Notes under the pieces: model-generated | Database searches by the model: none | The model's input: the letters and a program-made list of their open reading frames with translations, nothing else | What the model was told of the DNA's origin: nothing | Program-made: the position numbers and the translations under genes | Part shown: piece by piece, positions 1-64,000 of the stretch | Numbering within the stretch: the stretch's first letter is position 1 | How the letters are laid out: every line of letters begins with the position of its first letter | Source: Citrobacter sp. FP75 | Lineage (GTDB): Bacteria > Pseudomonadota > Gammaproteobacteria > Enterobacterales > Enterobacteriaceae | Direction of reading: 5' to 3' | NCBI RefSeq assembly: GCF_018342065.1 | Contig: NZ_JAFDOE010000001.1 | Span: forward strand, 1,054,001 to 1,118,000 | DNA: 64,000 nucleotides

Positions 1-1
1 A

Positions 2-697
2 TGGCACCGACTTTCACAACAAGAGCAGTTACGACGTGAATTTATCGCCAACATTTCCCATGATTTGCGCACACCGTTGACTTCATTACACGGCTACCTT
101 GAAAGCCTGTCCGTGATGTCAGCCAGCCTGAGTGAAGCAGATAAACAGCGTTATCTTAATATCGCCCTCGCACAGAGCCAAAAAGTTGGCACACTTGCCC
201 AGTCGCTGTTTGAGCTTGCTCGCCTGGAATATGGCGTGGTCAAACCCCAGAAAGAGACATTCTCGATAAGTGAACTGCTGCAGGATGTTTTTCAGAAATT
301 CGAACTTTCCGCGCAAACCAAACAGCTGGACTTGCTGGTAGATATTCAACCTGGCCTGCCACTTATTGACGCAGATCTGGGAATGATCGAACGTGTTCTT
401 ACCAATCTGCTGGATAATGCTATTCGTCATACTCCCGACAAAGGCGTTGTTGCTGTGCGCCTGTGGCGAGAAGCGGATAAAGTGATGGTGCAAATTAGCG
501 ACACCGGTCCTGGGATCCCGCAAGAATTGATGGAGGGATTATTCATTCGTCCTTCGATTGCTAACCCGGCAGGTATAAGGGTAGGTGGGCTGGGGCTGAT
601 GATTGTGCGCCAGATGCTACAGCTACACGGCAGCGAAATTACGCTGATTGAAACACCGAAATGCGGTGCCTGCTTTCGCTTTGGGCTAACGATCTGA
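2..697 (+). CDS. Sensor histidine kinase, C-terminal part (5' end outside the window)
   Basis: The reading frame is open from base 2, so the gene begins before the window. The visible part starts with the HisKA dimerisation helix, including the H-box ISHDLRTPLTSLHGY with the phospho-accepting histidine codon at 59-61. It continues into a HATPase_c domain with an N-box (LLDNAIRHT) and a G1 box (SDTGPGIP); the G2 region reads VGGLGLMIV. The usual F-box phenylalanine context is weak. Input domain, membrane segments and any partner response regulator would lie upstream and cannot be judged. I do not recognise which two-component system it is; no kinase lies beside ychF in E. coli K-12. A hairpin with A/T flanks at 820-846 follows it. 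Confidence 0.9.
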   Translation, partial: WHRLSQQEQLRREFIANISHDLRTPLTSLHGYLESLSVMSASLSEADKQRYLNIALAQSQKVGTLAQSLFELARLEYGVVKPQKETFSISELLQDVFQKFELSAQTKQLDLLVDIQPGLPLIDADLGMIERVLTNLLDNAIRHTPDKGVVAVRLWREADKVMVQISDTGPGIPQELMEGLFIRPSIANPAGIRVGGLGLMIVRQMLQLHGSEITLIETPKCGACFRFGLTI

Positions 698-819
698 CAA
701 CCGTTTCTCAGATATGCATAGCCAGAAAGGTGATTACTGAGTGTAGAAAGTAATATTTATCCATTTCTTATAATCACTATATCTGGCTAGATATGCTTTT
801 TATAATATTTCAATAAGTT

Positions 820-846
820 AAAAATCTGCCATAACGACAGATTTTT
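820..846. terminator. Bidirectional terminator between the kinase gene and yeeN
   Basis: Inverted repeat AAAAATCTG / CAGATTTTT with a 9-base loop. The A and T ends allow it to work for both converging genes. Confidence 0.65.
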
Positions 847-857
847 ATAATTTATAA

Positions 858-1574
858 TTAGAGATTTGCAACGTTATGATATACTTTTTGAACATCATCG
901 TCATCTTCAAGGGCATTAACAAGTCCTTCAAAGATTTCTAAATCTTCTGGTGAAAGTTCAACTTCTGACTGAGCAATCATTTCTAATTCTGTTGTTGAGA
1001 ATTCAGTAATTCCGGCTGCTTTAAGCGCTGCAATTCCTTTGTGAAGGTCAGTGGCTTCAGTATAAATAACGATGTTCCCTTCTTCTTCGGTAACATCACG
1101 AACATCAACTTCAGCATCAATCAATATTTCAAAAATATGATCAGAGTCTGATCCTTTAAATACAATCACTCCAGTGTTGTCAAACATATAGCTGACAGAA
1201 CCTGCCGCTCCGATATTCCCGCCTTTCTTATTAAAAATTGTGCGGATATTAGCAATCGTGCGGTTAACATTTGAAGTCAACGTTTCAGCGATAACCATAG
1301 AACCACTTGGTCCAAAGCCTTCATACCGCCCTTGCACGAACGTTTCATCTCCGCCACCTTTGGCTTTATCAATTGCTTTATCAATAACGTGCTTTGGAAC
1401 TTGTGCTTGTTTCGCACGTTCAATAACGAATTTTAAAGATGAGTTTGATTCTGGGTCTGGTTCACCTTGTTTAGCCGCCGCATAGATTTCCACACCGAAT
1501 TTTGCATATATATTAGACGTTGCACCGTCTTTAGCCGTTTTTTTAGCAACAATATTGGCCCATTTACGTCCCAC
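858..1574 (-). CDS. yeeN: YebC/PmpR-family protein YeeN
   Basis: A 238-residue member of the YebC/PmpR (TACO1) family, nearly identical by recall to E. coli YeeN. The family includes DNA-binding regulators and proteins reported to help translation through proline runs; the role of YeeN itself is not settled. The N-terminus [12 protein letters not shown] and the motif [17 protein letters not shown] are diagnostic, and the domain runs full length to the acidic tail [17 protein letters not shown]. The start is GTG at 1574, with AGGAGA nine bases upstream. YeeN resembles the Gram-positive branch of the family more than the resident proteobacterial YebC. The gene and its flanks are visibly richer in A+T than ychF and pth next door, and in E. 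coli yeeN lies elsewhere (near 44 min), so transfer or relocation is likely. Confidence 0.93.
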
Positions 1575-2096
1575 TGGAATAGTCTCCTCGAAAATTTATT
1601 TACATTACTAACAGGTTAATAACCTTTGTGTTTTCCGCTATATTATATCATGACATGTAAATTCTCGTCTATGAGAAAGAAAAACATCACAATTTTGCGT
1701 GCTGTTACTTTAATTTTTTAATGGTTAATGTTGTGGGTAAGTTATTTCAAAATTTTACTCTGGTTCTTTTGTTATTACACTTAATAAATGAATCGTAGTA
1801 ATAATATATAATACAAAAGAAACGATTGTGATAATCCAGACAAAAAAAATCTACTATTAAATTTGCTACAGCACTGCTTACAGAGCGCTACAGCCCCTCA
1901 CTCAGCGAAATCAGTCGCTACACCATACTGTTATCCACTGTTTTATAAAGGTAAGTCTGTTGGAGCCTTGAGCGTAGGCGAGGGGAGTTGGAAGCAAGAT
2001 GGAAGGATGAAAAAAATCCACGCAATTGCGTGGATTTTATAGGATTTTGTGATTTTCATGAGATTCAATACAACCTCATGAGACAACAAATTTTAT
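1575..2096. other. AT-rich intergenic region between yeeN and ychF
   Basis: These 522 bases hold no credible gene. Most of 1600-1860 is A+T rich. It presumably carries the yeeN promoter close to 1600-1720, but I cannot assign hexamers with confidence. The only clear structure is the terminator hairpin near 2013-2038. Confidence 0.6.
2013..2038. terminator. Terminator of ychF (perfect palindrome)
   Basis: A perfect 26-base palindrome centred on AATT, with core TCCACGCAATTGCGTGGA and A/T ends. It lies 59 bases beyond the ychF stop on the minus strand and could also stop transcription from the other side. Confidence 0.75.
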
Positions 2097-3191
2097 TTAG
2101 ACGTTAAACAGGAAGTTCATTACGTCGCCATCTTTAACGATGTAATCTTTACCTTCTGCGCGCATCTTACCTGCTTCTTTCGCGCCTTGCTCACCCTTGT
2201 AGGTGATGAAGTCTTCAAACGCGATGGTCTGTGCGCGGATAAAACCTTTCTCGAAGTCGGTGTGAATTTTACCCGCAGCCTGCGGTGCGGTAGCGCCGAC
2301 AGGAATGGTCCATGCACGGACTTCTTTTACGCCTGCGGTGAAGTAGGTCTGCAGGTTCAGCAGTTCGTAACCGGCGCGGATCACGCGGTTCAGACCTGGT
2401 TCTTCAATTCCCAGCTCAGCCATAAATTCTTCACGATCGGCATCGTCGAGTTCGGCGATATCGGATTCAACAGCAGCGCACACGGCAACCACAACGGAAC
2501 CTTCGGCTGCAGCGATCTCACGTACTTTATCGAGGTACGGGTTGTTCTCAAAACCGTCTTCGTTGACGTTGGCGATATACATGGTCGGCTTCAGAGTCAG
2601 GAAGCTCAGGTATTTGATGGCGGCTTTGTCTTCGTCAGTCAGGTTGGTCAGTGAACGCAACATACCGGCGTTTTCCAGCTGCGGCAGACATTTTTCCAGC
2701 GCGGCCAGCTCAGCTTTGGCGTCTTTGTCGCCGCCTTTGGCTCTCTTTTGTACGCGGTGAATTGCGCGCTCGCAGGTATCCAGATCAGACAGCGCCAGCT
2801 CGGTGTTGATGACGTCGATATCGTCAGCCGGATCCACTTTGTTATTAACGTGGATGATGTTGTCGTTTTCAAAGCAGCGCACCACGTGGCCGATTGCTTC
2901 GGTTTCGCGGATGTTGGTCAGGAACTGGTTGCCCAGACCTTCACCTTTGGACGCGCCTTTTACCAGACCTGCAATATCGACAAATTCCATAGTGGTCGGG
3001 AGAATACGCTGTGGCTTGACGATCTCAGCCAACTGGTCCAGACGCGGATCGGGCATCGGTACAACGCCAGTGTTCGGCTCGATAGTACAGAACGGGAAGT
3101 TAGCCGCTTCAATACCCGCTTTGGTGAGCGCGTTGAACAGGGTGGATTTGCCTACGTTTGGCAAACCGACGATACCGCATTTGAATCCCAT
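2097..3191 (-). CDS. ychF: Ribosome-associated ATPase YchF (OLA1 family)
   Basis: A 364-residue Obg-related P-loop protein of the YchF/OLA1 group. The family hydrolyses ATP rather than GTP, binds ribosomes and affects the oxidative stress response. Visible features are the P-loop GLPNVGKST near residues 8-16, the G3 motif [17 protein letters not shown] near 72, a changed G4 motif NVNED instead of NKxD (which fits ATP preference), and a C-terminal TGS domain ending in [10 protein letters not shown]. Length matches E. coli (363). It follows pth on the same strand after a gap of 115 bases, the conserved pth-ychF arrangement. Confidence 0.97.
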
Positions 3192-3306
3192 GTTTAAATC
3201 ACCTTAATCTTTTGATATTCAACCTGTTATGGAAAACAGATTGTAGAAAAGTAAATAACTCTGCCCATTATACACAGCACGCGGCAAAAATGCCGCACAT
3301 CGCTGC

Positions 3307-3891
3307 TTATTGTGCTTTAAAGGTATGTAACCGGCTGGTTGCTTTGGTCAGGCCATCTTTGAACAAAATCTCGGTACAACGCGCCGCTTCGTCGATGGCT
3401 TCATCAATTAACTTCTGTTCAGAAACAGGCGGTTTGCCTAACACAAAGCCGACAACTTTATTTTTATCGCCGGGATGACCAATTCCCACGCGTAAGCGAT
3501 GAAAGTTCGGGTTATTGCCTAACTTGCTGATGATGTCCTTCAGACCGTTATGTCCGCCATGCCCGCCGCCGAGCTTAAATTTCGCGACGCCCGGGGGCAG
3601 ATCTAATTCGTCGTGGGCGACCAAAATTTCATCGGGGTTAATCCGGTAAAAGCTGGCCATCGCGCCGACTGCCTTGCCGCTCAGATTCATAAATGTGGTT
3701 GGTACCAGCAGACGGACATCTTCACCTTCGAGGGTTACTCTGGAGGTGTAACCGAAGAATTTCGGCTCATCGCGCAGGGGGGCGCGTAATCTCTCCGCCA
3801 GCAAATCGACGTACCATGCGCCTGCATTGTGTCGCGTAGCCGCATATTCTGCGCCGGGGTTTGCCAGACCGACAATCAATTTAATCGTCAC
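3307..3891 (-). CDS. pth: Peptidyl-tRNA hydrolase
   Basis: Cleaves the ester bond of peptidyl-tRNAs released early from ribosomes and so recycles tRNA; essential in E. coli. The 194-residue protein shows the family motifs [20 protein letters not shown] (catalytic His20 in RHNAG), FMNLSG and HDELDLPPG, then [14 protein letters not shown] chose the GTG at 3891 (VTIKLIVGL), which gives the E. coli length and has AGGA upstream; the longer frame from an ATG at 3915 adds eight residues with no family match. It is the first gene of the pth-ychF pair and is divergent from ychH. Confidence 0.97.
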
Positions 3892-4065
3892 GTATTTTGT
3901 CCTGAGTGTGTCCATAACCGGCGTGTAGTTTACTGTCTGTCGGCGCGCTTGACAAAAAACTGCGTGCGTACCTGCAAATACTGAATAATTGCTCTGCTGG
4001 ACTATTAGAAAATGAGACAGTTCAGTAGGTTAATTGTAAAGTTTTGTTGCATGAGTGTTTGTAAT

Positions 4066-4108
4066 TGTGATCGCTGGCGCACATGCGAACGGGAGTGTTG
4101 TCTATACT
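4066..4108 (+). promoter_or_regulatory. Probable CRP-dependent promoter of ychH
   Basis: TGTGA at 4066-4070, six bases, then GCGCA forms a CRP site with a strong left half and a weak right half, centred at 4073.5. TATACT at 4103-4108 is a good -10. A start near 4115 would put the CRP site at about -41.5, the class II position. E. coli ychH is reported to be CRP-activated. Confidence 0.45.
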
Positions 4109-4165
4109 TTACACATAAGGATTAGGGGTATTCCCTGTAGCAACCCAAAGTTCCGGAGGTGACAC

Positions 4166-4444
4166 ATGAAACGCAAAAACGCTTCTTTACTCGGTAACGT
4201 GCTCATGGCTTTAGGGTTGGTGGTGATGGTTGTCGGTGTTGGCTATTCAATCTTAAATCAACTGCCGCAATTTAACCTGCCACAATTTTTCGCACACGGT
4301 GCCGTGCTCAGTATTTTTGTTGGCGGCGTACTCTGGCTGGCGGGTGCCCGCGTCGGCGGTCATGAACAAATCAGCGATCGTTACTGGTGGGTTCGCCATT
4401 ACGATAAACGCTGTCGTCGTAATAATGGCCAACGCCATAGCTAA
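4166..4444 (+). CDS. ychH: Stress-induced inner membrane protein YchH
   Basis: A 92-residue DUF2583 protein of the inner membrane. Two hydrophobic segments lie at about residues 8-32 and 42-64, followed by a basic, Arg-rich tail (RHYDKRCRRNNGQRH). E. coli YchH has been linked to stress tolerance and biofilm formation; its molecular function is unknown. CCGGAGGTGACAC provides a strong ribosome binding site before the ATG. It is divergent from pth. In E. coli the next gene is dauA; here the bc1 operon is inserted directly after it. Confidence 0.93.
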   Translation: MKRKNASLLGNVLMALGLVVMVVGVGYSILNQLPQFNLPQFFAHGAVLSIFVGGVLWLAGARVGGHEQISDRYWWVRHYDKRCRRNNGQRHS

Positions 4445-4463
4445 GCGGTGACATTTTCTGCAG

Positions 4464-4490
4464 ACCAGCCAGCTCACGCTGACTGGTTTT
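4464..4490 (+). terminator. Terminator of ychH
   Basis: CCAGCCAGC / GCTGACTGG with a four-base loop and one mismatch, followed by TTTT. It runs up to the stop codon of the convergent cytochrome c1 gene. Confidence 0.6.
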
Positions 4491-5302
4491 CAGCTCGCTT
4501 TATTTTTGTGCGAGCGAGACCGGATGCGCAGCAGTAACGCTAATAGCGCTAAAACAACCGCCAGATATCCCATCACGTACATTCCCTGATGTTTTCTTGC
4601 TGCTAACTGCGGATCGGCCACCCATGCCAGAAACGCGGTGACGTCGCGCGCGTACTGTTCTTCGGTTTGTGGGATATGGGCTTGCCCGGTCCAGGTGATT
4701 TCACCGTCTGCCAGTGGTTTTGGCATATTGATAATCCCGCCGGGGAAATAGCGGTTAGCCTTAAGCTCGGGATCGTCAGGGAGATAGCCGGTCAGCAGCG
4801 CATAAATATAATCAGCACCGTTGTCGGTATAGGGAACGAACGCATCGAAGATAAACTGCGGAAACCCGCGATCGTAGCTTCGCGCCCGCACGATATAGCT
4901 CAGATCCACCGGTAGCGCGCCATTGTTGAGGTATTTGGCTTCCTGCTCGTTCAGATAAGGAGAGGCGAAAACATCGCTCAGGGTACCGTCCCGTTCACTG
5001 GGCTGGCCATCATCTTCAACTGTCGTAAACACGTAGCCACTGGCCAGTGTTTTGGCTTCGGCCTGCGTGAGATGCGGCCCTCCGGGTTGGGTCAGTTCTC
5101 TAAAGGTGAGATATTTCATTGCGTGGCAGGCCCGGCATTTTTCTTCGTAAACCTGCAAACCCCGACGCAACTGTTCGGTGTCATATTTGCCGTTCACACC
5201 GCTAAATGTCCATGGCTGTTGGGGCGGAAGTTGTGCACAAAGCGTGTTACTGAAGAACAAACTCAGGCCCAGGGCAGCAAAGGTTAACCATCGTCCCATC
5301 AT
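4490..5302 (-). CDS. petC: Cytochrome c1 subunit of a cytochrome bc1 complex
   Basis: The c-type haem subunit of ubiquinol:cytochrome c oxidoreductase, which passes electrons from the Rieske cluster to a soluble periplasmic carrier. The 270-residue protein has a signal peptide (about residues 1-23, cleavage after LCA), the haem site C56-R-A-C59-H60, a likely axial Met193 in INMPKPL, and a C-terminal anchor at about 240-262 followed by basic residues. This is the compact c1 layout seen in beta- and gamma-proteobacteria. It begins one base after the cytochrome b stop codon and is the last gene of the series; its stop abuts the ychH terminator. Covalent haem attachment would need the Ccm system, not seen here. 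Escherichia and Salmonella have no bc1 complex. Confidence 0.93.
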   Translation of the reverse strand: MMGRWLTFAALGLSLFFSNTLCAQLPPQQPWTFSGVNGKYDTEQLRRGLQVYEEKCRACHAMKYLTFRELTQPGGPHLTQAEAKTLASGYVFTTVEDDGQPSERDGTLSDVFASPYLNEQEAKYLNNGALPVDLSYIVRARSYDRGFPQFIFDAFVPYTDNGADYIYALLTGYLPDDPELKANRYFPGGIINMPKPLADGEITWTGQAHIPQTEEQYARDVTAFLAWVADPQLAARKHQGMYVMGYLAVVLALLALLLRIRSRSHKNKAS

Positions 5303-5303
5303 G

Positions 5304-6476
5304 TTAGTCCTGTTTTTCCAGTAAGCGTCGGCACGGCATCACAATCAAAAACCATGCGAAATAAATAAGCGTTGAAAGCTGAGAAGCGGCGCGGATCCAG
5401 CCCTCTTCATTACTGAAACCGTCCACCAGATCGGGTCCGACCAGCGCTTTTGACCCCAGCCAGCCAAGAAAGAGGGCGTTGCCGACCCAAATCCAAAAAC
5501 CGGCTTTAACGAGCTTACTCAAGTTGCGAAACCGCGCGCGGGAGGTATCCAGCCAGGGTAAGAAATAGAAGATCAATACCGAGGCGCACATGGCGACAAT
5601 GCCTGCCAGCTCACCGGGAAAACAGCGCAGAATGGAAAAGAAGGGCAAAAAATACCACTCGGGCGCGACGATGGCTGGCGTGACCGTCGGGTCGGCGGGG
5701 ATGAAGTTATCAGCACTGCTGAGATAGTGCGGCGCAAAGAATAAGAACCAGGCAAACAGCATTAAAAACAGCGTCAGTTTGAGGGCATCGCGCTCGGTAA
5801 CGCGAAAATCAAACAGTAAACGTTGCGACTCGCGGGCGGTAAACGTTTTTTTCATCGCATGGGCGAAAGCCGACTGGACGGTGCGCACATGCCATATCGT
5901 CACCGCGACAATGGCGAAGGGAATAATAAAGTGCAGCACATAAAAACGGCCCAGCGTCGGCGTGCCGGGAGTATATCCCCCGACCAAAAAGGTATACAGC
6001 GTATCGCCGACGAACGGTATTGCGCGGGCGAAGCTGGTGATGACCGTGGCGGCCCAATAGCTTTTTTGCCCCCAAATCAGGCTATAGCCGAGAAATGCGG
6101 TGATCATCAGTAACACATACAGCGTCACGCTGATGGTCCACATCTTCAGATACGGTTTACGGTAAACGTTGTAATACATCGCGCGAAAGATATGCAGATA
6201 GCAGGCGAAGAAGAAAAGTGAAGCGCCAATGGCGTGCAGGTTACGCACCAGCTCACCGTGCCTGACCGTGCGCATAATATGAACAATGGAATCAAACGCG
6301 GATCCTGCCGTGGGCACATAGAACATCGCCAGCACGATACCGGAGAGAATTTGCACGCCCAGCATGACCAGTAAGATGATACCGACGGCAAAGATCCACA
6401 CGCCGGCCACCGAGCGGGGGAACGGAAGGCGAAATTGAACATGGCGCAGGGGCGTGGTAGGGGACGTGGCGTTCAT
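5304..6476 (-). CDS. petB: Cytochrome b subunit of a cytochrome bc1 complex
   Basis: The membrane core of the bc1 complex, holding haems bL and bH and both quinone sites. It is 390 residues, the full-length bc1 type and not the split b6f form. Haem ligands appear as two pairs, H81/H95 and H182/H196, in the expected second and fourth helices, and the Qo-site motif PEWY is at 272-275. About eight hydrophobic segments can be counted. It follows the Rieske gene with one intervening base and precedes cytochrome c1 with one base between, giving the classical fbc/pet order. All key residues are present, so the complex should be functional. Confidence 0.95.
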   Translation of the reverse strand: MNATSPTTPLRHVQFRLPFPRSVAGVWIFAVGIILLVMLGVQILSGIVLAMFYVPTAGSAFDSIVHIMRTVRHGELVRNLHAIGASLFFFACYLHIFRAMYYNVYRKPYLKMWTISVTLYVLLMITAFLGYSLIWGQKSYWAATVITSFARAIPFVGDTLYTFLVGGYTPGTPTLGRFYVLHFIIPFAIVAVTIWHVRTVQSAFAHAMKKTFTARESQRLLFDFRVTERDALKLTLFLMLFAWFLFFAPHYLSSADNFIPADPTVTPAIVAPEWYFLPFFSILRCFPGELAGIVAMCASVLIFYFLPWLDTSRARFRNLSKLVKAGFWIWVGNALFLGWLGSKALVGPDLVDGFSNEEGWIRAASQLSTLIYFAWFLIVMPCRRLLEKQD

Positions 6477-6477
6477 A

Positions 6478-7026
6478 TCAGACCTCTTTTGCGCCGAGGC
6501 GTACGCTCAGACCATCGGCGGCCAGAGTATAATCGGGGATCGGCAGATTCGCCGTGGCCGGGCCTCGCGTCACGCGCCCGGAGGTATCAAATTCTGACCC
6601 ATGACACGGGCAAATCCAGCCCTGTCCGCTGGGATTGGCGTTTGGCACGCATCCGGCGTGCGGGCAGTGGCCCTGAACAATCAGCCACTGTGGATGTGCC
6701 GCTGTGACCCGCTCGCTATCCGCCTGCGGATCGAGCAATCGTCGGGCATCGGCCTGCTGCGCTGCCGCTACCTCGTCCGGCGTGCGGTGGCGAATCAGGA
6801 TCAGTTTTCCCTGCCAGATCCGTTTCACCGTCTGGCCAGCCGCCACTCCTGCGAGAGAAACGTCTACAGGCTCATTTTCTGCCACTGTTTTATCGTCCGG
6901 ACCCAGCGCTGAGATCAGCGGCCAGACTGCGGCTGTAACGCCTGCGGCACCGACAAATTTTGTCAGCTTGCACAGGCAGTCGCGCCGCTGGGTGTGGACT
7001 GCCTCGCTATCTGTTTTTTTATTCAC
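6478..7026 (-). CDS. petA: Rieske iron-sulfur subunit of a cytochrome bc1 complex
   Basis: Carries the high-potential [2Fe-2S] cluster that takes one electron from quinol at the Qo site. From a GTG start at 7026 it is 182 residues; AGAGGA lies upstream, and a longer frame (to 7101) would only repeat sequence overlapping the copper-protein gene. The twin arginines at 14-15 (RRDCLCKLTKFVGAAG) before a hydrophobic helix are a Tat-type uncleaved anchor, as usual for Rieske proteins. Cluster ligands are C121-P-H123-A-G-C126 and C139-P-C141-H142, giving the two Cys, two His and the disulfide pair. It lies 25 bases after the pseudoazurin stop. Confidence 0.95.
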   Translation of the reverse strand: MNKKTDSEAVHTQRRDCLCKLTKFVGAAGVTAAVWPLISALGPDDKTVAENEPVDVSLAGVAAGQTVKRIWQGKLILIRHRTPDEVAAAQQADARRLLDPQADSERVTAAHPQWLIVQGHCPHAGCVPNANPSGQGWICPCHGSEFDTSGRVTRGPATANLPIPDYTLAADGLSVRLGAKEV

Positions 7027-7051
7027 CGCCGTTATCCTCTTATGGTTGCTG

Positions 7052-7492
7052 TTACTGCTTCTCAATGCGGTTATAAATATCCTGAAAGCGTTTATCGGCA
7101 AGGCCAGGGGCTTTAAACGCGCGGTAGCTGTTGGGCAAAACGGCGTCGCCGACCTTGATCAGCATGATCATGCCCTGCGCGTAGTGCGGTGAACATTTGA
7201 TGCCGTAGAAACCGGCGGTGTCGTATTTGATTTCAATCTCTTCATCGATTTTGCCGATAAAACCGGGGTAACCGGCGGGGGAGAGCTCGGCAATTGAGGC
7301 CGCATTGTGGCTTTTGTGCTTGCGAACAAATTTCACGCTATCGCCCGGCTGGATCGCCAGATAATCCGGTTCGTAGACCATTGGTCCGCCGGTGCCACGG
7401 TTTTTCATCAGGACTTCGTAGGTTTGTGCGAAGGCCGTCGAGGTGAACGCGAACAGGCACAGGACGAGCAGATGTTGCTTAATACATTTCAT
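7052..7492 (-). CDS. Periplasmic type 1 copper protein, pseudoazurin-like
   Basis: A 146-residue cupredoxin with a clear signal peptide (cleavage near TAFA-QTYEV, residue 22/23). Copper ligands can be read as H62 (KSHNA) and C100-x2-H103-x4-M108 (KCSPHYAQGM), exactly the pseudoazurin spacing. Pseudoazurins are small periplasmic electron carriers, best known as donors to copper nitrite reductase and nitrous oxide reductase, and they can accept electrons from bc1. Position fits that role: 18 bases after the ABC ATPase gene and 25 before the Rieske gene. A function as partner of this bc1 complex is inferred. Amicyanin or plastocyanin-like proteins are less likely because of the ligand spacing and C-terminal extension. 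Confidence 0.9.
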   Translation of the reverse strand: MKCIKQHLLVLCLFAFTSTAFAQTYEVLMKNRGTGGPMVYEPDYLAIQPGDSVKFVRKHKSHNAASIAELSPAGYPGFIGKIDEEIEIKYDTAGFYGIKCSPHYAQGMIMLIKVGDAVLPNSYRAFKAPGLADKRFQDIYNRIEKQ

Positions 7493-7510
7493 AACGGTTC
7501 CTTGTGGTAT

Positions 7511-8332
7511 TTACGCCGGTCGTTGATAGCGGATGAAGCAACTCGCCTCATCGGGAGCGCGTTCGACAATCGCATCGATGCCAAACCAGCTGTTAAGATT
7601 TTCACGGGTGAAGACAGCCGCAGGACGGCCCTGCATCGCCAGGCGTCCGGCCGTCATCACCATGATGCGATCGCAGAACATCGCGGCATGATTCAGGTCG
7701 TGCAGGGCGGCAATTACGGTCAGTTTTTCGCGCTTGACCAGGTTAAGCAGGCCAATCTGATGCTGGATGTCGAGATGATTCGTTGGCTCATCCATCAGCA
7801 AGACCTGCGGCTGTTGCGCCAGCGCCCGGGCAATATGCAGGCGCTGACGCTCGCCGCCCGAGAAGGTATGCCAGCAGCGATGCTGGACGTGTTGCAGGGC
7901 GACTTTCTCCAGCATCGTCTGCACAATATCGTCATCGGTCCGCGACCACGGTGATAGCAGGCTTAACCACGGCGTGCGCCCGAGTGAAACGGCCTGGATG
8001 GCGGTCAGACGCTCGCTGGTTTCTGCCTGCTGCTCAACCAGGGCGACCTTTTGCGCCAGATGGCGTCGGGAATAGCCGCGAATGTCTTTGCTGTCGAGCG
8101 AAACGCTACCGGCGGAGGGTTTGAGTAAACCGGCCAGCAGGGAAATCAGCGACGTTTTCCCTGAACCGTTGGGGCCGATAATGCCAACAAACTCTCCGGG
8201 CGCGACCTGAAAAGAGACATCATTGACGATGGCTTTGCCCTTCACCTCCCAGTGCAGGTGCTGCGCGCAGACCGCATGACTGGCCGTGTTTGCCGCGCGT
8301 AGCGGCGAGGTAAAACGTGGGTTAGCCGTCAT
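7511..8332 (-). CDS. ABC importer ATPase, BtuD/FecE family
   Basis: The nucleotide-binding subunit of a type II (BtuCD/FecCD-like) importer, 273 residues. Walker A is GPNGSGKTS, the signature is FSGGERQR, Walker B is VLLMDEPTNHLD and the H-loop is AALHDLNHA. An N-terminal stretch of about 20 residues before the ABC core is not typical and could mean a later start. The ATG overlaps the permease stop by four bases (ATGA), indicating coupled translation. The cobalamin riboswitch in the operon leader makes a corrinoid the likely substrate, but sequence alone cannot separate it from siderophore or haem transporters of the same family. Confidence 0.92.
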   Translation of the reverse strand: MTANPRFTSPLRAANTASHAVCAQHLHWEVKGKAIVNDVSFQVAPGEFVGIIGPNGSGKTSLISLLAGLLKPSAGSVSLDSKDIRGYSRRHLAQKVALVEQQAETSERLTAIQAVSLGRTPWLSLLSPWSRTDDDIVQTMLEKVALQHVQHRCWHTFSGGERQRLHIARALAQQPQVLLMDEPTNHLDIQHQIGLLNLVKREKLTVIAALHDLNHAAMFCDRIMVMTAGRLAMQGRPAAVFTRENLNSWFGIDAIVERAPDEASCFIRYQRPA

Positions 8333-9393
8333 TTGCTCGGATTCCCTCGGATCAAAATAATCGAAAATGCGGGAGCGCCAACCAGCGCGGTGATAACGCC
8401 AATGGGCAGCACCTGCCCCGGCAGCAAGGTACGTGAAATGACGTCCGCGACAATAAGAAAGATGGCGCCAATAAGGGCGCTGACGGGCAATAAGCGGTGG
8501 TGCTGATTGCCCACCAGTAACCGCGCGGCATGCGGGATAACCAATCCGACAAAGCCAATGGCCCCGACAATCGAGACCATAATGGCGGTCATCCCCGTCA
8601 CCGCAGTAATCAGGACGCCACGGGTGCGTTTAACTGGAATGCCCAGCGAAGCCGCCGACTCTGCGCCAAATGAAAATGCGTCCAGATGGCGGGCGTAGCA
8701 AAAGCAAACGATGATGCCGACCAGCGCGGTTGGGATCGCCAGCACCACGTCGGGCCAGCGTACGCCGCTCAGATTGCCGAGTAGCCAGAACATAATGCCC
8801 CGCGCCTGCTCGGCATTGGCTGAGCGGGTAATGACGAGCGAGGTAATGGCATTAAACAGCTGCGAGCTGGCAATCCCGGCCAGAATAATTTGCGTGGTGG
8901 CAGAGCCGTGTTTTCCTCTGGCCGCCACGGCTAACAGCGCGACAAACAGAAACGCCGTCAGCGCGCCGATGAACGCACCGAGTGACATGCTGATAATCCC
9001 CGCGCCCAGCCCGGTCAGTGCGATCAGCACCGCCCCCGTCGACGCCCCGGCCGAGATCCCCAGCAGATAAGGCTCGGCCAGCGCATTACGCAGTAAGGAT
9101 TGCAGCACCACGCCGGAAACCGCCAGACAGGCACCGCAGCTGGCAGAGACCAGCGCGCGGGTCAGACGGTAATTCCAGATGATCCCGGCATCTAGCGCGT
9201 CTACCGCATATTGGCTGCCAAACAGGTGGTTTGCCAGCGTGCGGGTGACATGCTGCCATGGGATAAACGTCTCACCAATGGAAATCCCGGCCAGCAGCAC
9301 CCCGCACATCACCACGCTGACCCACAGGCTGTGCAGCAGTGCCCGTTGGGTAAACTGACTCATCGCCCGACGCGTCCTGCGTAATTCGCTCAT
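8329..9393 (-). CDS. ABC importer permease, BtuC/FecCD family
   Basis: A 354-residue integral membrane protein with about ten hydrophobic segments, the BtuC/FecD topology. Recognisable family stretches are LAVSGVVLQSLLRNALAEPY, LLGISAGAS and IGFVGLVIPHAARLL (the coupling region contacting the ATPase), with a C-terminal LPIGVITALVGAPAFSIIL. AGGAAAG lies upstream of the ATG at 9393; a second Met at residue 11 is also possible. It sits 65 bases after the binding protein gene and overlaps the ATPase gene. It is expected to move substrate from the periplasmic binding protein into the cytoplasm. Confidence 0.93.
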   Translation of the reverse strand: MSELRRTRRAMSQFTQRALLHSLWVSVVMCGVLLAGISIGETFIPWQHVTRTLANHLFGSQYAVDALDAGIIWNYRLTRALVSASCGACLAVSGVVLQSLLRNALAEPYLLGISAGASTGAVLIALTGLGAGIISMSLGAFIGALTAFLFVALLAVAARGKHGSATTQIILAGIASSQLFNAITSLVITRSANAEQARGIMFWLLGNLSGVRWPDVVLAIPTALVGIIVCFCYARHLDAFSFGAESAASLGIPVKRTRGVLITAVTGMTAIMVSIVGAIGFVGLVIPHAARLLVGNQHHRLLPVSALIGAIFLIVADVISRTLLPGQVLPIGVITALVGAPAFSIILIRGNPSK

Positions 9394-9458
9394 TGTTTAC
9401 GGCTTTCCTGAGTGCGAAAGCGCGTGATGCTCGCGCACGGCATCACGCGCGATAAGGA

Positions 9459-10517
9459 TTAGTGAGAGGTCTGCGGATGTGCCAGACCGTACTGCACCAG
9501 CGCATCGGCGAGTTTTTCCAGCCCGTCAAGGGTTCTGATGCCAGCATTCATGGTTTGCACATCTATCACCGGTAGATGGTTGTCTTTTACCGCCGGGATC
9601 AGTTGGGTGACCGGGTCAGATTTGAGGTATTCCATTTTGACCTTCCAGTCATCCGCCGGGAAACGACGACGGCCCATTTCGCCGAGAACGATGACCGACG
9701 GGCTGGCTTTAGCAATAGTTTCCCAGCCGACCGTCGGCCACTCCTCGGCGGAATCAATGACATTTTTCACCCCGAGGGTTTGTGCGATCCACGCGGCGGG
9801 GCCAAATTTACCGGCGACATAAGGATCAAGCTGCAGGTCGGCGCTGGAGAACCAGAAGACGGCAGAGACGTTATTGTCCATCCCGGTGATTTTCGTTTTT
9901 GCTGCAGCCTCGCGGGCCTTGAGGCTGGCTATCAGCTCGTCGCCTTTGTCCTGCACATCGAAGATTTTCGCCAGATCGGCGACTTCCTGGTAGACCATGG
10001 CGATATCAAACATGCCTTTACGCACGCCATCGCCGCCGTCTTCGTTGTCTTTTGCGCAATCGGCAGGGGCGGTGTAAACCGGAACGTTAAGTTCGCTGAA
10101 TTGTTCGTAAGAAGCAACCGTACCGGCAGGGCCAATCTGCCATTCAAACTGACTGGCAACCAGGTCCGGTTTTTTGGCGATAATGCCTTCAAAGCTGGGG
10201 ATGTTTTGTGCGATAACCGCAATGTTGCTGTTTGCAGCCTGGAACTGTTCCGGTAGCGGACCAAACCACAACGATGTTCCGACCACGCGATCGGCCAGCC
10301 CCAAAGAGTAGAGGATTTCAGTGCTGTTCTGACCCACGGTGGTCACGCGCTGCGGGGCTTTATTAAAAGTAATATCCCGACCGCAATTTTTGATGGTCAG
10401 CGGATATTGCGTCTTCGCCGCTGTAGCCATATTACTGGTCAGGAAAAGTGCTGCGCCAGTCAGCGCCAGAAGTGAATATTTGCGGTAAGAAGAGGTAATA
10501 TCAGAATACATTATCAT
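9459..10517 (-). CDS. Periplasmic substrate-binding protein of the BtuFCD-type importer
   Basis: A 352-residue class III (helical backbone) binding protein. It has a basic N-terminus and hydrophobic signal segment ending near TAAKTQYP, then the family opening NCGRDITFNKAPQRVTTVGQ and STEILYSLGLADRVVG, typical of BtuF/FecB/FepB proteins. The C-terminus retains VIDVQTMNAGIRTLDGLEKL. Two Met codons occur in a row of three codons (10517 and 10511); the GGGA ribosome binding site is only three bases from the first and nine from the second, so 10511 may be the true start. First gene of the series and directly controlled by the riboswitch leader. Corrinoid binding is inferred from the riboswitch. 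Confidence 0.9.
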   Translation of the reverse strand: MIMYSDITSSYRKYSLLALTGAALFLTSNMATAAKTQYPLTIKNCGRDITFNKAPQRVTTVGQNSTEILYSLGLADRVVGTSLWFGPLPEQFQAANSNIAVIAQNIPSFEGIIAKKPDLVASQFEWQIGPAGTVASYEQFSELNVPVYTAPADCAKDNEDGGDGVRKGMFDIAMVYQEVADLAKIFDVQDKGDELIASLKAREAAAKTKITGMDNNVSAVFWFSSADLQLDPYVAGKFGPAAWIAQTLGVKNVIDSAEEWPTVGWETIAKASPSVIVLGEMGRRRFPADDWKVKMEYLKSDPVTQLIPAVKDNHLPVIDVQTMNAGIRTLDGLEKLADALVQYGLAHPQTSH

Positions 10518-10571
10518 TGTCCCGTTGATGCCAGAATCTTAGCGTCTGGTCATTGTTTATTTCGCGGGACA
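10518..10571 (-). promoter_or_regulatory. Hairpin hiding the ribosome binding site of the ABC-bc1 operon
   Basis: On the minus strand TGTCCCG (10571-10565) can pair with CGGGACA (10524-10518), which contains the Shine-Dalgarno GGGA and touches the ATG. An inner stem CCAGA/TCTGG near 10531-10549 stacks inside. This is a plausible translational expression platform for the riboswitch upstream. Pairing was found by eye; no energy was computed. Confidence 0.5.
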
Positions 10572-10725
10572 GGCACATGACGATAGATGACATCTAATCA
10601 TGAAATTCAGACAAACTAATATGAAAATAAATCATATTGTTGCCGGTTTGATCAGGAATCAATTTTGTTCATTCGTCAAATAAATCACCCCATGGACCAT
10701 CCCGTCCACTCAATGTATAAAACCA

Positions 10726-10926
10726 TGACAGCAGGTCTCCTGGCTCACGGTAATCAGAATATCGGCCTTCCCATAAAAAATACTTTACAGTGACCTGCAG
10801 TGAATTATCACTGCACAAGGATATTCAGCATCCGCTTACAGTTGCGGGGGCAGCTATGGCATAAGATTGAAATAATCCGCACCATATTCCGTTTCAAAAT
10901 AATAAAAAGGTTCTGAAATACTGTCG
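10726..10926 (-). promoter_or_regulatory. Cobalamin riboswitch
   Basis: Read on the minus strand, the region has the conserved cobalamin aptamer parts in order: a GGTGCGGAT block near 10885, GCTGCCCCCGCAACTGTAAG (about 10855-10833), a GTCACTG block near 10793, TGGGAAGGC near 10770, and the B12 box GAGCCAGGAGACCTGC ending at 10731. GACAG at 10925-10921 and CTGTC at 10731-10727 close stem P1. All marker segments of Rfam family RF00174 are recognisable. It lies about 210 bases before the binding-protein gene and points the same way, so adenosylcobalamin binding should lower expression of the importer and, through readthrough, the genes behind it. Confidence 0.95.
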
Positions 10927-11060
10927 CCGAGGACTGTAACGGCATCCCATTATCACGTCAACAGCTTGAATCAGTAGGTATGTTTGTCTAATTTCGATTA
11001 AATATATAAAAATCAATAAGATGTATTTTTGCCATTAACCTGGATTTAACATTGATAACG

Positions 11061-11101
11061 AATATAGAAAAACTAAACGAGAATTATTTGATGTTGATCA
11101 A
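11061..11101 (-). promoter_or_regulatory. FNR-dependent promoter of the ABC-pseudoazurin-bc1 operon
   Basis: TTGAT-GTTG-ATCAA at 11088-11101 matches the FNR consensus in all ten conserved bases. On the minus strand TATATT (11066-11061) follows after 21 bases, so a start near 11053-11054 places the FNR site at about -40.5 to -41.5, the class II activator position. It lies downstream of the GNAT gene and upstream of the riboswitch, giving a leader of roughly 540 bases. The box is palindromic, but only the minus-strand reading has a gene in front of it. Confidence 0.7.
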
Positions 11102-11183
11102 CTAATGCTTTCTCCGTGAAATAATCGAAGAATAAATAATAAGGACTGCTAAATAATTTAATTATTAGCGCGCTGTCACATTA

Positions 11184-11702
11184 TTAAGATTGTTTTTCCA
11201 TATGCACGATTTGCTGTTCACCACCTTCGTCTGAAAAAACGGTGAAATGATGACGCAACCAGAACTGATACCCTCCGGGTAAAAAGTGATGAGTATGAAG
11301 ATAACGCACTTTATATTGCTGACGATGGCAAAATTGTTCTGCCAGCGCGACTAATTGGCTGCCAATGCCTTGTCTACGGTAATCCAGTTCGACATAACAA
11401 CGACAGATTTCAGCCGTTTCGGACAACAAATAACGTCCTTTTAATGTGGGTATTCTGTCATCGTACTGGCATACAGCCAGCGTGGCGATAAGTTGCTCTT
11501 GCGTATTCCAGACGCCGAGTAACAGATTTCTTTGCTGCTGAATATACTGGTGATTGATGCCAAATACATCTTCATGTGGATGGGGGAGTGACCTGTTGGC
11601 ACTAAAGTAAAGATTCAAATGGTGGATAATAAACGACTGAACGGCTGGGATATCCGCCTCGGTAATTTCGCGAAAGATATACGTAGAATTAGAGTTCATC
11701 AC
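11184..11702 (-). CDS. GNAT-family N-acetyltransferase of unknown substrate
   Basis: A 172-residue protein with the GNAT fold: an N-terminal FREITEADIPAVQSFI segment, a central strand, then the acetyl-CoA loop YVELDYRRQGIGSQLVALAE (R/Q-x-x-G-x-G/A type), and a C-terminal YQFWLRHHFTVF segment. The substrate cannot be told from sequence. ATG codons at 11702 and 11699 are both possible. It is not part of the E. coli dauA-ychH neighbourhood, so it belongs to the inserted block. The FNR-type promoter of the bc1 operon begins after its stop codon, so a functional link with that operon is uncertain. Confidence 0.8.
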   Translation of the reverse strand: MMNSNSTYIFREITEADIPAVQSFIIHHLNLYFSANRSLPHPHEDVFGINHQYIQQQRNLLLGVWNTQEQLIATLAVCQYDDRIPTLKGRYLLSETAEICRCYVELDYRRQGIGSQLVALAEQFCHRQQYKVRYLHTHHFLPGGYQFWLRHHFTVFSDEGGEQQIVHMEKQS

Positions 11703-11768
11703 TGTGGCTATCGTCAGAAGTAGGGGGAAATGATAATAGCAACTCAGACGTGTTTGCAGAAGTGAAGT

Positions 11769-11798
11769 GTGACCGGCAAGTAAAAATCAGCCGGTCAC
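11769..11798 (-). terminator. Hairpin after dauA, possible terminator
   Basis: Perfect nine-base arms GTGACCGGC / GCCGGTCAC with a 12-base loop, ten bases past the dauA stop. There is no strong U run after it, so it may stabilise the 3' end more than terminate. Confidence 0.45.
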
Positions 11799-11807
11799 TA
11801 CTAGACG

Positions 11808-13487
11808 TTAAATATCGGCCAGCGCGGCGTCACGGTTCGGGAAGAATGCCAGACGGCCGGGGATAGGTTGAATACCCGCACGCGCCATGGTGCGCAGCGG
11901 CTGGAACTCCAGATTACTGATACGTAATTCACAGCCTTCCGGCAGTCGTTTAACAAAGCGCTGGAAGGCATCCAGTCCACCGGCATCCAGTACCGGAACG
12001 GCATCCCACTTCAGGACGATGATGCGCTTGCCTTCAAGACGAGATTCGAGATCGGTAAACAGTCCCTCTGCGGCGGCAAAGAACAGCGGGCCAATCACGC
12101 GCAGTACCAGCACATCGTCCGGTACGTTTACATTCACCGGCGCCAGGCGTGTCATGCGCGCAATTCGACGCATAAACAACAGCGAGGCAAGAACAATACC
12201 TACGCTGATGGCGATCACCATATCGAACAGCACGGTCAGCGACATACACATCAGCATCACGATGATGTCGTCTTTCGGCGCGTGACGCAGCAGATCCACC
12301 ACTTTGTGGGCTTCACTCATGTTCCACGCCACCATCAATAGCAGCGCGGCCATGGCGGAAAGCGGCAGCCAGGAGAGCCAGGGGGCTAATACCAGCAGGG
12401 CAAGGATCACCAGAATTGCATGGATTACCGCAGAAACAGGTGAGGTGGCCCCGGCACGTACGTTAGCCGCAGAGCGGGCAATCGCAGCGGTGGCGGTAAT
12501 GCCGCCAAAGAACGGCGCGACGATATTACCCAGCCCCTGACCAATCAGCTCGCTGTTGGCTTTGTGCTTGGTGCCGGTCATTCCGTCGAGCACCACGGCG
12601 CACAGCAGAGATTCAATCGCCCCCAGCATCGCCATTGAGAAGGCTGCGGGTAACAGTGCCTGTAATGAACTCCAGCTCAATGTAAAGTCGGACCCCGGCA
12701 TATCCCATGGCAGTACCAGTTGCGGCAGCAGTTGTGGAATACCGTTGCCCTGCGAGCCATCGGCCAGAATGTAGTGGAACTGAGACCCGATGGTTGCTAC
12801 ATGACCACCTGTCAGGTTAACGATACCCATCACCGCGCAGCCAGCCAGCAGAGCCGGGAGGTGACCGGGCAGGCGGATCCCCAGACGCGGCCAGAAAATC
12901 AGGATCCCCAGCGTGACTACGCCAATGGCGGCATCGCCAGGGTTAATGGTCGGTAGGGCCATGAACAGCGCCCCCACTTTTTGCAGGTAGTGTTCCGGGA
13001 CATGCGCCATCTGCAGCCCAAGAAAGTCTTTAATCTGCATGGTGCCGATGGTGATACCAATACCCGAGGTAAAACCTAAGGTGACGGAGACGGGAATATA
13101 TTCGATCAACCGACCAAAGCGGGCGAGGCCGAAAAGGATCAGGAATATCCCGGACATCAGCGTGGCAACCAGCAGGCCTGCCAGCCCAAACTGTTGCGAC
13201 ACCGGGTACAAAATCACCACGAAGGCGGCAGTTGGGCCAGAAACGCTAAATCGTGAACCACCGGTAAGGGCGATAACAATCCCGGCGACGGCTGCGGTAT
13301 ACAGACCGTACTGTGGCGCAACGCCACTGCCAATTGCCAACGCCATTGCCAGCGGGATAGCAATAATCCCCACGGTTATCCCGGCGATCAAGTCACGGGT
13401 AAAGCGCGAGGCGGTATATTTTTCTTTCCAACAAGCGTCAATGAGGGCGCGGAAAGGCATCACATGTGAGGAAAATAATTTATTCAC
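11808..13487 (-). CDS. dauA: C4-dicarboxylate / anion transporter DauA (SulP family)
   Basis: An inner-membrane SulP/SLC26 transporter of 559 residues, known in E. coli (formerly YchM) as an aerobic succinate carrier active at acid pH and linked to DctA regulation. The membrane domain opens with [21 protein letters not shown] near residue 33 and the SulP signature runs through [28 protein letters not shown] in two parts. About twelve hydrophobic segments are followed by a cytoplasmic STAS domain from about residue 440 ([33 protein letters not shown]). It is the E. coli neighbour of prs on the same side of the inserted block. Confidence 0.95.
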
Positions 13488-13574
13488 AATAATGTTTCAT
13501 CCATGAGCGCATCATCTATCTAGAAAATGATAGTTGAAGTTGGCATAAGTCATACAAATAAATAAAACGGATAA

Positions 13575-13598
13575 AAAAACCCGCCGCAGCGGGTTTTT
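13575..13598 (-). terminator. Terminator of prs
   Basis: AAAAACCCGC / GCGGGTTTTT with loop CGCA, 14 bases after the prs stop. The A run on the plus strand gives a U run in the minus-strand transcript. Confidence 0.85.
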
Positions 13599-13611
13599 GA
13601 GCCGGGCTCGA

Positions 13612-14685
<1,074 letters not shown>

Positions 14686-14825
14686 TCACCGCAACTCAGC
14701 TTGCCCGGCTTACTCGTTATCCTTCGCGTTTCATGTGCGCTGGCATCGATTCCTCACACCAGTCACATACTTTTGTATGCTCCTGGCGATTCGTCATCTC
14801 GCCATCTTCCTGAAACCCGAATGAT

Positions 14826-15677
14826 TTAGAGTAACGCTCTATGCAATGGGGAGAGGTTGACACCTTTCGCCACAAAGCCTTTGAGCCATTCCGGGGCTTG
14901 CTCAAGCACCTGGCGAGCACGAGACTCTGTATCAAATTCAGCAAAGACACAGGCCCCTGTACCAGTCAGGCGCGACGGCGCATATTCTAACAGCCAGGAA
15001 AGCGCCGCATCAACCTCGCGAAAACGTTTTCTTGCGATAACCTCGCAATCATTGCCGAATTCACATTTTAGTAACGTTTCTATTGACCTTTTTGGCGTGT
15101 TGCGCGGGAGTTCCGGGTCTTTAAAAATTACCGGCGTTGGAATACTGACGCCAGGATGAGCAACCAAGTACCATTTTTCTGGCGGATTGACCGGCGTGAG
15201 GATTTCTCCCACGCCCTCGGCGAAGGCCGCATGCCCGCGTACGAATACCGGCACGTCGGCACCCAGAGTTAACCCAATGGTTGCCAGTTCATCGACAGAC
15301 AACCCGCACTGCCAGAGATAGTTCAGCGCCACCAGAACGGTGGCGGCGTTCGAAGAACCGCCGCCCAGGCCGCCGCCCATAGGCAGGCGCTTTTCAATGC
15401 TGATGGCCGCGCCGCTACCGGCGGGTAAGCGTCCGCTCAGTGCGGCGGTTTTCATCAGTAAACGCGCGGCGCGCACGATCAGATTATCTTCATGCTCAAC
15501 CCCGGCTACCGGGGTGAGCAGACGAATGTCGCCGTCGTCGCGCACCTCAATGCGGATATCGTCGCCGTAATCGAGAAATTGAAACAGCGTCTGCAGCGTG
15601 TGATAACCATCCGCACGTTGTCCGGTAATGTATAAAAACAGATTCAGTTTTGCCGGAGAGGGCCAGTGGGTCATCAT
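14826..15677 (-). CDS. ispE: 4-diphosphocytidyl-2-C-methyl-D-erythritol kinase
   Basis: A GHMP kinase of the non-mevalonate isoprenoid pathway that phosphorylates CDP-methylerythritol. The 283-residue protein shows the N-terminal [20 protein letters not shown] with the catalytic Lys, the ATP loop [17 protein letters not shown] near residues 95-111, and the C-terminal [10 protein letters not shown] segment. Length matches E. coli (283). The ATG overlaps the lolB stop by four bases, indicating a lolB-ispE-prs transcription unit. The gene contains a PurR-type operator for prs. Confidence 0.96.
15018..15033. promoter_or_regulatory. PurR-type operator for prs, inside ispE
   Basis: GCGAAAACGTTTTCTT closely fits the PurR operator pattern (ACGCAAACGTTTNCNT) and has its central CG dyad. 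It lies about 460 bases before the prs start. In E. coli prs is a member of the PurR regulon with its control region in the gene upstream. Confidence 0.6.
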
Positions 15678-16297
15678 TTCACGATCCAGTTATCCATTTT
15701 CAGCTTAATGCGCTGGTCGCCGTCTGACAGTTCCATGTTCGCGGGCATCGCCGGCTGCGTTTTGCTGTCGTAGGCGCTGTAAACTACTTTCCAGCTTTTG
15801 CCGTTCTGGCTGTAGTTCACTTCGCTCAGACGGTACTGTTCGTCGAGTTTATAATCGGTGGCATCGCCGGGGAGGCCGAGGATCCACTGACGCAGGCTAT
15901 TGAGCGGGATCGGCATGCCGGTCAGTTTGCCAATCATCTCTTCGGCGTCGTCGGCGGTGTAATGCTTACCTTTGTTGTCGACAAGCTCGACGTTGCCCGG
16001 CTGGGCTTTCAGTTCCAGTTCGGTACTGCCCAGCGGATTGGTCAACAGCAGACGATAGCTGTCCTGGCCGGTTTGTTGCCAGAAGAAGCGGGCATACACT
16101 TTCTGCTGGTCGGAAATATAGGCAAACGCGCCGCGTGTCTGATATTGATGCAGCGCACGCACGTCCTGCTGGTGCTGACGCCACTGCGGGGAGTCTGGGC
16201 TTTTGCCGGGGCCTTTCGGCGCATTGAGCGTACAGGCGGTGAGGACCAGGCTTGCCAGCGGCAGCAGGCGGATCAGGCGAAAATCAGGCAGGGTCAT
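15674..16297 (-). CDS. lolB: Outer-membrane lipoprotein receptor LolB
   Basis: Accepts lipoproteins from the periplasmic carrier LolA and inserts them in the outer membrane. The 207-residue precursor has a lipoprotein signal with lipobox LTAC (Cys at about 22), no Asp at +2 (C-T-L), so outer membrane sorting is expected, and the LolB beta-barrel region [16 protein letters not shown]. Length equals E. coli LolB (207). It is divergent from hemA and shares a 211-base intergenic region with it. Confidence 0.96.
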
Positions 16298-16508
16298 AAT
16301 GATGACAAATCCTTGAGGTACGTTGCAGTTATAGTTCTTAATGCTAGCGCCGCCGTCTGACCTCGTCTACGTTCACGTTGTCTTAAATCACTAAAATTTG
16401 TGCACTAAGCTATTACTCCAAAAGGGGGCTGTCTCTTTTATTGGCCGCACGCATCCTGTATGATGCCCGCAGTCTAACCTTATCAACGCTGGTACTATTC
16501 CCGCACAC

Positions 16509-17765
16509 ATGACCCTTTTAGCGCTTGGTATTAACCATAAAACGGCACCTGTATCGCTGCGAGAACGCGTAACGTTTTCGCCGGATACGCTCGATCAGGC
16601 GCTGGACAGCCTGCTTGCGCAGCCAATGGTGCAGGGCGGGGTAGTGTTGTCGACGTGTAACCGCACGGAGCTGTATCTCAGCGTCGAAGAGCAGGACAAC
16701 CTGCAAGAGGCGCTGGTTCGTTGGTTGTGCGAATACCATAATCTGAATGAAGAAGACCTGCGTAGCAGCCTTTACTGGCATCAGGACAACGACGCCGTCA
16801 GCCATTTGATGCGAGTCGCCAGTGGCCTGGATTCGCTGGTGCTCGGCGAACCCCAAATTCTCGGTCAGGTGAAAAAAGCCTTTGCGGATTCGCAAAAAGG
16901 CCACCTGAACGCCAGTGCGCTGGAACGCATGTTCCAGAAATCATTCTCCGTTGCCAAACGCGTTCGTACAGAAACCGATATCGGCGCCAGCGCGGTGTCT
17001 GTGGCGTTTGCGGCCTGTACGCTGGCCCGGCAAATCTTTGAGTCGCTGTCGACGGTGACCGTGCTGTTGGTTGGCGCAGGCGAGACCATCGAACTAGTGG
17101 CGCGTCATTTGCGCGAACACAAAGTGAAGAAAATGATCATCGCTAACCGTACGCGTGAACGTGCGCAGGTGCTGGCAGATGAAGTCGGTGCCGAGGTGAT
17201 TTCACTGAGTGACATCGATGCGCGTTTACAGGACGCCGATATTATTATCAGTTCTACCGCCAGTCCGCTGCCGATTATCGGCAAAGGGATGGTAGAGCGC
17301 GCGCTGAAAAACCGCCGCAATCAGCCGATGCTGCTGGTTGATATCGCCGTACCGCGCGATGTAGAGCCGGAAGTCGGCAAACTGTCGAACGCGTATTTGT
17401 ATAGCGTTGACGATCTGCAAAGCATCATTTCGCATAACCTGGCGCAGCGTAAAGCGGCGGCGGTGGAAGCTGAGACGATCGTCGAGCAGGAAACCAGCGA
17501 ATTTATGGCCTGGCTACGCGCCCAAAGCGCGAGTGAGACCATCCGCGAGTATCGCAGTCAGTCAGAGCAGGTTCGTGATGAACTGACCGCCAAAGCGTTG
17601 GCTGCCCTGGAACAGGGCGGTGATGCGCAAGCCATTATGCAGGATCTGGCCTGGAAACTGACAAACCGCCTGATCCATGCACCAACCAAATCACTTCAAC
17701 AGGCTGCCCGTGACGGGGATAGTGAACGCCTGAATATTCTGCGCGACAGCCTCGGGCTGGAGTAG
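16509..17765 (+). CDS. hemA: Glutamyl-tRNA reductase
   Basis: First committed step of haem and tetrapyrrole synthesis: reduces glutamyl-tRNA to glutamate-1-semialdehyde with NADPH. The 418-residue protein begins [19 protein letters not shown] and contains the catalytic Cys50 in [15 protein letters not shown], the NADPH-binding [17 protein letters not shown], and the C-terminal dimerisation helix. The N-terminal positively charged/hydrophobic region that controls Lon/ClpAP turnover in the family is conserved. It heads a run of hemA-prfA-prmC-sirB2-sirB1-kdsA with short gaps or overlaps. Confidence 0.97.
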
Positions 17766-17806
17766 CAGCACACCAATCTTATTTTTTACAGGGTGCATTT
17801 ACGCCT

Positions 17807-18889
17807 ATGAAGCCTTCTATCGTTGCCAAACTGGAAGCCCTGCATGAACGCCATGAAGAAGTTCAGGCGCTGCTCGGCGATGCGGGAACCATCGCAGACC
17901 AGGATCGCTTTCGTGCGCTGTCGCGCGAATATGCTCAGTTAAGCGATGTTTCTCGCTGTTTTACGGACTGGCAACAGGTTCAGGAAGATATCGAAACGGC
18001 ACAGATGATGCTCGACGATCCTGAAATGCGTGAGATGGCGCAGGATGAACTGCGCGAAGCAAAAGAAAAATGTGAACAGCTGGAACAGCATCTGCAGGTT
18101 CTGCTACTGCCGAAAGATCCGGATGACGAGCGCAACGCGTTCCTTGAAGTGCGTGCCGGGACCGGTGGAGATGAAGCGGCGCTGTTTGCCGGCGATCTGT
18201 TCCGTATGTACAGCCGTTACGCTGAATCTCGCCGCTGGCGCGTGGAGATCATGAGCGCCAACGAAGGTGAACATGGCGGCTACAAAGAAATTATTGCCAA
18301 GGTGAGCGGCGACGGCGTGTATGGCCGACTGAAGTTCGAGTCCGGCGGCCATCGCGTACAGCGCGTTCCGGCCACCGAATCTCAGGGGCGTATCCATACT
18401 TCTGCCTGTACGGTAGCGGTGATGCCGGAACTGCCGGAAGCCGAACTGCCGGACATCAACCCGGCCGATCTGCGTATTGATACCTTCCGTTCATCGGGGG
18501 CTGGTGGTCAGCACGTCAACACCACCGATTCTGCTATTCGTATTACCCACTTGCCGACCGGTATTGTGGTCGAGTGTCAGGACGAACGCTCGCAGCACAA
18601 AAACAAAGCCAAAGCGATGTCGGTGCTGGGTGCGCGTATTCGTGCCGCCGAAGTGGCGAGACGCCAGCAGGCGGAAGCCTCCGAACGTCGTAACCTGTTA
18701 GGCAGTGGCGATCGCAGCGATCGTAACCGTACTTATAACTTCCCGCAGGGTCGTGTCACCGATCATCGCATCAACCTGACGCTCTACCGTCTGGACGAAA
18801 CGATGGAAGGTAAACTGGATATGCTCATTGAGCCGATTGTCCAGGAATACCAGGCCGACCAGCTGGCGGCGCTGTCCGAGCAGGATTGA
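17807..18889 (+). CDS. prfA: Peptide chain release factor 1
   Basis: Decodes UAG and UAA stop codons and triggers peptide release. The 360-residue protein carries the PxT codon-recognition motif PAT ([10 protein letters not shown], near 185) and the GGQ motif in [15 protein letters not shown] near 235, the glutamine being the substrate of PrmC methylation. Its stop codon overlaps the prmC start (TGATG), linking the release factor to its modifying enzyme. Confidence 0.97.
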
Positions 18890-19722
18890 TGGACTATCAG
18901 CACTGGCTGCGTGAAGCGATAAGCCAATTACAGGGCAGCGACAGCCCGCGCCGTGACGCCGAGATCTTACTCGAGTACGTCACCGGCAAGGCGCGCACCT
19001 TTATTCTGGCGTTTGGTGAAACGGAATTAACCGCGGCACAGCATGAACAGCTGAACGCGCTGCTGGCTCGCCGTCAACGCGGAGAACCTGTGGCGCACCT
19101 GACCGGTGTTCGCGAGTTCTGGTCACTGCCGCTGTTCGTGTCACCCGCGACGCTTATCCCACGCCCGGACACCGAATGCCTGGTCGAGCAGGCGCTGGCA
19201 CGTCTGCCTGCCTCACCGTGCCGTGTTGTTGATCTGGGAACCGGTACGGGGGCTATTGCGCTGGCGCTGGCCTCCGAGCGCCCGGATTGTGAAATTACTG
19301 CAGTTGACCGGATGCCGGATGCCGTAGCTCTGGCGACCCGCAATGCGCAGCATCTGGGCATCAAGAATGTGCGAGTACTGCAAAGCGACTGGTTCAGCGC
19401 CTTGCAGGGACAGCAGTTTGACATGATTGTCAGTAACCCGCCGTACATTGATGAGCAGGACCCGCATCTGGCGCAAGGTGATGTGCGCTTTGAACCGCTG
19501 ACCGCGCTGGTGGCTGGCGCGAGTGGTTTGGCGGATATTGTGCATATCATCGACCAGTCTTCGCGCGTATTAACCCCCGGTGGCTATCTGTTGCTGGAAC
19601 ATGGCTGGCAGCAGGGGGAGGCGGTGCGCGATGCGTTTATGCGTGCCGGGTACCTGGCGGTCGAAACCTGTCGTGATTACGGCGGCAACGAGCGTGTTAC
19701 GCTCGGGCGAATCGCTGCATGA
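18889..19722 (+). CDS. prmC: Release factor glutamine methyltransferase
   Basis: Methylates the GGQ glutamine of RF1 and RF2 using S-adenosylmethionine. From the ATG at 18889 it is 277 residues, the E. coli length; a TTG one codon earlier is not needed. The SAM loop VVDLGTGTGAIALALASE and the catalytic NPPY (IVSNPPYIDE) are present. It overlaps prfA by one base and sirB2 by four bases (ATGA), so translation is probably coupled. Confidence 0.96.
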   Translation: MDYQHWLREAISQLQGSDSPRRDAEILLEYVTGKARTFILAFGETELTAAQHEQLNALLARRQRGEPVAHLTGVREFWSLPLFVSPATLIPRPDTECLVEQALARLPASPCRVVDLGTGTGAIALALASERPDCEITAVDRMPDAVALATRNAQHLGIKNVRVLQSDWFSALQGQQFDMIVSNPPYIDEQDPHLAQGDVRFEPLTALVAGASGLADIVHIIDQSSRVLTPGGYLLLEHGWQQGEAVRDAFMRAGYLAVETCRDYGGNERVTLGRIAA

Positions 19723-20111
19723 ATACCTTCAGTGTGTTACTCAACGTTCATCTTATTAGCATCGCGCTGTCCGTCGGCCTGCTCACGCTACGTTTTTGGT
19801 GGCGTTATACCGACGCACGCCTTGCGTCTGCGCGCTGGACGCGGGTTATCCCACCGGTCATTGATACCGTTTTGTTACTCAGCGGCGTGGCGTTGATCGC
19901 TAAAACGCACATCCTGCCATTCACCGAACAGGGTACATGGCTGACTGAAAAGCTGTTTGGAGTTATCATTTACATCGTTTTGGGTTTTATTGCGCTCGAT
20001 TATCGTCGGGCGCGCAGCCAGCAGATGCGTTTAATCGCCTTCCCGCTGGCGCTGGTGGTGCTGTACATCATCATTAAACTCGCCACCACAAAAATACCGT
20101 TACTGGGGTAA
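19719..20111 (+). CDS. sirB2: SirB2 family inner membrane protein
   Basis: A 130-residue membrane protein, equivalent to E. coli YchQ. Four hydrophobic segments can be seen (about 8-25, 47-62, 76-92, 105-125). First described in Salmonella as part of a locus affecting SirA-dependent invasion gene expression; molecular function remains unknown. Start overlaps the prmC stop, and sirB1 begins two bases after its stop, so it is a middle gene of the hemA-kdsA operon. Confidence 0.9.
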   Translation: MNTFSVLLNVHLISIALSVGLLTLRFWWRYTDARLASARWTRVIPPVIDTVLLLSGVALIAKTHILPFTEQGTWLTEKLFGVIIYIVLGFIALDYRRARSQQMRLIAFPLALVVLYIIIKLATTKIPLLG

Positions 20112-20113
20112 TC

Positions 20114-20923
20114 ATGAGGTCGTTAGCTGATTTCGAATTTAATAAAGCGCCGCTGTGCGATGGGATGATCCTGGCATCGGAATCTATCCGCCTGGATTTC
20201 CCTACGCAATCTGTCTACGACGAACTGGAACGTCTGGCCAGCCTCGCGCATGAAGAAATTAGCCAGCTCCTGTCTCAGGATGAGCAACTGGATAAATTGC
20301 TGGCACTTTTTTACGGCGACTGGGGGTTTACGGATACCCGCGGCGTCTATCGTCTTTCTGATGCACTCTGGCTCGACCAGGTCCTGAAAAATCGCCAGGG
20401 CAGCGCGGTGTCGCTGGGCGCAATCTTATTGTGGCTTGCCAATCGGTTGGATCTGCCGCTGGTGCCGGTGATTTTCCCGACGCAGTTAATCCTGCGCATT
20501 GAATCACTGGAAGGCGAAATGTGGTTGATTAACCCGTTCAATGGCGAAACGTTAAATGAGCACACGCTGGAAGTGTGGCTGAAGGGCAACATTAGCCCGG
20601 TTGCGGAGCTGTTTAACGAAGATCTCGATGAAGCGGATAACGCAGAAGTGATCCGTAAGCTGCTCGACACGCTGAAATCGTCACTGATGGAAGAACAGCA
20701 AATGGAGCTGGCATTGCGCGCCAGCGAAGCATTATTGCAGTTTAATCCTGAAGATCCGTATGAAATACGCGATCGTGGATTGATTTACGCGCAGCTGGAA
20801 TGTGAACATGTTGCGTTAACCGATTTAAGTTATTTCGTTGAGCAGTGTCCGGAAGACCCGATCAGCGAAATGATCCGTGCGCAGATTAATACTATTTCGC
20901 ACAAGCAAATTGTATTGCATTGA
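20114..20923 (+). CDS. sirB1: SirB1 family protein (transglutaminase-like, TPR)
   Basis: A 269-residue cytoplasmic protein, equivalent to E. coli YchA. The N-terminal two thirds is the transglutaminase-like SirB1 domain with NRQGSAVSLGAILLWLANRL; the C-terminus (about 190-265) has a TPR-like helical repeat, LRASEALLQFNPEDPYEIRD. Function is not established. It ends 35 bases before kdsA, and its place in the operon is conserved in enterobacteria. Confidence 0.92.
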   Translation: MRSLADFEFNKAPLCDGMILASESIRLDFPTQSVYDELERLASLAHEEISQLLSQDEQLDKLLALFYGDWGFTDTRGVYRLSDALWLDQVLKNRQGSAVSLGAILLWLANRLDLPLVPVIFPTQLILRIESLEGEMWLINPFNGETLNEHTLEVWLKGNISPVAELFNEDLDEADNAEVIRKLLDTLKSSLMEEQQMELALRASEALLQFNPEDPYEIRDRGLIYAQLECEHVALTDLSYFVEQCPEDPISEMIRAQINTISHKQIVLH

Positions 20924-20949
20924 TTAATGACACTTTACCTACCGTTTAA

Positions 20950-21813
<864 letters not shown>

Positions 21814-21824
21814 GTTTGCTCTGT

Positions 21825-21855
21825 GTGCCCGAAGGCGCTTACGCTTATCGGGCAC
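21825..21855. repeat. REP-like palindrome after kdsA (first)
   Basis: GTGCCCGAAGGCGCTTACGC continuing to TTATCGGGCAC forms an imperfect hairpin like REP/BIME units, 11 bases past kdsA. Confidence 0.6.
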
Positions 21856-21878
21856 GACAAAGTGCAATCAAAATGAAG

Positions 21879-21909
21879 GCCGGATAAGACACTTTGCGTC
21901 GCATCCGGC
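21879..21909. repeat. REP element between kdsA and chaA
   Basis: GCCGGATAAG ... GCATCCGGC is a typical REP palindrome, followed by a T run (21910-21914), so it may also terminate kdsA. It lies between convergent genes, a usual REP position. Confidence 0.75.
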
Positions 21910-21920
21910 TTTTTCATGCA

Positions 21921-23021
21921 TCAGGCAAAGATCGTCATCAGATACCCGATAAACAGTGCCAGATGCGCCGCACCGTTAAGCACATTGGTACGCCCGGTGG
22001 AGAAGGAGATGTGGCACAGTACCAGTGATGAGACCATCACAATCATCTCTGGCGCGCCCAGGGCAAACACCAAATCATTCCCCGTTGCCCATGCGATCAG
22101 CGTCACTACCGGTACGGTCAGTGAAATTGTGGCTAATACCGAGCCGAAGAACAAATTCATCGCCCGCTGTACCTGATTACTCAGCACCGCTTTCAGCGCA
22201 CCCAAGCCTTCAGGGGAAAGGATCAGCAATGCGACGAGGAAACCGGTGAATGCAACAGGCGCATTTAACTCCGTTAACAGAGTCTCCAGCGAATTGGCGT
22301 TCATTTTGGTGACCGCGATAACCGCAATTAAATGGACGATCAGCCAGGCCGCATGCCACATATTGCTGTGCGCTGATGGCTTACCGTGATGCGGGTCGTC
22401 GTCGTCACCCTCGTCTTCATGTTCGTAAATAAACAGACTCTGGTGCGTTTTGGTCTGAATCAGCAGAAACACGCCGTACATCGCGGCAGAAATTAATGCC
22501 ACCAGCAGTGCCTGCGCGGTGGTGAAATTCGCCCCCGGCAATGCCATCGGGAACACCAGCACAATAATGGCCAGCGGGAACAAGGCTATCAAATACTGCT
22601 TAATACCGAACAGGTTCATATACTGGGTGGCGAATTTACGCCCGCCTAACAGTAATGAAAAACCGACCAGGCCACCGGTAACAATCATAATGATGGAGTA
22701 GAGCGTATCGCGCATTAGCGTAGGTGCGGCGTCGCCGGTCGCCATTAATGCGGAGATTAAACTGACTTCAAGAATAACGACTGACAGACTGAGGATCAGG
22801 GAGCCATAAGGTTCGCCGAGTCGGTGTGCTAATACGTCTGCGTGACGAACAACGCTAAATGCGCTGCTTAATATGCCCACCAGGGCAAGCGCATTTATGC
22901 CGATAACCACTGGTAGTGACTGGCTGCTCCCCCATAAGAACAGAACTACCAGCGCCACAATCGGGAAGACGAGTGAGGTCTCCTTATGGCGGGTTTTTAC
23001 CGCCTCATGTGCATGTGTCAT
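21921..23021 (-). CDS. chaA: Sodium-potassium/proton (calcium/proton) antiporter
   Basis: An inner-membrane antiporter of the CaCA superfamily, known in E. coli to extrude Na+, Ca2+ and K+ at alkaline pH. The 366-residue protein has about eleven hydrophobic segments and the two CaCA alpha repeats (GEPYGSLILSLSVVILEVSL and LLILSPEGLGALKAVLSN). A central acidic-histidine loop EHEDEGDDDDPHHGKPSAH separates the halves. Length and sequence match E. coli ChaA. It is convergent with kdsA and divergent from chaC; chaB, which lies between chaA and chaC in E. coli, is missing here. Confidence 0.95.
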   Translation of the reverse strand: MTHAHEAVKTRHKETSLVFPIVALVVLFLWGSSQSLPVVIGINALALVGILSSAFSVVRHADVLAHRLGEPYGSLILSLSVVILEVSLISALMATGDAAPTLMRDTLYSIIMIVTGGLVGFSLLLGGRKFATQYMNLFGIKQYLIALFPLAIIVLVFPMALPGANFTTAQALLVALISAAMYGVFLLIQTKTHQSLFIYEHEDEGDDDDPHHGKPSAHSNMWHAAWLIVHLIAVIAVTKMNANSLETLLTELNAPVAFTGFLVALLILSPEGLGALKAVLSNQVQRAMNLFFGSVLATISLTVPVVTLIAWATGNDLVFALGAPEMIVMVSSLVLCHISFSTGRTNVLNGAAHLALFIGYLMTIFA

Positions 23022-23423
23022 TTAAGTCATTCTCCATCTCTGCAGGCATATATAATTATAAATGTATTAAAGAATGTAAAAAATAACAGATATCTCGGTA
23101 TTTCCGATCTGTTTTTACGTAATTTTACGGCATGGCCCGTTTCTTGCTTTAAAGTGAGTAAAATCACTTATCTTGTTTAGAGAGCATTTAAATAACAACG
23201 TGTTAGTTTTAATTGAGCACAAATATTGACACTGATAATGGGGAAAATGCCAGTCCCGTCTGAGCCATAAGGACAGGATATAAAGTGCCGTTGAGTCTTT
23301 GTTGCCTTGCATGCAGCCGGTGAATTGCCTATTGTCCTGATATTGGTTTCAAAATGAGCAGCAAAAAAGCCCGGAAGGCGTCAAAAAGTTGTCGCAGGGA
23401 AGTTGCAGTGGCGGAGGTGTAAG
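23022..23423. other. chaA-chaC intergenic region without chaB
   Basis: These 402 bases hold the divergent promoters of chaA and chaC. No frame matches ChaB (about 76 residues in E. coli), on either strand, and no obvious degraded copy is readable. The part from 23050 to 23230 is A+T rich. Confidence 0.65.
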
Positions 23424-24119
23424 GTGTTAACGCGTGATTTTTTATTAAATGCCGACTGTAAGACGGCATTTGGTGCTATTGAAGAATCACTACTCTGGTC
23501 AGCGGAACAACGGGCAGCCTCACTGGCCGCTACGCTCGCTTGCCGACCAGATGATGGACCGGTGTGGATCTTTGGTTACGGATCGTTGATGTGGAACCCG
23601 GCGTTAGAGTTTGAAGAGTCATGTACCGGAACGTTAGTCGGCTGGCACCGGGCATTTTGTTTGCGTCTGACGGCAGGACGAGGAACGGCGTGTCAGCCTG
23701 GACGGATGCTGGCCCTGAAAGAAGGAGGGCGTACCACCGGTGTGGCCTATCGCTTACCGGATGCCTCACTGGAGCAAGAGTTGTCGCTGCTGTGGAAGCG
23801 TGAAATGATCACCGGTTGCTATCTTCCTACCTGGTGTCAGTTAACGCTTGATGACGGGCGAACGGTCAATGCGCTGGTCTTCATTATGGATCCGCGGCAT
23901 CCGCTGTTTGAGTCCGATACGCGTGCGCAGGTCGTTGCGCCGCTGATTGCCGCCGCCAGTGGGCCATTGGGGACCAACGCGCAGTATCTGTTCTCGCTGG
24001 AACAAGAGCTGTCACGGTTAGGGATGCAGGATGATTGCCTGAACGAACTGATAGTCACGGTTAAAAGATTGCTGGGCGAGGTGTTGCCGGAAGGGGTCAT
24101 GCGACCGGGATTTGCCTGA
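23424..24119 (+). CDS. chaC: Glutathione-specific gamma-glutamylcyclotransferase
   Basis: Splits glutathione to 5-oxoproline and Cys-Gly. The 231-residue protein contains the GGCT glycine loop VWIFGYGSLMWNPALEF near 50-66 and the catalytic Glu in LWKREMITGCY. I chose GTG at 23424 (VLTRDFLLNADCKTAFG), giving the E. coli length, with GGAGG six bases upstream; an ATG seven codons earlier is possible but lacks family support. The gene is divergent from chaA and no longer accompanied by chaB. Confidence 0.94.
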   Translation: MLTRDFLLNADCKTAFGAIEESLLWSAEQRAASLAATLACRPDDGPVWIFGYGSLMWNPALEFEESCTGTLVGWHRAFCLRLTAGRGTACQPGRMLALKEGGRTTGVAYRLPDASLEQELSLLWKREMITGCYLPTWCQLTLDDGRTVNALVFIMDPRHPLFESDTRAQVVAPLIAAASGPLGTNAQYLFSLEQELSRLGMQDDCLNELIVTVKRLLGEVLPEGVMRPGFA

Positions 24120-24129
24120 ATCAGGTGAA

Positions 24130-24160
24130 CTGCCCGATGCGCGTGTGCGCTATCGGGCAG
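24130..24160. terminator. Hairpin between convergent chaC and the DUF1883 gene
   Basis: CTGCCCGAT ... ATCGGGCAG, a long near-perfect stem 11 bases past chaC and eight before the stop of the next gene. It could be a REP relative or a bidirectional terminator. Confidence 0.55.
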
Positions 24161-24167
24161 CGAACAC

Positions 24168-24413
24168 TCAGGCTGCGATATAACTGATGGAATGCTCCAG
24201 CGACTGGCTGTGGCTGTCGATCAGAACATTCCACGTGCCGGTATACGGCACGGTCAACCATGCGTTATCACGATCCTGCACGCTTAAAATGTCGGTCTGC
24301 GTGTCTTTGACGTGATTTTTCTCGCTCATCAGATGAATGTGGCAGCGCTCAGAGCAGCGCACCACAACGGTATCCCCACCAAATAATTTCAAACTTGCCT
24401 TCACTAATGCCAT
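24168..24413 (-). CDS. Small DUF1883 domain protein
   Basis: An 81-residue protein that I match by pattern to the DUF1883 family: LFGGDTVVVRCSERCHIHLM, then LTVPYTGTWNVLIDSHSQ near the C-terminus. The sequence suggests a small beta-sheet protein without signal peptide or membrane segment. Two cysteines close together (CSERC) could bind a metal, but this is speculation. Not present in this place in E. coli K-12. Function unknown. It starts with ATG and is convergent with chaC. Confidence 0.7.
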   Translation of the reverse strand: MALVKASLKLFGGDTVVVRCSERCHIHLMSEKNHVKDTQTDILSVQDRDNAWLTVPYTGTWNVLIDSHSQSLEHSISYIAA

Positions 24414-24675
24414 TTTTCACCCCGTTCTTGAAAACAACGTACTTTCTGTCGAAAGTGCTGCGTGATGTTGTTCACATTTCACTCATGGCATAACACCAAA
24501 GGGGGAGAAACAGGATGCTGATTTTGATCAAATAATGGCGTAACGATTAAACAAAAATGACAAAATCCCTGAAAAGGGTTGAAAGGGCGTGCTAACGTTT
24601 AGCGAAACCGCGCCCCTGGCAGATTAAATCTGGAAATATCTGGCCCTTTCAGTGCGCTTGCCTGAAAAGCGCCTG

Positions 24676-25029
24676 TCAGAAGGTCAGAACCTTATCGGCC
24701 GCCAGCGTCCACTGGGCTAATTCCACCAGCGTACCGACTTCAACGCCGTCAATTAACGGCAGCGCGGTGATCCCACGACCATCGGTACAGGTTTTGCACA
24801 GTTTGACCGGGATGTTTTGCGCGGTCAGGATCTCCAGCATTTGCTGAATATTGTAGCCTTCTGCCGGCTTCTGCCCACGTAATCCCGCCGTTACCGCGTC
24901 CGACATCAAAAAAAGTCGCAGGTCGAGGCTGCCATCCTGCTCGCGCAGGGCAATAGCCAGGCGCAGGCTGTTAAATAACGATTCGCTTCCATAGGCCGCA
25001 CCGTTGGCGACGATCACTATCTTTTGCAT
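24676..25029 (-). CDS. ychN: DsrE-like protein YchN
   Basis: A 117-residue DsrE/F-like protein. E. coli YchN forms a homohexamer, and the family includes sulfur carriers of the DsrE/TusD type. The N-terminus MQKIVIVANGAAYGSESLFN and the segment NIPVKLCKTCTDGRGI, with a conserved Cys pair, are typical. The cysteines would be the sulfur-carrying candidates. Single gene upstream of, and divergent from, ychO. Confidence 0.93.
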   Translation of the reverse strand: MQKIVIVANGAAYGSESLFNSLRLAIALREQDGSLDLRLFLMSDAVTAGLRGQKPAEGYNIQQMLEILTAQNIPVKLCKTCTDGRGITALPLIDGVEVGTLVELAQWTLAADKVLTF

Positions 25030-25204
25030 TTTGACTCCTGTTGCTGCAAGTGAGCGTTAATAACCGACAGGTATGTTACACCTATTTATCGATACCAGGA
25101 TAATGCCGAAAAAAGGGAGGGTGGCTGCAAATCAAAGCTGAAGACGTTATGGTTTAAGATAAGTATGCCGCTGTGGCTAATTGATGTAAGAAACAACTAA
25201 CGAT

Positions 25205-26590
25205 TTGAGCCGTATTATTTTTTCTTCTCCCGCGGTATTTGCACTCTTGCTCCTGGCAGGCGGTGCTGCCAGCGCGCAGCCCTCGTTTATTCAGCAGGCT
25301 GCCACCCCGTTCGATAACGATAATGATGGTTTGCCCGATCTCGGTATGGCGGCGGAGTCACGGGTAGGCGAAAAGCATTTTGCCGAAATGGTTAAAGCGT
25401 TTGGCGAAGCCAGCATGACCGATAACGGGCTGGATACCGGCGAGCAGGCGAAGCAGTTCGCGTTTGGCCAGGTGCGTGACACGGTCAGCGAGCAGGTGAA
25501 TCAGCAACTGGAATCCTGGCTCTCTCCCTGGGGAAATGCCAGCGTCGGGTTACAGGTGGATAACGAGGGCCGCTTTACCGGCAGCCGGGGCAGTTGGTTT
25601 ATCCCCTGGCAGGATAATCAGCGCTACCTGACCTGGAGCCAGATGGGGTTGACCCAACAAGATGAGGGGCTGGTCAGTAACCTGGGTGTTGGACAGCGCT
25701 GGGTGCGCAATGGCTGGTTGTTAGGTTACAACACGTTTTATGACAATCTGCTGGATGAAAGCCTGCCGCGCGGCGGCGTAGGTGCCGAAGCGTGGGGTGA
25801 GTATTTGCGCTTATCCGCCAATTATTACCAGCCGTTCTCATCCTGGCAGGTGCGCACTGAGACGCAAGCACAGCGTATGGCGCGTGGGTACGATCTCACC
25901 GCGCTGATGCGGGTTCCGTTTTATGAACATCTCAATACCAGCGTCAGCGTTGAGCAATATTTTGGCGATCGGGTCGATCTGTTTCATTCGGGAACCGGAT
26001 ACCACAACCCGGTGGCGGTAAAGCTGGGGCTGAATTACACGCCGGTGCCACTGGTGACGGTGACCGCGCAACATAAGCAGGGTGAAAGCGGGGAAAGTCA
26101 GAATAGCGTTGGCCTAAAGCTCAATTATCGCTTTGGCGTACCGTTAAAAAAACAGCTGATGGTCAGCGAAGTGGCAAGCAGTCAATCTCTGCGCGGCAGT
26201 CGCTATGACGATCCGCAGCGTAACAACCTGCCGACGATAGAATATCGCCAGCGTAAAACGCTGTCTGTGTTTCTGGCGACCCCGCCGTGGGATCTCAAGC
26301 CTGACGAAACGGTGGCGCTGAAGCTTGCGGTGCGCAGTCTGCACGGTATTCGGCATCTGACGTGGCAGGGCGATACACAGGCGCTGAGCTTGACGGCCGG
26401 GACAACCACCCGAAGCGCGGAAGGCTGGACAATTATTATGCCGAAATGGGATCGCAGTGAAGGGGCAGCAAACCGTTGGCGGCTGTCGGTGGTGGTGGAA
26501 GACGGTCAGGGTCAGCGTGTCTCTTCCAATGAGATCACGCTATCACTGACCGAACCGTTTAGTACGGTGTCGGAAAATGATCCTCGTTAA
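25205..26590 (+). CDS. ychO: Invasin/intimin-like outer membrane protein YchO
   Basis: A 461-residue protein with a signal peptide (cleavage near ASA-QPSF, residue 24/25) and the inverse-autotransporter beta-barrel domain of invasins and intimins (WLSPWGNASVGLQVDNEGRF, LGVGQRWVRNGWLLGYNTFYDN, YEHLNTSVSVEQYFGD). After the barrel only one Ig-like region follows (about 340-455), so there is no long adhesin passenger. In E. coli YchO has been tied to adhesion in pathogenic strains. The start is a TTG at 25205, matching the E. coli N-terminus MSR. Its 3' end is seven bases from convergent narL. Confidence 0.92.
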   Translation: MSRIIFSSPAVFALLLLAGGAASAQPSFIQQAATPFDNDNDGLPDLGMAAESRVGEKHFAEMVKAFGEASMTDNGLDTGEQAKQFAFGQVRDTVSEQVNQQLESWLSPWGNASVGLQVDNEGRFTGSRGSWFIPWQDNQRYLTWSQMGLTQQDEGLVSNLGVGQRWVRNGWLLGYNTFYDNLLDESLPRGGVGAEAWGEYLRLSANYYQPFSSWQVRTETQAQRMARGYDLTALMRVPFYEHLNTSVSVEQYFGDRVDLFHSGTGYHNPVAVKLGLNYTPVPLVTVTAQHKQGESGESQNSVGLKLNYRFGVPLKKQLMVSEVASSQSLRGSRYDDPQRNNLPTIEYRQRKTLSVFLATPPWDLKPDETVALKLAVRSLHGIRHLTWQGDTQALSLTAGTTTRSAEGWTIIMPKWDRSEGAANRWRLSVVVEDGQGQRVSSNEITLSLTEPFSTVSENDPR

Positions 26591-26597
26591 TGCGATA

Positions 26598-27248
26598 TCA
26601 GAAAATGCGTTCCTGATGCACCCACACCGCCGCTTCAACGCGCGATTTGAGCTTCATTTTCTTCAGCATATGCTTCACGTGGACTTTGACCGTGCTTTCA
26701 GTGATGTCCAGACGGCGGGCAATCATTTTATTAGGCAGGCCCTGGGCAATCAGTTTCAGGATGTCGCGCTCGCGCGGCGTGAGCTGGGTAACATCGCGGT
26801 CTGAAGTCGCGCGGTTAGCACGCAGGCTGGCGGCCAGCACCGGCGTCAAAGCTTCGCTCAGCACCATTTCACCGGCTGCTGCTTGCTGCAACGCCTTCAG
26901 TAAATCTTCCGGTTCCATGTCTTTTAACAGATAACCGTCCGCGCCGCGTTTCAGGGCGGTTACCACGTCTTCTTCATGATTCGAGACGCTGAACACCACG
27001 ATGCGGCCAGACAGGGATTTTTCACGCAGCTTATCGAGCGTTTCCAGACCGTTCATGCCGGGCATATTGAGATCCAGCAGGATCAGATCGGGGTCAAGTG
27101 ATTCAGCCAGCTCGATACCCTGCTCGCCATTACTGGCTTCGCCGACCACGGTAATATCGGGCGCCATGCTGACAAGCTGTTTTACACCGGTTCGCAGCAT
27201 CGGATGATCGTCGATCAGCAGGATGGTTGCCGGTTCCAGATTACTCAT
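26598..27248 (-). CDS. narL: Nitrate/nitrite response regulator NarL
   Basis: Response regulator phosphorylated by NarX (and NarQ elsewhere) that activates narG and narK and represses alternative anaerobic enzymes. The 216-residue protein has a receiver domain with the acidic pair in LLIDDHPML, the phosphorylated Asp in [13 protein letters not shown] (near 59) and Lys in YLLKDMEP, then a LuxR/FixJ helix-turn-helix, [21 protein letters not shown] chose ATG at 27248, matching E. coli; the frame extends further upstream only inside narX. The start overlaps the narX end by eight bases. Confidence 0.97.
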
Positions 27249-29037
27249 GGGTATCTCCTTGGACTTCTGTGAAGTTTGTTTCGGGAATAAAAGTGACAGC
27301 AACTTCAGTACCGCCTGTCTCGCGACGGCGTACACGGCAATCGCCGCGCAAGCTCTGCGCACGATCGCGCATAATAATCATGCCGTAGTGGTTACTGCGT
27401 TCGGCGTTTTCCGGTACGCCGCGGCCGTTATCTTGCACTGTCAGTTTGACCTGTTTGCCATTTTGCACCACCGTCACGACCACTTCATTGGCCTGAGAGT
27501 GTTTAAGCGCGTTGCTCAGTGCTTCACGAGCAATTTGTAGCAGGTGAATCGCCTGATGCGAAGGGACCAGACGCGGTGGTAGCTGATAATCCAGCTTCAC
27601 CGTAAAACCAAAGCGGGCGCTGTATTCCTGACAGCTGGCTTCCAGCGCCGGACGCAATCCGGGTTCTGTGAGCTGTAAACGGAAGGTGGTTAACAGCTCA
27701 CGCAACTGCACCCATGACGTGTTCAGTTCGTTACGGATTTGGCTTAACAGGTCGCGGCAGTTTTCCGGCAGCGCTTCACCTTGCATTTGCAAACAGCTGA
27801 CCTGCATCTTCATGCAGGAAAGTGATTGCGCAATAGAATCATGCAGTTCGCGCGCAATGGTGGCACGCTCTTCCATGACAATCAACTGCTGCTGACGCTC
27901 CTGGTGCCGGTCCAGCGCCAGCGTCGCGGTCAGTTGTTCCACCAGGGTATCAACCAACTGCTGTTGATCGTGGCTAAGGTGACGCCCGTGCGGCAAGGTG
28001 GCGAGCAGAATACCATACTGGGTATGCGCATCGGTCAGCCGCCATTTCAGCGTAATACCGCCGTCAGTCGCAGGCAGGGTACCGCGCGGACACAGATGAC
28101 ACCCTTTTTCATCACAGCTGATGTTTGACTGACAGGTAAACTCCTGATGATTGTCTTCATCTTCCAGGTCATAGACCCGCAGTTCGATATCATGTAGCAG
28201 CGTTAAATTTTGTAGCCCGTTGAGTACCGGAGAAAGACGTTCGCACAGTGGGACCTGAGAGTGCAGGCGGCGGTTGGCCTGCCACAGGAAGGAAAGGATC
28301 TGGTTTTTATGTTCCAGACCGGCCGTTTTCTCCCGCACCCGCTGTTCCAGCACCGCGTAACTCTCGGCTAACTCCTCTGACATATTGTTCAACGCCGAGC
28401 CCAGGGCCGCCATCTCATTACGCCCGCTGATATGCGCGCGTTGGGTAAAGTCGCGTTGGCTGACGGCACGCGCCATTGCCAGCAGCTGTTTCCAGGGTTG
28501 CAGCAGACGCACGCGCAGCCAGATAATGGTGAAGACCAGCAGCAACGCCATAAAAATGGCCATCAGGCGATGCAACATGACAACGCGTTCAATACGCAGT
28601 TCGGTGGTATGGTCAAAGGCGGTAACCAGCTTATCCAGTCCGGTCACAAAACGTGAAACGTCTTGTGCAACCGCATCGCCTGTTTGCGCATGGGCAAGTC
28701 CTGGCGCCAGTTCGGTATGCCAGTAATCCTGTAATGCTTTCAACTGGACCTGCTGTCCATCGCGCTTAGCTGCGCGCGTCAGTTCAGGACTGAACGCCGT
28801 TTTTTCCATTTCGTCCAGCAGGGGTTGGTCATCGGCACCCAGCGGAACCGCCGCCAGCAGACGATAGCTCTGCATGCGCAGGGAGCCCGCTTTATTGATT
28901 GCATGCGCGCTGCCCTGTACGCCCTGAACCAGCCAGCCAGAGACAGCCATACCCGCCACGCCAATCGCGGTGGACAGTAAAACAATTAGCGCCACCTGGT
29001 TGACCAGCGTAAGCGGGGAGAGACAACGTTTAAACAT
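27241..29037 (-). CDS. narX: Nitrate/nitrite sensor kinase NarX
   Basis: Membrane sensor of nitrate and nitrite, 598 residues. A first transmembrane helix (about 15-37) is followed by the periplasmic P-box [18 protein letters not shown], which binds nitrate, a second helix (about 152-175), a HAMP linker, a central Cys-rich module ([16 protein letters not shown]), and a HisKA_3/HATPase_c transmitter with H-box [15 protein letters not shown] and the N/G boxes near the end ([19 protein letters not shown]). Cotranscribed with narL and divergent from narK. Confidence 0.97.
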
Positions 29038-29135
29038 GGTGACTTGTTCCTTCGGGTTTTCGTTGCGCCGAAAACCTTATTGAATGACGATTCTGCCGCA
29101 GGCAGTGGCGTTATTCTCAGCGATACACTGGAGTA

Positions 29136-29345
29136 TACCCATACCTCAAACGGGCTACCTCTTAATTGTCACTGGTGGGAGAGATCCCAGGCTGGGAGGA
29201 GTAGGAGGCGACAGAAGCGTGAAAAACCACATCTTTTTCACCGATGTTATGTACTCATTTGGGGTAATGATAAATTTTAAGCATTAATAATGACGCCTTT
29301 TCCTTTGATTTATATCAACTTACCCCCCGCTGTAAACCCTAATGT
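29136..29345 (+). promoter_or_regulatory. narX-narK divergent control region with FNR and NarL sites
   Basis: TTGAT-TTAT-ATCAA at 29305-29318 is a perfect FNR box, and TAATGT at 29340-29345 is a suitable -10; a start near 29353 puts FNR at about -41.5 for narK. TACTCAT at 29252-29258 and an inverted heptamer GGGGTAA at 29261-29267 form a 7-2-7 NarL site near -93. Further NarL-type heptamers TACCCAT (29136), TACCTCA (29142) and TACCTCT (29156) lie nearer to narX. The 340-base gap 29038-29377 holds no other gene. Confidence 0.85.
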
Positions 29346-29377
29346 GGCAGGCATCGAAACAAGTATCAGAGGTGTCT

Positions 29378-30769
29378 ATGAGTCACTCATCTGCCCCGGA
29401 AAGGGCATCTGGATCTGTAATTACAGAATGGCGGCCGGAAGATCCCGCCTTTTGGCAACAAAGAGGTCATCGTATTGCCAGCCGCAACCTGTGGATTTCC
29501 GTCCCTTGTCTGCTGCTGGCGTTTTGCGTGTGGATGCTATTCAGCGCCGTGGCGGTGAACTTACCGAAGGTCGGCTTCAATTTTACCACTGAGCAACTGT
29601 TCATGCTGACGGCATTACCGTCGGTCTCCGGTGCACTGCTGCGCGTCCCGTACTCCTTTATGATCCCCCTGTTTGGTGGACGCCGCTGGACGGCATTCAG
29701 CACCGGTATCCTGATCATTCCTTGCGTATGGTTAGGTTTTGCCGTGCAGGATACCGCCACACCGTTTAGTACTTTTATTGTCATCTCTCTGCTGTGCGGT
29801 TTCGCCGGGGCAAACTTTGCCTCCAGCATGGCCAACATCAGTTTCTTCTTCCCGAAACAGAAACAGGGCGGTGCGCTGGGTCTGAACGGCGGTCTGGGTA
29901 ACATGGGCGTCAGCGTTATGCAGCTGGTTGCTCCGCTGGTGGTGTCATTGTCCATCTTCGCTGCATTTGGCAGCCACGGTGTGGAACAGCCGGATGGCAC
30001 GCAGCTGTATCTGGCTAATGCCGCGTGGATTTGGGTACCGTTCCTGGCTATTTTCACGCTGGCTGCGTGGTTTGGTATGGACGAGCTGGCAACCTCTAAA
30101 GCGTCACTGAAAGAGCAGTTGCCGGTACTCAAACGCGGACATTTATGGATTATGAGCCTGCTGTATTTGGCAACCTTCGGCTCCTTTATCGGCTTCTCTG
30201 CTGGTTTCGCGATGTTGTCCAAAACGCAGTTCCCTGAGGTTCAGATCCTGCATTACGCCTTCTTTGGCCCGCTGATTGGTGCCCTGGCACGTTCTGCCGG
30301 TGGGGCAATTTCTGACCGACTGGGCGGGACACGCGTGACGCTGGTGAACTTTGTCCTGATGGCGATATTCAGTGCTCTGCTGTTTCTGACGCTGCCAACA
30401 AATGGTGCTGGTGGTAGCTTTATCGCCTTCTTTGCGGTGTTCCTGGCGCTGTTCCTGACGGCCGGGTTGGGGAGTGGTTCAACCTTCCAGATGATCTCCG
30501 TGATCTTCCGTAAGCTGACGATGGACAGAGTGAAAGCCGAAGGCGGATCGGAAGAAAAAGCGATGCGTGAAGCGGCAACCGACACGGCTGCGGCACTGGG
30601 CTTTATCTCAGCCATCGGTGCAATTGGCGGCTTCTTTATTCCAAAAGCGTTTGGTACGTCGCTGGCATTGACCGGTTCACCGGTTGGGGCGATGAAGCTG
30701 TTCCTGATCTTCTATGTCGCCTGCGTGGTCATCACCTGGGTGGTATACGGACGTCATTCTAAAAAATAA
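29378..30769 (+). CDS. narK: Nitrate/nitrite antiporter NarK
   Basis: Inner-membrane major facilitator of the NNP family that brings nitrate in and exports nitrite for NarGHI. The 463-residue protein has twelve hydrophobic segments and the nitrate signatures NISFFFPKQKQGGALGLNGG and FGSGSTFQ-like GLGSGSTFQMISVIFRK, with substrate-binding Arg residues in RVPYSFMIPLFGGRRW and HYAFFGPLIGALARSAGG. I chose the ATG at 29378 (MSHSSAPERASG), the E. coli start; an upstream ATG at 29342 falls over the -10 element. Followed by a strong terminator. Confidence 0.97.
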   Translation: MSHSSAPERASGSVITEWRPEDPAFWQQRGHRIASRNLWISVPCLLLAFCVWMLFSAVAVNLPKVGFNFTTEQLFMLTALPSVSGALLRVPYSFMIPLFGGRRWTAFSTGILIIPCVWLGFAVQDTATPFSTFIVISLLCGFAGANFASSMANISFFFPKQKQGGALGLNGGLGNMGVSVMQLVAPLVVSLSIFAAFGSHGVEQPDGTQLYLANAAWIWVPFLAIFTLAAWFGMDELATSKASLKEQLPVLKRGHLWIMSLLYLATFGSFIGFSAGFAMLSKTQFPEVQILHYAFFGPLIGALARSAGGAISDRLGGTRVTLVNFVLMAIFSALLFLTLPTNGAGGSFIAFFAVFLALFLTAGLGSGSTFQMISVIFRKLTMDRVKAEGGSEEKAMREAATDTAAALGFISAIGAIGGFFIPKAFGTSLALTGSPVGAMKLFLIFYVACVVITWVVYGRHSKK

Positions 30770-30796
30770 AAAAGTAATAGTTGTTGATTATCCATT

Positions 30797-30824
30797 GCGC
30801 GGTGTTAGACCGCGCTTTTTTTTT
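30797..30824 (+). terminator. Terminator of narK
   Basis: GCGCGGT / ACCGCGC with a five-base loop and nine T residues. Confidence 0.9.
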
Positions 30825-30911
30825 GCTTGTAATTAGTTACAACATACTTTTGCATTTACGGAGGCCAACCGTTTGTCAGAAGGGTGCTCGCAATATGCCT
30901 GCCAGGGGGAA

Positions 30912-31075
30912 TACCCCTTAATACCCACTTGTAAAGAATTTAACATTTGTATGAAGTGTGAATTTTAAAATATGCTTGAAAATCAAATGATTATTCACAT
31001 CATCAATATCCCACTTAGGGGGTATATAAAATTCAACCCCTCTTTTCCATCCCTGCCTGCCTTGATCGTTATCAA
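30912..31075 (+). promoter_or_regulatory. narG control region: distal NarL sites and FNR box
   Basis: TTGAT-CGTT-ATCAA at 31062-31075 is a perfect FNR box. NarL-type heptamers TACCCCT (30912-30918) and TACCCAC (30922-30928) lie about 190 bases upstream of the start expected from the FNR position, as at the E. coli narG promoter where IHF bends the DNA between. The gap 30770-31165 contains nothing else except the narK terminator. Confidence 0.85.
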
Positions 31076-31165
31076 TTCTCACGCGCTTTCATAGCGTTAC
31101 CTTCGCAGGCAATCAAGCAATGTCGATTTATCAGAGAGCCGTCAGGCTCCTACAGGAGACAACCG

Positions 31166-34100
31166 ATGAGTAAATTCCTGGACCGGTTTCGCTACTTCAA
31201 GCAGAAGGGCGAAACCTTTGCCGATGGGCACGGCCAGCTTCTCAATACTAACCGGGATTGGGAGGATGGATACCGCCAGCGTTGGCAGCATGACAAAGTT
31301 GTGCGATCAACTCATGGGGTAAACTGCACCGGCTCATGCAGCTGGAAAATTTACGTGAAAAATGGTCTGGTGACCTGGGAAACCCAGCAAACTGACTACC
31401 CGCGCACCCGTCCAGACCTGCCAAACCATGAACCACGTGGCTGTCCGCGCGGTGCGAGCTACTCCTGGTATCTCTACAGCGCTAACCGCCTGAAATACCC
31501 GCTGATGCGTAAACGCCTGATGAAGATGTGGCGTGAAGCGAAAAGACTGCACAGCGACCCGGTAGACGCATGGGCCTCCATCATCGAAGACGCCGATAAA
31601 GCAAAAAGCTTCAAGCAAGCGCGTGGTCGTGGTGGTTTCGTCCGTTCTTCCTGGCAGGAAGTGAATGAGCTGATTGCCGCTTCTAACGTATACACCGTCA
31701 AAACTTATGGCCCCGACCGCGTAGCGGGCTTCTCGCCGATCCCGGCGATGTCGATGGTTTCTTACGCCTCTGGCGCACGCTACCTGTCACTGATTGGTGG
31801 TACCTGCCTGAGCTTCTACGACTGGTACTGTGACCTGCCGCCTGCTTCTCCGCAGACCTGGGGTGAACAGACCGACGTTCCTGAATCCGCCGACTGGTAC
31901 AACTCCAGCTACATCATCGCCTGGGGTTCTAACGTTCCGCAAACTCGTACTCCGGATGCGCACTTCTTCACTGAAGTCCGCTACAAAGGGACCAAAACGG
32001 TTGCGATTACCCCGGATTATGCCGAAATCGCCAAACTGTGCGACCTGTGGCTGGCTCCGAAGCAGGGTACTGATGCCGCGATGGCGCTGGCGATGGGCCA
32101 CGTTATGCTGCGTGAGTTCCACCTTGATAACCCAAGCCAGTACTTCACCGACTACGTGCGCCGTTACACCGACATGCCAATGCTGGTGATGCTAGAAGAG
32201 CGTGACGGTTACTATGCGGCGGGTCGTATGCTGCGTGCTGCCGATCTGGTCGATTCTCTGGGTCAGGAAAATAATCCAGAGTGGAAAACGGTTGCCGTTA
32301 ATACCGACGGCGAGATGGTCGCGCCAAATGGTTCGATTGGTTTCCGCTGGGGCGAAAAAGGTAAATGGAACCTTGAGCAGCGCGACGGTACGTCCGGTCA
32401 AGAAACCGAACTGCAGCTCAGTCTGTTGGGCAGCCAGGATGACATCGCAGAAGTTGGTTTCCCGTACTTTGGCGGCGAAGGTACCGAGCACTTCAATAAA
32501 GTCGAACTGGAAAACGTCCTGCTGCACAAACTGCCGGTGAAACGCCTGCAGTTGGCGGACGGTTCTACCGCGCTGGTGACCACCGTTTATGATCTGACCA
32601 TGGCCAACTACGGCCTGGAACGTGGTTTGAACGATGAAAACTGCGCAACCAGCTACGACGACATCAAAGCGTATACCCCGGCATGGGCAGAAAAAATCAC
32701 CGGTGTATCACGCGCTCAGATCGTGCGTATCGCCCGTGAATTTGCCGATAATGCCGACAAAACCCACGGTCGCTCAATGATTATCGTCGGTGCCGGTCTG
32801 AACCACTGGTATCACCTCGATATGAACTATCGTGGCCTTATCAACATGCTGGTGTTCTGCGGCTGTGTCGGTCAGAGCGGTGGCGGTTGGGCGCACTACG
32901 TGGGTCAGGAAAAACTGCGTCCGCAGACCGGCTGGCAGCCGCTGGCGTTTGGCCTTGACTGGCAGCGTCCAGCACGTCACATGAACAGCACTTCTTACTT
33001 CTATAACCACTCCAGCCAGTGGCGCTATGAGACGGTGACTGCGCAGGAATTGTTGTCGCCGATGGCCGACAAATCTCGCTATAGCGGTCATCTGATCGAC
33101 TTTAACGTGCGTGCTGAACGTATGGGCTGGCTCCCTTCGGCTCCACAACTGGGCACCAACCCGCTGTACATTGCGCGTGAGGCGGAAAAAGCCGGGATGA
33201 CGCCGGTGGATTACACCGTGAAATCCCTCAAAGAGGGTTCTATCCGCTTTGCGGCGGAACAACCTGAAAACGGCAAAAACCATCCGCGTAACCTGTTCAT
33301 CTGGCGTTCTAACCTGCTGGGCTCATCCGGTAAAGGTCATGAATACATGCTGAAGTATCTTCTGGGTACCGAACACGGTATTCAGGGGATGGATCTCGGC
33401 AAGCAGGGCGGCGTGAAGCCAGAAGAAGTGGAATGGCAGGACAATGGTCTTGATGGCAAGCTGGATCTGGTGGTTACGCTGGATTTCCGCCTGTCGAGCA
33501 CCTGTTTGTATTCCGACATCGTGCTGCCGACCGCAACCTGGTATGAAAAAGACGACATGAATACCTCGGACATGCATCCGTTTATTCATCCGCTGTCTGC
33601 CGCTGTTGATCCGGCCTGGGAATCGAAGAGCGACTGGGAAATCTACAAAGCCATCGCTAAGAAATTCTCTGAAGTCTGCGTGGGTCACCTTGGCAAAGAA
33701 ACTGACGTGGTGACGCTGCCTATCCAGCACGACTCCGCTGCCGAACTGGCGCAGCCGCTGGATGTTAAAGACTGGAAAAAAGGTGAATGTGACCTGATCC
33801 CAGGCGTTACCGCACCGCATATCATGACCGTTGAGCGTGACTACCCGGCAACCTACGAGCGCTTTACCTCGATCGGTCCTCTGATGGATAAAGTCGGTAA
33901 CGGTGGTAAAGGGATTGCCTGGAACACCCAAAGTGAAATGGATCTGCTGCGTAAGCTCAACTACACCAAGGCAGAAGGCCCGGCGAAAGGCCAGCCTTGT
34001 CTTAATACGGCGATTGATGCTGCTGAGATGATCCTCACCCTGGCCCCGGAAACGAACGGACAGGTGGCGGTAAAAGCCTGGGCTGCGCTGAGTGAATTTA

Positions 34101-34909
34101 CCGGCCGTGACCATACGCATCTGGCGCTGAATAAAGAAGACGAGAAAATTCGCTTCCGTGACATTCAGGCACAGCCGCGCAAGATTATCTCCAGCCCGAC
34201 CTGGTCAGGTCTGGAAGATGAACATGTCTCTTACAACGCTGGTTACACCAACGTTCACGAGCTGATCCCATGGCGTACGCTGAGCGGTCGTCAGCAGCTG
34301 TATCAGGATCATCAGTGGATGCGCGATTTCGGTGAAAGCCTGCTGGTCTATCGTCCGCCAATTGACACGCGTTCGGTGAAAGCCGTGATGGGCGAGAAAT
34401 CTAACGGTAACCCGGAAAAAGCGCTCAACTTCCTGACGCCGCACCAGAAATGGGGCATTCACTCCACCTACAGCGACAACCTGCTGATGCTGACCTTAGG
34501 TCGCGGTGGTCCAGTGGTGTGGATGAGCGAAGAAGATGCCAAAGAGATCGGTATTGAAGACAACGACTGGATCGAAGTCTTTAACAGCAACGGTGCGCTA
34601 ACTGCGCGTGCGGTTGTGAGCCAGCGTGTGCCGGCCGGGATGACCATGATGTACCACGCGCAGGAACGCATTGTTAACCTGCCAGGTTCAGAAATCACCC
34701 AGCAGCGCGGTGGGATCCACAACTCGGTGACCCGTATTACGCCGAAGCCTACGCATATGATTGGTGGTTATGCACACTTGGCCTACAGCTTTAACTACTA
34801 CGGCACCGTAGGGTCAAACCGCGATGAGTTCGTGGTGGTACGTAAGATGAAGAACATTGACTGGTTGGATGGTGAAGGCAATGACCAGGTACAGGAGAGC
34901 GTAAAATGA
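31166..34909 (+). CDS. narG: Respiratory nitrate reductase A, alpha subunit
   Basis: Catalytic subunit of the membrane-bound NarGHI complex facing the cytoplasm; reduces nitrate to nitrite with electrons from quinol. The 1247-residue protein holds the Mo-bis-MGD cofactor and the FS0 [4Fe-4S] cluster; HGVNCTGSCSW (near residue 50) contains the FS0 His and Cys ligands. The N-terminus FLDRFRYFKQKG is the remnant twin-arginine-like signal known for NarG. Length equals E. coli NarG. CAGGAGAC precedes the ATG. The stop overlaps narH by four bases. Confidence 0.98.
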   Translation: MSKFLDRFRYFKQKGETFADGHGQLLNTNRDWEDGYRQRWQHDKVVRSTHGVNCTGSCSWKIYVKNGLVTWETQQTDYPRTRPDLPNHEPRGCPRGASYSWYLYSANRLKYPLMRKRLMKMWREAKRLHSDPVDAWASIIEDADKAKSFKQARGRGGFVRSSWQEVNELIAASNVYTVKTYGPDRVAGFSPIPAMSMVSYASGARYLSLIGGTCLSFYDWYCDLPPASPQTWGEQTDVPESADWYNSSYIIAWGSNVPQTRTPDAHFFTEVRYKGTKTVAITPDYAEIAKLCDLWLAPKQGTDAAMALAMGHVMLREFHLDNPSQYFTDYVRRYTDMPMLVMLEERDGYYAAGRMLRAADLVDSLGQENNPEWKTVAVNTDGEMVAPNGSIGFRWGEKGKWNLEQRDGTSGQETELQLSLLGSQDDIAEVGFPYFGGEGTEHFNKVELENVLLHKLPVKRLQLADGSTALVTTVYDLTMANYGLERGLNDENCATSYDDIKAYTPAWAEKITGVSRAQIVRIAREFADNADKTHGRSMIIVGAGLNHWYHLDMNYRGLINMLVFCGCVGQSGGGWAHYVGQEKLRPQTGWQPLAFGLDWQRPARHMNSTSYFYNHSSQWRYETVTAQELLSPMADKSRYSGHLIDFNVRAERMGWLPSAPQLGTNPLYIAREAEKAGMTPVDYTVKSLKEGSIRFAAEQPENGKNHPRNLFIWRSNLLGSSGKGHEYMLKYLLGTEHGIQGMDLGKQGGVKPEEVEWQDNGLDGKLDLVVTLDFRLSSTCLYSDIVLPTATWYEKDDMNTSDMHPFIHPLSAAVDPAWESKSDWEIYKAIAKKFSEVCVGHLGKETDVVTLPIQHDSAAELAQPLDVKDWKKGECDLIPGVTAPHIMTVERDYPATYERFTSIGPLMDKVGNGGKGIAWNTQSEMDLLRKLNYTKAEGPAKGQPCLNTAIDAAEMILTLAPETNGQVAVKAWAALSEFTGRDHTHLALNKEDEKIRFRDIQAQPRKIISSPTWSGLEDEHVSYNAGYTNVHELIPWRTLSGRQQLYQDHQWMRDFGESLLVYRPPIDTRSVKAVMGEKSNGNPEKALNFLTPHQKWGIHSTYSDNLLMLTLGRGGPVVWMSEEDAKEIGIEDNDWIEVFNSNGALTARAVVSQRVPAGMTMMYHAQERIVNLPGSEITQQRGGIHNSVTRITPKPTHMIGGYAHLAYSFNYYGTVGSNRDEFVVVRKMKNIDWLDGEGNDQVQESVK

Positions 34910-36444
34910 AAATTCGTTCACAAGTCGGCATGGTGCTGAATCTCGATAAGTGCATCGGTTGCCACACCTGTTCAGTAACCTGTAAAAACGTCTGGACCAG
35001 CCGTGAAGGGACCGAGTACGCCTGGTTCAACAACGTTGAAACCAAGCCGGGTACCGGTTTCCCGACTGACTGGGAAAACCAGGAAAAATGGAAGGGCGGT
35101 TGGATCCGCAAGATCAACGGTAAGCTGGTGCCGCGCATGGGTAACAAAGCGCTGCTGCTGGGTAAAATCTTCGCTAACCCGCATTTGCCGGGTATCGATG
35201 ATTACTACGAACCGTTTGATTTCGATTACCAGACGCTGCACAACGCACCGGCTGACAGCAAAGCGCAGCCGATTGCACGTCCGCGTTCGCTGATCACCGG
35301 TAAGCGTATGGATAAGGTAACCAAGGGACCGAACTGGGAAGATGACTTGGGCGGCGAGTTCGAGAAGCTGTCGAAAGACAAAAACTTCGAGAACATGCAG
35401 AAGGCGATGTACGGCCAGTTCGAAAACACCTTCATGATGTACTTGCCGCGTCTGTGCGAGCACTGCCTTAACCCGGCGTGCGTGGCGACCTGCCCGAGTG
35501 GTGCCATCTATAAGCGTGAAGAAGACGGCATTGTGCTGATCGACCAGGATAAGTGCCGCGGCTGGCGTATGTGCATCACCGGTTGTCCGTACAAAAAAAT
35601 CTACTTCAACTGGAAGAGTGGTAAGTCAGAGAAGTGCATCTTCTGCTACCCGCGTATCGAAGCCGGGCAGCCAACCGTGTGCTCCGAAACCTGCGTCGGT
35701 CGTATTCGTTACCTCGGCGTGCTGCTGTATGACGCCGATGCGATTGAAAGCGCGGCCAGCACCGAGAACGAGAAAGATCTGTACCAGCGTCAGCTGGACG
35801 TGTTCCTCGATCCGAACGATCCGGCGGTCATTGAACAGGCGCTGAAAGACGGTATTCCGCTGAGCGTTATTGACGCGGCCCAGCAGTCACCAGTGTACAA
35901 AATGGCGATGGACTGGAAGCTGGCGCTGCCGCTACATCCTGAATACCGCACGCTGCCAATGGTCTGGTACGTGCCACCTTTGTCACCGATTCAGTCTGCG
36001 GCTGATGCGGGCGAACTGGGCAGCAACGGCATTCTGCCGGACGTGGACAGCCTGCGTATCCCGGTTCAGTACCTGGCGAACCTGCTGACCGCAGGGGATA
36101 CCCAGCCGGTCGTGCTGGCGCTGAAACGTATGCTGGCGATGCGTCACTATAAACGTGCGGAAACCGTCGACGGTAAAGTCGACACCCGTGCGCTGGAAGA
36201 GGTCGGTCTGACCGAAGCTCAGGCGCAGGAGATGTATCGTTATCTGGCGATTGCGAACTACGAAGATCGTTTCGTGGTGCCGAGCAGCCATCGTGAACTG
36301 GCGCGTGATGCGTTCCCGGAGAAAAGCGGTTGCGGCTTTACCTTCGGTGACGGTTGCCACGGTTCTGATACTAAATTCAATCTGTTCAACAGCCGCCGCA
36401 TCGATGCTGTCGATGTGACCAGCAAAACGGAGCCGCACCAATGA
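34906..36444 (+). CDS. narH: Respiratory nitrate reductase A, beta subunit
   Basis: Electron-transfer subunit with three [4Fe-4S] and one [3Fe-4S] cluster linking NarI haems to NarG. The 512-residue protein has four Cys groups: CIGCHTCSVTCKNVW near residue 16, CEHCLNPACVATCPSG near 184, CRGWRMCITGCPYKK near 217 (the Trp replacing a Cys marks the 3Fe cluster) and CIFCYPR near 244. Ends overlap narG and narJ by four bases each, so the operon is translationally coupled. Confidence 0.98.
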   Translation: MKIRSQVGMVLNLDKCIGCHTCSVTCKNVWTSREGTEYAWFNNVETKPGTGFPTDWENQEKWKGGWIRKINGKLVPRMGNKALLLGKIFANPHLPGIDDYYEPFDFDYQTLHNAPADSKAQPIARPRSLITGKRMDKVTKGPNWEDDLGGEFEKLSKDKNFENMQKAMYGQFENTFMMYLPRLCEHCLNPACVATCPSGAIYKREEDGIVLIDQDKCRGWRMCITGCPYKKIYFNWKSGKSEKCIFCYPRIEAGQPTVCSETCVGRIRYLGVLLYDADAIESAASTENEKDLYQRQLDVFLDPNDPAVIEQALKDGIPLSVIDAAQQSPVYKMAMDWKLALPLHPEYRTLPMVWYVPPLSPIQSAADAGELGSNGILPDVDSLRIPVQYLANLLTAGDTQPVVLALKRMLAMRHYKRAETVDGKVDTRALEEVGLTEAQAQEMYRYLAIANYEDRFVVPSSHRELARDAFPEKSGCGFTFGDGCHGSDTKFNLFNSRRIDAVDVTSKTEPHQ

Positions 36445-37151
36445 TTGAACTCGTCATTGTTTCGCGTCTGCTCGAGTACCCGGATGCTGCCCTGTGGCAG
36501 CATCAGCAGGAACTCTTTGATGCACTCGCGTCATCTGAAAACCTGGATAAAGAGGATGCCCAAACCCTGAGCGTCTTCCTGCGCGATTTAACCGCACAGG
36601 ACATGCTGGATGCGCAGTCCAGCTACAGTGAACTGTTCGACCGTGGCCGGGCAACCTCGCTGCTGCTGTTTGAACATGTGCATGGCGAATCCCGCGATCG
36701 CGGTCAGGCGATGGTTGACCTGATGGCTCAGTATGAGCAGCACGGTTTACAGCTCGACAGTCGCGAATTACCGGACCATCTGCCGCTGTATCTGGAATAT
36801 TTGGCGCAGTTGCCGAAAGACGAAGCGCTGGGCGGTTTGCAGGATATCGCACCGATTCTGGCCTTGCTCAGCGCGCGTTTGCAACAGCGTGAAAGCCGCT
36901 ATGCGGTGCTGTTCGACCTGCTGCTGAAACTGGCGAATGCCGCTATCGACAGCGACAAAGTGGCGGAGAAAATTGCGGATGAAGTTCGTGATGATACCCC
37001 GCAGGCACTGGACGCGGTCTGGGAAGAAGAGCAGGTGAAATTCTTTGCAGACCAGGGGTGCGGCGAGTCCGAGATTTCTGCTCACCAGCGTCGTTTTGCC
37101 GGGGCCGTTGCGCCGCAGTATCTGAATATCACCACCGGAGGACAGCAATAA
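36441..37151 (+). CDS. narJ: Nitrate reductase A assembly chaperone NarJ
   Basis: A TorD/NarJ-family redox enzyme maturation protein, 236 residues, that binds the NarG N-terminus and times cofactor insertion and membrane docking. Family features are [16 protein letters not shown] at the start, [20 protein letters not shown] near 55-75, and an acidic C-terminal half. It is not part of the final enzyme. Its stop codon shares a base with the narI start (TAATG). Confidence 0.97.
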
Positions 37152-37828
37152 TGCACTTCCTGAATATGTTCTTCTTTGACATCTATCCGTACATTGCGGG
37201 TTCTGTCTTCCTGATCGGTAGCTGGCTGCGTTATGACTACGGGCAGTACACCTGGCGTGCAGCGTCCAGCCAGATGCTGGATCGTAAAGGAATGAACATG
37301 GCGTCAAACCTGTTCCACATCGGGATCCTGGGTATTTTCGCCGGTCACTTCCTTGGCATGTTAACGCCGCACTGGATGTATGAAGCGTGGCTGCCGCTTG
37401 AAGTAAAACAGAAGATGGCGATGTTTGCGGGCGGGGCGTCCGGCGTGATGTGCCTGGTCGGTGGCGTATTACTGCTCAAACGTCGTTTGTTCAGCCCACG
37501 GGTGCGAGCAACCACGACCGGTGCGGATATTCTGGTGCTGTCCATTCTGGTTATCCAGTGTGCGCTGGGTCTGCTGACGATTCCGTTCTCAGCCCAGCAT
37601 ATGGACGGCAGCGAGATGATGAAGCTGGTGAACTGGGCACAGTTCGTGGTGACCTTCCACGGCGGCGCTTCTCAGTATCTGGACGGCGTGGCGTTTATCT
37701 TCCGTATGCACCTGGTGCTCGGTATGACGTTGTTCCTGCTGTTCCCGTTCTCGCGTCTGGTGCACATCTGGAGCGTTCCGGTCGAGTATTTGACCCGCAA
37801 GTACCAGATTGTCCGTGCGCGTCACTAG
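37151..37828 (+). CDS. narI: Respiratory nitrate reductase A, gamma subunit (cytochrome b)
   Basis: Membrane anchor that oxidises quinol at the periplasmic side and carries two b haems. From the ATG at 37151 it is 225 residues ([17 protein letters not shown]), equal to E. coli; a longer frame from 37058 only overlaps narJ. Five transmembrane helices are visible, with haem-ligand histidines in [13 protein letters not shown] and near [15 protein letters not shown] and RLVHIWSVP. Last gene of narGHJI, followed by a terminator. Confidence 0.97.
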
Positions 37829-37847
37829 TCGGTTATCTGCGTAAGAC

Positions 37848-37873
37848 AAACCCTGCTCCGGCGGGGTTTTTTT
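37848..37873 (+). terminator. Terminator of narGHJI
   Basis: AAACCCTGC / GCGGGGTTT with loop TCCG (one G-T pair) and a run of T to 37873. Confidence 0.85.
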
Positions 37874-37883
37874 ATGGCTGTTT

Positions 37884-37914
37884 GCCGGATGGCGGCGTAA
37901 ACACCTTATCCGGC
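37884..37914. repeat. REP element after narI
   Basis: GCCGGATGGCGGCGTAAACA leading to CCTTATCCGGC is a close match to the REP consensus. It lies between the narI terminator and the Sel1-repeat gene. Confidence 0.8.
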
Positions 37915-38065
37915 CTGCCCGAGTTTACAGCGGATCTGCAAGGCCTGACATCTGGATCCGTACTCTCAATTTTTGGTTTTTTCAGCACCTGTGCGAGTTT
38001 TTTGTCCACAGAAAAAGGATGATGCAGCATATAATAACGACATAAGCGACAATAAGGATTGTTGT

Positions 38066-39580
38066 ATGCGTTATTCATTAATTTTCAAAATAATAATATT
38101 AAATATATTTATTGCAAAAATGGCTCATGCTGCTGTCTGCGAGGAGCGTTATCCTCCCGACTCGGAAGAATGCCAGTACGTTCAGGAATTAGAGCAAAAA
38201 GCGGAACAAGGAGATGACAGTGCGCAATTTTCGCTTGGAAGTTGGTATGCGGAAGGTCGATACGTCAAACCTGATTATAAGCTGGCCATAAAATGGCTGG
38301 AAAAAGTAGGTAAATCAGGCAAACAAGGGGATGCTTTTTCCTACTTCATCATTGGCTATCACTATAATTATGGTGAAAACTTTCCGCTTGATAGACAGCA
38401 AGCACTGAAGTGGTATCGCAAGGCGGCGGAGTTAGGGGATCGTTTTACGCAAGAAATATTAGGCAATGCCTATTTGTACGGTGACGATCTTCCCCAGAAT
38501 ACTCAGCTGGCGCTGGAGTGGTATCGTAAAGCTGCCTCTCCAACCGATGGCTCTGGTTCAAGCGCCCAATACAAGATTGGCGTGATGTACGCGCATGGCC
38601 AGGGTGTCCCCCAGGATTACCAACAAGCGGCAAGCTGGATGCGTAAAGCGGCGGAAAAAATGTACAACCCCGCGAGGCTTTATCTTGGCGTTGCCTATTT
38701 TTATGGTGAAGGCGTGCCTCGGGATTATCGTCAGGCGGTTTACTGGCTTAATGAAGGTATACCAGGTAGCGATACGCCAGGCCACATTCCGCTGAATGCG
38801 CTCTATGATAAAGCACACCCCGCTGACCGGTTTTATTCCCAGAAGTGGTATAGAAAAACAGCGAAAAGCGTGATGGCAAAGGTGCAGTACAATTTTGGCG
38901 TATGGTATTACAACGGGTATCACTTATCGAAAGATCACAACCTGGCGCTGGAGTGGTATCGCAAAGCGGCAGCGCAGGGGCTGGCCGAGGCGCAGGATGC
39001 GATCGGCGTGATGTTTATGCAGGGCGAGGGCGTTTCTCAGGACTACCAACAAGCGCTGATGTGGTATCGCAAAGCCGCGCGGCAGGGACTGGCTGCTGCG
39101 CAAACGCATCTTGGCATTATGTCTGCATTTGGGCGCGGCGTCGTGCAAAGCGACAGACAGGCTATCGCATGGTATCGGAAAGCGGCAAAACAGGATTTTG
39201 CGCAGGCGCAATATCAGCTTGGCGTGGCATACAGTACGGGAAAAGGCGTGCCTGAAAATAACAGGAATGCGCTGAAGTGGTACCTTAAGGCGGCAGAACA
39301 GGGGTTTGCTCCGGCACAATCAGCGCTTGGGGAAATTTATTCTCATGGGCAACAGGGCGTGCCTAAAGATAATAAGCTGGCCTATATTTGGTATGACATG
39401 GCGAGTCTGTATACGGGAAAATCTGCGGATGAACGTTTAGCGATTATTGCCGAAAGGAACAGACTCAAAGAAACGCTCACACCGACTCAACTTGGCGAGA
39501 CGTATGACGCCTTTGATCTCATTAGGCGGAAAATTGACCAGTCAGAGACGGCGAAAAAGACTGCCAGGAAGCAGTATTGA
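38066..39580 (+). CDS. Secreted Sel1-repeat protein
   Basis: From the ATG at 38066 (AAGGATT upstream) the protein has 504 residues, beginning with a signal peptide (MRYSLIFKIIILNIFIAKMAHA) and then about ten Sel1-like repeats of roughly 36 residues, with recurrent cores such as ALEWYRKAAAQGLAEAQ and LGVAYSTGKGV. The tail LTPTQLGETYDAF is a usual end of such proteins. Sel1 repeats form alpha-solenoids that bind other proteins; some act in the envelope or in host interaction. The partner here is unknown. It is absent from this site in E. coli. The start region is A+T rich and the locus lies beside the tRNA-Tyr cluster, so acquisition is plausible. Confidence 0.85.
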   Translation: MRYSLIFKIIILNIFIAKMAHAAVCEERYPPDSEECQYVQELEQKAEQGDDSAQFSLGSWYAEGRYVKPDYKLAIKWLEKVGKSGKQGDAFSYFIIGYHYNYGENFPLDRQQALKWYRKAAELGDRFTQEILGNAYLYGDDLPQNTQLALEWYRKAASPTDGSGSSAQYKIGVMYAHGQGVPQDYQQAASWMRKAAEKMYNPARLYLGVAYFYGEGVPRDYRQAVYWLNEGIPGSDTPGHIPLNALYDKAHPADRFYSQKWYRKTAKSVMAKVQYNFGVWYYNGYHLSKDHNLALEWYRKAAAQGLAEAQDAIGVMFMQGEGVSQDYQQALMWYRKAARQGLAAAQTHLGIMSAFGRGVVQSDRQAIAWYRKAAKQDFAQAQYQLGVAYSTGKGVPENNRNALKWYLKAAEQGFAPAQSALGEIYSHGQQGVPKDNKLAYIWYDMASLYTGKSADERLAIIAERNRLKETLTPTQLGETYDAFDLIRRKIDQSETAKKTARKQY

Positions 39581-39670
39581 TAAGATAACCAATAAGTCAG
39601 CGAAGTCTGCCTGTGTAGTAAGAATACGGGGAGATGAGGATTGATTTAAAGTTAGAGCTTTAAGAAGTGA

Positions 39671-39845
39671 TGGTGGTGGGGAAGGATTACTCAGCGCTAG
39701 GCGCTTCGCCCTTCGGGTCGTTGCCTGCGGCAACGCTTTCTCGCTACGCTCGAATCGAACCTTAGTCGAAGCTTCTCATCCTTCCCTGCATGGGCAGAAT
39801 ATGAAATAAAGTGCGTTTAGTAGAATGAGTGCTTTTTAGAAGTGA
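39671..39845 (-). repeat. rtT-type repeat unit downstream of the tRNA-Tyr genes
   Basis: The unit repeats the 3' end of tRNA-Tyr: TGGTGGTGGGGAAGGATT at 39671 against TGGTGGTGGGGGAAGGATT at 39846, with GAAGTGA before both, 175 bases apart. This is the layout of the E. coli rtT repeats in the tyrT operon. Inside is a stable GC hairpin near 39719-39740. No protein is predicted from it. Confidence 0.75.
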
Positions 39846-39930
<85 letters not shown>

Positions 39931-39967
39931 AGGGGTGTACTGATTTTTATAAATCTACCGGAATGAA

Positions 39968-40052
<85 letters not shown>

Positions 40053-40093
40053 ACGGGGTAAATTCATTGTGCTGCTAGCATCCTATAGTTAGA

Positions 40094-40234
40094 AGGATTA
40101 TTCGGAGCTAAAGCTGCTCACCCTTCGGGCCGTTGCCTGCGGCAACGTTCTCTCACTATCGCTCGAGTCGAACCTTGAAGTCGATGACGGCAGATTTGCA
40201 GTCAGCTCCCTTATGATCGCTCGGGAACCCCACC
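40094..40234 (-). pseudogene. Broken first tRNA-Tyr gene fused to an rtT repeat
   Basis: The minus strand from 40234 starts like the intact tRNA (GGTGGGGTTCCCGAGCG) and follows it to the variable arm and T-arm start, but has a changed D-loop, a mismatched anticodon stem (CTGA/TCTG) and anticodon GCA in place of GTA, and one base lost before the T-arm. After the shared AAGGTTCGA (40176-40168) it runs into sequence like the middle of the rtT repeat, with no T-stem, acceptor 3' strand or CCA. It sits directly behind the operon promoter, so it is the former first tRNA. Confidence 0.85.
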
Positions 40235-40280
40235 ACGGGGTAATGCTTTTACTGGCCTGCTTCTGTTGGAAGCGGGGCGC

Positions 40281-40308
40281 ATCATATCAAATGACGCGCC
40301 GCTGTAAA
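40281..40308 (-). promoter_or_regulatory. tyr tRNA operon promoter
   Basis: On the minus strand TTTACA (40308-40303), a 16-base spacer and TATGAT (40286-40281) are followed by the GC-rich discriminator GCGCCCCGC of a stringently controlled stable RNA promoter. The whole stretch matches the E. coli tyrT promoter by recall. The region up to 40389 upstream is A/T-interrupted and may hold Fis sites, not assigned. Confidence 0.88.
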
Positions 40309-40389
40309 GCATTCCTTTGCTTAACATGAACCGTTTGCGTACTTTTCATCCGTAACGCAGTAAAGCTAATCAATTCATATTATTGGTGA

Positions 40390-41232
40390 TTACAGAATAA
40401 TCGTTCGATTACCGTAAACAAAGACACGCTGGGCCAGTACCTGATACAGCGCACGGCTTAATACGTTTTTTTCGACGTCACGGCCTGCGCGCATCATATC
40501 TTCAGCGGTATAGGTGTGATCGACGTGAATCACGTCCTGCATAATGATTGGGCCTTCGTCGAGGTTATCATTCACATAGTGAGCCGTCGCGCCGATGATC
40601 TTCACGCCGCGCTCATATGCCTGGTGGTATGGACGCGCACCAATAAAGGCAGGCAGGAACGAGTGGTGAATATTAATGATCTTATTCGGGAAGCGTGAAA
40701 CAAATTCTGGCGTCAGGACGCGCATATATTTTGCCAGTACGACGTAATCTGGCTGATGGGCGTCGATTGCATCGGCCATTTTTTGATCGTGTTCTTCGCG
40801 CGTTAATCCTTCGTGGCTGACCAGCTCAAAAGGAATATCAAAACGTTCAACCAGCGAGCGTAGCGTATCGTGGTTGCCGATAACCGCCGCAATTTCGACA
40901 TCGAGTCCGCCATAATTGGCTTTCATTAACAGGTCGCCCAGACAATGAGCTTCCTTGGTGACTAAAATGACGATGCGGCGACGGCCTGCTGGCGTGAGTT
41001 CGCGAATGGATCCTTCAGGCAAGGCGCTGTCCAGATCGGTCAGCAGCGTGACGTCATTAAAAATGCCTTCCAGCTCCGTACGCATAAAAAAGCGGCCGGT
41101 ACGGTGGTCAACAAACTCATTGTTTTGCACGATGTTCAGTTCATGTTTGTAACAAATATTGGTGATGCGTGCGATCAAACCTTTTTGGTCGGGGCAGATA
41201 GTGCGCAGAACTTTACGTTGTTGTGAATGCAT
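40390..41232 (-). CDS. purU: Formyltetrahydrofolate deformylase
   Basis: Hydrolyses 10-formyltetrahydrofolate to formate and tetrahydrofolate; in E. coli it supplies formate for PurT and balances the one-carbon pool. The 280-residue protein has an N-terminal ACT domain (LRTICPDQKGLIARITNICY), which senses glycine and methionine, and a formyltransferase-fold catalytic domain with NIHHSFLPAFIGARPYHQAY and the catalytic Asp region near NDNLDEGPIIMQD. Length matches E. coli PurU. It begins 54 bases from the ychJ stop. Confidence 0.97.
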   Translation of the reverse strand: MHSQQRKVLRTICPDQKGLIARITNICYKHELNIVQNNEFVDHRTGRFFMRTELEGIFNDVTLLTDLDSALPEGSIRELTPAGRRRIVILVTKEAHCLGDLLMKANYGGLDVEIAAVIGNHDTLRSLVERFDIPFELVSHEGLTREEHDQKMADAIDAHQPDYVVLAKYMRVLTPEFVSRFPNKIINIHHSFLPAFIGARPYHQAYERGVKIIGATAHYVNDNLDEGPIIMQDVIHVDHTYTAEDMMRAGRDVEKNVLSRALYQVLAQRVFVYGNRTIIL

Positions 41233-41286
41233 TGCCGGGGTATTCCTGTTGAAAATGTTTGCATATTAGATGCTGTCGGGCGTTGA

Positions 41287-41742
41287 CTAGCCGCAGCACT
41301 TTTTAAATTTTTTACCTGATCCACAAGGGCAGGGATCGTTACGGCCAATTTGTGGGCGCGTACCATCAATATAATACCATTGGCCGTTTTCTTTTAAAAA
41401 ACGAGAGCGCTCGATAATTGCGCCTGTTTTCCCCTGTTCGGAAAAACGCGCCACGAAGCTGACATAACCGATATTTTCTGTTTCCGACGTCGCCTGTTCA
41501 AAAATGGTGAGTCCGAGCCATTCTGTATGGGCAAATCCTGCGCTAATGTCATCGCGAAACGCGGCAGCATGGCAGTCGGGATGCCAGGTCTTAATCAGAT
41601 AATCTGCGTCTTTCATCACAAAAGCACAGTAGCGAGAACGCATGAGGTGTGACGGCGTAGGTGCTACTTGTGCGCCAGACACATAACGGTAGCAACATAG
41701 GCTATACTCGACAGCGCTACCACAGGGACAAAGCTGAGACAC
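41287..41742 (-). CDS. ychJ: SEC-C motif protein YchJ
   Basis: A 151-residue UPF0225 protein with a zinc-binding motif at each end: [13 protein letters not shown] at the start and the SEC-C motif [17 protein letters not shown] at the end. Between them lies an NTF2-like domain ([22 protein letters not shown]). Function is unknown; SEC-C motifs bind zinc and often mediate contacts with ribosomes or SecB, as in SecA. Upstream of and on the same strand as purU; divergent from rssA. Confidence 0.93.
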
Positions 41743-41853
41743 AAAAAACTCCCTGGAATAAAAAAACGGCGTAAAAACGCCTCGGTGGCACTATGTTAAC
41801 TGAGCCGTAGTGATGTTGCTACGTCTGCAAGCCAGGGGAAGTCTGTAGGTACA

Positions 41854-42759
41854 ATGAGAAAAATAAAAATTGGGCTGGCGCTAGGTTCCGGCGCGGCGCG
41901 TGGCTGGTCGCACATTGGTGTGATTAAGGCCCTGAAACACATGGGCATTGATATTGATATCGTTGCAGGTTGTTCTATCGGCTCGTTGGTTGGCGCCGCT
42001 TATGCCTGCAATAAATTACCTGCCCTCGAGCAATGGGTCTGCTCATTCAGCTATTGGGATGTTTTACGCCTGATGGATCTTTCGTGGCGTAGAGGCGGAT
42101 TACTGCGCGGTGAACGCGTGTTCAATCAATACCGTAACGTCATGCCTGTGCAGGAAATAGAACAATGCCAGCGCCGGTTTGCTACCGTCGCTACGAATCT
42201 GAGCACGGGGCGTGAACTGTGGTTTACCGAAGGCGATTTACATCTTGCCGTCCGGGCCTCCTGTAGTATTCCTGGTCTGATGTCCCCCGTTGCGCATAAT
42301 GGTTATTGGCTGGTTGATGGCGCGGTGGTTAACCCCGTTCCTGTCTCGCTGACGCGCGCGTTGGGTGCCGATATCGTCATTGCCGTTGACCTGCAACATG
42401 ATGCACACCTCATGCAGCAAGATTTGCTCTCCTTTAACGTCAGCAATGATACCGAGTCGAGCGATGACGAGCTTTCATGGCATGCACGTCTGAAAGAGCG
42501 GTTGAGTAATATTACCGCCCGACGCGCCGTCACTGCGCCAACGGCAATGGAGATTATGACGACCTCTATTCAGGTGCTGGAAAACCGGCTGAAACGTAAC
42601 CGCATGGCCGGTGACCCACCCGATATCCTGATTCAGCCGTTTTGTCCGCAAATATCCACTCTGGATTTCCACCGTGCTGGTGCGGCCATTGCCGCGGGGC
42701 AGCTTGCGGTAGAGAAAAAAATGGACGAGCTGCTGCCTCTGGTGAAAACCAACATCTAA
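41854..42759 (+). CDS. rssA: Patatin-like phospholipase RssA
   Basis: A 301-residue patatin-family protein. The oxyanion loop GLALGSGAARGWSHIG, the nucleophile elbow GCSIGS (G-x-S-x-G) and the dyad Asp in LVDGAVVNP are all present, so lipolytic activity is expected; the physiological substrate is unknown. No signal peptide. It lies upstream of rssB, as in E. coli, with 90 bases between. Confidence 0.94.
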   Translation: MRKIKIGLALGSGAARGWSHIGVIKALKHMGIDIDIVAGCSIGSLVGAAYACNKLPALEQWVCSFSYWDVLRLMDLSWRRGGLLRGERVFNQYRNVMPVQEIEQCQRRFATVATNLSTGRELWFTEGDLHLAVRASCSIPGLMSPVAHNGYWLVDGAVVNPVPVSLTRALGADIVIAVDLQHDAHLMQQDLLSFNVSNDTESSDDELSWHARLKERLSNITARRAVTAPTAMEIMTTSIQVLENRLKRNRMAGDPPDILIQPFCPQISTLDFHRAGAAIAAGQLAVEKKMDELLPLVKTNI

Positions 42760-42849
42760 CGCATTTTTTATCAATACTTAAGTCAATTCTGACAGGCGTG
42801 AGTAGCAATAGCATGCCACTATTGATTAAAGCCAGTCAGGGGGGAGAAT

Positions 42850-43863
42850 ATGACGCAGCCATTGGTCGGAAAACAGATTCTTATTGTTGAAGATGAGCCT
42901 GTATTTCGCTCGCTTCTGGACTCATGGTTTTCCTCTTTGGGAGCGACAACGGCGGTAGCGGGTGATGGGCTTGATGCGCTGGAATTATTAGGGCGCTTTG
43001 TACCCGATCTAATGATCTGCGACCTTGCGATGCCGAGAATGAACGGTCTTAAACTGGTTGAATACCTGCGTAACCGCGGTGACCGGACGCCAATCCTGGT
43101 TATCTCTGCGACGGAAAATATGTCCGATATTGCCAAAGCGCTTCGTCTTGGTGTGGACGACGTACTGCTGAAGCCGGTGAAAGACCTCAACCGGTTGCGG
43201 GAAACGGTTTTTGCGTGTCTCTATCCCAATATGTTTAATTCCCGTGTAGAAGAAGAAGAGCGGTTGTTTCGTGACTGGGATGCCATGGTTGGCGATCCTG
43301 CCGCCGCGGCAAAACTGCTGCAAGAATTGCAGCCTCCGGTTCAGCAGGTTATCTCGCATTGTCGTATCAACTACCGTCAGCTGGTTGCGGCCGATCAACC
43401 GGGGTTGGTACTTGATATTGCGCCGCTGTCGGAAAACGACCTTGCCTTCTATTGTCTGGATGTGACGCGGGCAGGGGATAATGGCGTGTTGGCGGCTCTG
43501 TTGCTGCGGGCGCTGTTTAATGGCCTGTTGCAGGAGCAGCTTGCGCATCAGAATCAGCGGTTGCCGGAGCTCGGTGCGCTCCTGAAACAGGTTAACCATC
43601 TGCTGCGACAAGCCAATCTACCCGGACAGTTTCCGTTGCTGGTGGGGTACTACCATAGCGGATTAAAAAATCTGGTCCTGGTCTCCGCAGGCCTGAACGC
43701 GACCTTAAATACTGGCAGCCACAATGTGCAAATCAGTAATGGCGTTCCGCTGGGGACCCTGGGGAATACTTACCTTAACCAGCTAAGCCAACGCTGCGAG
43801 TCCTGGCAGTGCCAAATTTGGGGGGCTGGCGGTCGCCTGCGCCTGATGTTGTCTGCGGAATGA
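42850..43863 (+). CDS. rssB: Sigma-S degradation adaptor RssB
   Basis: Response-regulator-like adaptor that delivers RpoS to ClpXP, 337 residues. The N-terminal receiver domain has the acidic pair in QILIVEDEPVF, the phosphorylated Asp58 region LMICDLAMPRMNG and the switch Lys in LLKPVKDL; the C-terminal domain is a degenerate PP2C-type phosphatase fold. GGGGGAGAAT provides the ribosome binding site. Anti-adaptors of the Ira family, if present, are encoded elsewhere. Confidence 0.96.
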   Translation: MTQPLVGKQILIVEDEPVFRSLLDSWFSSLGATTAVAGDGLDALELLGRFVPDLMICDLAMPRMNGLKLVEYLRNRGDRTPILVISATENMSDIAKALRLGVDDVLLKPVKDLNRLRETVFACLYPNMFNSRVEEEERLFRDWDAMVGDPAAAAKLLQELQPPVQQVISHCRINYRQLVAADQPGLVLDIAPLSENDLAFYCLDVTRAGDNGVLAALLLRALFNGLLQEQLAHQNQRLPELGALLKQVNHLLRQANLPGQFPLLVGYYHSGLKNLVLVSAGLNATLNTGSHNVQISNGVPLGTLGNTYLNQLSQRCESWQCQIWGAGGRLRLMLSAE

Positions 43864-44066
43864 ACAATCGAGAGGCAGGGGATTAAATTGGTTCACATCC
43901 CTGTCTTTTGGAGTGCTACTATCAGCGCCAGATTTATTCGTATTTATCTTAATTATACCGACGCGCGTCCTTTTCAGACCTGAAGCTTGTCGCGGTGCTG
44001 ATATACTCGGATGCGATACAGATTGATGAACACGTTCAATACATGAACAGTCCAGGAGAGTTTTAA

Positions 44067-44975
44067 ATGGCTGCCCTTAATTCGAAAGTCAAAAAAGCCG
44101 TTATCCCGGTAGCGGGATTAGGAACCAGGATGTTACCGGCGACCAAGGCAATTCCTAAAGAGATGCTACCGCTGGTTGATAAACCATTAATTCAATACGT
44201 CGTGAACGAATGTATTGCTGCGGGCATCACTGAAATTGTACTGGTGACTCACTCGTCTAAAAATTCTATTGAAAACCACTTCGATACCAGCTTTGAACTC
44301 GAAGCTATGCTGGAAAAACGTGTTAAGCGCCAGCTGCTGGAAGAAGTGCAATCTATTTGCCCACCGCATGTGACGATTATGCAGGTACGTCAGGGGCTGG
44401 CAAAAGGTCTGGGTCACGCTGTATTGTGTGCGCATCCGGTTGTTGGCGATGAACCCGTCGCGGTTATCCTGCCGGACGTTATTCTGGATGAATATGAATC
44501 TGATTTATCCCGCGATAACCTCGCCGAAATGATTAGTCGCTTTGATGAAACAGGTAGCAGCCAAATTATGGTGGAACCTGTCGAAGACGTGACGGCTTAC
44601 GGTGTTGTGGACTGTAAAGGTGTTGAATTAGCGCCGGGCGAAAGCGTACCGATGGTGGGGGTTGTTGAAAAACCGAAAGCTGATGTGGCGCCATCTAATC
44701 TTGCTGTTGTCGGTCGTTATGTCCTGAGCGCAGATATCTGGCCTCTGCTGGCAAAAACGCCTCCGGGAGCGGGTGACGAAATTCAGCTGACCGATGCTAT
44801 CGATATGCTAATTGAAAAAGAAACGGTTGAAGCCTATCACATGAAGGGCAAAAGCCATGACTGTGGTAATAAGCTGGGTTATATGCAGGCGTTCGTCGAA
44901 TATGGTATTCGTCATAATACCCTCGGCGCTGAATTTAAAGCCTGGCTTGAAGACGAGATGGGTATTAAGAAGTAA
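44067..44975 (+). CDS. galU: UTP-glucose-1-phosphate uridylyltransferase
   Basis: Makes UDP-glucose for lipopolysaccharide, osmoregulated glucans, trehalose and galactose metabolism. The 302-residue nucleotidyltransferase has the UTP loop [19 protein letters not shown], then [11 protein letters not shown] and a C-terminal [16 protein letters not shown]. Length equals E. coli GalU. AGGAGAG precedes the ATG. It is convergent with hns. Confidence 0.97.
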
Positions 44976-44998
44976 CATCGCGTTATTAATCCGATTAC

Positions 44999-45029
44999 AA
45001 CGGCGCTGTTTATCCAGCGCCGTTTTTTT
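44999..45029 (+). terminator. Terminator of galU
   Basis: AACGGCGCTG / CAGCGCCGTT with a six-base loop and a T run. Confidence 0.88.
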
Positions 45030-45071
45030 ATACCTAAATCGGGTAGGGTGTTATGCGAAGTACAGGTATAA

Positions 45072-45096
45072 AAAATCCCGCCAATGGCGGGATTTT
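45072..45096 (-). terminator. Terminator of hns
   Basis: AAAATCCCGCC / GGCGGGATTTT with loop AAT, 18 bases past the hns stop on the minus strand. Confidence 0.85.
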
Positions 45097-45114
45097 GAGC
45101 AAACTAATTGTGGA

Positions 45115-45528
45115 TTAATCCTTGATCAGGAAATCGTCCAGTTGTTTACCTTGCTCTTCCATCGCTTTTTTGATCACGGCCGGTGTACGACCCTGGCCGG
45201 TCCAGGTTTTAGTTTCACCGTTTTCGTCAACATAGCTATATTTAGCCGGACGTGCTGCACGCTTAGCTTTAGCGCCGGTTTTAACCGCAGCCATGCTATT
45301 CAGCAGTTCGTTCGGGTCAATACCGTCAGCAATCAGCATTTCACGATATTGTTGCAGTTTACGAGTGCGCTCTTCAACTTCAGCAGCAGCTGCGCTTTCT
45401 TCTTCGCGACGCTCGCTAACGACAACTTCTAATTTTTCCAGCATTTCTTCAAGCGTTTCCAGAGTACATTCTCTCGCCTGCGCACGAAGAGTACGGATGT
45501 TGTTCAGAATTTTAAGTGCTTCGCTCAT
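45115..45528 (-). CDS. hns: Histone-like nucleoid structuring protein H-NS
   Basis: Silences A+T-rich and acquired genes. The 137-residue protein has the N-terminal coiled-coil oligomerisation region (about 1-65, [20 protein letters not shown]), a flexible linker, and the C-terminal DNA-binding domain [20 protein letters not shown] with the QGR motif that reads the minor groove of A+T-rich DNA. Length equals E. coli H-NS. Autorepressed in E. coli; the long A+T-rich upstream region fits this. Confidence 0.97.
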
Positions 45529-46174
45529 TGTAGTAATCTCAAACTTATATTGGGTGGGGTTTGTTGAGCTAATAATAGAGCGATAAATTCAGATGTGCAA
45601 TAGCCAGGAATGTAAGGAATTCAAAATTGCGCTTTATTTAGTCCCTGTATTAATTCTTTGCCGTTCAATTTTCCACAATGTGGGGCATAAAAAAGGCTTA
45701 TTGGTACGGTGGATACTCTTCGCTCAAGAGTGAAAATTCAAGATTCAGGTCACATTTTATGGTGTTGCAATTGTATCTGTTTGCAGTAATTTCAACCTTT
45801 TGTATTAGTTTTGCTTACAGGAATTCGCTATTACGAGGGGGGATGTCATGGGGGGCAATAACAATAACAGCAGGGTTTCTTTATTGAACTGTGACGATAA
45901 GCAACGTTGATGAATTTCAAGGGCACTATTTGTGAAAGAATGTGTATATACCTTCAAGCATCGGGTTGTTCGAACATAGAAAGCGTTCATTGGCCTTCGT
46001 CCCATACTTAAGCTGTTCCCTGAGCTTTCCCATAGTACGTCATATTTAGGAGGGTAATGAGTGATGCTGACGCGATGTTTTATACGTGTTGGGTGGTAAC
46101 GCCGAGCAGATATGTTTGTGAATTATGATACAATCCCGCCCATATTTATTTACCCAGGTGAGGGCCAACGGTCA
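45529..46174. other. hns-tdk intergenic region
   Basis: 646 bases with the divergent promoters of hns and tdk. It is A+T rich with runs of T and A near 45580-45860, as expected for H-NS autoregulation. I see no convincing gene. TACGATACAATCCCGCCCAT-like sequence near 46125-46142 probably marks the tdk promoter, not assigned precisely. Confidence 0.55.
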
Positions 46175-46792
46175 ATGGCACAGCTATATTTTTACTATTC
46201 TGCTATGAATGCGGGGAAGTCGACCGCGTTGCTGCAATCTTCATACAATTACCAGGAACGTGGCATGCGTGCCGTTGTATATACAGCGGAAATTGACGAC
46301 CGATTTGGGGCTGGGAAAGTAAGTTCACGTATAGGTCTGTCGTCACCTGCAAAACTGTTTAACCAAAATTCATCTTTGTTCGAAGAAATTCGCGCGGAGA
46401 ATGCGCAACAGAGAATACATTGTGTACTGGTCGATGAGTCGCAGTTTTTGACACGCCAACAGGTTTATGAATTATCCGAGGTGGTCGATCAACTGGATAT
46501 TCCGGTTTTGTGTTATGGGTTACGTACTGATTTTCGCGGTGAATTATTTGGCGGCAGCGAATACCTGCTTGCCTGGTCAGACAAGCTGGTCGAATTAAAG
46601 ACCATTTGCTTCTGCGGGCGTAAGGCCAGCATGGTATTACGCCTTGATCAGGCCGGACGACCTTATAACGAGGGCGAGCAGGTGGTTATCGGTGGGAATG
46701 AGCGCTATGTATCGGTATGCCGCAAGCACTATAAAGAAGCGCAGTCTGAGGGCTCTCTGACGGCCATTCAGGAAAGGCATAGCCACGATTAA
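46175..46792 (+). CDS. tdk: Thymidine kinase
   Basis: Salvages thymidine to dTMP. From the ATG at 46175 it has 205 residues ([17 protein letters not shown]), the E. coli length; an upstream frame from 46112 has no support. The P-loop SAMNAGKST, the catalytic region LVDESQFL, and a zinc motif CFCGRKASM with a further Cys in VSVCRKH are visible. E. coli has DECQFL where this protein has DESQFL; the change is outside the zinc ligands. Confidence 0.96.
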
Positions 46793-46864
46793 CCCACGCT
46801 TACCTGGGCGCTGATAACAGACAGGGTAGACCCACGCATTAGCTGGTGCGCTCTACCCTACAGT

Positions 46865-46883
46865 CGCCTTTGTAGGCGCTTTT
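46865..46883 (+). terminator. Possible terminator of tdk
   Basis: CGCCT / AGGCG with loop TTGT followed by CTTTTC. A second, longer inverted repeat GGGTAGA / TCTACCC lies just before it (46824-46858). Confidence 0.5.
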
Positions 46884-46973
46884 CTCACATCCTCTCTCAA
46901 TACCCTACTGACATAGCCCTTCGCCGCGTTGGTCTGTATGAGCGTTGTCCTATTAAGACTAAAAAGACGAAAA

Positions 46974-46996
46974 AAACGGTCCCGAAGGGACCGTTT
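46974..46996 (-). terminator. Terminator of adhE
   Basis: AAACGGTCCC / GGGACCGTTT with loop GAA; A run on the plus strand gives the U run for adhE. Confidence 0.88.
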
Positions 46997-47025
46997 AGGG
47001 TAATACAAAATCTTAGGCGTTTGAA

Positions 47026-49704
47026 TTAAGCGGATTTCTTCGCTTTTTTCTCAGCTTTAGGTGCGGCAACGGCTTCAGTCTTAGCAGCAGTTTCACCTTC
47101 GTTGTATTCACGACCGTAGAAGGTATCCAGCAGAATCTGTTTCAGTTCAGAAATCAGCGGGTAACGCGGGTTAGCGCCGGTGCACTGGTCGTCAAACGCA
47201 TCTTCAGACAGCTTGTCAACGTGCGCCAGGAAGTCAGCTTCCTGAACGCCAGCTTCACGGATAGACTTAGGAATACCCAGTTCAGCTTTGATTTCATCCA
47301 GCCATGCCAGCAGTTTCTGGATTTTCGCTGCGGTACGGTCGCCCGGTGCGCTCAGACCCAGATGGTCTGCGATTTCAGCGTAGCGACGACGAGCTTGTGG
47401 ACGGTCGTACTGGCTGAAGGCAGTCTGTTTAGTCGGGTTGTCGTTCGCGTTATAACGAATAACGTTGCTGATCAGCAGGGCGTTCGCCAGACCGTGAGGA
47501 ATGTGGAACTGAGAGCCCAGTTTGTGCGCCATGGAGTGACATACACCGAGGAAGGCGTTAGCAAACGCGATACCCGCGATGGTCGCTGCACTGTGTACAC
47601 GCTCACGTGCTACCGGGTTCTTAGAACCTTCGTGGTAGGACGCTGGCAGGTTTTCTTTCAGCAGTTTCAGCGCTTGCAGAGCCTGACCGTCAGAGAACTC
47701 AGAAGCCAGTACGGAAACGTAAGCTTCCAGAGCGTGAGTGACGGCATCCAGACCACCGAAAGCACACAGTGACTTCGGCATATCCATCACCAGGTTGGCG
47801 TCGACAATCGCCATATCCGGGGTCAGCGCATAGTCTGCCAGTGGATATTTCTGGCCGGTAGCATCGTCGGTAACAACCGCAAATGGTGTAACTTCAGAAC
47901 CGGTACCGGAGGTGGTGGTGACGGCGATCATTTTCGCTTTCACGCCCATTTTCGGGAACTTGTAGATACGTTTACGGATGTCCATAAAGCGCAGCGCCAG
48001 TTCTTCGAAGTGAGTTTCCGGATGTTCGTACATGACCCACATGATTTTCGCGGCGTCCATCGGGGAACCGCCACCCAGCGCGATGATCACGTCTGGTTTG
48101 AAGGAGTTGGCCAGTTCAGCACCTTTGCGAACAACGGTCAGCGTCGGGTCAGCTTCAACTTCAAAGAACACTTCGGTTTCAACGCCAGCGGCTTTCAGAA
48201 CGGAGGTGATCTGGTCAGCGTAGCCGTTGTTGAACAGGAAGCGGTCGGTCACGATCAGTGCACGTTTGTGACCATCGGTAATCACTTCATCCAGCGCGAT
48301 TGGCAGTGAGCCACGGCGGAAGTAGATAGATTTCGGAAGTTTGTGCCACAACATGTTTTCAGCTCGCTTAGCAACGGTTTTCTTGTTGATCAGGTGTTTA
48401 GGACCAACGTTTTCAGAGATGGAGTTACCACCCCAGGAACCACAACCCAGAGTCAGGGAAGGTGCAAGCTTGAAGTTGTACAGGTCACCGATACCACCCT
48501 GAGAAGCCGGGGTGTTGATCAGGATACGCGCGGTTTTCATCATCTGACCGAAGTGAGCAACGCGTTCTGGCTGGTTGTCCTGGTCAGTGTACAGGCAAGA
48601 GGTGTGACCGATACCGCCCATTGCAACCAGCTTTTCAGCTTTAACAACAGCGTCTTCGAAGTCTTTTGCACGGTACATTGCCAGCGTCGGAGACAGTTTT
48701 TCGTGAGCAAACGGCTCGCTTTCGTCAACAACTTTAACTTCACCAATCAGGATCTTGGTGTTAGTTGGCACGGAGAAACCAGCCAGTTCAGCGATTTTGT
48801 ACGCAGGTTGACCAACGATAGCCGCGTTCAGTGCGCCATTTTTCAGGATGATGTCCTGGACAGCTTTCAGCTCTTTGCCTTGCAGCATGTAGCCGCCGTG
48901 GCTGGCGAAACGTTCGCGAACAGCGTCATATACGGAGTCTACAACGACGACGGACTGTTCAGACGCACAGATTACGCCGTTGTCGAAGGTTTTGGACATC
49001 AGTACTGATGCAACGGCACGTTTGATATCAGCCGTTTCGTCGATAACAACAGGGGTATTACCTGCGCCTACGCCGATGGCCGGTTTACCGGAGCTGTATG
49101 CTGCTTTAACCATGCCTGGACCACCGGTCGCAAGAATCAGGTTAATATCCGGGTGATGCATCAGTGCGTTAGACAGTTCAACGGAAGGTTGATCGATCCA
49201 GCCAATCAGGTCTTTTGGTGCGCCAGCAGCGATAGCAGCCTGCAGAACGATGTCCGCCGCTTTGTTGGTCGCATCTTTAGCACGCGGATGTGGAGAGAAG
49301 ATGATGGCGTTACGCGTCTTCAGGCTGATCAGCGATTTGAAGATTGCGGTAGACGTTGGGTTAGTGGTCGGAACGATACCGCAGATGATACCGATCGGTT
49401 CAGCAATAGTGATGGTCCCGAAAGTATGGTCTTCAGCGAGGACACCACAGGTTTTTTCATCTTTATAAGCGTTATAGATGTATTCAGAAGCGAAGTGGTT
49501 TTTAATCACTTTATCTTCAACGATACCCATGCCGGATTCGGCAACGGCCATTTTCGCGAGAGGAATTCGAGCGTCTGCGGCAGCCAGAGCGGCGGCACGG
49601 AAGATTTTGTCAACCTGTTCTTGAGTGAAACTGGCATATTCACGCTGGGCTTTTTTTACGCGCTCTACAAGTGCGTTAAGTTCAGCGACATTAGTAACAG
49701 CCAT
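47026..49704 (-). CDS. adhE: Bifunctional acetaldehyde-CoA/alcohol dehydrogenase AdhE
   Basis: Converts acetyl-CoA to ethanol in two NADH-dependent steps during fermentation. The 892-residue protein joins an N-terminal aldehyde dehydrogenase (about 1-440, catalytic Cys in [11 protein letters not shown]) and a C-terminal iron alcohol dehydrogenase (about 450-870, [10 protein letters not shown], iron-binding His in [20 protein letters not shown]). The family forms long spirosomes. The Ala/Lys-rich tail is as in E. coli. CAGGAGAG precedes the ATG. Confidence 0.98.
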
Positions 49705-50191
49705 AATGCTCTCCTGATAATGTTAAACTTTTTTAGTAAATCATCTGCTCGCTACGAGAGTATAGACAGATCGACGAAAATTTGTGTAACGTTTTGAAAA
49801 TCAAACGGTTAATTAACGTACGCCGTGCATTGATTTACTAAAAGAGCTTATACGCTCGCGTCATTAAACTCTAACGCGTTTCCTCCAGGTGGCGTAAGCA
49901 AGATTACTCACTTCTGAGTAGTAATTGCGTGATCTGGATCAAATTTACGCAAAGCTGACACCTTTCAGCAGGCTCTTTAAGCACTTGTCGGCAAATGTTA
50001 ATAAATAGATGTGGTGAATGAGGGTGACATTAGCATATTTAATACATATTAATAACACTGAGTATTGGTAGCATGTTTACAGAGATATACACAGATAGAA
50101 GGTGAAGAATGCTGCCAAAAGGCGTATCTTCAGCGCGGTTTTTAACAGTTTTCATGACTCATTTTATCCGGCTAACGCTTCGGAGCTAACC
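49705..50191 (-). promoter_or_regulatory. adhE upstream region with a Cra-type operator
   Basis: A 487-base gap between divergent adhE and ychE. GCTGAAAGGTGTCAGC on the minus strand (49969-49954) is an imperfect palindrome like the Cra (FruR) operator; Cra is a known repressor of adhE in E. coli. The rest probably holds the long adhE leader and the ychE promoter; no gene seen. Confidence 0.5.
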
Positions 50192-50839
50192 GTGATCCAA
50201 ACGCTATTTGATTTTCCTCTCTATTTTAAATTTTTCATTGGGTTATTTGCGTTGGTTAACCCCGTAGGGATCATTCCTGTCTTTATCAGCATGACCAGCT
50301 ACCAAACCGCAACTGCACGTAATAAAACCAACCTGACGGCAAACCTGTCGGTGGCCATCATCCTGTGGACCTCGCTGTTCCTCGGTGATGGTATCCTGCA
50401 ACTCTTCGGTATCTCGATTGATTCGTTCAGAATTGCCGGTGGGATTCTGGTGGTGACCATCGCAATGTCGATGATCAGCGGAAAGCTCGGTGAAGATAAA
50501 CAAAACAAACAGGAAAAATCAGAGACCGCTATACGTGAGAGTGTCGGCGTTGTCCCGCTGGCATTGCCATTGATGGCGGGGCCGGGGGCGATAAGTTCAA
50601 CCATCGTTTGGGGAACACGCTATCACAGTGCATTAAACCTGTTCGGTTTCTTTGTGGCGATTGCCCTGTTTGCCCTGTGCTGTTGGGGGCTGTTTCGCAT
50701 GGCGCCCTGGTTGGTCCGCTTGCTGGGACAGACGGGCATCAACGTTATTACGCGTATTATGGGGTTACTGCTCATGGCGTTGGGTATTGAATTTATCGTC
50801 ACCGGCATTAAATCCATTTTCCCCGGCTTGCTGGCCTGA
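50192..50839 (+). CDS. ychE: MarC-family membrane protein YchE
   Basis: A 215-residue inner membrane protein of the MarC family (UPF0056) with six hydrophobic segments; function unknown despite the family name. Family stretches are FIGLFALVNPVGIIPVFISM, VPLALPLMAGPGAISSTIVW and GINVITRIMGLLLMALGIEF. The start is GTG at 50192 (VIQTLFDFPLYF), matching E. coli length, with CGGAGC upstream; the ATG at 50102 would add 30 unsupported residues. Confidence 0.92.
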   Translation: MIQTLFDFPLYFKFFIGLFALVNPVGIIPVFISMTSYQTATARNKTNLTANLSVAIILWTSLFLGDGILQLFGISIDSFRIAGGILVVTIAMSMISGKLGEDKQNKQEKSETAIRESVGVVPLALPLMAGPGAISSTIVWGTRYHSALNLFGFFVAIALFALCCWGLFRMAPWLVRLLGQTGINVITRIMGLLLMALGIEFIVTGIKSIFPGLLA

Positions 50840-50856
50840 CGGCACCGCTCACTGTA

Positions 50857-50885
50857 AACGGAGTTGGCCATCAACTCCGTTCTTT
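50857..50885 (+). terminator. Terminator of ychE
   Basis: AACGGAGTTG / CAACTCCGTT with a five-base loop and TCTTTT. Confidence 0.85.
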
Positions 50886-51609
50886 TCATTATCAGTAAAA
50901 CTTCTCACTAAAGTTGAAAATCAGCGTTGAAATTGTAAAAGAAGCCGAACGCCAATCTCCCTCTCATCCATTGATTTAAAAGGTAATTATTTTTTCGGCT
51001 ACCTAGCTAAACAGAGTGCACGTTGTTATTTTGCTAACATCATACACTGGGGCTTGCTGTAGGATTATCGAAATGTTATTAGTTATTTCAGCATCTATTT
51101 TAGATGAATGTGCTAATTAATAACCAATTGTTAAATTTATGTGCATTTTGACAGCGAATGGACACCGGACAGGGTAATCAGTCATGCTGTTAACGCAGTG
51201 CGTTGTTTATTATGTGTTTTTTATAAAAAACTCTATTTTCGAGACCCAGTTTTGTGGGCTTTTTTTTCGATAAAAGAGAATTGGTTAACAAATCTGTAAA
51301 ATGTATTGGCGGTTAAGAAACGCATTTGATACTTTCCGGCCAGGTATTTTGCAGAAGATTTAACGTTGATGAGAATTATTTTCACTTGGTCTTTGTCAAC
51401 AGAGTAACCGTGTGTTTCCGGCAGGGGAGGCACGCAGATAATCGACGCAAGGCGGTCGTACGAATCGCCAGAATAAATAAAGTCGGTGATAGCAAGCAGT
51501 AAACAATAAACCACCTGACGGCAGAAAATCTCCGGTGCCGTACAGGGATCCGTACAGGATTAACAGTCTGGTTAAAAAACCAGCCATAATAATGAGGGAG
51601 TACAACACA
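50886..51609 (+). promoter_or_regulatory. oppA upstream region
   Basis: 724 bases without a gene. It contains the oppA promoter(s) and leader. An imperfect hairpin at about 51242-51260 followed by eight T (51260-51267) looks like a terminator inside the leader zone; AGCCCA pairs with TGGGCT if one A is bulged. A T-rich stretch lies near 51215-51240. In E. coli oppA is controlled by Lrp and by the small RNA GcvB at its start; I could not place these sites reliably. Confidence 0.45.
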
Positions 51610-53241
51610 ATGACTAACATCACTAAAAAAAGTTTAGTAGCTGCGGGGATTCTATCTGCGCTAATTGCGGGAAATGTTGCCACGGCGGCAGACGTGCCTG
51701 CCGGTGTTCAACTGGCAGAAAAGCAAACGCTGGTGCGCAATAATGGCTCGGAAGTTCAGTCCCTCGATCCACACAAAATCGAAGGTGTACCGGAATCCAA
51801 CATTAACCGTGACCTGTTTGAAGGTTTATTAATCAGCGACGTTGATGGCAAGCCATCTCCTGGCGTGGCTGAGAAATGGGAAAATAAAGATTTTAAAGTT
51901 TGGACGTTCCATCTGCGTAAAGACGCGAAATGGTCGGACGGATCCCCCGTTACCGCACAAGATTTCGTTTATAGCTGGCAACGTCTGGCGAATCCGAATA
52001 CCGCTTCACCGTACGCCAGCTATTTGCAGTACGGCCATATCGTTAATATTGACGATATTATCGCCGGTAAGAAACCGGTCACCGATCTCGGCGTGAAAGC
52101 CATTGATGACCATACTTTTGAAGTCACTCTCAGCGAACCGGTTCCTTATTTCTACAAACTGCTTGTTCACTCCTCCGTTTCCCCAGTGCCTAAAGCGGTG
52201 GTGGAAAAATTTGGTGATAAATGGACCCAGCCTGCGAACATCGTTTCTAACGGCTCTTATAAATTAAAAGATTGGGTCGTCAACGAACGCATTGTGCTTG
52301 AGCGTAATACCAACTACTGGGACAACGCAAAAACTGTGATTAACCAGGTAACCTACCTGCCAATTTCTTCTGAAGTGACTGACGTTAACCGCTATCGCAG
52401 CGGTGAAATCGACATGACCTACAACAACATGCCGATTGAGTTATTCCAGAAACTGAAAAAAGAGATCCCGAACGAAGTACACGTTGACCCGTATCTGTGT
52501 ACCTACTATTACGAAATTAATAACCAGAAACCACCGTTCAACGATGTGCGCGTTCGTACTGCCCTGAAGATGGCGCTGGATCGTGATATTATCGTCAACA
52601 AAGTGAAGAATCAGGGCGACCTGCCTGCGTACAGCTTCACTCCGCCGTATACCGATGGGGCAAAACTGGTTGAGCCAGAGTGGTTCAAGTGGTCCCAGGA
52701 AAAACGTAACGAAGAAGCGAAAAAACTGCTGGCTGAAGCAGGTTTCACGGCGGAGAAACCGCTGACCTTCGACCTGCTGTATAACACCTCCGATCTGCAC
52801 AAGAAACTGGCTATCGCTGCTGCCTCTATCTGGAAGAAAAATCTGGGTGCCAACGTTAAGCTGGAAAACCAGGAGTGGAAGACCTTCCTCGATACCCGTC
52901 ATCAGGGTAACTATGATGTCTCTCGTGCTGGATGGTGTGCGGATTACAACGAACCGACCTCCTTCCTCAATATGGTGCTGTCAGACAGCTCCAACAACAC
53001 CGTTCACTATAAGAGCGCGGCATTTGATAAGCTGATTGCCGATACGCTGAAAGCGACTGACGAAGCGCAGCGCAGCGAGCTGTATTCGAAAGCGGAGCAG
53101 CAACTGGATAAAGACTCTGCAATTGTACCGGTTTATTACTATGTTAACGCCCGTCTGGTGAAACCATGGGTAGGCGGATACTCCGGTAAAGACCCGATGG
53201 ATAATATCCACGTTAAAGACTTGTATATTATCAAGCATTAA
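51610..53241 (+). CDS. oppA: Periplasmic oligopeptide-binding protein OppA
   Basis: Binds di- to pentapeptides and hands them to OppBCDF for nutrition and cell-wall peptide recycling. From the ATG at 51610 the precursor has 543 residues, as in E. coli, with a signal peptide cleaved near ATA-ADVPAG (residue 26/27). Solute-binding family 5 marks include SLDPHKIEGVPESNINRDLF, the peptide-clamp region ARAGWCADYNEP-like SRAGWCADYNEPTSFLNMV, and VPVYYYVNARLVKPWVGGY. Followed by a terminator-like attenuator and an ERIC element before oppB, which should make oppA mRNA more abundant than the rest. Confidence 0.97.
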   Translation: MTNITKKSLVAAGILSALIAGNVATAADVPAGVQLAEKQTLVRNNGSEVQSLDPHKIEGVPESNINRDLFEGLLISDVDGKPSPGVAEKWENKDFKVWTFHLRKDAKWSDGSPVTAQDFVYSWQRLANPNTASPYASYLQYGHIVNIDDIIAGKKPVTDLGVKAIDDHTFEVTLSEPVPYFYKLLVHSSVSPVPKAVVEKFGDKWTQPANIVSNGSYKLKDWVVNERIVLERNTNYWDNAKTVINQVTYLPISSEVTDVNRYRSGEIDMTYNNMPIELFQKLKKEIPNEVHVDPYLCTYYYEINNQKPPFNDVRVRTALKMALDRDIIVNKVKNQGDLPAYSFTPPYTDGAKLVEPEWFKWSQEKRNEEAKKLLAEAGFTAEKPLTFDLLYNTSDLHKKLAIAAASIWKKNLGANVKLENQEWKTFLDTRHQGNYDVSRAGWCADYNEPTSFLNMVLSDSSNNTVHYKSAAFDKLIADTLKATDEAQRSELYSKAEQQLDKDSAIVPVYYYVNARLVKPWVGGYSGKDPMDNIHVKDLYIIKH

Positions 53242-53250
53242 TGGCAAGAC

Positions 53251-53286
53251 GTGGGGCAATCTTTTGTTGCCCCACAGTGTCTTTTT
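53251..53286 (+). terminator. Attenuator between oppA and oppBCDF
   Basis: GTGGGGCAA / TTGCCCCAC with a seven-base loop and a T-rich tail at 53280-53287. Placed to stop part of the transcripts after oppA. Confidence 0.8.
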
Positions 53287-53322
53287 CTTCGAACTATAAA
53301 TACCTCTTTAGACAAAGAGAGG

Positions 53323-53449
53323 TATACCCTAAATAATTCACGTTGCAGGAAGGCGGCAACGCAGCGAATCGTCAGGAGCTTACTTAAGTAAGTGACTGGC
53401 GTGAGCGAGTAAAGCCAACGCACCTGCAGCTTGAAGTATGACGGGTATA
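53323..53449. repeat. ERIC (enterobacterial repetitive intergenic consensus) element
   Basis: About 127 bases with terminal inverted repeats TATACCC / GGGTATA. It contains AAGTAAGTGACTGGCGTGAG and GAATCGTCAGGAGCTTAC, which match the classical ERIC conserved core with few changes. It is transcribed in the oppA-oppB spacer and could fold as one long hairpin. Confidence 0.9.
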
Positions 53450-53475
53450 AAGGCACACGCCAGAAGGTACGGGCA

Positions 53476-54396
53476 ATGTTAAAATTCATATTACGTCGCT
53501 GTCTGGAAGCGATTCCGACGCTATTTATACTTATTACGATCTCATTCTTTATGATGCGTCTTGCGCCGGGAAGTCCTTTCACCGGTGAACGCGCGTTACC
53601 GCCAGAGGTACTGGCGAATATTGAAGCGAAATATCATCTTAATGATCCTATCACCACCCAGTATTTCAGTTATCTGAAGCAACTGGCGCACGGCGATTTT
53701 GGACCTTCCTTTAAATATAAAGATTACACGGTTAACGACCTGGTGGCCTCGAGCTTTCCGGTTTCAGCGAAACTGGGTGCCGCTGCCTTTATCCTGGCGG
53801 TACTCGTTGGCGTCAGTGCCGGAGTCATCGCTGCGCTGAAGCAAAACACGCGCTGGGATTATACGGTGATGGGGGTGGCGATGACCGGGGTGGTTATCCC
53901 CAGTTTTGTGGTCGCGCCCTTATTAGTGATGATATTTGCGATAACGCTGAAATGGTTGCCCGGTGGTGGCTGGAACGGTGGGGCGCTGAAATTTATGATC
54001 CTACCGATGGTGGCGTTGTCGCTGGCCTATATCGCCAGTATCGCGCGTATCACCCGTGGGTCGATGATTGAAGTACTGCACTCTAACTTTATTCGTACCG
54101 CACGGGCGAAAGGCTTGCCGATGCGGCGGATTATTTTCCGTCACGCGTTAAAGCCTGCGTTGCTGCCGGTATTGTCCTATATGGGCCCGGCGTTCGTCGG
54201 CATTATTACTGGTTCGATGGTTATTGAAACTATCTATGGTTTGCCGGGTATTGGACAACTGTTCGTCAACGGCGCACTGAACCGCGACTACTCGCTGGTA
54301 TTGAGTCTGACCATTCTGGTGGGGGCATTAACGATTGTGTTCAATGCGATTGTTGATGTGCTGTATGCCGTAATCGACCCGAAAATCCGTTACTGA
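53476..54396 (+). CDS. oppB: Oligopeptide ABC transporter permease OppB
   Basis: One of two membrane subunits of the oligopeptide importer, 306 residues from the ATG at 53476 (MLKFILRRCLEAIPTL), matching E. coli; an upstream frame reaching 53431 lies in the ERIC element. Six hydrophobic segments and the EAA loop RTARAKGLPMRRIIFRHALK, which contacts the ATPases, are visible. It is followed 18 bases later by oppC. Confidence 0.96.
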   Translation: MLKFILRRCLEAIPTLFILITISFFMMRLAPGSPFTGERALPPEVLANIEAKYHLNDPITTQYFSYLKQLAHGDFGPSFKYKDYTVNDLVASSFPVSAKLGAAAFILAVLVGVSAGVIAALKQNTRWDYTVMGVAMTGVVIPSFVVAPLLVMIFAITLKWLPGGGWNGGALKFMILPMVALSLAYIASIARITRGSMIEVLHSNFIRTARAKGLPMRRIIFRHALKPALLPVLSYMGPAFVGIITGSMVIETIYGLPGIGQLFVNGALNRDYSLVLSLTILVGALTIVFNAIVDVLYAVIDPKIRY

Positions 54397-54414
54397 TACT
54401 GGAGCTCGCTATCT

Positions 54415-55323
54415 ATGATGTTAAGTAAGAAAAACAGCGAGACGCTGGAGAATTTCAGTGAAAAGCTGGAGGTCGAAGGCCGCAGCCTGTGGCAGGATGC
54501 GCGTCGACGCTTTATGCATAACCGCGCGGCGGTAGCAAGTCTGGTCGTGCTGGTGATTATCGCGCTGTTTGTGACCCTTGCGCCGATGCTGTCGCAGTTT
54601 ACCTACTTCGATACCGACTGGGGAATGATGTCCAGCGCGCCGGACAGCGAGTCCGGGCACTATTTTGGTACCGACTCATCGGGGCGTGACCTGCTGGTGC
54701 GTGTGGCGATTGGCGGACGTATTTCGCTGATGGTCGGGATTGCCGCGGCCCTGGTGGCGGTTATTGTCGGCACGCTGTACGGTTCTCTGTCGGGCTATCT
54801 CGGCGGTAAAATTGACTCCGTAATGATGCGTCTGCTGGAGATCCTCAACTCCTTCCCGTTCATGTTCTTCGTCATCCTGCTGGTGACCTTCTTTGGGCAA
54901 AACATCCTGCTGATTTTTGTGGCGATCGGCATGGTCTCCTGGCTGGATATGGCACGTATTGTGCGTGGTCAGACGCTGAGCCTGAAGCGCAAAGAGTTTA
55001 TTGAAGCCGCGCAGGTGGGTGGGGTGTCGACCGTGCGTATTGTTATTCGCCACATTGTACCGAACGTGCTGGGCGTGGTGGTGGTGTACGCATCGTTGCT
55101 GGTGCCGAGCATGATCCTGTTTGAATCCTTCCTGAGTTTCCTTGGGTTAGGGACACAGGAGCCTTTAAGTAGCTGGGGGGCGTTGTTAAGCGATGGCGCT
55201 AACTCAATGGAAGTCTCACCGTGGTTGCTGCTGTTTCCGGCAGGTTTCCTGGTGGTGACGTTGTTCTGTTTCAACTTTATTGGCGATGGCCTGCGTGATG
55301 CCCTCGACCCGAAAGACCGTTAA
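54415..55323 (+). CDS. oppC: Oligopeptide ABC transporter permease OppC
   Basis: Second membrane subunit, 302 residues. It starts with an extra cytoplasmic N-terminal stretch ([20 protein letters not shown]), then six hydrophobic segments, with the EAA loop [20 protein letters not shown] and the large-loop motif [18 protein letters not shown] typical of OppC/DppC. Length equals E. coli. oppD follows after 11 bases. Confidence 0.96.
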
Positions 55324-55334
55324 GGAGTGCAGCC

Positions 55335-56348
55335 ATGAGCGTAATTGAAACCTCAGCCGCGCCGCTCGCGCAACAACAGGCTAACGCACTGCTGGACGTG
55401 AAAGATCTTCGCGTAACGTTCGCCACCCCCGATGGAGACGTCACTGCGGTAAACGATCTGAACTTTTCGCTGCGTGCCGGAGAAACGCTGGGTATTGTCG
55501 GTGAATCTGGCTCGGGGAAATCGCAAACGGCGTTTGCCCTGATGGGACTGCTGGCGGCCAATGGTCGCATCGGCGGTTCCGCGACGTTCAACGGACGTGA
55601 GATTCTAAATTTACCGGAACGCGAACTGAACAAACTGCGTGCCGAACAAATTTCGATGATTTTCCAGGATCCCATGACCTCTCTGAATCCGTATATGCGG
55701 GTCGGGGCGCAGTTAATGGAAGTGCTGATGCTGCATAAAGGCATGAGTAAAGCGGAAGCCTTTGAAGAGTCCGTCAGAATGCTGGATGCGGTCAAAATGC
55801 CGGAAGCGCGCAAGCGTATGAAGATGTATCCGCATGAGTTTTCCGGCGGGATGCGCCAGCGTGTGATGATCGCCATGGCGCTGCTGTGCAGGCCGAAGTT
55901 ATTAATCGCCGATGAGCCGACAACCGCGCTCGATGTTACGGTTCAGGCGCAAATCATGACGCTGCTGAATGAACTCAAAAGCGAATTTAATACCGCGATT
56001 ATTATGATCACCCACGACCTTGGCGTGGTTGCCGGGATCTGTGACAAGGTTCTGGTGATGTACGCCGGGCGTACCATGGAATATGGCAGCGCGCGCGATG
56101 TCTTTTATAAGCCCGTTCATCCCTATTCTATTGGTTTGCTCAACGCAGTGCCGCGTCTGGATGCTGAAGGGGAAGAGATGCTGACTATCCCGGGCAACCC
56201 GCCAAACCTGCTGCGTTTACCAAAAGGATGTCCGTTCCAGCCTCGTTGCCCGCATGCGATGGAAATCTGTAGCAGTGCCCCACCGCTGGAAGAGTTTAGC
56301 CCGGGCCGCCTGCGCGCCTGCTTTAAACCGGTGGAGGAACTGGTATGA
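55335..56348 (+). CDS. oppD: Oligopeptide ABC transporter ATPase OppD
   Basis: First of two ATPases driving peptide import, 337 residues. Walker [13 protein letters not shown], signature FSGGMRQR, Walker [14 protein letters not shown] and H-loop MITHDLG are intact. The C-terminal oligopeptide/dipeptide extension contains the Cys-rich cluster site ([15 protein letters not shown] ... RACF), which in the family binds a [4Fe-4S] cluster. The stop overlaps oppF by four bases. Confidence 0.97.
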
Positions 56349-57349
56349 CAACAGCGACTGAACAACGAAAAGTGCTGCTCGAAATAGCCGACCTTAAGGT
56401 TCATTTTGATATCAAAGATGGCAAGCAGTGGTTCTGGCAACCCTCAAAAACCTTGAAGGCTGTTGATGGGGTGACTCTGCGACTGTACGAAGGTGAAACC
56501 TTAGGTGTGGTGGGCGAGTCAGGCTGTGGTAAATCCACTTTTGCCCGTGCAATTATCGGTCTGGTGAAAGCCACCGATGGTAAGGTAGCCTGGCTGGGTA
56601 AAGATCTGCTGGGCATGAAACCCGATGAGTGGCGGGCCGTACGCAGCGATATTCAGATGATTTTCCAGGATCCGCTGGCCTCATTAAACCCGCGTATGAC
56701 CATTGGTGAAATTATTGCCGAACCGCTGCGCACTTATCATCCCAGTCTGTCTGGTCAGGAAGTGCGCGACCGCGTGAAGACGATGATGATGAAAGTGGGG
56801 TTACTGCCAAACCTTATCAACCGCTATCCGCATGAGTTTTCGGGCGGGCAGTGTCAGCGTATCGGGATTGCTCGCGCATTGATCCTCGAACCGAAGCTGA
56901 TTATTTGTGATGAGCCGGTTTCCGCGCTGGATGTGTCTATTCAGGCGCAGGTAGTTAACCTGTTGCAACAACTGCAGCGTGAAATGGGATTATCGTTAAT
57001 CTTTATTGCCCATGACCTGGCGGTGGTTAAGCATATTTCCGATCGTGTGCTGGTGATGTATCTGGGACATGCGGTGGAACTGGGCACCTACGACGAGGTG
57101 TACCATAATCCGCTGCACCCTTATACCAAAGCGCTGATGTCGGCAGTACCGATCCCCGATCCTGACCAGGAGAGGAACAAGACCATTCAGTTGCTGGAAG
57201 GCGAATTGCCGTCACCGATAAATCCGCCGTCTGGCTGCGTGTTTCGTACGCGCTGTCCGATTGCCGGACCGGAATGCGCGAAAACGCGACCGGTTCTGGA
57301 AGGAAGTTTCCGTCATGCGGTTTCCTGCCTGAAAGTAGACCCGCTATAA
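56345..57349 (+). CDS. oppF: Oligopeptide ABC transporter ATPase OppF
   Basis: Second ATPase of the Opp importer, 334 residues. Walker A is [12 protein letters not shown], signature [10 protein letters not shown], Walker [14 protein letters not shown] and H-loop FIAHDLAVV. The C-terminal extension holds [16 protein letters not shown] and SCLKVDPL with the cluster cysteines. Start overlaps oppD (ATGA), so the two ATPases are coupled. It closes the operon; a weak hairpin (57356-57374) follows. Confidence 0.97.
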
Positions 57350-57355
57350 TCGTGA

Positions 57356-57380
57356 GGGCTGTCAACGGCAGCCCTTATTA
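57356..57380 (+). terminator. Weak terminator after oppF
   Basis: GGGCTG / CAGCCC with a seven-base loop followed by TTATTATA; the U run is interrupted, so readthrough into the channel gene is possible. Confidence 0.5.
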
Positions 57381-57394
57381 TAGATGAGGTAAAT

Positions 57395-58231
57395 GTGTCT
57401 GGCTTAGTCTCTTCTGTTCGTCGAACTCTGTTTCGAACATTATTCGATTTAAACACACGCTCGGGGCGCCGTTTTGAAGGAATGTGCGCGCTGTTCGCAT
57501 TGCTTAGCGTAATAGTTATCTTCATTGAGTCTGGGGTTGGGACGCAATACCATTTAACCTACGATGAATGGCATATTTTTGTCTGGCTGGAAGTGTTTAT
57601 TACTCTGGTCTTTACCATCGAATATCTGCTTCGCTTATGTTGCTGGTCTAATCCCGCAAAATATGTGTTTAGCTTTTGGGGAATTATTGATCTTGCCACC
57701 ATCCTGCCGCTGTATGTGATGTGGCTCTGGCCGGAAATCAGTTTGAGCTATGTTTTCGCCTGGCGCGCGATGCGTGTGTTGCGCGTACTGCGTATTCTCA
57801 AACTGCTGCGCTTTATGCCTTCACTGCGCGTGTTCTGGAACGCAATAAAAAGCGCCCGTCATCAGTTGGTCCTGTTCTACTCTTTTATTGCCATTTTGAT
57901 GATTATTTTCGGCGCGCTGATGTATCTCATTGAGGGGCCGAAGTATGGATTTGATACGCTGAATGCGTCGGTGTACTGGGCAATAGTGACGGTAACGACG
58001 GTCGGTTATGGGGATATTGTGCCGCATACGCCGCTGGGCCGCATGGTGGCATCAGTGCTTATCCTGATCGGCTATTCTGTGATTGCCATCCCGACAGGAT
58101 TGATCACCACGCACATGAGCAGCGCGTTTCAGCATCGGCAGAATCAGCGCAAATGCCCTCAGTGCCAGCAGCATCAGCATGAGCACAGCGCGCAATTTTG
58201 TAACCGCTGTGGAAGTAAGCTTCCCGATTAA
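57395..58231 (+). CDS. Voltage-gated potassium channel-like protein with a zinc ribbon
   Basis: A 278-residue six-helix channel. S4 carries regularly spaced arginines (WRAMRVLRVLRILKLLRFMP, about 125-144), and the selectivity filter TVTTVGYGD near 208-216 marks a K+ channel. After S6 the cytoplasmic tail ends in a four-Cys zinc ribbon, CPQCQQHQHEHSAQFCNRC, instead of the RCK domain of E. coli Kch, so it is a different subfamily. The start is GTG at 57395 with TGAGGTAAAT upstream. It is 45 bases after oppF and could be partly cotranscribed. E. coli K-12 has no such gene here; Salmonella has a similar channel, as far as I recall. Confidence 0.88.
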   Translation: MSGLVSSVRRTLFRTLFDLNTRSGRRFEGMCALFALLSVIVIFIESGVGTQYHLTYDEWHIFVWLEVFITLVFTIEYLLRLCCWSNPAKYVFSFWGIIDLATILPLYVMWLWPEISLSYVFAWRAMRVLRVLRILKLLRFMPSLRVFWNAIKSARHQLVLFYSFIAILMIIFGALMYLIEGPKYGFDTLNASVYWAIVTVTTVGYGDIVPHTPLGRMVASVLILIGYSVIAIPTGLITTHMSSAFQHRQNQRKCPQCQQHQHEHSAQFCNRCGSKLPD

Positions 58232-58234
58232 ATA

Positions 58235-58260
58235 AAAAAAGCTGCGTGAGCAGCTTTTTT
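58235..58260. terminator. Bidirectional terminator between channel gene and yciU
   Basis: AAAAAAGCTGC / GCAGCTTTTTT with loop GTGA, between convergent genes. Confidence 0.88.
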
Positions 58261-58267
58261 GTCTGGA

Positions 58268-60092
<1,825 letters not shown>

Positions 60093-60234
60093 AAATTTAA
60101 AAATCCTTTTGAAAGCGTATTGTTAAGAGTTTACGCATCAGGATTCATCTGGCAAATAAAAACACGGGAAAACTACTGGTCTGCCTTCGGTCTGGCGGTA
60201 TAATGTCCGCTCTGTGACTGTAAGAGTAGTTAAC

Positions 60235-60408
60235 ATGAAGCGTAGTAGAACGGAAGTGGGGCGCTGGCGGATGCAGCGTCAGGCTAGCCGCCGTAAAGCG
60301 CGTTGGCTTGAAGGACAATCGCGCCGTAACATGCGCATCCACACCATCAGAAAGTGCATTCTCAACCATCAACGTAACTCGTTGCTGTTTGCAATCCACG
60401 GTATCTGA
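60235..60408 (+). CDS. yciY: Small basic protein YciY
   Basis: A 57-residue protein, very rich in Arg and Lys (MKRSRTEVGRWRMQRQASRR), ending RNSLLFAIHGI. It matches E. coli YciY over its whole length by recall. A frame extends 21 bases upstream to a GTG, but the ATG at 60235 gives the E. coli start. Function unknown; the charge suggests RNA or membrane contact. Divergent from clsA and convergent with yciI. Confidence 0.85.
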   Translation: MKRSRTEVGRWRMQRQASRRKARWLEGQSRRNMRIHTIRKCILNHQRNSLLFAIHGI

Positions 60409-60411
60409 TCA

Positions 60412-60435
60412 AAAAGGGCACCGCTGGCGGTGCCC
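60412..60435 (-). terminator. Terminator of yciI
   Basis: GGGCACCG / CGGTGCCC with a short loop, then AAAAA on the plus strand (U run for yciI). It may serve yciY as well. Confidence 0.7.
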
Positions 60436-60460
60436 AATGTTTGCTTGTTCGTTGTGTTTA

Positions 60461-60757
60461 TTAAAATACTTTTTTATACGGTTTTACTGAAACCTGCGCG
60501 TAAACACCTGCCGCTACATACGGGTCAGCTTCTGCCCACGCCTGTGCTGCTTCCAGTGATTCAAATTCGGCAATCACGGTTGAACCGGTAAATCCTGCCG
60601 CGCCCGGGTCGTTGCTATCTACTGCGGGCATAGGACCTGCGGTCAACAAACGTCCTTCGTCATGAAGTAATTGCAGACGTGCCAGATGCGCTGGGCGCAC
60701 CGAAAGCCGTTTTTCGAGAGAATCGGCGATATCTTGACCATAAATTACATACAGCAC
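60461..60757 (-). CDS. yciI: YciI family protein
   Basis: A 98-residue ferredoxin-like (dimeric alpha-beta barrel) protein, close to E. coli YciI. The conserved His/Asp dyad candidate is in [20 protein letters not shown], and the C-terminus has [19 protein letters not shown]. Function not established; Haemophilus YciI was the structural model. Divergent from tonB. Confidence 0.93.
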
Positions 60758-60916
60758 GGGTAGCGCTCCTTGAACGGTAAAAGTCGTTAATTACGTTATT
60801 GGAAAGGCTTTATAACTGCAACGGAAAGATAACCGATTTGTTAAGCCCACATTTTTGAAATGGTTTATTATCATAAAATCGCGTTTTAAATGCCGCTTAG
60901 CGCCATGGGCTTATTG

Positions 60917-60935
60917 AATATGATTGCTATTTGCA
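60917..60935 (+). promoter_or_regulatory. Possible Fur site in the tonB promoter
   Basis: AATATGATTGCTATTTGCA lies about 50-65 bases before the tonB start and resembles the Fur-bound segment of the E. coli tonB promoter. The match to the 19-base Fur consensus is only partial. Confidence 0.4.
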
Positions 60936-60981
60936 TTTAAAATCAGGGCCTGGTTTTTTAACTGAAACGATTATGACTTCA

Positions 60982-61698
60982 ATGACCCTTGATTTACCTC
61001 GTCGCTTTCCCTGGTCGACGTTACTTTCCGTCGGCATTCATGGTGCTGTAGTGGCAGGGCTACTGTATACCTCGGTACATCAGGTTATTGAACTGCCTGC
61101 GCCCGCGCAGCCGATTTCTGTCACGATGGTCGCACCTGCTGACCTCGAACCACCGGAGGTCGTTCAGCCGCCACCGGAGCCCGTTGTGGAGCCTGAACCG
61201 GAACCCGAGCCGATTCCTGAGCCGCCAAAAGAGGCACCGGTTGTCATTGAGAAACCGAAGCCGAAGCCAAAACCAAAGCCTAAACCGGTGAAGAAGGTTC
61301 AGGAGCAACCGAAGCGTGACGTTAAACCGGTAGAGTCGCACCCGACCGCACCGGTTGAAAACACTGCGCCTGCGCGTTCGACCACCAGTACTGCACCAGC
61401 GACCAGCAAACCGGCCGTGAGTGCGCCTGCTGGCCCGCGTGCGCTGAGCCGTAATCAGCCACAGTACCCGGCACGTGCGCAGGCGCTGCGTATTGAAGGT
61501 CGCGTAAAAGTGAAATTTGACGTGACGTCAGATGGACGGGTTGAGAATGTGGAGGTACTTTCCGCGCAGCCTGCCAACATGTTCGAACGCGAAGTGAAGA
61601 ATGCCATGCGCAGATGGCGCTACGAGGCAGGAAAACCCGGCTCCGGGCTGGTGGTGAATATTGTCTTCCGTCTGAACGGTACGACGCAGATCGAGTAA
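60982..61698 (+). CDS. tonB: Energy transducer TonB
   Basis: Couples proton motive force, via ExbB-ExbD, to outer membrane receptors for iron complexes and cobalamin. From the ATG at 60982 (MTLDLPRRFPWSTLL) it has 238 residues; an ATG three codons earlier (60973) is an alternative. It has an N-terminal signal anchor with the conserved His (VGIHGAVVAGLLY), a Pro-rich spanning region with Glu-Pro and Lys-Pro runs (about 65-105), and the receptor-contacting C-terminal domain SRNQPQYPARAQALRIEGRV. Relevant to this window because the BtuFCD-type importer would depend on a TonB-dependent corrinoid receptor elsewhere. Confidence 0.96.
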   Translation: MTLDLPRRFPWSTLLSVGIHGAVVAGLLYTSVHQVIELPAPAQPISVTMVAPADLEPPEVVQPPPEPVVEPEPEPEPIPEPPKEAPVVIEKPKPKPKPKPKPVKKVQEQPKRDVKPVESHPTAPVENTAPARSTTSTAPATSKPAVSAPAGPRALSRNQPQYPARAQALRIEGRVKVKFDVTSDGRVENVEVLSAQPANMFEREVKNAMRRWRYEAGKPGSGLVVNIVFRLNGTTQIE

Positions 61699-61705
61699 GA
61701 AGTAA

Positions 61706-61735
61706 GCCGGATGAGACGGTACGCCGCCATCCGGC
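61706..61735. repeat. REP element between tonB and yciA
   Basis: GCCGGATGAGACGGTACGCC followed by GCCATCCGGC is a REP-type palindrome between convergent genes. Confidence 0.75.
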
Positions 61736-61778
61736 AATTGTCACGGTGATGGCCTGATAGTGACGTTAGCGCGTTTTA

Positions 61779-62180
61779 TCAGGCTGATGCGGGGATCGGA
61801 CGGGGTTTGCCGTCTTTATCGACAGCCACGTAGATAAATAATGCTTCGGTGGCCTTGTAGCGCTGCCCAATTGGCTCCGATGCCACTTTCTTAACCCAGA
61901 CTTCAATATTGATGCTGATTGACGTGGTGCCACGTTTCACACAACGCGCATAGCAACAAACCACGTCACCCACGGCAACCGGGCGTAAAAAACTCATTCC
62001 TTCCACTCGCACCGTTACCACACGACCGTGTGCGATTTCTTTGGCCTGAATAGCGCCACCAATATCCATCTGTGACATCAGCCAACCGCCAAAAATATCG
62101 CCGTTAGCGTTGGTATCGGCAGGCATGGCCAGAGTACGTAAAACCAGCTCACCCTGAGGGGTGTTATTCGTTGTTGTCAT
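61779..62180 (-). CDS. yciA: Acyl-CoA thioesterase YciA
   Basis: A hexameric hot-dog-fold thioesterase acting on a wide range of acyl-CoAs. The 133-residue protein has the active-site stretch PADTNANGDIFGGWLMSQMD and the GDVVCCYARCVKRGTTSI region. Length equals E. coli YciA. Same strand as yciB, 154 bases downstream of it. Confidence 0.95.
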   Translation of the reverse strand: MTTTNNTPQGELVLRTLAMPADTNANGDIFGGWLMSQMDIGGAIQAKEIAHGRVVTVRVEGMSFLRPVAVGDVVCCYARCVKRGTTSISINIEVWVKKVASEPIGQRYKATEALFIYVAVDKDGKPRPIPASA

Positions 62181-62334
62181 TGTAGAACCGACTGTAGAGA
62201 AAGATTACAGGCGGATGCTACTAGAATTTTTGGGCTGAGAACAGAGGGGATACGGCGCGCAACGCAGTGTTAGGGGGAGAGAAGAACGTAGTGGAATAAA
62301 AATTCGCCAGATCCGCAGATCTGGCGAACGGTTA

Positions 62335-62874
62335 TTACGATTTATCTTCCTGTGGCAGATGGCGGTATATATAAACCCCGCTCAGCAGCGTGAAGACCAA
62401 CGTCAGGGCGGTTAAGCCGAACACTTTGAAGTTAACCCAGATATTTTGCGGCAGCCAAAACGCGATGTAGATATTCGCCAGGCCGCACAGGATGAAAAAG
62501 ACGGCCCAGGCCAGGTTCAGTTTCGACCACACCGGTTGCGGCAGCGTCAGCTCTTTGCCTAACATGCGCTGGATCAGCGGCTTTTTCATCACCCACTGGC
62601 TTATCAGTAAGGCCCCCGCAAAGAGTCCATAAATCACCGTTACCTTCCACTTAATGAATTCATCGTTGTGGAAGAAAATGGTCAGGCCGCCAAATACGGC
62701 CACCAGAATAAAGGTGAATAACGCCATCTTCTCGACCTTGCGATAGCGAACCCAGCTGTAAATCAGCACCACGGCCGTCGCGACAATGAGCGCTGAGGTC
62801 GCCGCATAGATGTCATAAAGCTTATAAAAAGCGAAAAAGACAACCAGCGGTAAAAAATCAAGAAACTGCTTCAT
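62335..62874 (-). CDS. yciB: Intracellular septation / inner membrane protein YciB
   Basis: A 179-residue inner membrane protein (formerly IspZ or IspA family) with five hydrophobic segments; homologues affect septation in Shigella, and E. coli YciB interacts with envelope-synthesis proteins. Family marks are [20 protein letters not shown] at the start and [20 protein letters not shown]. It follows yciC after 56 bases on the same strand. Confidence 0.94.
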
Positions 62875-62930
62875 TCTTCGATTCCGTAATCAAAAAAGCA
62901 TCGACCGGGAGGCCGGGATGCATACAGGGT

Positions 62931-63674
62931 TTATTGGCGAATCAGCATATACAGGCGGAACAAATAGATTAGCAAAACGGCAGAAATCATATTGCTCAGC
63001 GTATTCGCCACTACCGCACCAACGTTCGGCGTTAATACTGCAAAAGTGGGTGCCAACAGCAACAGTGACGTTTTTGCCAGCAGCCAACCGATCACCGCGG
63101 GCGCAACCAGTCGCATATTAGACCACGCCAGACGCATACTGTTGCGCATCGCGACAAAGACACCCATTTTGTCCTGAACCATCATCACTGGCGCAAGCGA
63201 CAGCAGAATGGCCAACAGAATGCCGGGAACAACGACCAGCATAATACCGATTTGCACCAGCAGGGTAGTCAGAAAAATCAGAATAAACAGCTTAGGCAAT
63301 ACCGGCGCACTGGCGCCAATCGCCCGCAGCGCACTGACCCGATGGCCTGCTGAAATTAACTGAATCATCAGAATAATGCCGCCGGCGAGGATTGCATTGC
63401 CAATGAGTCCAGAAAACGTCGATGCCGCAGATGCGCGTAACAGGATTTGCTGTTGTTCCGGTGTCATGTTCTGTACCAGATCGAACAGTCCCACACTGTT
63501 GGTTATCTGATCCCCTTCACTGAGTTGCGCAATCTGCGCGTCGCTGGGGGAAAAAGCATGCCCTAACACCACTGTGATAAACGCGCACAACAGCGATACC
63601 AGTAAGATGGTAATGAATTGATTGCGGAAAAAGTTTCCCGTGTCACGGTAAACGGACTTCGCCGTGATTGACAT
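62931..63674 (-). CDS. yciC: Inner membrane protein YciC
   Basis: A 247-residue member of the UPF0259 family with six hydrophobic segments; function unknown. I chose the ATG at 63674 ([18 protein letters not shown]), the E. coli start, with AAGGAGAG upstream; a frame to 63704 adds ten unsupported residues. Recognisable stretch: [20 protein letters not shown]. In E. coli ompW is divergent from it, and here the control region of ompW begins near the window end. Confidence 0.94.
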
Positions 63675-63906
63675 GCACTCTCCTTGAGTTTTGCAGGTGT
63701 TCATTTGCGGGCAATTGTACCCTGGATAACTCTACAGTGGCAGCATCGCAAGGTGTATGGAAAAGCATATCTTTGTAAAGCGCCGGTAATTTTTGGCTAT
63801 GACTTCAGCGCTATGCAAGAACGCTGGTTGTTCCGTGTACACCATGGCGTCCATACGCCTGTTACCATCGGTGGGGAAATGCTTGCGAGGTGGAAATATA
63901 TCAAAA

Positions 63907-63965
63907 TTGATCTGAATTAAGTTAACCAGGATTTTGAATACAAGTTCTAACTTAATCTGGATCAA
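63907..63965 (+). promoter_or_regulatory. Two FNR sites of the ompW control region
   Basis: TTGAT-CTGA-ATTAA (63907-63920) and TTAAT-CTGG-ATCAA (63952-63965) each match the FNR consensus in nine of ten conserved bases. Their centres are exactly 45 bases apart, the spacing reported for the -126.5 and -81.5 sites of E. coli ompW. That would place the ompW start near 64040, outside the window. The 326 bases 63675-64000 hold no gene. Confidence 0.65.
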
Positions 63966-64000
63966 TAAATGTTAAATTACAGGCCTTAATGTGATCTGTG

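Follow-up and report, generated by a model that had tools for sequence, protein, structure and literature searches.

Among described systems, btuB stands under the control of a cobalamin riboswitch, a likeness to the cassette analysed here, and BtuFCD, like the cassette importer, is a class III ABC importer. The cytochrome bc1 complex usually forms part of chains in which pseudoazurin takes part in denitrification, and to our knowledge the Enterobacteriaceae, the textbook case of respiration without this complex, have none as a rule. In Paracoccus, pseudoazurin serves the denitrification reductases, according to the portions of two papers available to us (PMC5987163, PMC12848317). The Paracoccus-type bc1 complex matches the present locus in its three redox subunits and in their cofactor sites, with pseudoazurin as the carrier; however, in the cassette the bc1 genes are set in a riboswitch-led importer operon and cytochrome b falls in a separate clade. 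The locus was found in a stretch of 64,000 nucleotides of Citrobacter sp. FP75 (hereafter the window), and no description of its seven-gene operon was found in a literature search that covered its sources in part.

Organization of the importer-bc1 operon

Behind one leader, the minus strand of the window contains seven genes in the order substrate-binding protein (SBP), permease, ATPase, pseudoazurin, Rieske protein, cytochrome b and cytochrome c1 (Table 1), and each was found where, and on the strand on which, the first-pass annotation had placed it. From the SBP gene to the cytochrome c1 gene, successive pairs are spaced by 65, -4, 18, 25, 1 and 1 bases. The SBP gene shows a second ATG at 10511 and, because this is the start kept in relatives, the first one at 10517 is probably not used. 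Furthermore, the GNAT acetyltransferase gene adjoins the operon in 14 of the 16 carriers, including carriers in which the cassette lies away from the ychH-dauA site, although it does not clearly belong to the mechanism proposed below.

Table 1. Coordinates of the genes and leader elements of the locus in the window
Feature	Position	Strand	Remarks
FNR-type palindrome TTGATCAACATCAA	11088..11101	.	perfect match; upstream of operon
Cobalamin riboswitch aptamer, RF00174	10713..10940	-	79.6 bits; gathering score 31.5
Putative expression platform	10518..10571	-	possible pairing of TGTCCCG (10571-10565) and CGGGACA (10524-10518), covering the ribosome-binding region; inner hairpin
Substrate-binding protein, class III (Peripla_BP_2), EitA / F420-0-like	9459..10517	-	likely start 10511
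FecCD-type permease	8329..9393	-	Pfam and NCBIfam models
Importer ATPase	7511..8332	-	ABC_tran; 4-base overlap with permease gene
Pseudoazurin	7052..7492	-	signal peptide by eye; type 1 copper ligands His62, Cys100, His103, Met108
Rieske iron-sulfur protein	6478..7026	-	GTG start; TAT-signal domain
Cytochrome b	5304..6476	-	His81/95/182/196; PEWY 272-275
Cytochrome c1	4490..5302	-	CRACH 56-60; Met193
GNAT acetyltransferase, upstream of operon	11184..11702	-	Pfam

Pfam analysis of the redox genes showed Cytochrom_C1 (3.3e-68), Cytochrome_B (1.1e-51) together with its C-terminal domain, Rieske with a TAT-signal domain, and Copper-bind (1.9e-12), while the importer genes matched ABC_tran, FecCD (7.8e-88) and Peripla_BP_2 (3e-28). 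The three catalytic subunits with the ligands of haem b, haem c1 and the 2Fe-2S cluster, as well as the PEWY motif, predict a cytochrome bc1 complex, and the Rieske protein scores above the cut-off of TIGR01416 (Rieske_proteo). The copper protein has the type 1 His-Cys-His-Met ligands and its closest solved sequences are pseudoazurins; with TIGR02375 it reaches 101.9 bits, just below the cut-off of 109.85, and its Shinella relative passes with 133.8. All 22 cofactor residues checked are kept in the 16 carriers, with identical ligands for haem b, haem c, the 2Fe-2S cluster and copper, which agrees with the earlier description of a complete bc1 complex and a pseudoazurin with every cofactor residue present. 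The phylogenetic tree places cytochrome b in a clade by itself (100/99), separate from three bc1 complexes of other Enterobacterales and from Alphaproteobacteria, a grouping that is to be read with a warning of long branches.

The Peripla_BP_2 SBP, the FecCD permease and the ABC ATPase, encoded in a single operon, identify a class III ABC importer. The name BtuFCD-type, given to it in the first-pass annotation, was abandoned, since the NCBIfam models of BtuF, BtuC and BtuD gave 25.1, 212.4 and 128.5 bits, far below their cut-offs of 234, 334 and 281, respectively. Models of the EitABC and 'F420-0' importers (NF052484, NF052485 and TIGR03868/69/73) scored best, although the cassette proteins are below the cut-off in all of them. 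The predicted structure of the SBP, made to seek a BtuF-like fold, matched class III proteins broadly. The importer thus appears nearer to the EitABC/F420-0 models, BtuFCD-type is too specific a name, and its ligand is putative. Among importer relatives of 41-49% in Enterobacteriaceae, no cobalamin riboswitch was found within 1.5 kb in the 12 loci scanned.

Leader region and predicted regulation

The FNR-type motif TTGATNNNNATCAA occurs at three sites in the window versus a mean of 0.16 in shuffled sequences. The palindrome upstream of the operon and a TATATT at 11066-11061 fit a class II FNR promoter, with the spacing judged by eye. At the same place, the site is perfect in 10 of the 16 carriers, has at most one mismatch in 13, and is absent from the corresponding place in three carrier loci (L021, L023 and L114). 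L021 shows two SBP genes, with its FNR-type site between them. None of the 10 rhizobial-type plasmid loci examined for the site has it. By this motif and its retention in relatives, the operon is a predicted member of the FNR regulon.

A putative cobalamin riboswitch, above the gathering score of RF00174, is found at the operon in all 16 carriers. In one of the scans seven of eight carrier loci were positive, the sequence of the other (L077) ending before the element, which was found in other scans. The seven non-carriers of the same genus have two cobalamin riboswitch copies each, elsewhere in the genome. The putative expression platform folds with -24.1 kcal/mol (z -1.46) and, because 17 of 200 shuffles were as good, the fold alone is weak support for the switch; its arms are kept in some relatives only, in an alignment of 10 of the 16 carriers where the row of L112 is incomplete. 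Control by FNR and cobalamin, put forward in the first-pass annotation, is therefore matched by a perfect palindrome and an RF00174 element ahead of the operon, the control itself being predicted.

The same annotation had named independent promoters and a strong terminator between the ATPase and copper-protein genes as evidence against a single unit. A consensus scan found no minus-strand promoter-like or terminator-like site there, and all seven minus-strand terminator-like stems lie within genes; the scan totals are near chance (four promoters vs 6.4, and 12 terminators vs 8.2, sd 3.0).

Distribution of the cassette in Enterobacteriaceae

A cytochrome b match was found in eight of 392 Enterobacteriaceae genomes, and the other 384 have none. 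The same eight genomes contain the close importer (at least 77%), the other 50 importer matches being at 49% or below, and no split of importer from bc1 was found in this sample. Both halves thus occur together, in line with the claim of one conserved unit of FNR-type site, cobalamin riboswitch, bc1 complex and pseudoazurin. The comparative search for the seven-gene order, suggested along with that claim, showed it unchanged in all 16 carriers, whose cassettes occupy several places on the chromosome, and across dS above 1. Values of dN/dS were 0.021-0.154 wherever computable (six comparisons).

Between the seven genes, the pairwise distances are correlated (r 0.74-0.96). Furthermore, one genome of the same genus as the window (G006) has the cassette at a different site, and there Klebsiella copies are the nearest relatives of six genes out of seven; the remaining one, the Rieske gene, is nearest to Intestinirhabdus by a margin under one point. 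These affinities and the correlated distances suggest that the cassette moves whole; judged from these comparisons, it is conserved and horizontally moving. For positions 4490-10950 no close counterpart was found among E. coli genomes, and in the one E. coli record opened the ychH-dauA site is empty, because both genes lie only 54 bases apart. A plasmid origin was also considered and rejected: plasmid cytochrome c1 is below 60% identity in all 23 records, whose named genera we take to be all alphaproteobacterial. A sister lineage, represented by protein sequences, has a cytochrome c1 at 54-55% and a pseudoazurin at 67%.

Importer-pseudoazurin loci on rhizobial plasmids

Eleven plasmid loci were compared: 10 belong to Rhizobiaceae and one is labelled Roseateles and 'UNVERIFIED_ORG'. 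A riboswitch precedes the importer in 10 of them, and a pseudoazurin gene is directly behind the ATPase gene in five, the other six being without pseudoazurin; bc1 genes are beside the importer in none of the 11, within the 6-8 kb flanks read. The loci with pseudoazurin (e.g. Shinella sp. HZN7 pShin-01 and S. fredii NGR234 pNGR234b) show the same order as the cassette, of riboswitch, SBP, permease, ATPase and pseudoazurin, with identities across the five of 56-68% for the importer genes and 45-58% for pseudoazurin. However, they differ in having neither an adjacent bc1 nor an FNR-type site, and a SAM-dependent methyltransferase gene follows in both annotated Shinella loci. Among the plasmid pseudoazurin matches listed, at least 13 of 20 sit about 1.8 kb behind an SBP gene on the same strand, as compared by eye with the best 40 of 627 SBP records. 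A paper on this Rhizobiaceae locus was not found in the literature search, within the part of the sources it covered.

The copper protein belongs with the importer and bc1 is the addition, as read from gene order, because the plasmid loci have the importer with or without pseudoazurin and never an adjacent bc1. A seam between the ATPase and copper genes was rejected, since rhizobial loci keep riboswitch, importer and pseudoazurin together. Related genomes with the two halves apart were named at the outset as a ground for refutation; separate parts do exist, and were seen outside Enterobacteriaceae only, but the cut is between pseudoazurin and Rieske and not at the importer/copper seam.

Candidate electron acceptors and proposed role

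The acceptor survey covered 23 genomes, the 16 carriers and seven non-carriers of the same genus. Every one of the 17 genomes of the genus, among them 10 carriers, has a CCP_MauG protein, as does carrier G173; five of the 16 carriers lack it, and in four of these (G384, G073, G427 and G428) the class I cytochrome c search likewise gave no match. One COX1-family protein, which we take to be CyoB-like, is present in 15 of the 16 carriers and common to carriers and non-carriers, and a second, weaker match of about 755 residues, presumably a quinol NO reductase, in four (G002, G008, G016 and G081). Multicopper oxidases occur in all 23 genomes, and no extra one such as NirK is common to the carriers. 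The NosZ profile PF18764 matched nothing in the 23 genomes, a result that decides nothing, as a repeat over the 16 carriers also gave no match in the hoped-for controls, two S. meliloti megaplasmid records presumed to hold nosZ and two other rhizobial plasmids. Among CCP_MauG, COX1, multicopper oxidases and class I cytochrome c, no carrier-specific acceptor was thus found in the 23 genomes.

In two of the three Klebsiella cassettes the genes continue into ccm genes, and neither genome showed a CcmF other than the one encoded there, which looks like a dependency. The genome search for ccp, nirK and ccm, proposed at the outset, therefore gave a CCP_MauG protein in 11 of 16 carriers and ccm behind the operon in two Klebsiella, but no multicopper oxidase that marks carriers. 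The separate respiratory branch of the first-pass annotation was not sustained: among the families searched, no acceptor specific to the carriers was found, and the linkage fits a service role in uptake equally well.

We tentatively favour, at rather less than an even chance, a layered cassette in which electrons pass from bc1 to pseudoazurin and then to an uptake-linked periplasmic step. The inner layer, common to Rhizobiaceae, would combine a dedicated pseudoazurin with an importer that stands behind a cobalamin riboswitch and takes up a corrinoid or a related metal complex; the whole bc1 complex would be the second, in Enterobacteriaceae, and the cytochrome c maturation operon the third, in two Klebsiella. 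Transcription would be turned on by FNR without oxygen, and the riboswitch leader would be translated at low cobalamin. Transfer from quinol through Rieske/c1 to pseudoazurin is established chemistry of these families, and from this family knowledge quinol electrons would follow that path here. We hypothesize that the acceptor is linked to uptake, the simplest step being a reduction by pseudoazurin of an oxidised substrate, Co(III) corrinoid or metal complex, which would take place either ahead of binding or on the SBP.

Somewhat unlikely, in our view, is a small energy-conserving anaerobic branch, in which bc1 would pass quinol electrons through c1 and pseudoazurin to a reductase encoded elsewhere (e.g. 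the peroxidase Ccp), cobalamin control coming only from assembly behind the importer. The FNR-type site, the role of pseudoazurin in Paracoccus, the usual place of bc1 and the occurrence of CCP_MauG all fit it; the five carriers without CCP_MauG, the COX1-family proteins as we assign them and the multicopper oxidases found irrespective of carriage count against it. A nitrogen-oxide damage response is improbable: N2O would destroy cobalamin and open the riboswitch, and the cell would replace corrinoid and boost the electron carrier for periplasmic nitrogen-oxide reduction, which suits a rhizobial form that occurs in relatives of denitrifiers, but the carriers share no NirK-like extra. Least probable of all is chance co-transcription of corrinoid import and a bc1 chain that share a promoter and move together without functional coupling, which the rhizobial importers without bc1, more than half also without pseudoazurin, would allow, but which the lack of any split among the 392 genomes, the order kept over such divergence and at several sites, and the apparent ccm dependency all oppose.

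For the layered cassette, the specific form in which quinol electrons, by way of the blue copper protein, reduce the corrinoid or metal complex in the periplasm as it is imported, switched by cobalamin scarcity and anoxia together, is itself unlikely as it stands. If true, it would be a use of bc1 outside respiration and photosynthesis. The succession of importer, pseudoazurin, bc1 and, in two Klebsiella, ccm has the look of a chain of needs. Caution is also called for before the copper protein is labelled a denitrification carrier. A complete bc1 complex is present in a minority of Enterobacteriaceae genomes, where every carrier examined has it downstream of an importer led by a cobalamin riboswitch, and with this cassette one can ask directly by genetics whether the uptake of a vitamin or of cobalt can be served by electron transfer.

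Organization and control of the operon

The seven genes of the operon in the Citrobacter genome encode the substrate-binding protein (SBP), permease and ATPase of an importer, a pseudoazurin, and the Rieske protein, cytochrome b and cytochrome c1 of a bc1 complex. They are flanked by dauA-GNAT and ychH-pth, with spacings of 65, -4, 18, 25, 1 and 1 bases in SBP to c1 order. Because ychH and dauA are only 54 bases apart in one E. coli record examined, the operon is read as an added cassette. Elsewhere in the window, two tandem tRNA-Tyr genes are located at 39671-40223, with two RtT RNA matches around them on the same strand.

Features of the operon and its leader in the window
Feature	Position	Strand	Remark
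SBP	9459-10517	-	
Permease	8329-9393	-	
ATPase	7511-8332	-	
Pseudoazurin	7052-7492	-	
Rieske	6478-7026	-	GTG start
Cytochrome b	5304-6476	-	
Cytochrome c1	4490-5302	-	
Cobalamin riboswitch	10713-10940		Rfam, 79.6 bits
FNR-type palindrome	11088-11101		Perfect

The cobalamin riboswitch was found at the operon in all 16 operon-bearing genomes compared (carriers). The seven non-carriers of the same genus show two riboswitch copies each and the carriers three, but G006, G384 and G073 have two. Between the aptamer and the SBP gene, 10571-10565 could plausibly form an anti-Shine-Dalgarno pairing with 10524-10518, although the fold surpasses shuffles by a narrow margin only (z -1.46). The FNR-type site is perfect at the same place in 10 carriers and has at most one mismatch in 13 of 16, while none was found at the operon in K. 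indica or G073. In K. spallanzanii, Klebsiella sp. BIGb0407 and locus L112, a further site, a perfect one, is found 51 bases upstream. In Intestinirhabdus alba (L021, 4217-7038), the SBP gene is present as a tandem pair; the riboswitch precedes the first copy, and a one-mismatch FNR-type site falls between the two. Two further perfect sites are present in the window, at 29305-29318 and 31062-31075; by size and order, we take the genes behind them to resemble narK and narGHJI.

Conservation and distribution

Ten of the carriers are of the window's genus, its own genome included; the remaining six are K. spallanzanii, K. indica, Klebsiella sp. BIGb0407, Intestinirhabdus alba and two further Enterobacteriaceae. 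All 16 show identical gene order and strand. The first-pass annotation of a seven-gene operon with riboswitch, FNR-type site and complete bc1 was confirmed in the window. The 22 listed cofactor and motif residues are identical in all carriers. In six comparisons with the window, dN/dS across the seven genes ranges between 0.021 and 0.154 where dS was computable. The cassette lies in the dauA-pth interval in 11 carriers and at other places in five.

Of 392 evenly sampled Enterobacteriaceae genomes, eight have cytochrome b and 58 an SBP relative (E 1e-40 or better); SBP identity is at least 77% in the same eight genomes and at most 49% in the other 50. Among 394 genomes drawn from the order, c1 was matched at E 1e-30 in two, both of the window's genus, and in other families of the order three genomes show bc1, in distant forms only. 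Sister-lineage proteins (P0034/P0141 and P0035/P0140/P0310), with identities of 54-55% for c1, 67% for pseudoazurin and 71% for SBP, come from contigs that match in length and probably belong to the same operon. An SBP 75% identical to that of the window (P0309), on a 113 kb contig labelled Vibrio vulnificus, reflects either transfer or a mislabelled assembly.

Between-carrier distances correlate from gene to gene (r 0.74-0.96, seven genes). In G006, which is filed in the window's genus and has the cassette at a different site, Klebsiella copies are nearest for six of the seven genes, and for Rieske the Intestinirhabdus copy is nearest by a margin of less than 1 point; the cytochrome b tree agrees with this placement (97/88). 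From these comparisons, we conclude that the cassette transfers as one unit.

Cytochrome c maturation genes behind c1

In K. spallanzanii (L020, 11954-18032), the gene directly behind c1 encodes an ABC ATPase and occupies the ccmA position, and those after it match CcmB, a cytochrome c assembly protein (CcmC position), CcmE, CcmF, a redoxin (CcmG position) and CcmH. Klebsiella sp. BIGb0407 (L022, 11922-17974) shows the same frame layout, and its three scanned frames match ABC ATPase, CcmF and CcmH. This CcmF is the sole one found in each of the two genomes. The frames adjoining c1 in K. indica differ from the ccm genes, judged by layout only. Since cytochrome c1 requires a cytochrome c maturation system and ccm genes continue the operon, there is indirect evidence for bc1 being made and used.

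Importer loci on plasmids

Rhizobiaceae are the source of the best plasmid matches to the pseudoazurin. For at least 13 of the 20 matches listed, an SBP gene precedes pseudoazurin on the same strand at a distance of about 1.8 kb, going by a comparison by eye with the best 40 of 627 SBP records. Eleven plasmid loci were taken from the SBP search, ten from Rhizobiaceae and one labelled Roseateles and "UNVERIFIED_ORG". A cobalamin riboswitch precedes the importer in all except L168, pseudoazurin is directly behind the ATPase gene in five, and no bc1 genes turned up in the 6-8 kb of flanking sequence. In rhizobia, bc1 is encoded on the chromosome. Because five of these loci pair importer with pseudoazurin and none shows bc1 in the flanks, the pseudoazurin belongs with the importer and bc1 is the part added, in hosts without one of their own. 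The first-pass annotation is thus supported in part, as the seam it had set between the ATPase and pseudoazurin genes falls between pseudoazurin and bc1.

In the two annotated Shinella loci that have pseudoazurin, it is followed by a gene for a SAM-dependent methyltransferase, which in the one scanned has sub-cut-off resemblance to a corrinoid-protein-associated methyltransferase. By locus, such a gene is behind the importer cluster in L162 (11237-12034), L163, L164 and L168; in L162, L164 and L168, the three scanned, it resembles corrinoid protein-associated CpaM weakly and below the cut-off. In S. chiapasense (L167, 774-7374), the riboswitch-led importer adjoins zinc aztABCD and two genes for GTP-binding proteins, and S. 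fredii CCBAU 45436 has a second cobalamin riboswitch close to the importer (L165, 3215-3437).

Candidate electron acceptors

Comparison of the 16 carriers with the seven non-carriers revealed no acceptor marking carriers among CCP_MauG, COX1, multicopper oxidases and class I cytochrome c. All 23 genomes have multicopper oxidases, and two carriers and two non-carriers have additional ones; the family is not specific to carriers, though a member may still be the acceptor. CCP_MauG was found in 11 carriers and all non-carriers; in the COX1 family, a CyoB-like protein is present in all genomes but G073, and a second protein of about 755 aa in four carriers. Class I cytochrome c had no match in four carriers (G384, G073, G427 and G428). 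The importer is the only candidate pseudoazurin partner that accompanies the operon in every carrier examined, which favors, with modest confidence, a pseudoazurin serving an uptake-linked redox step.

No description of an operon joining importer, pseudoazurin and bc1 was found in the open-licence literature searched. The operon is a novel variant assembled from known parts, and its functional implication is unusual and testable.
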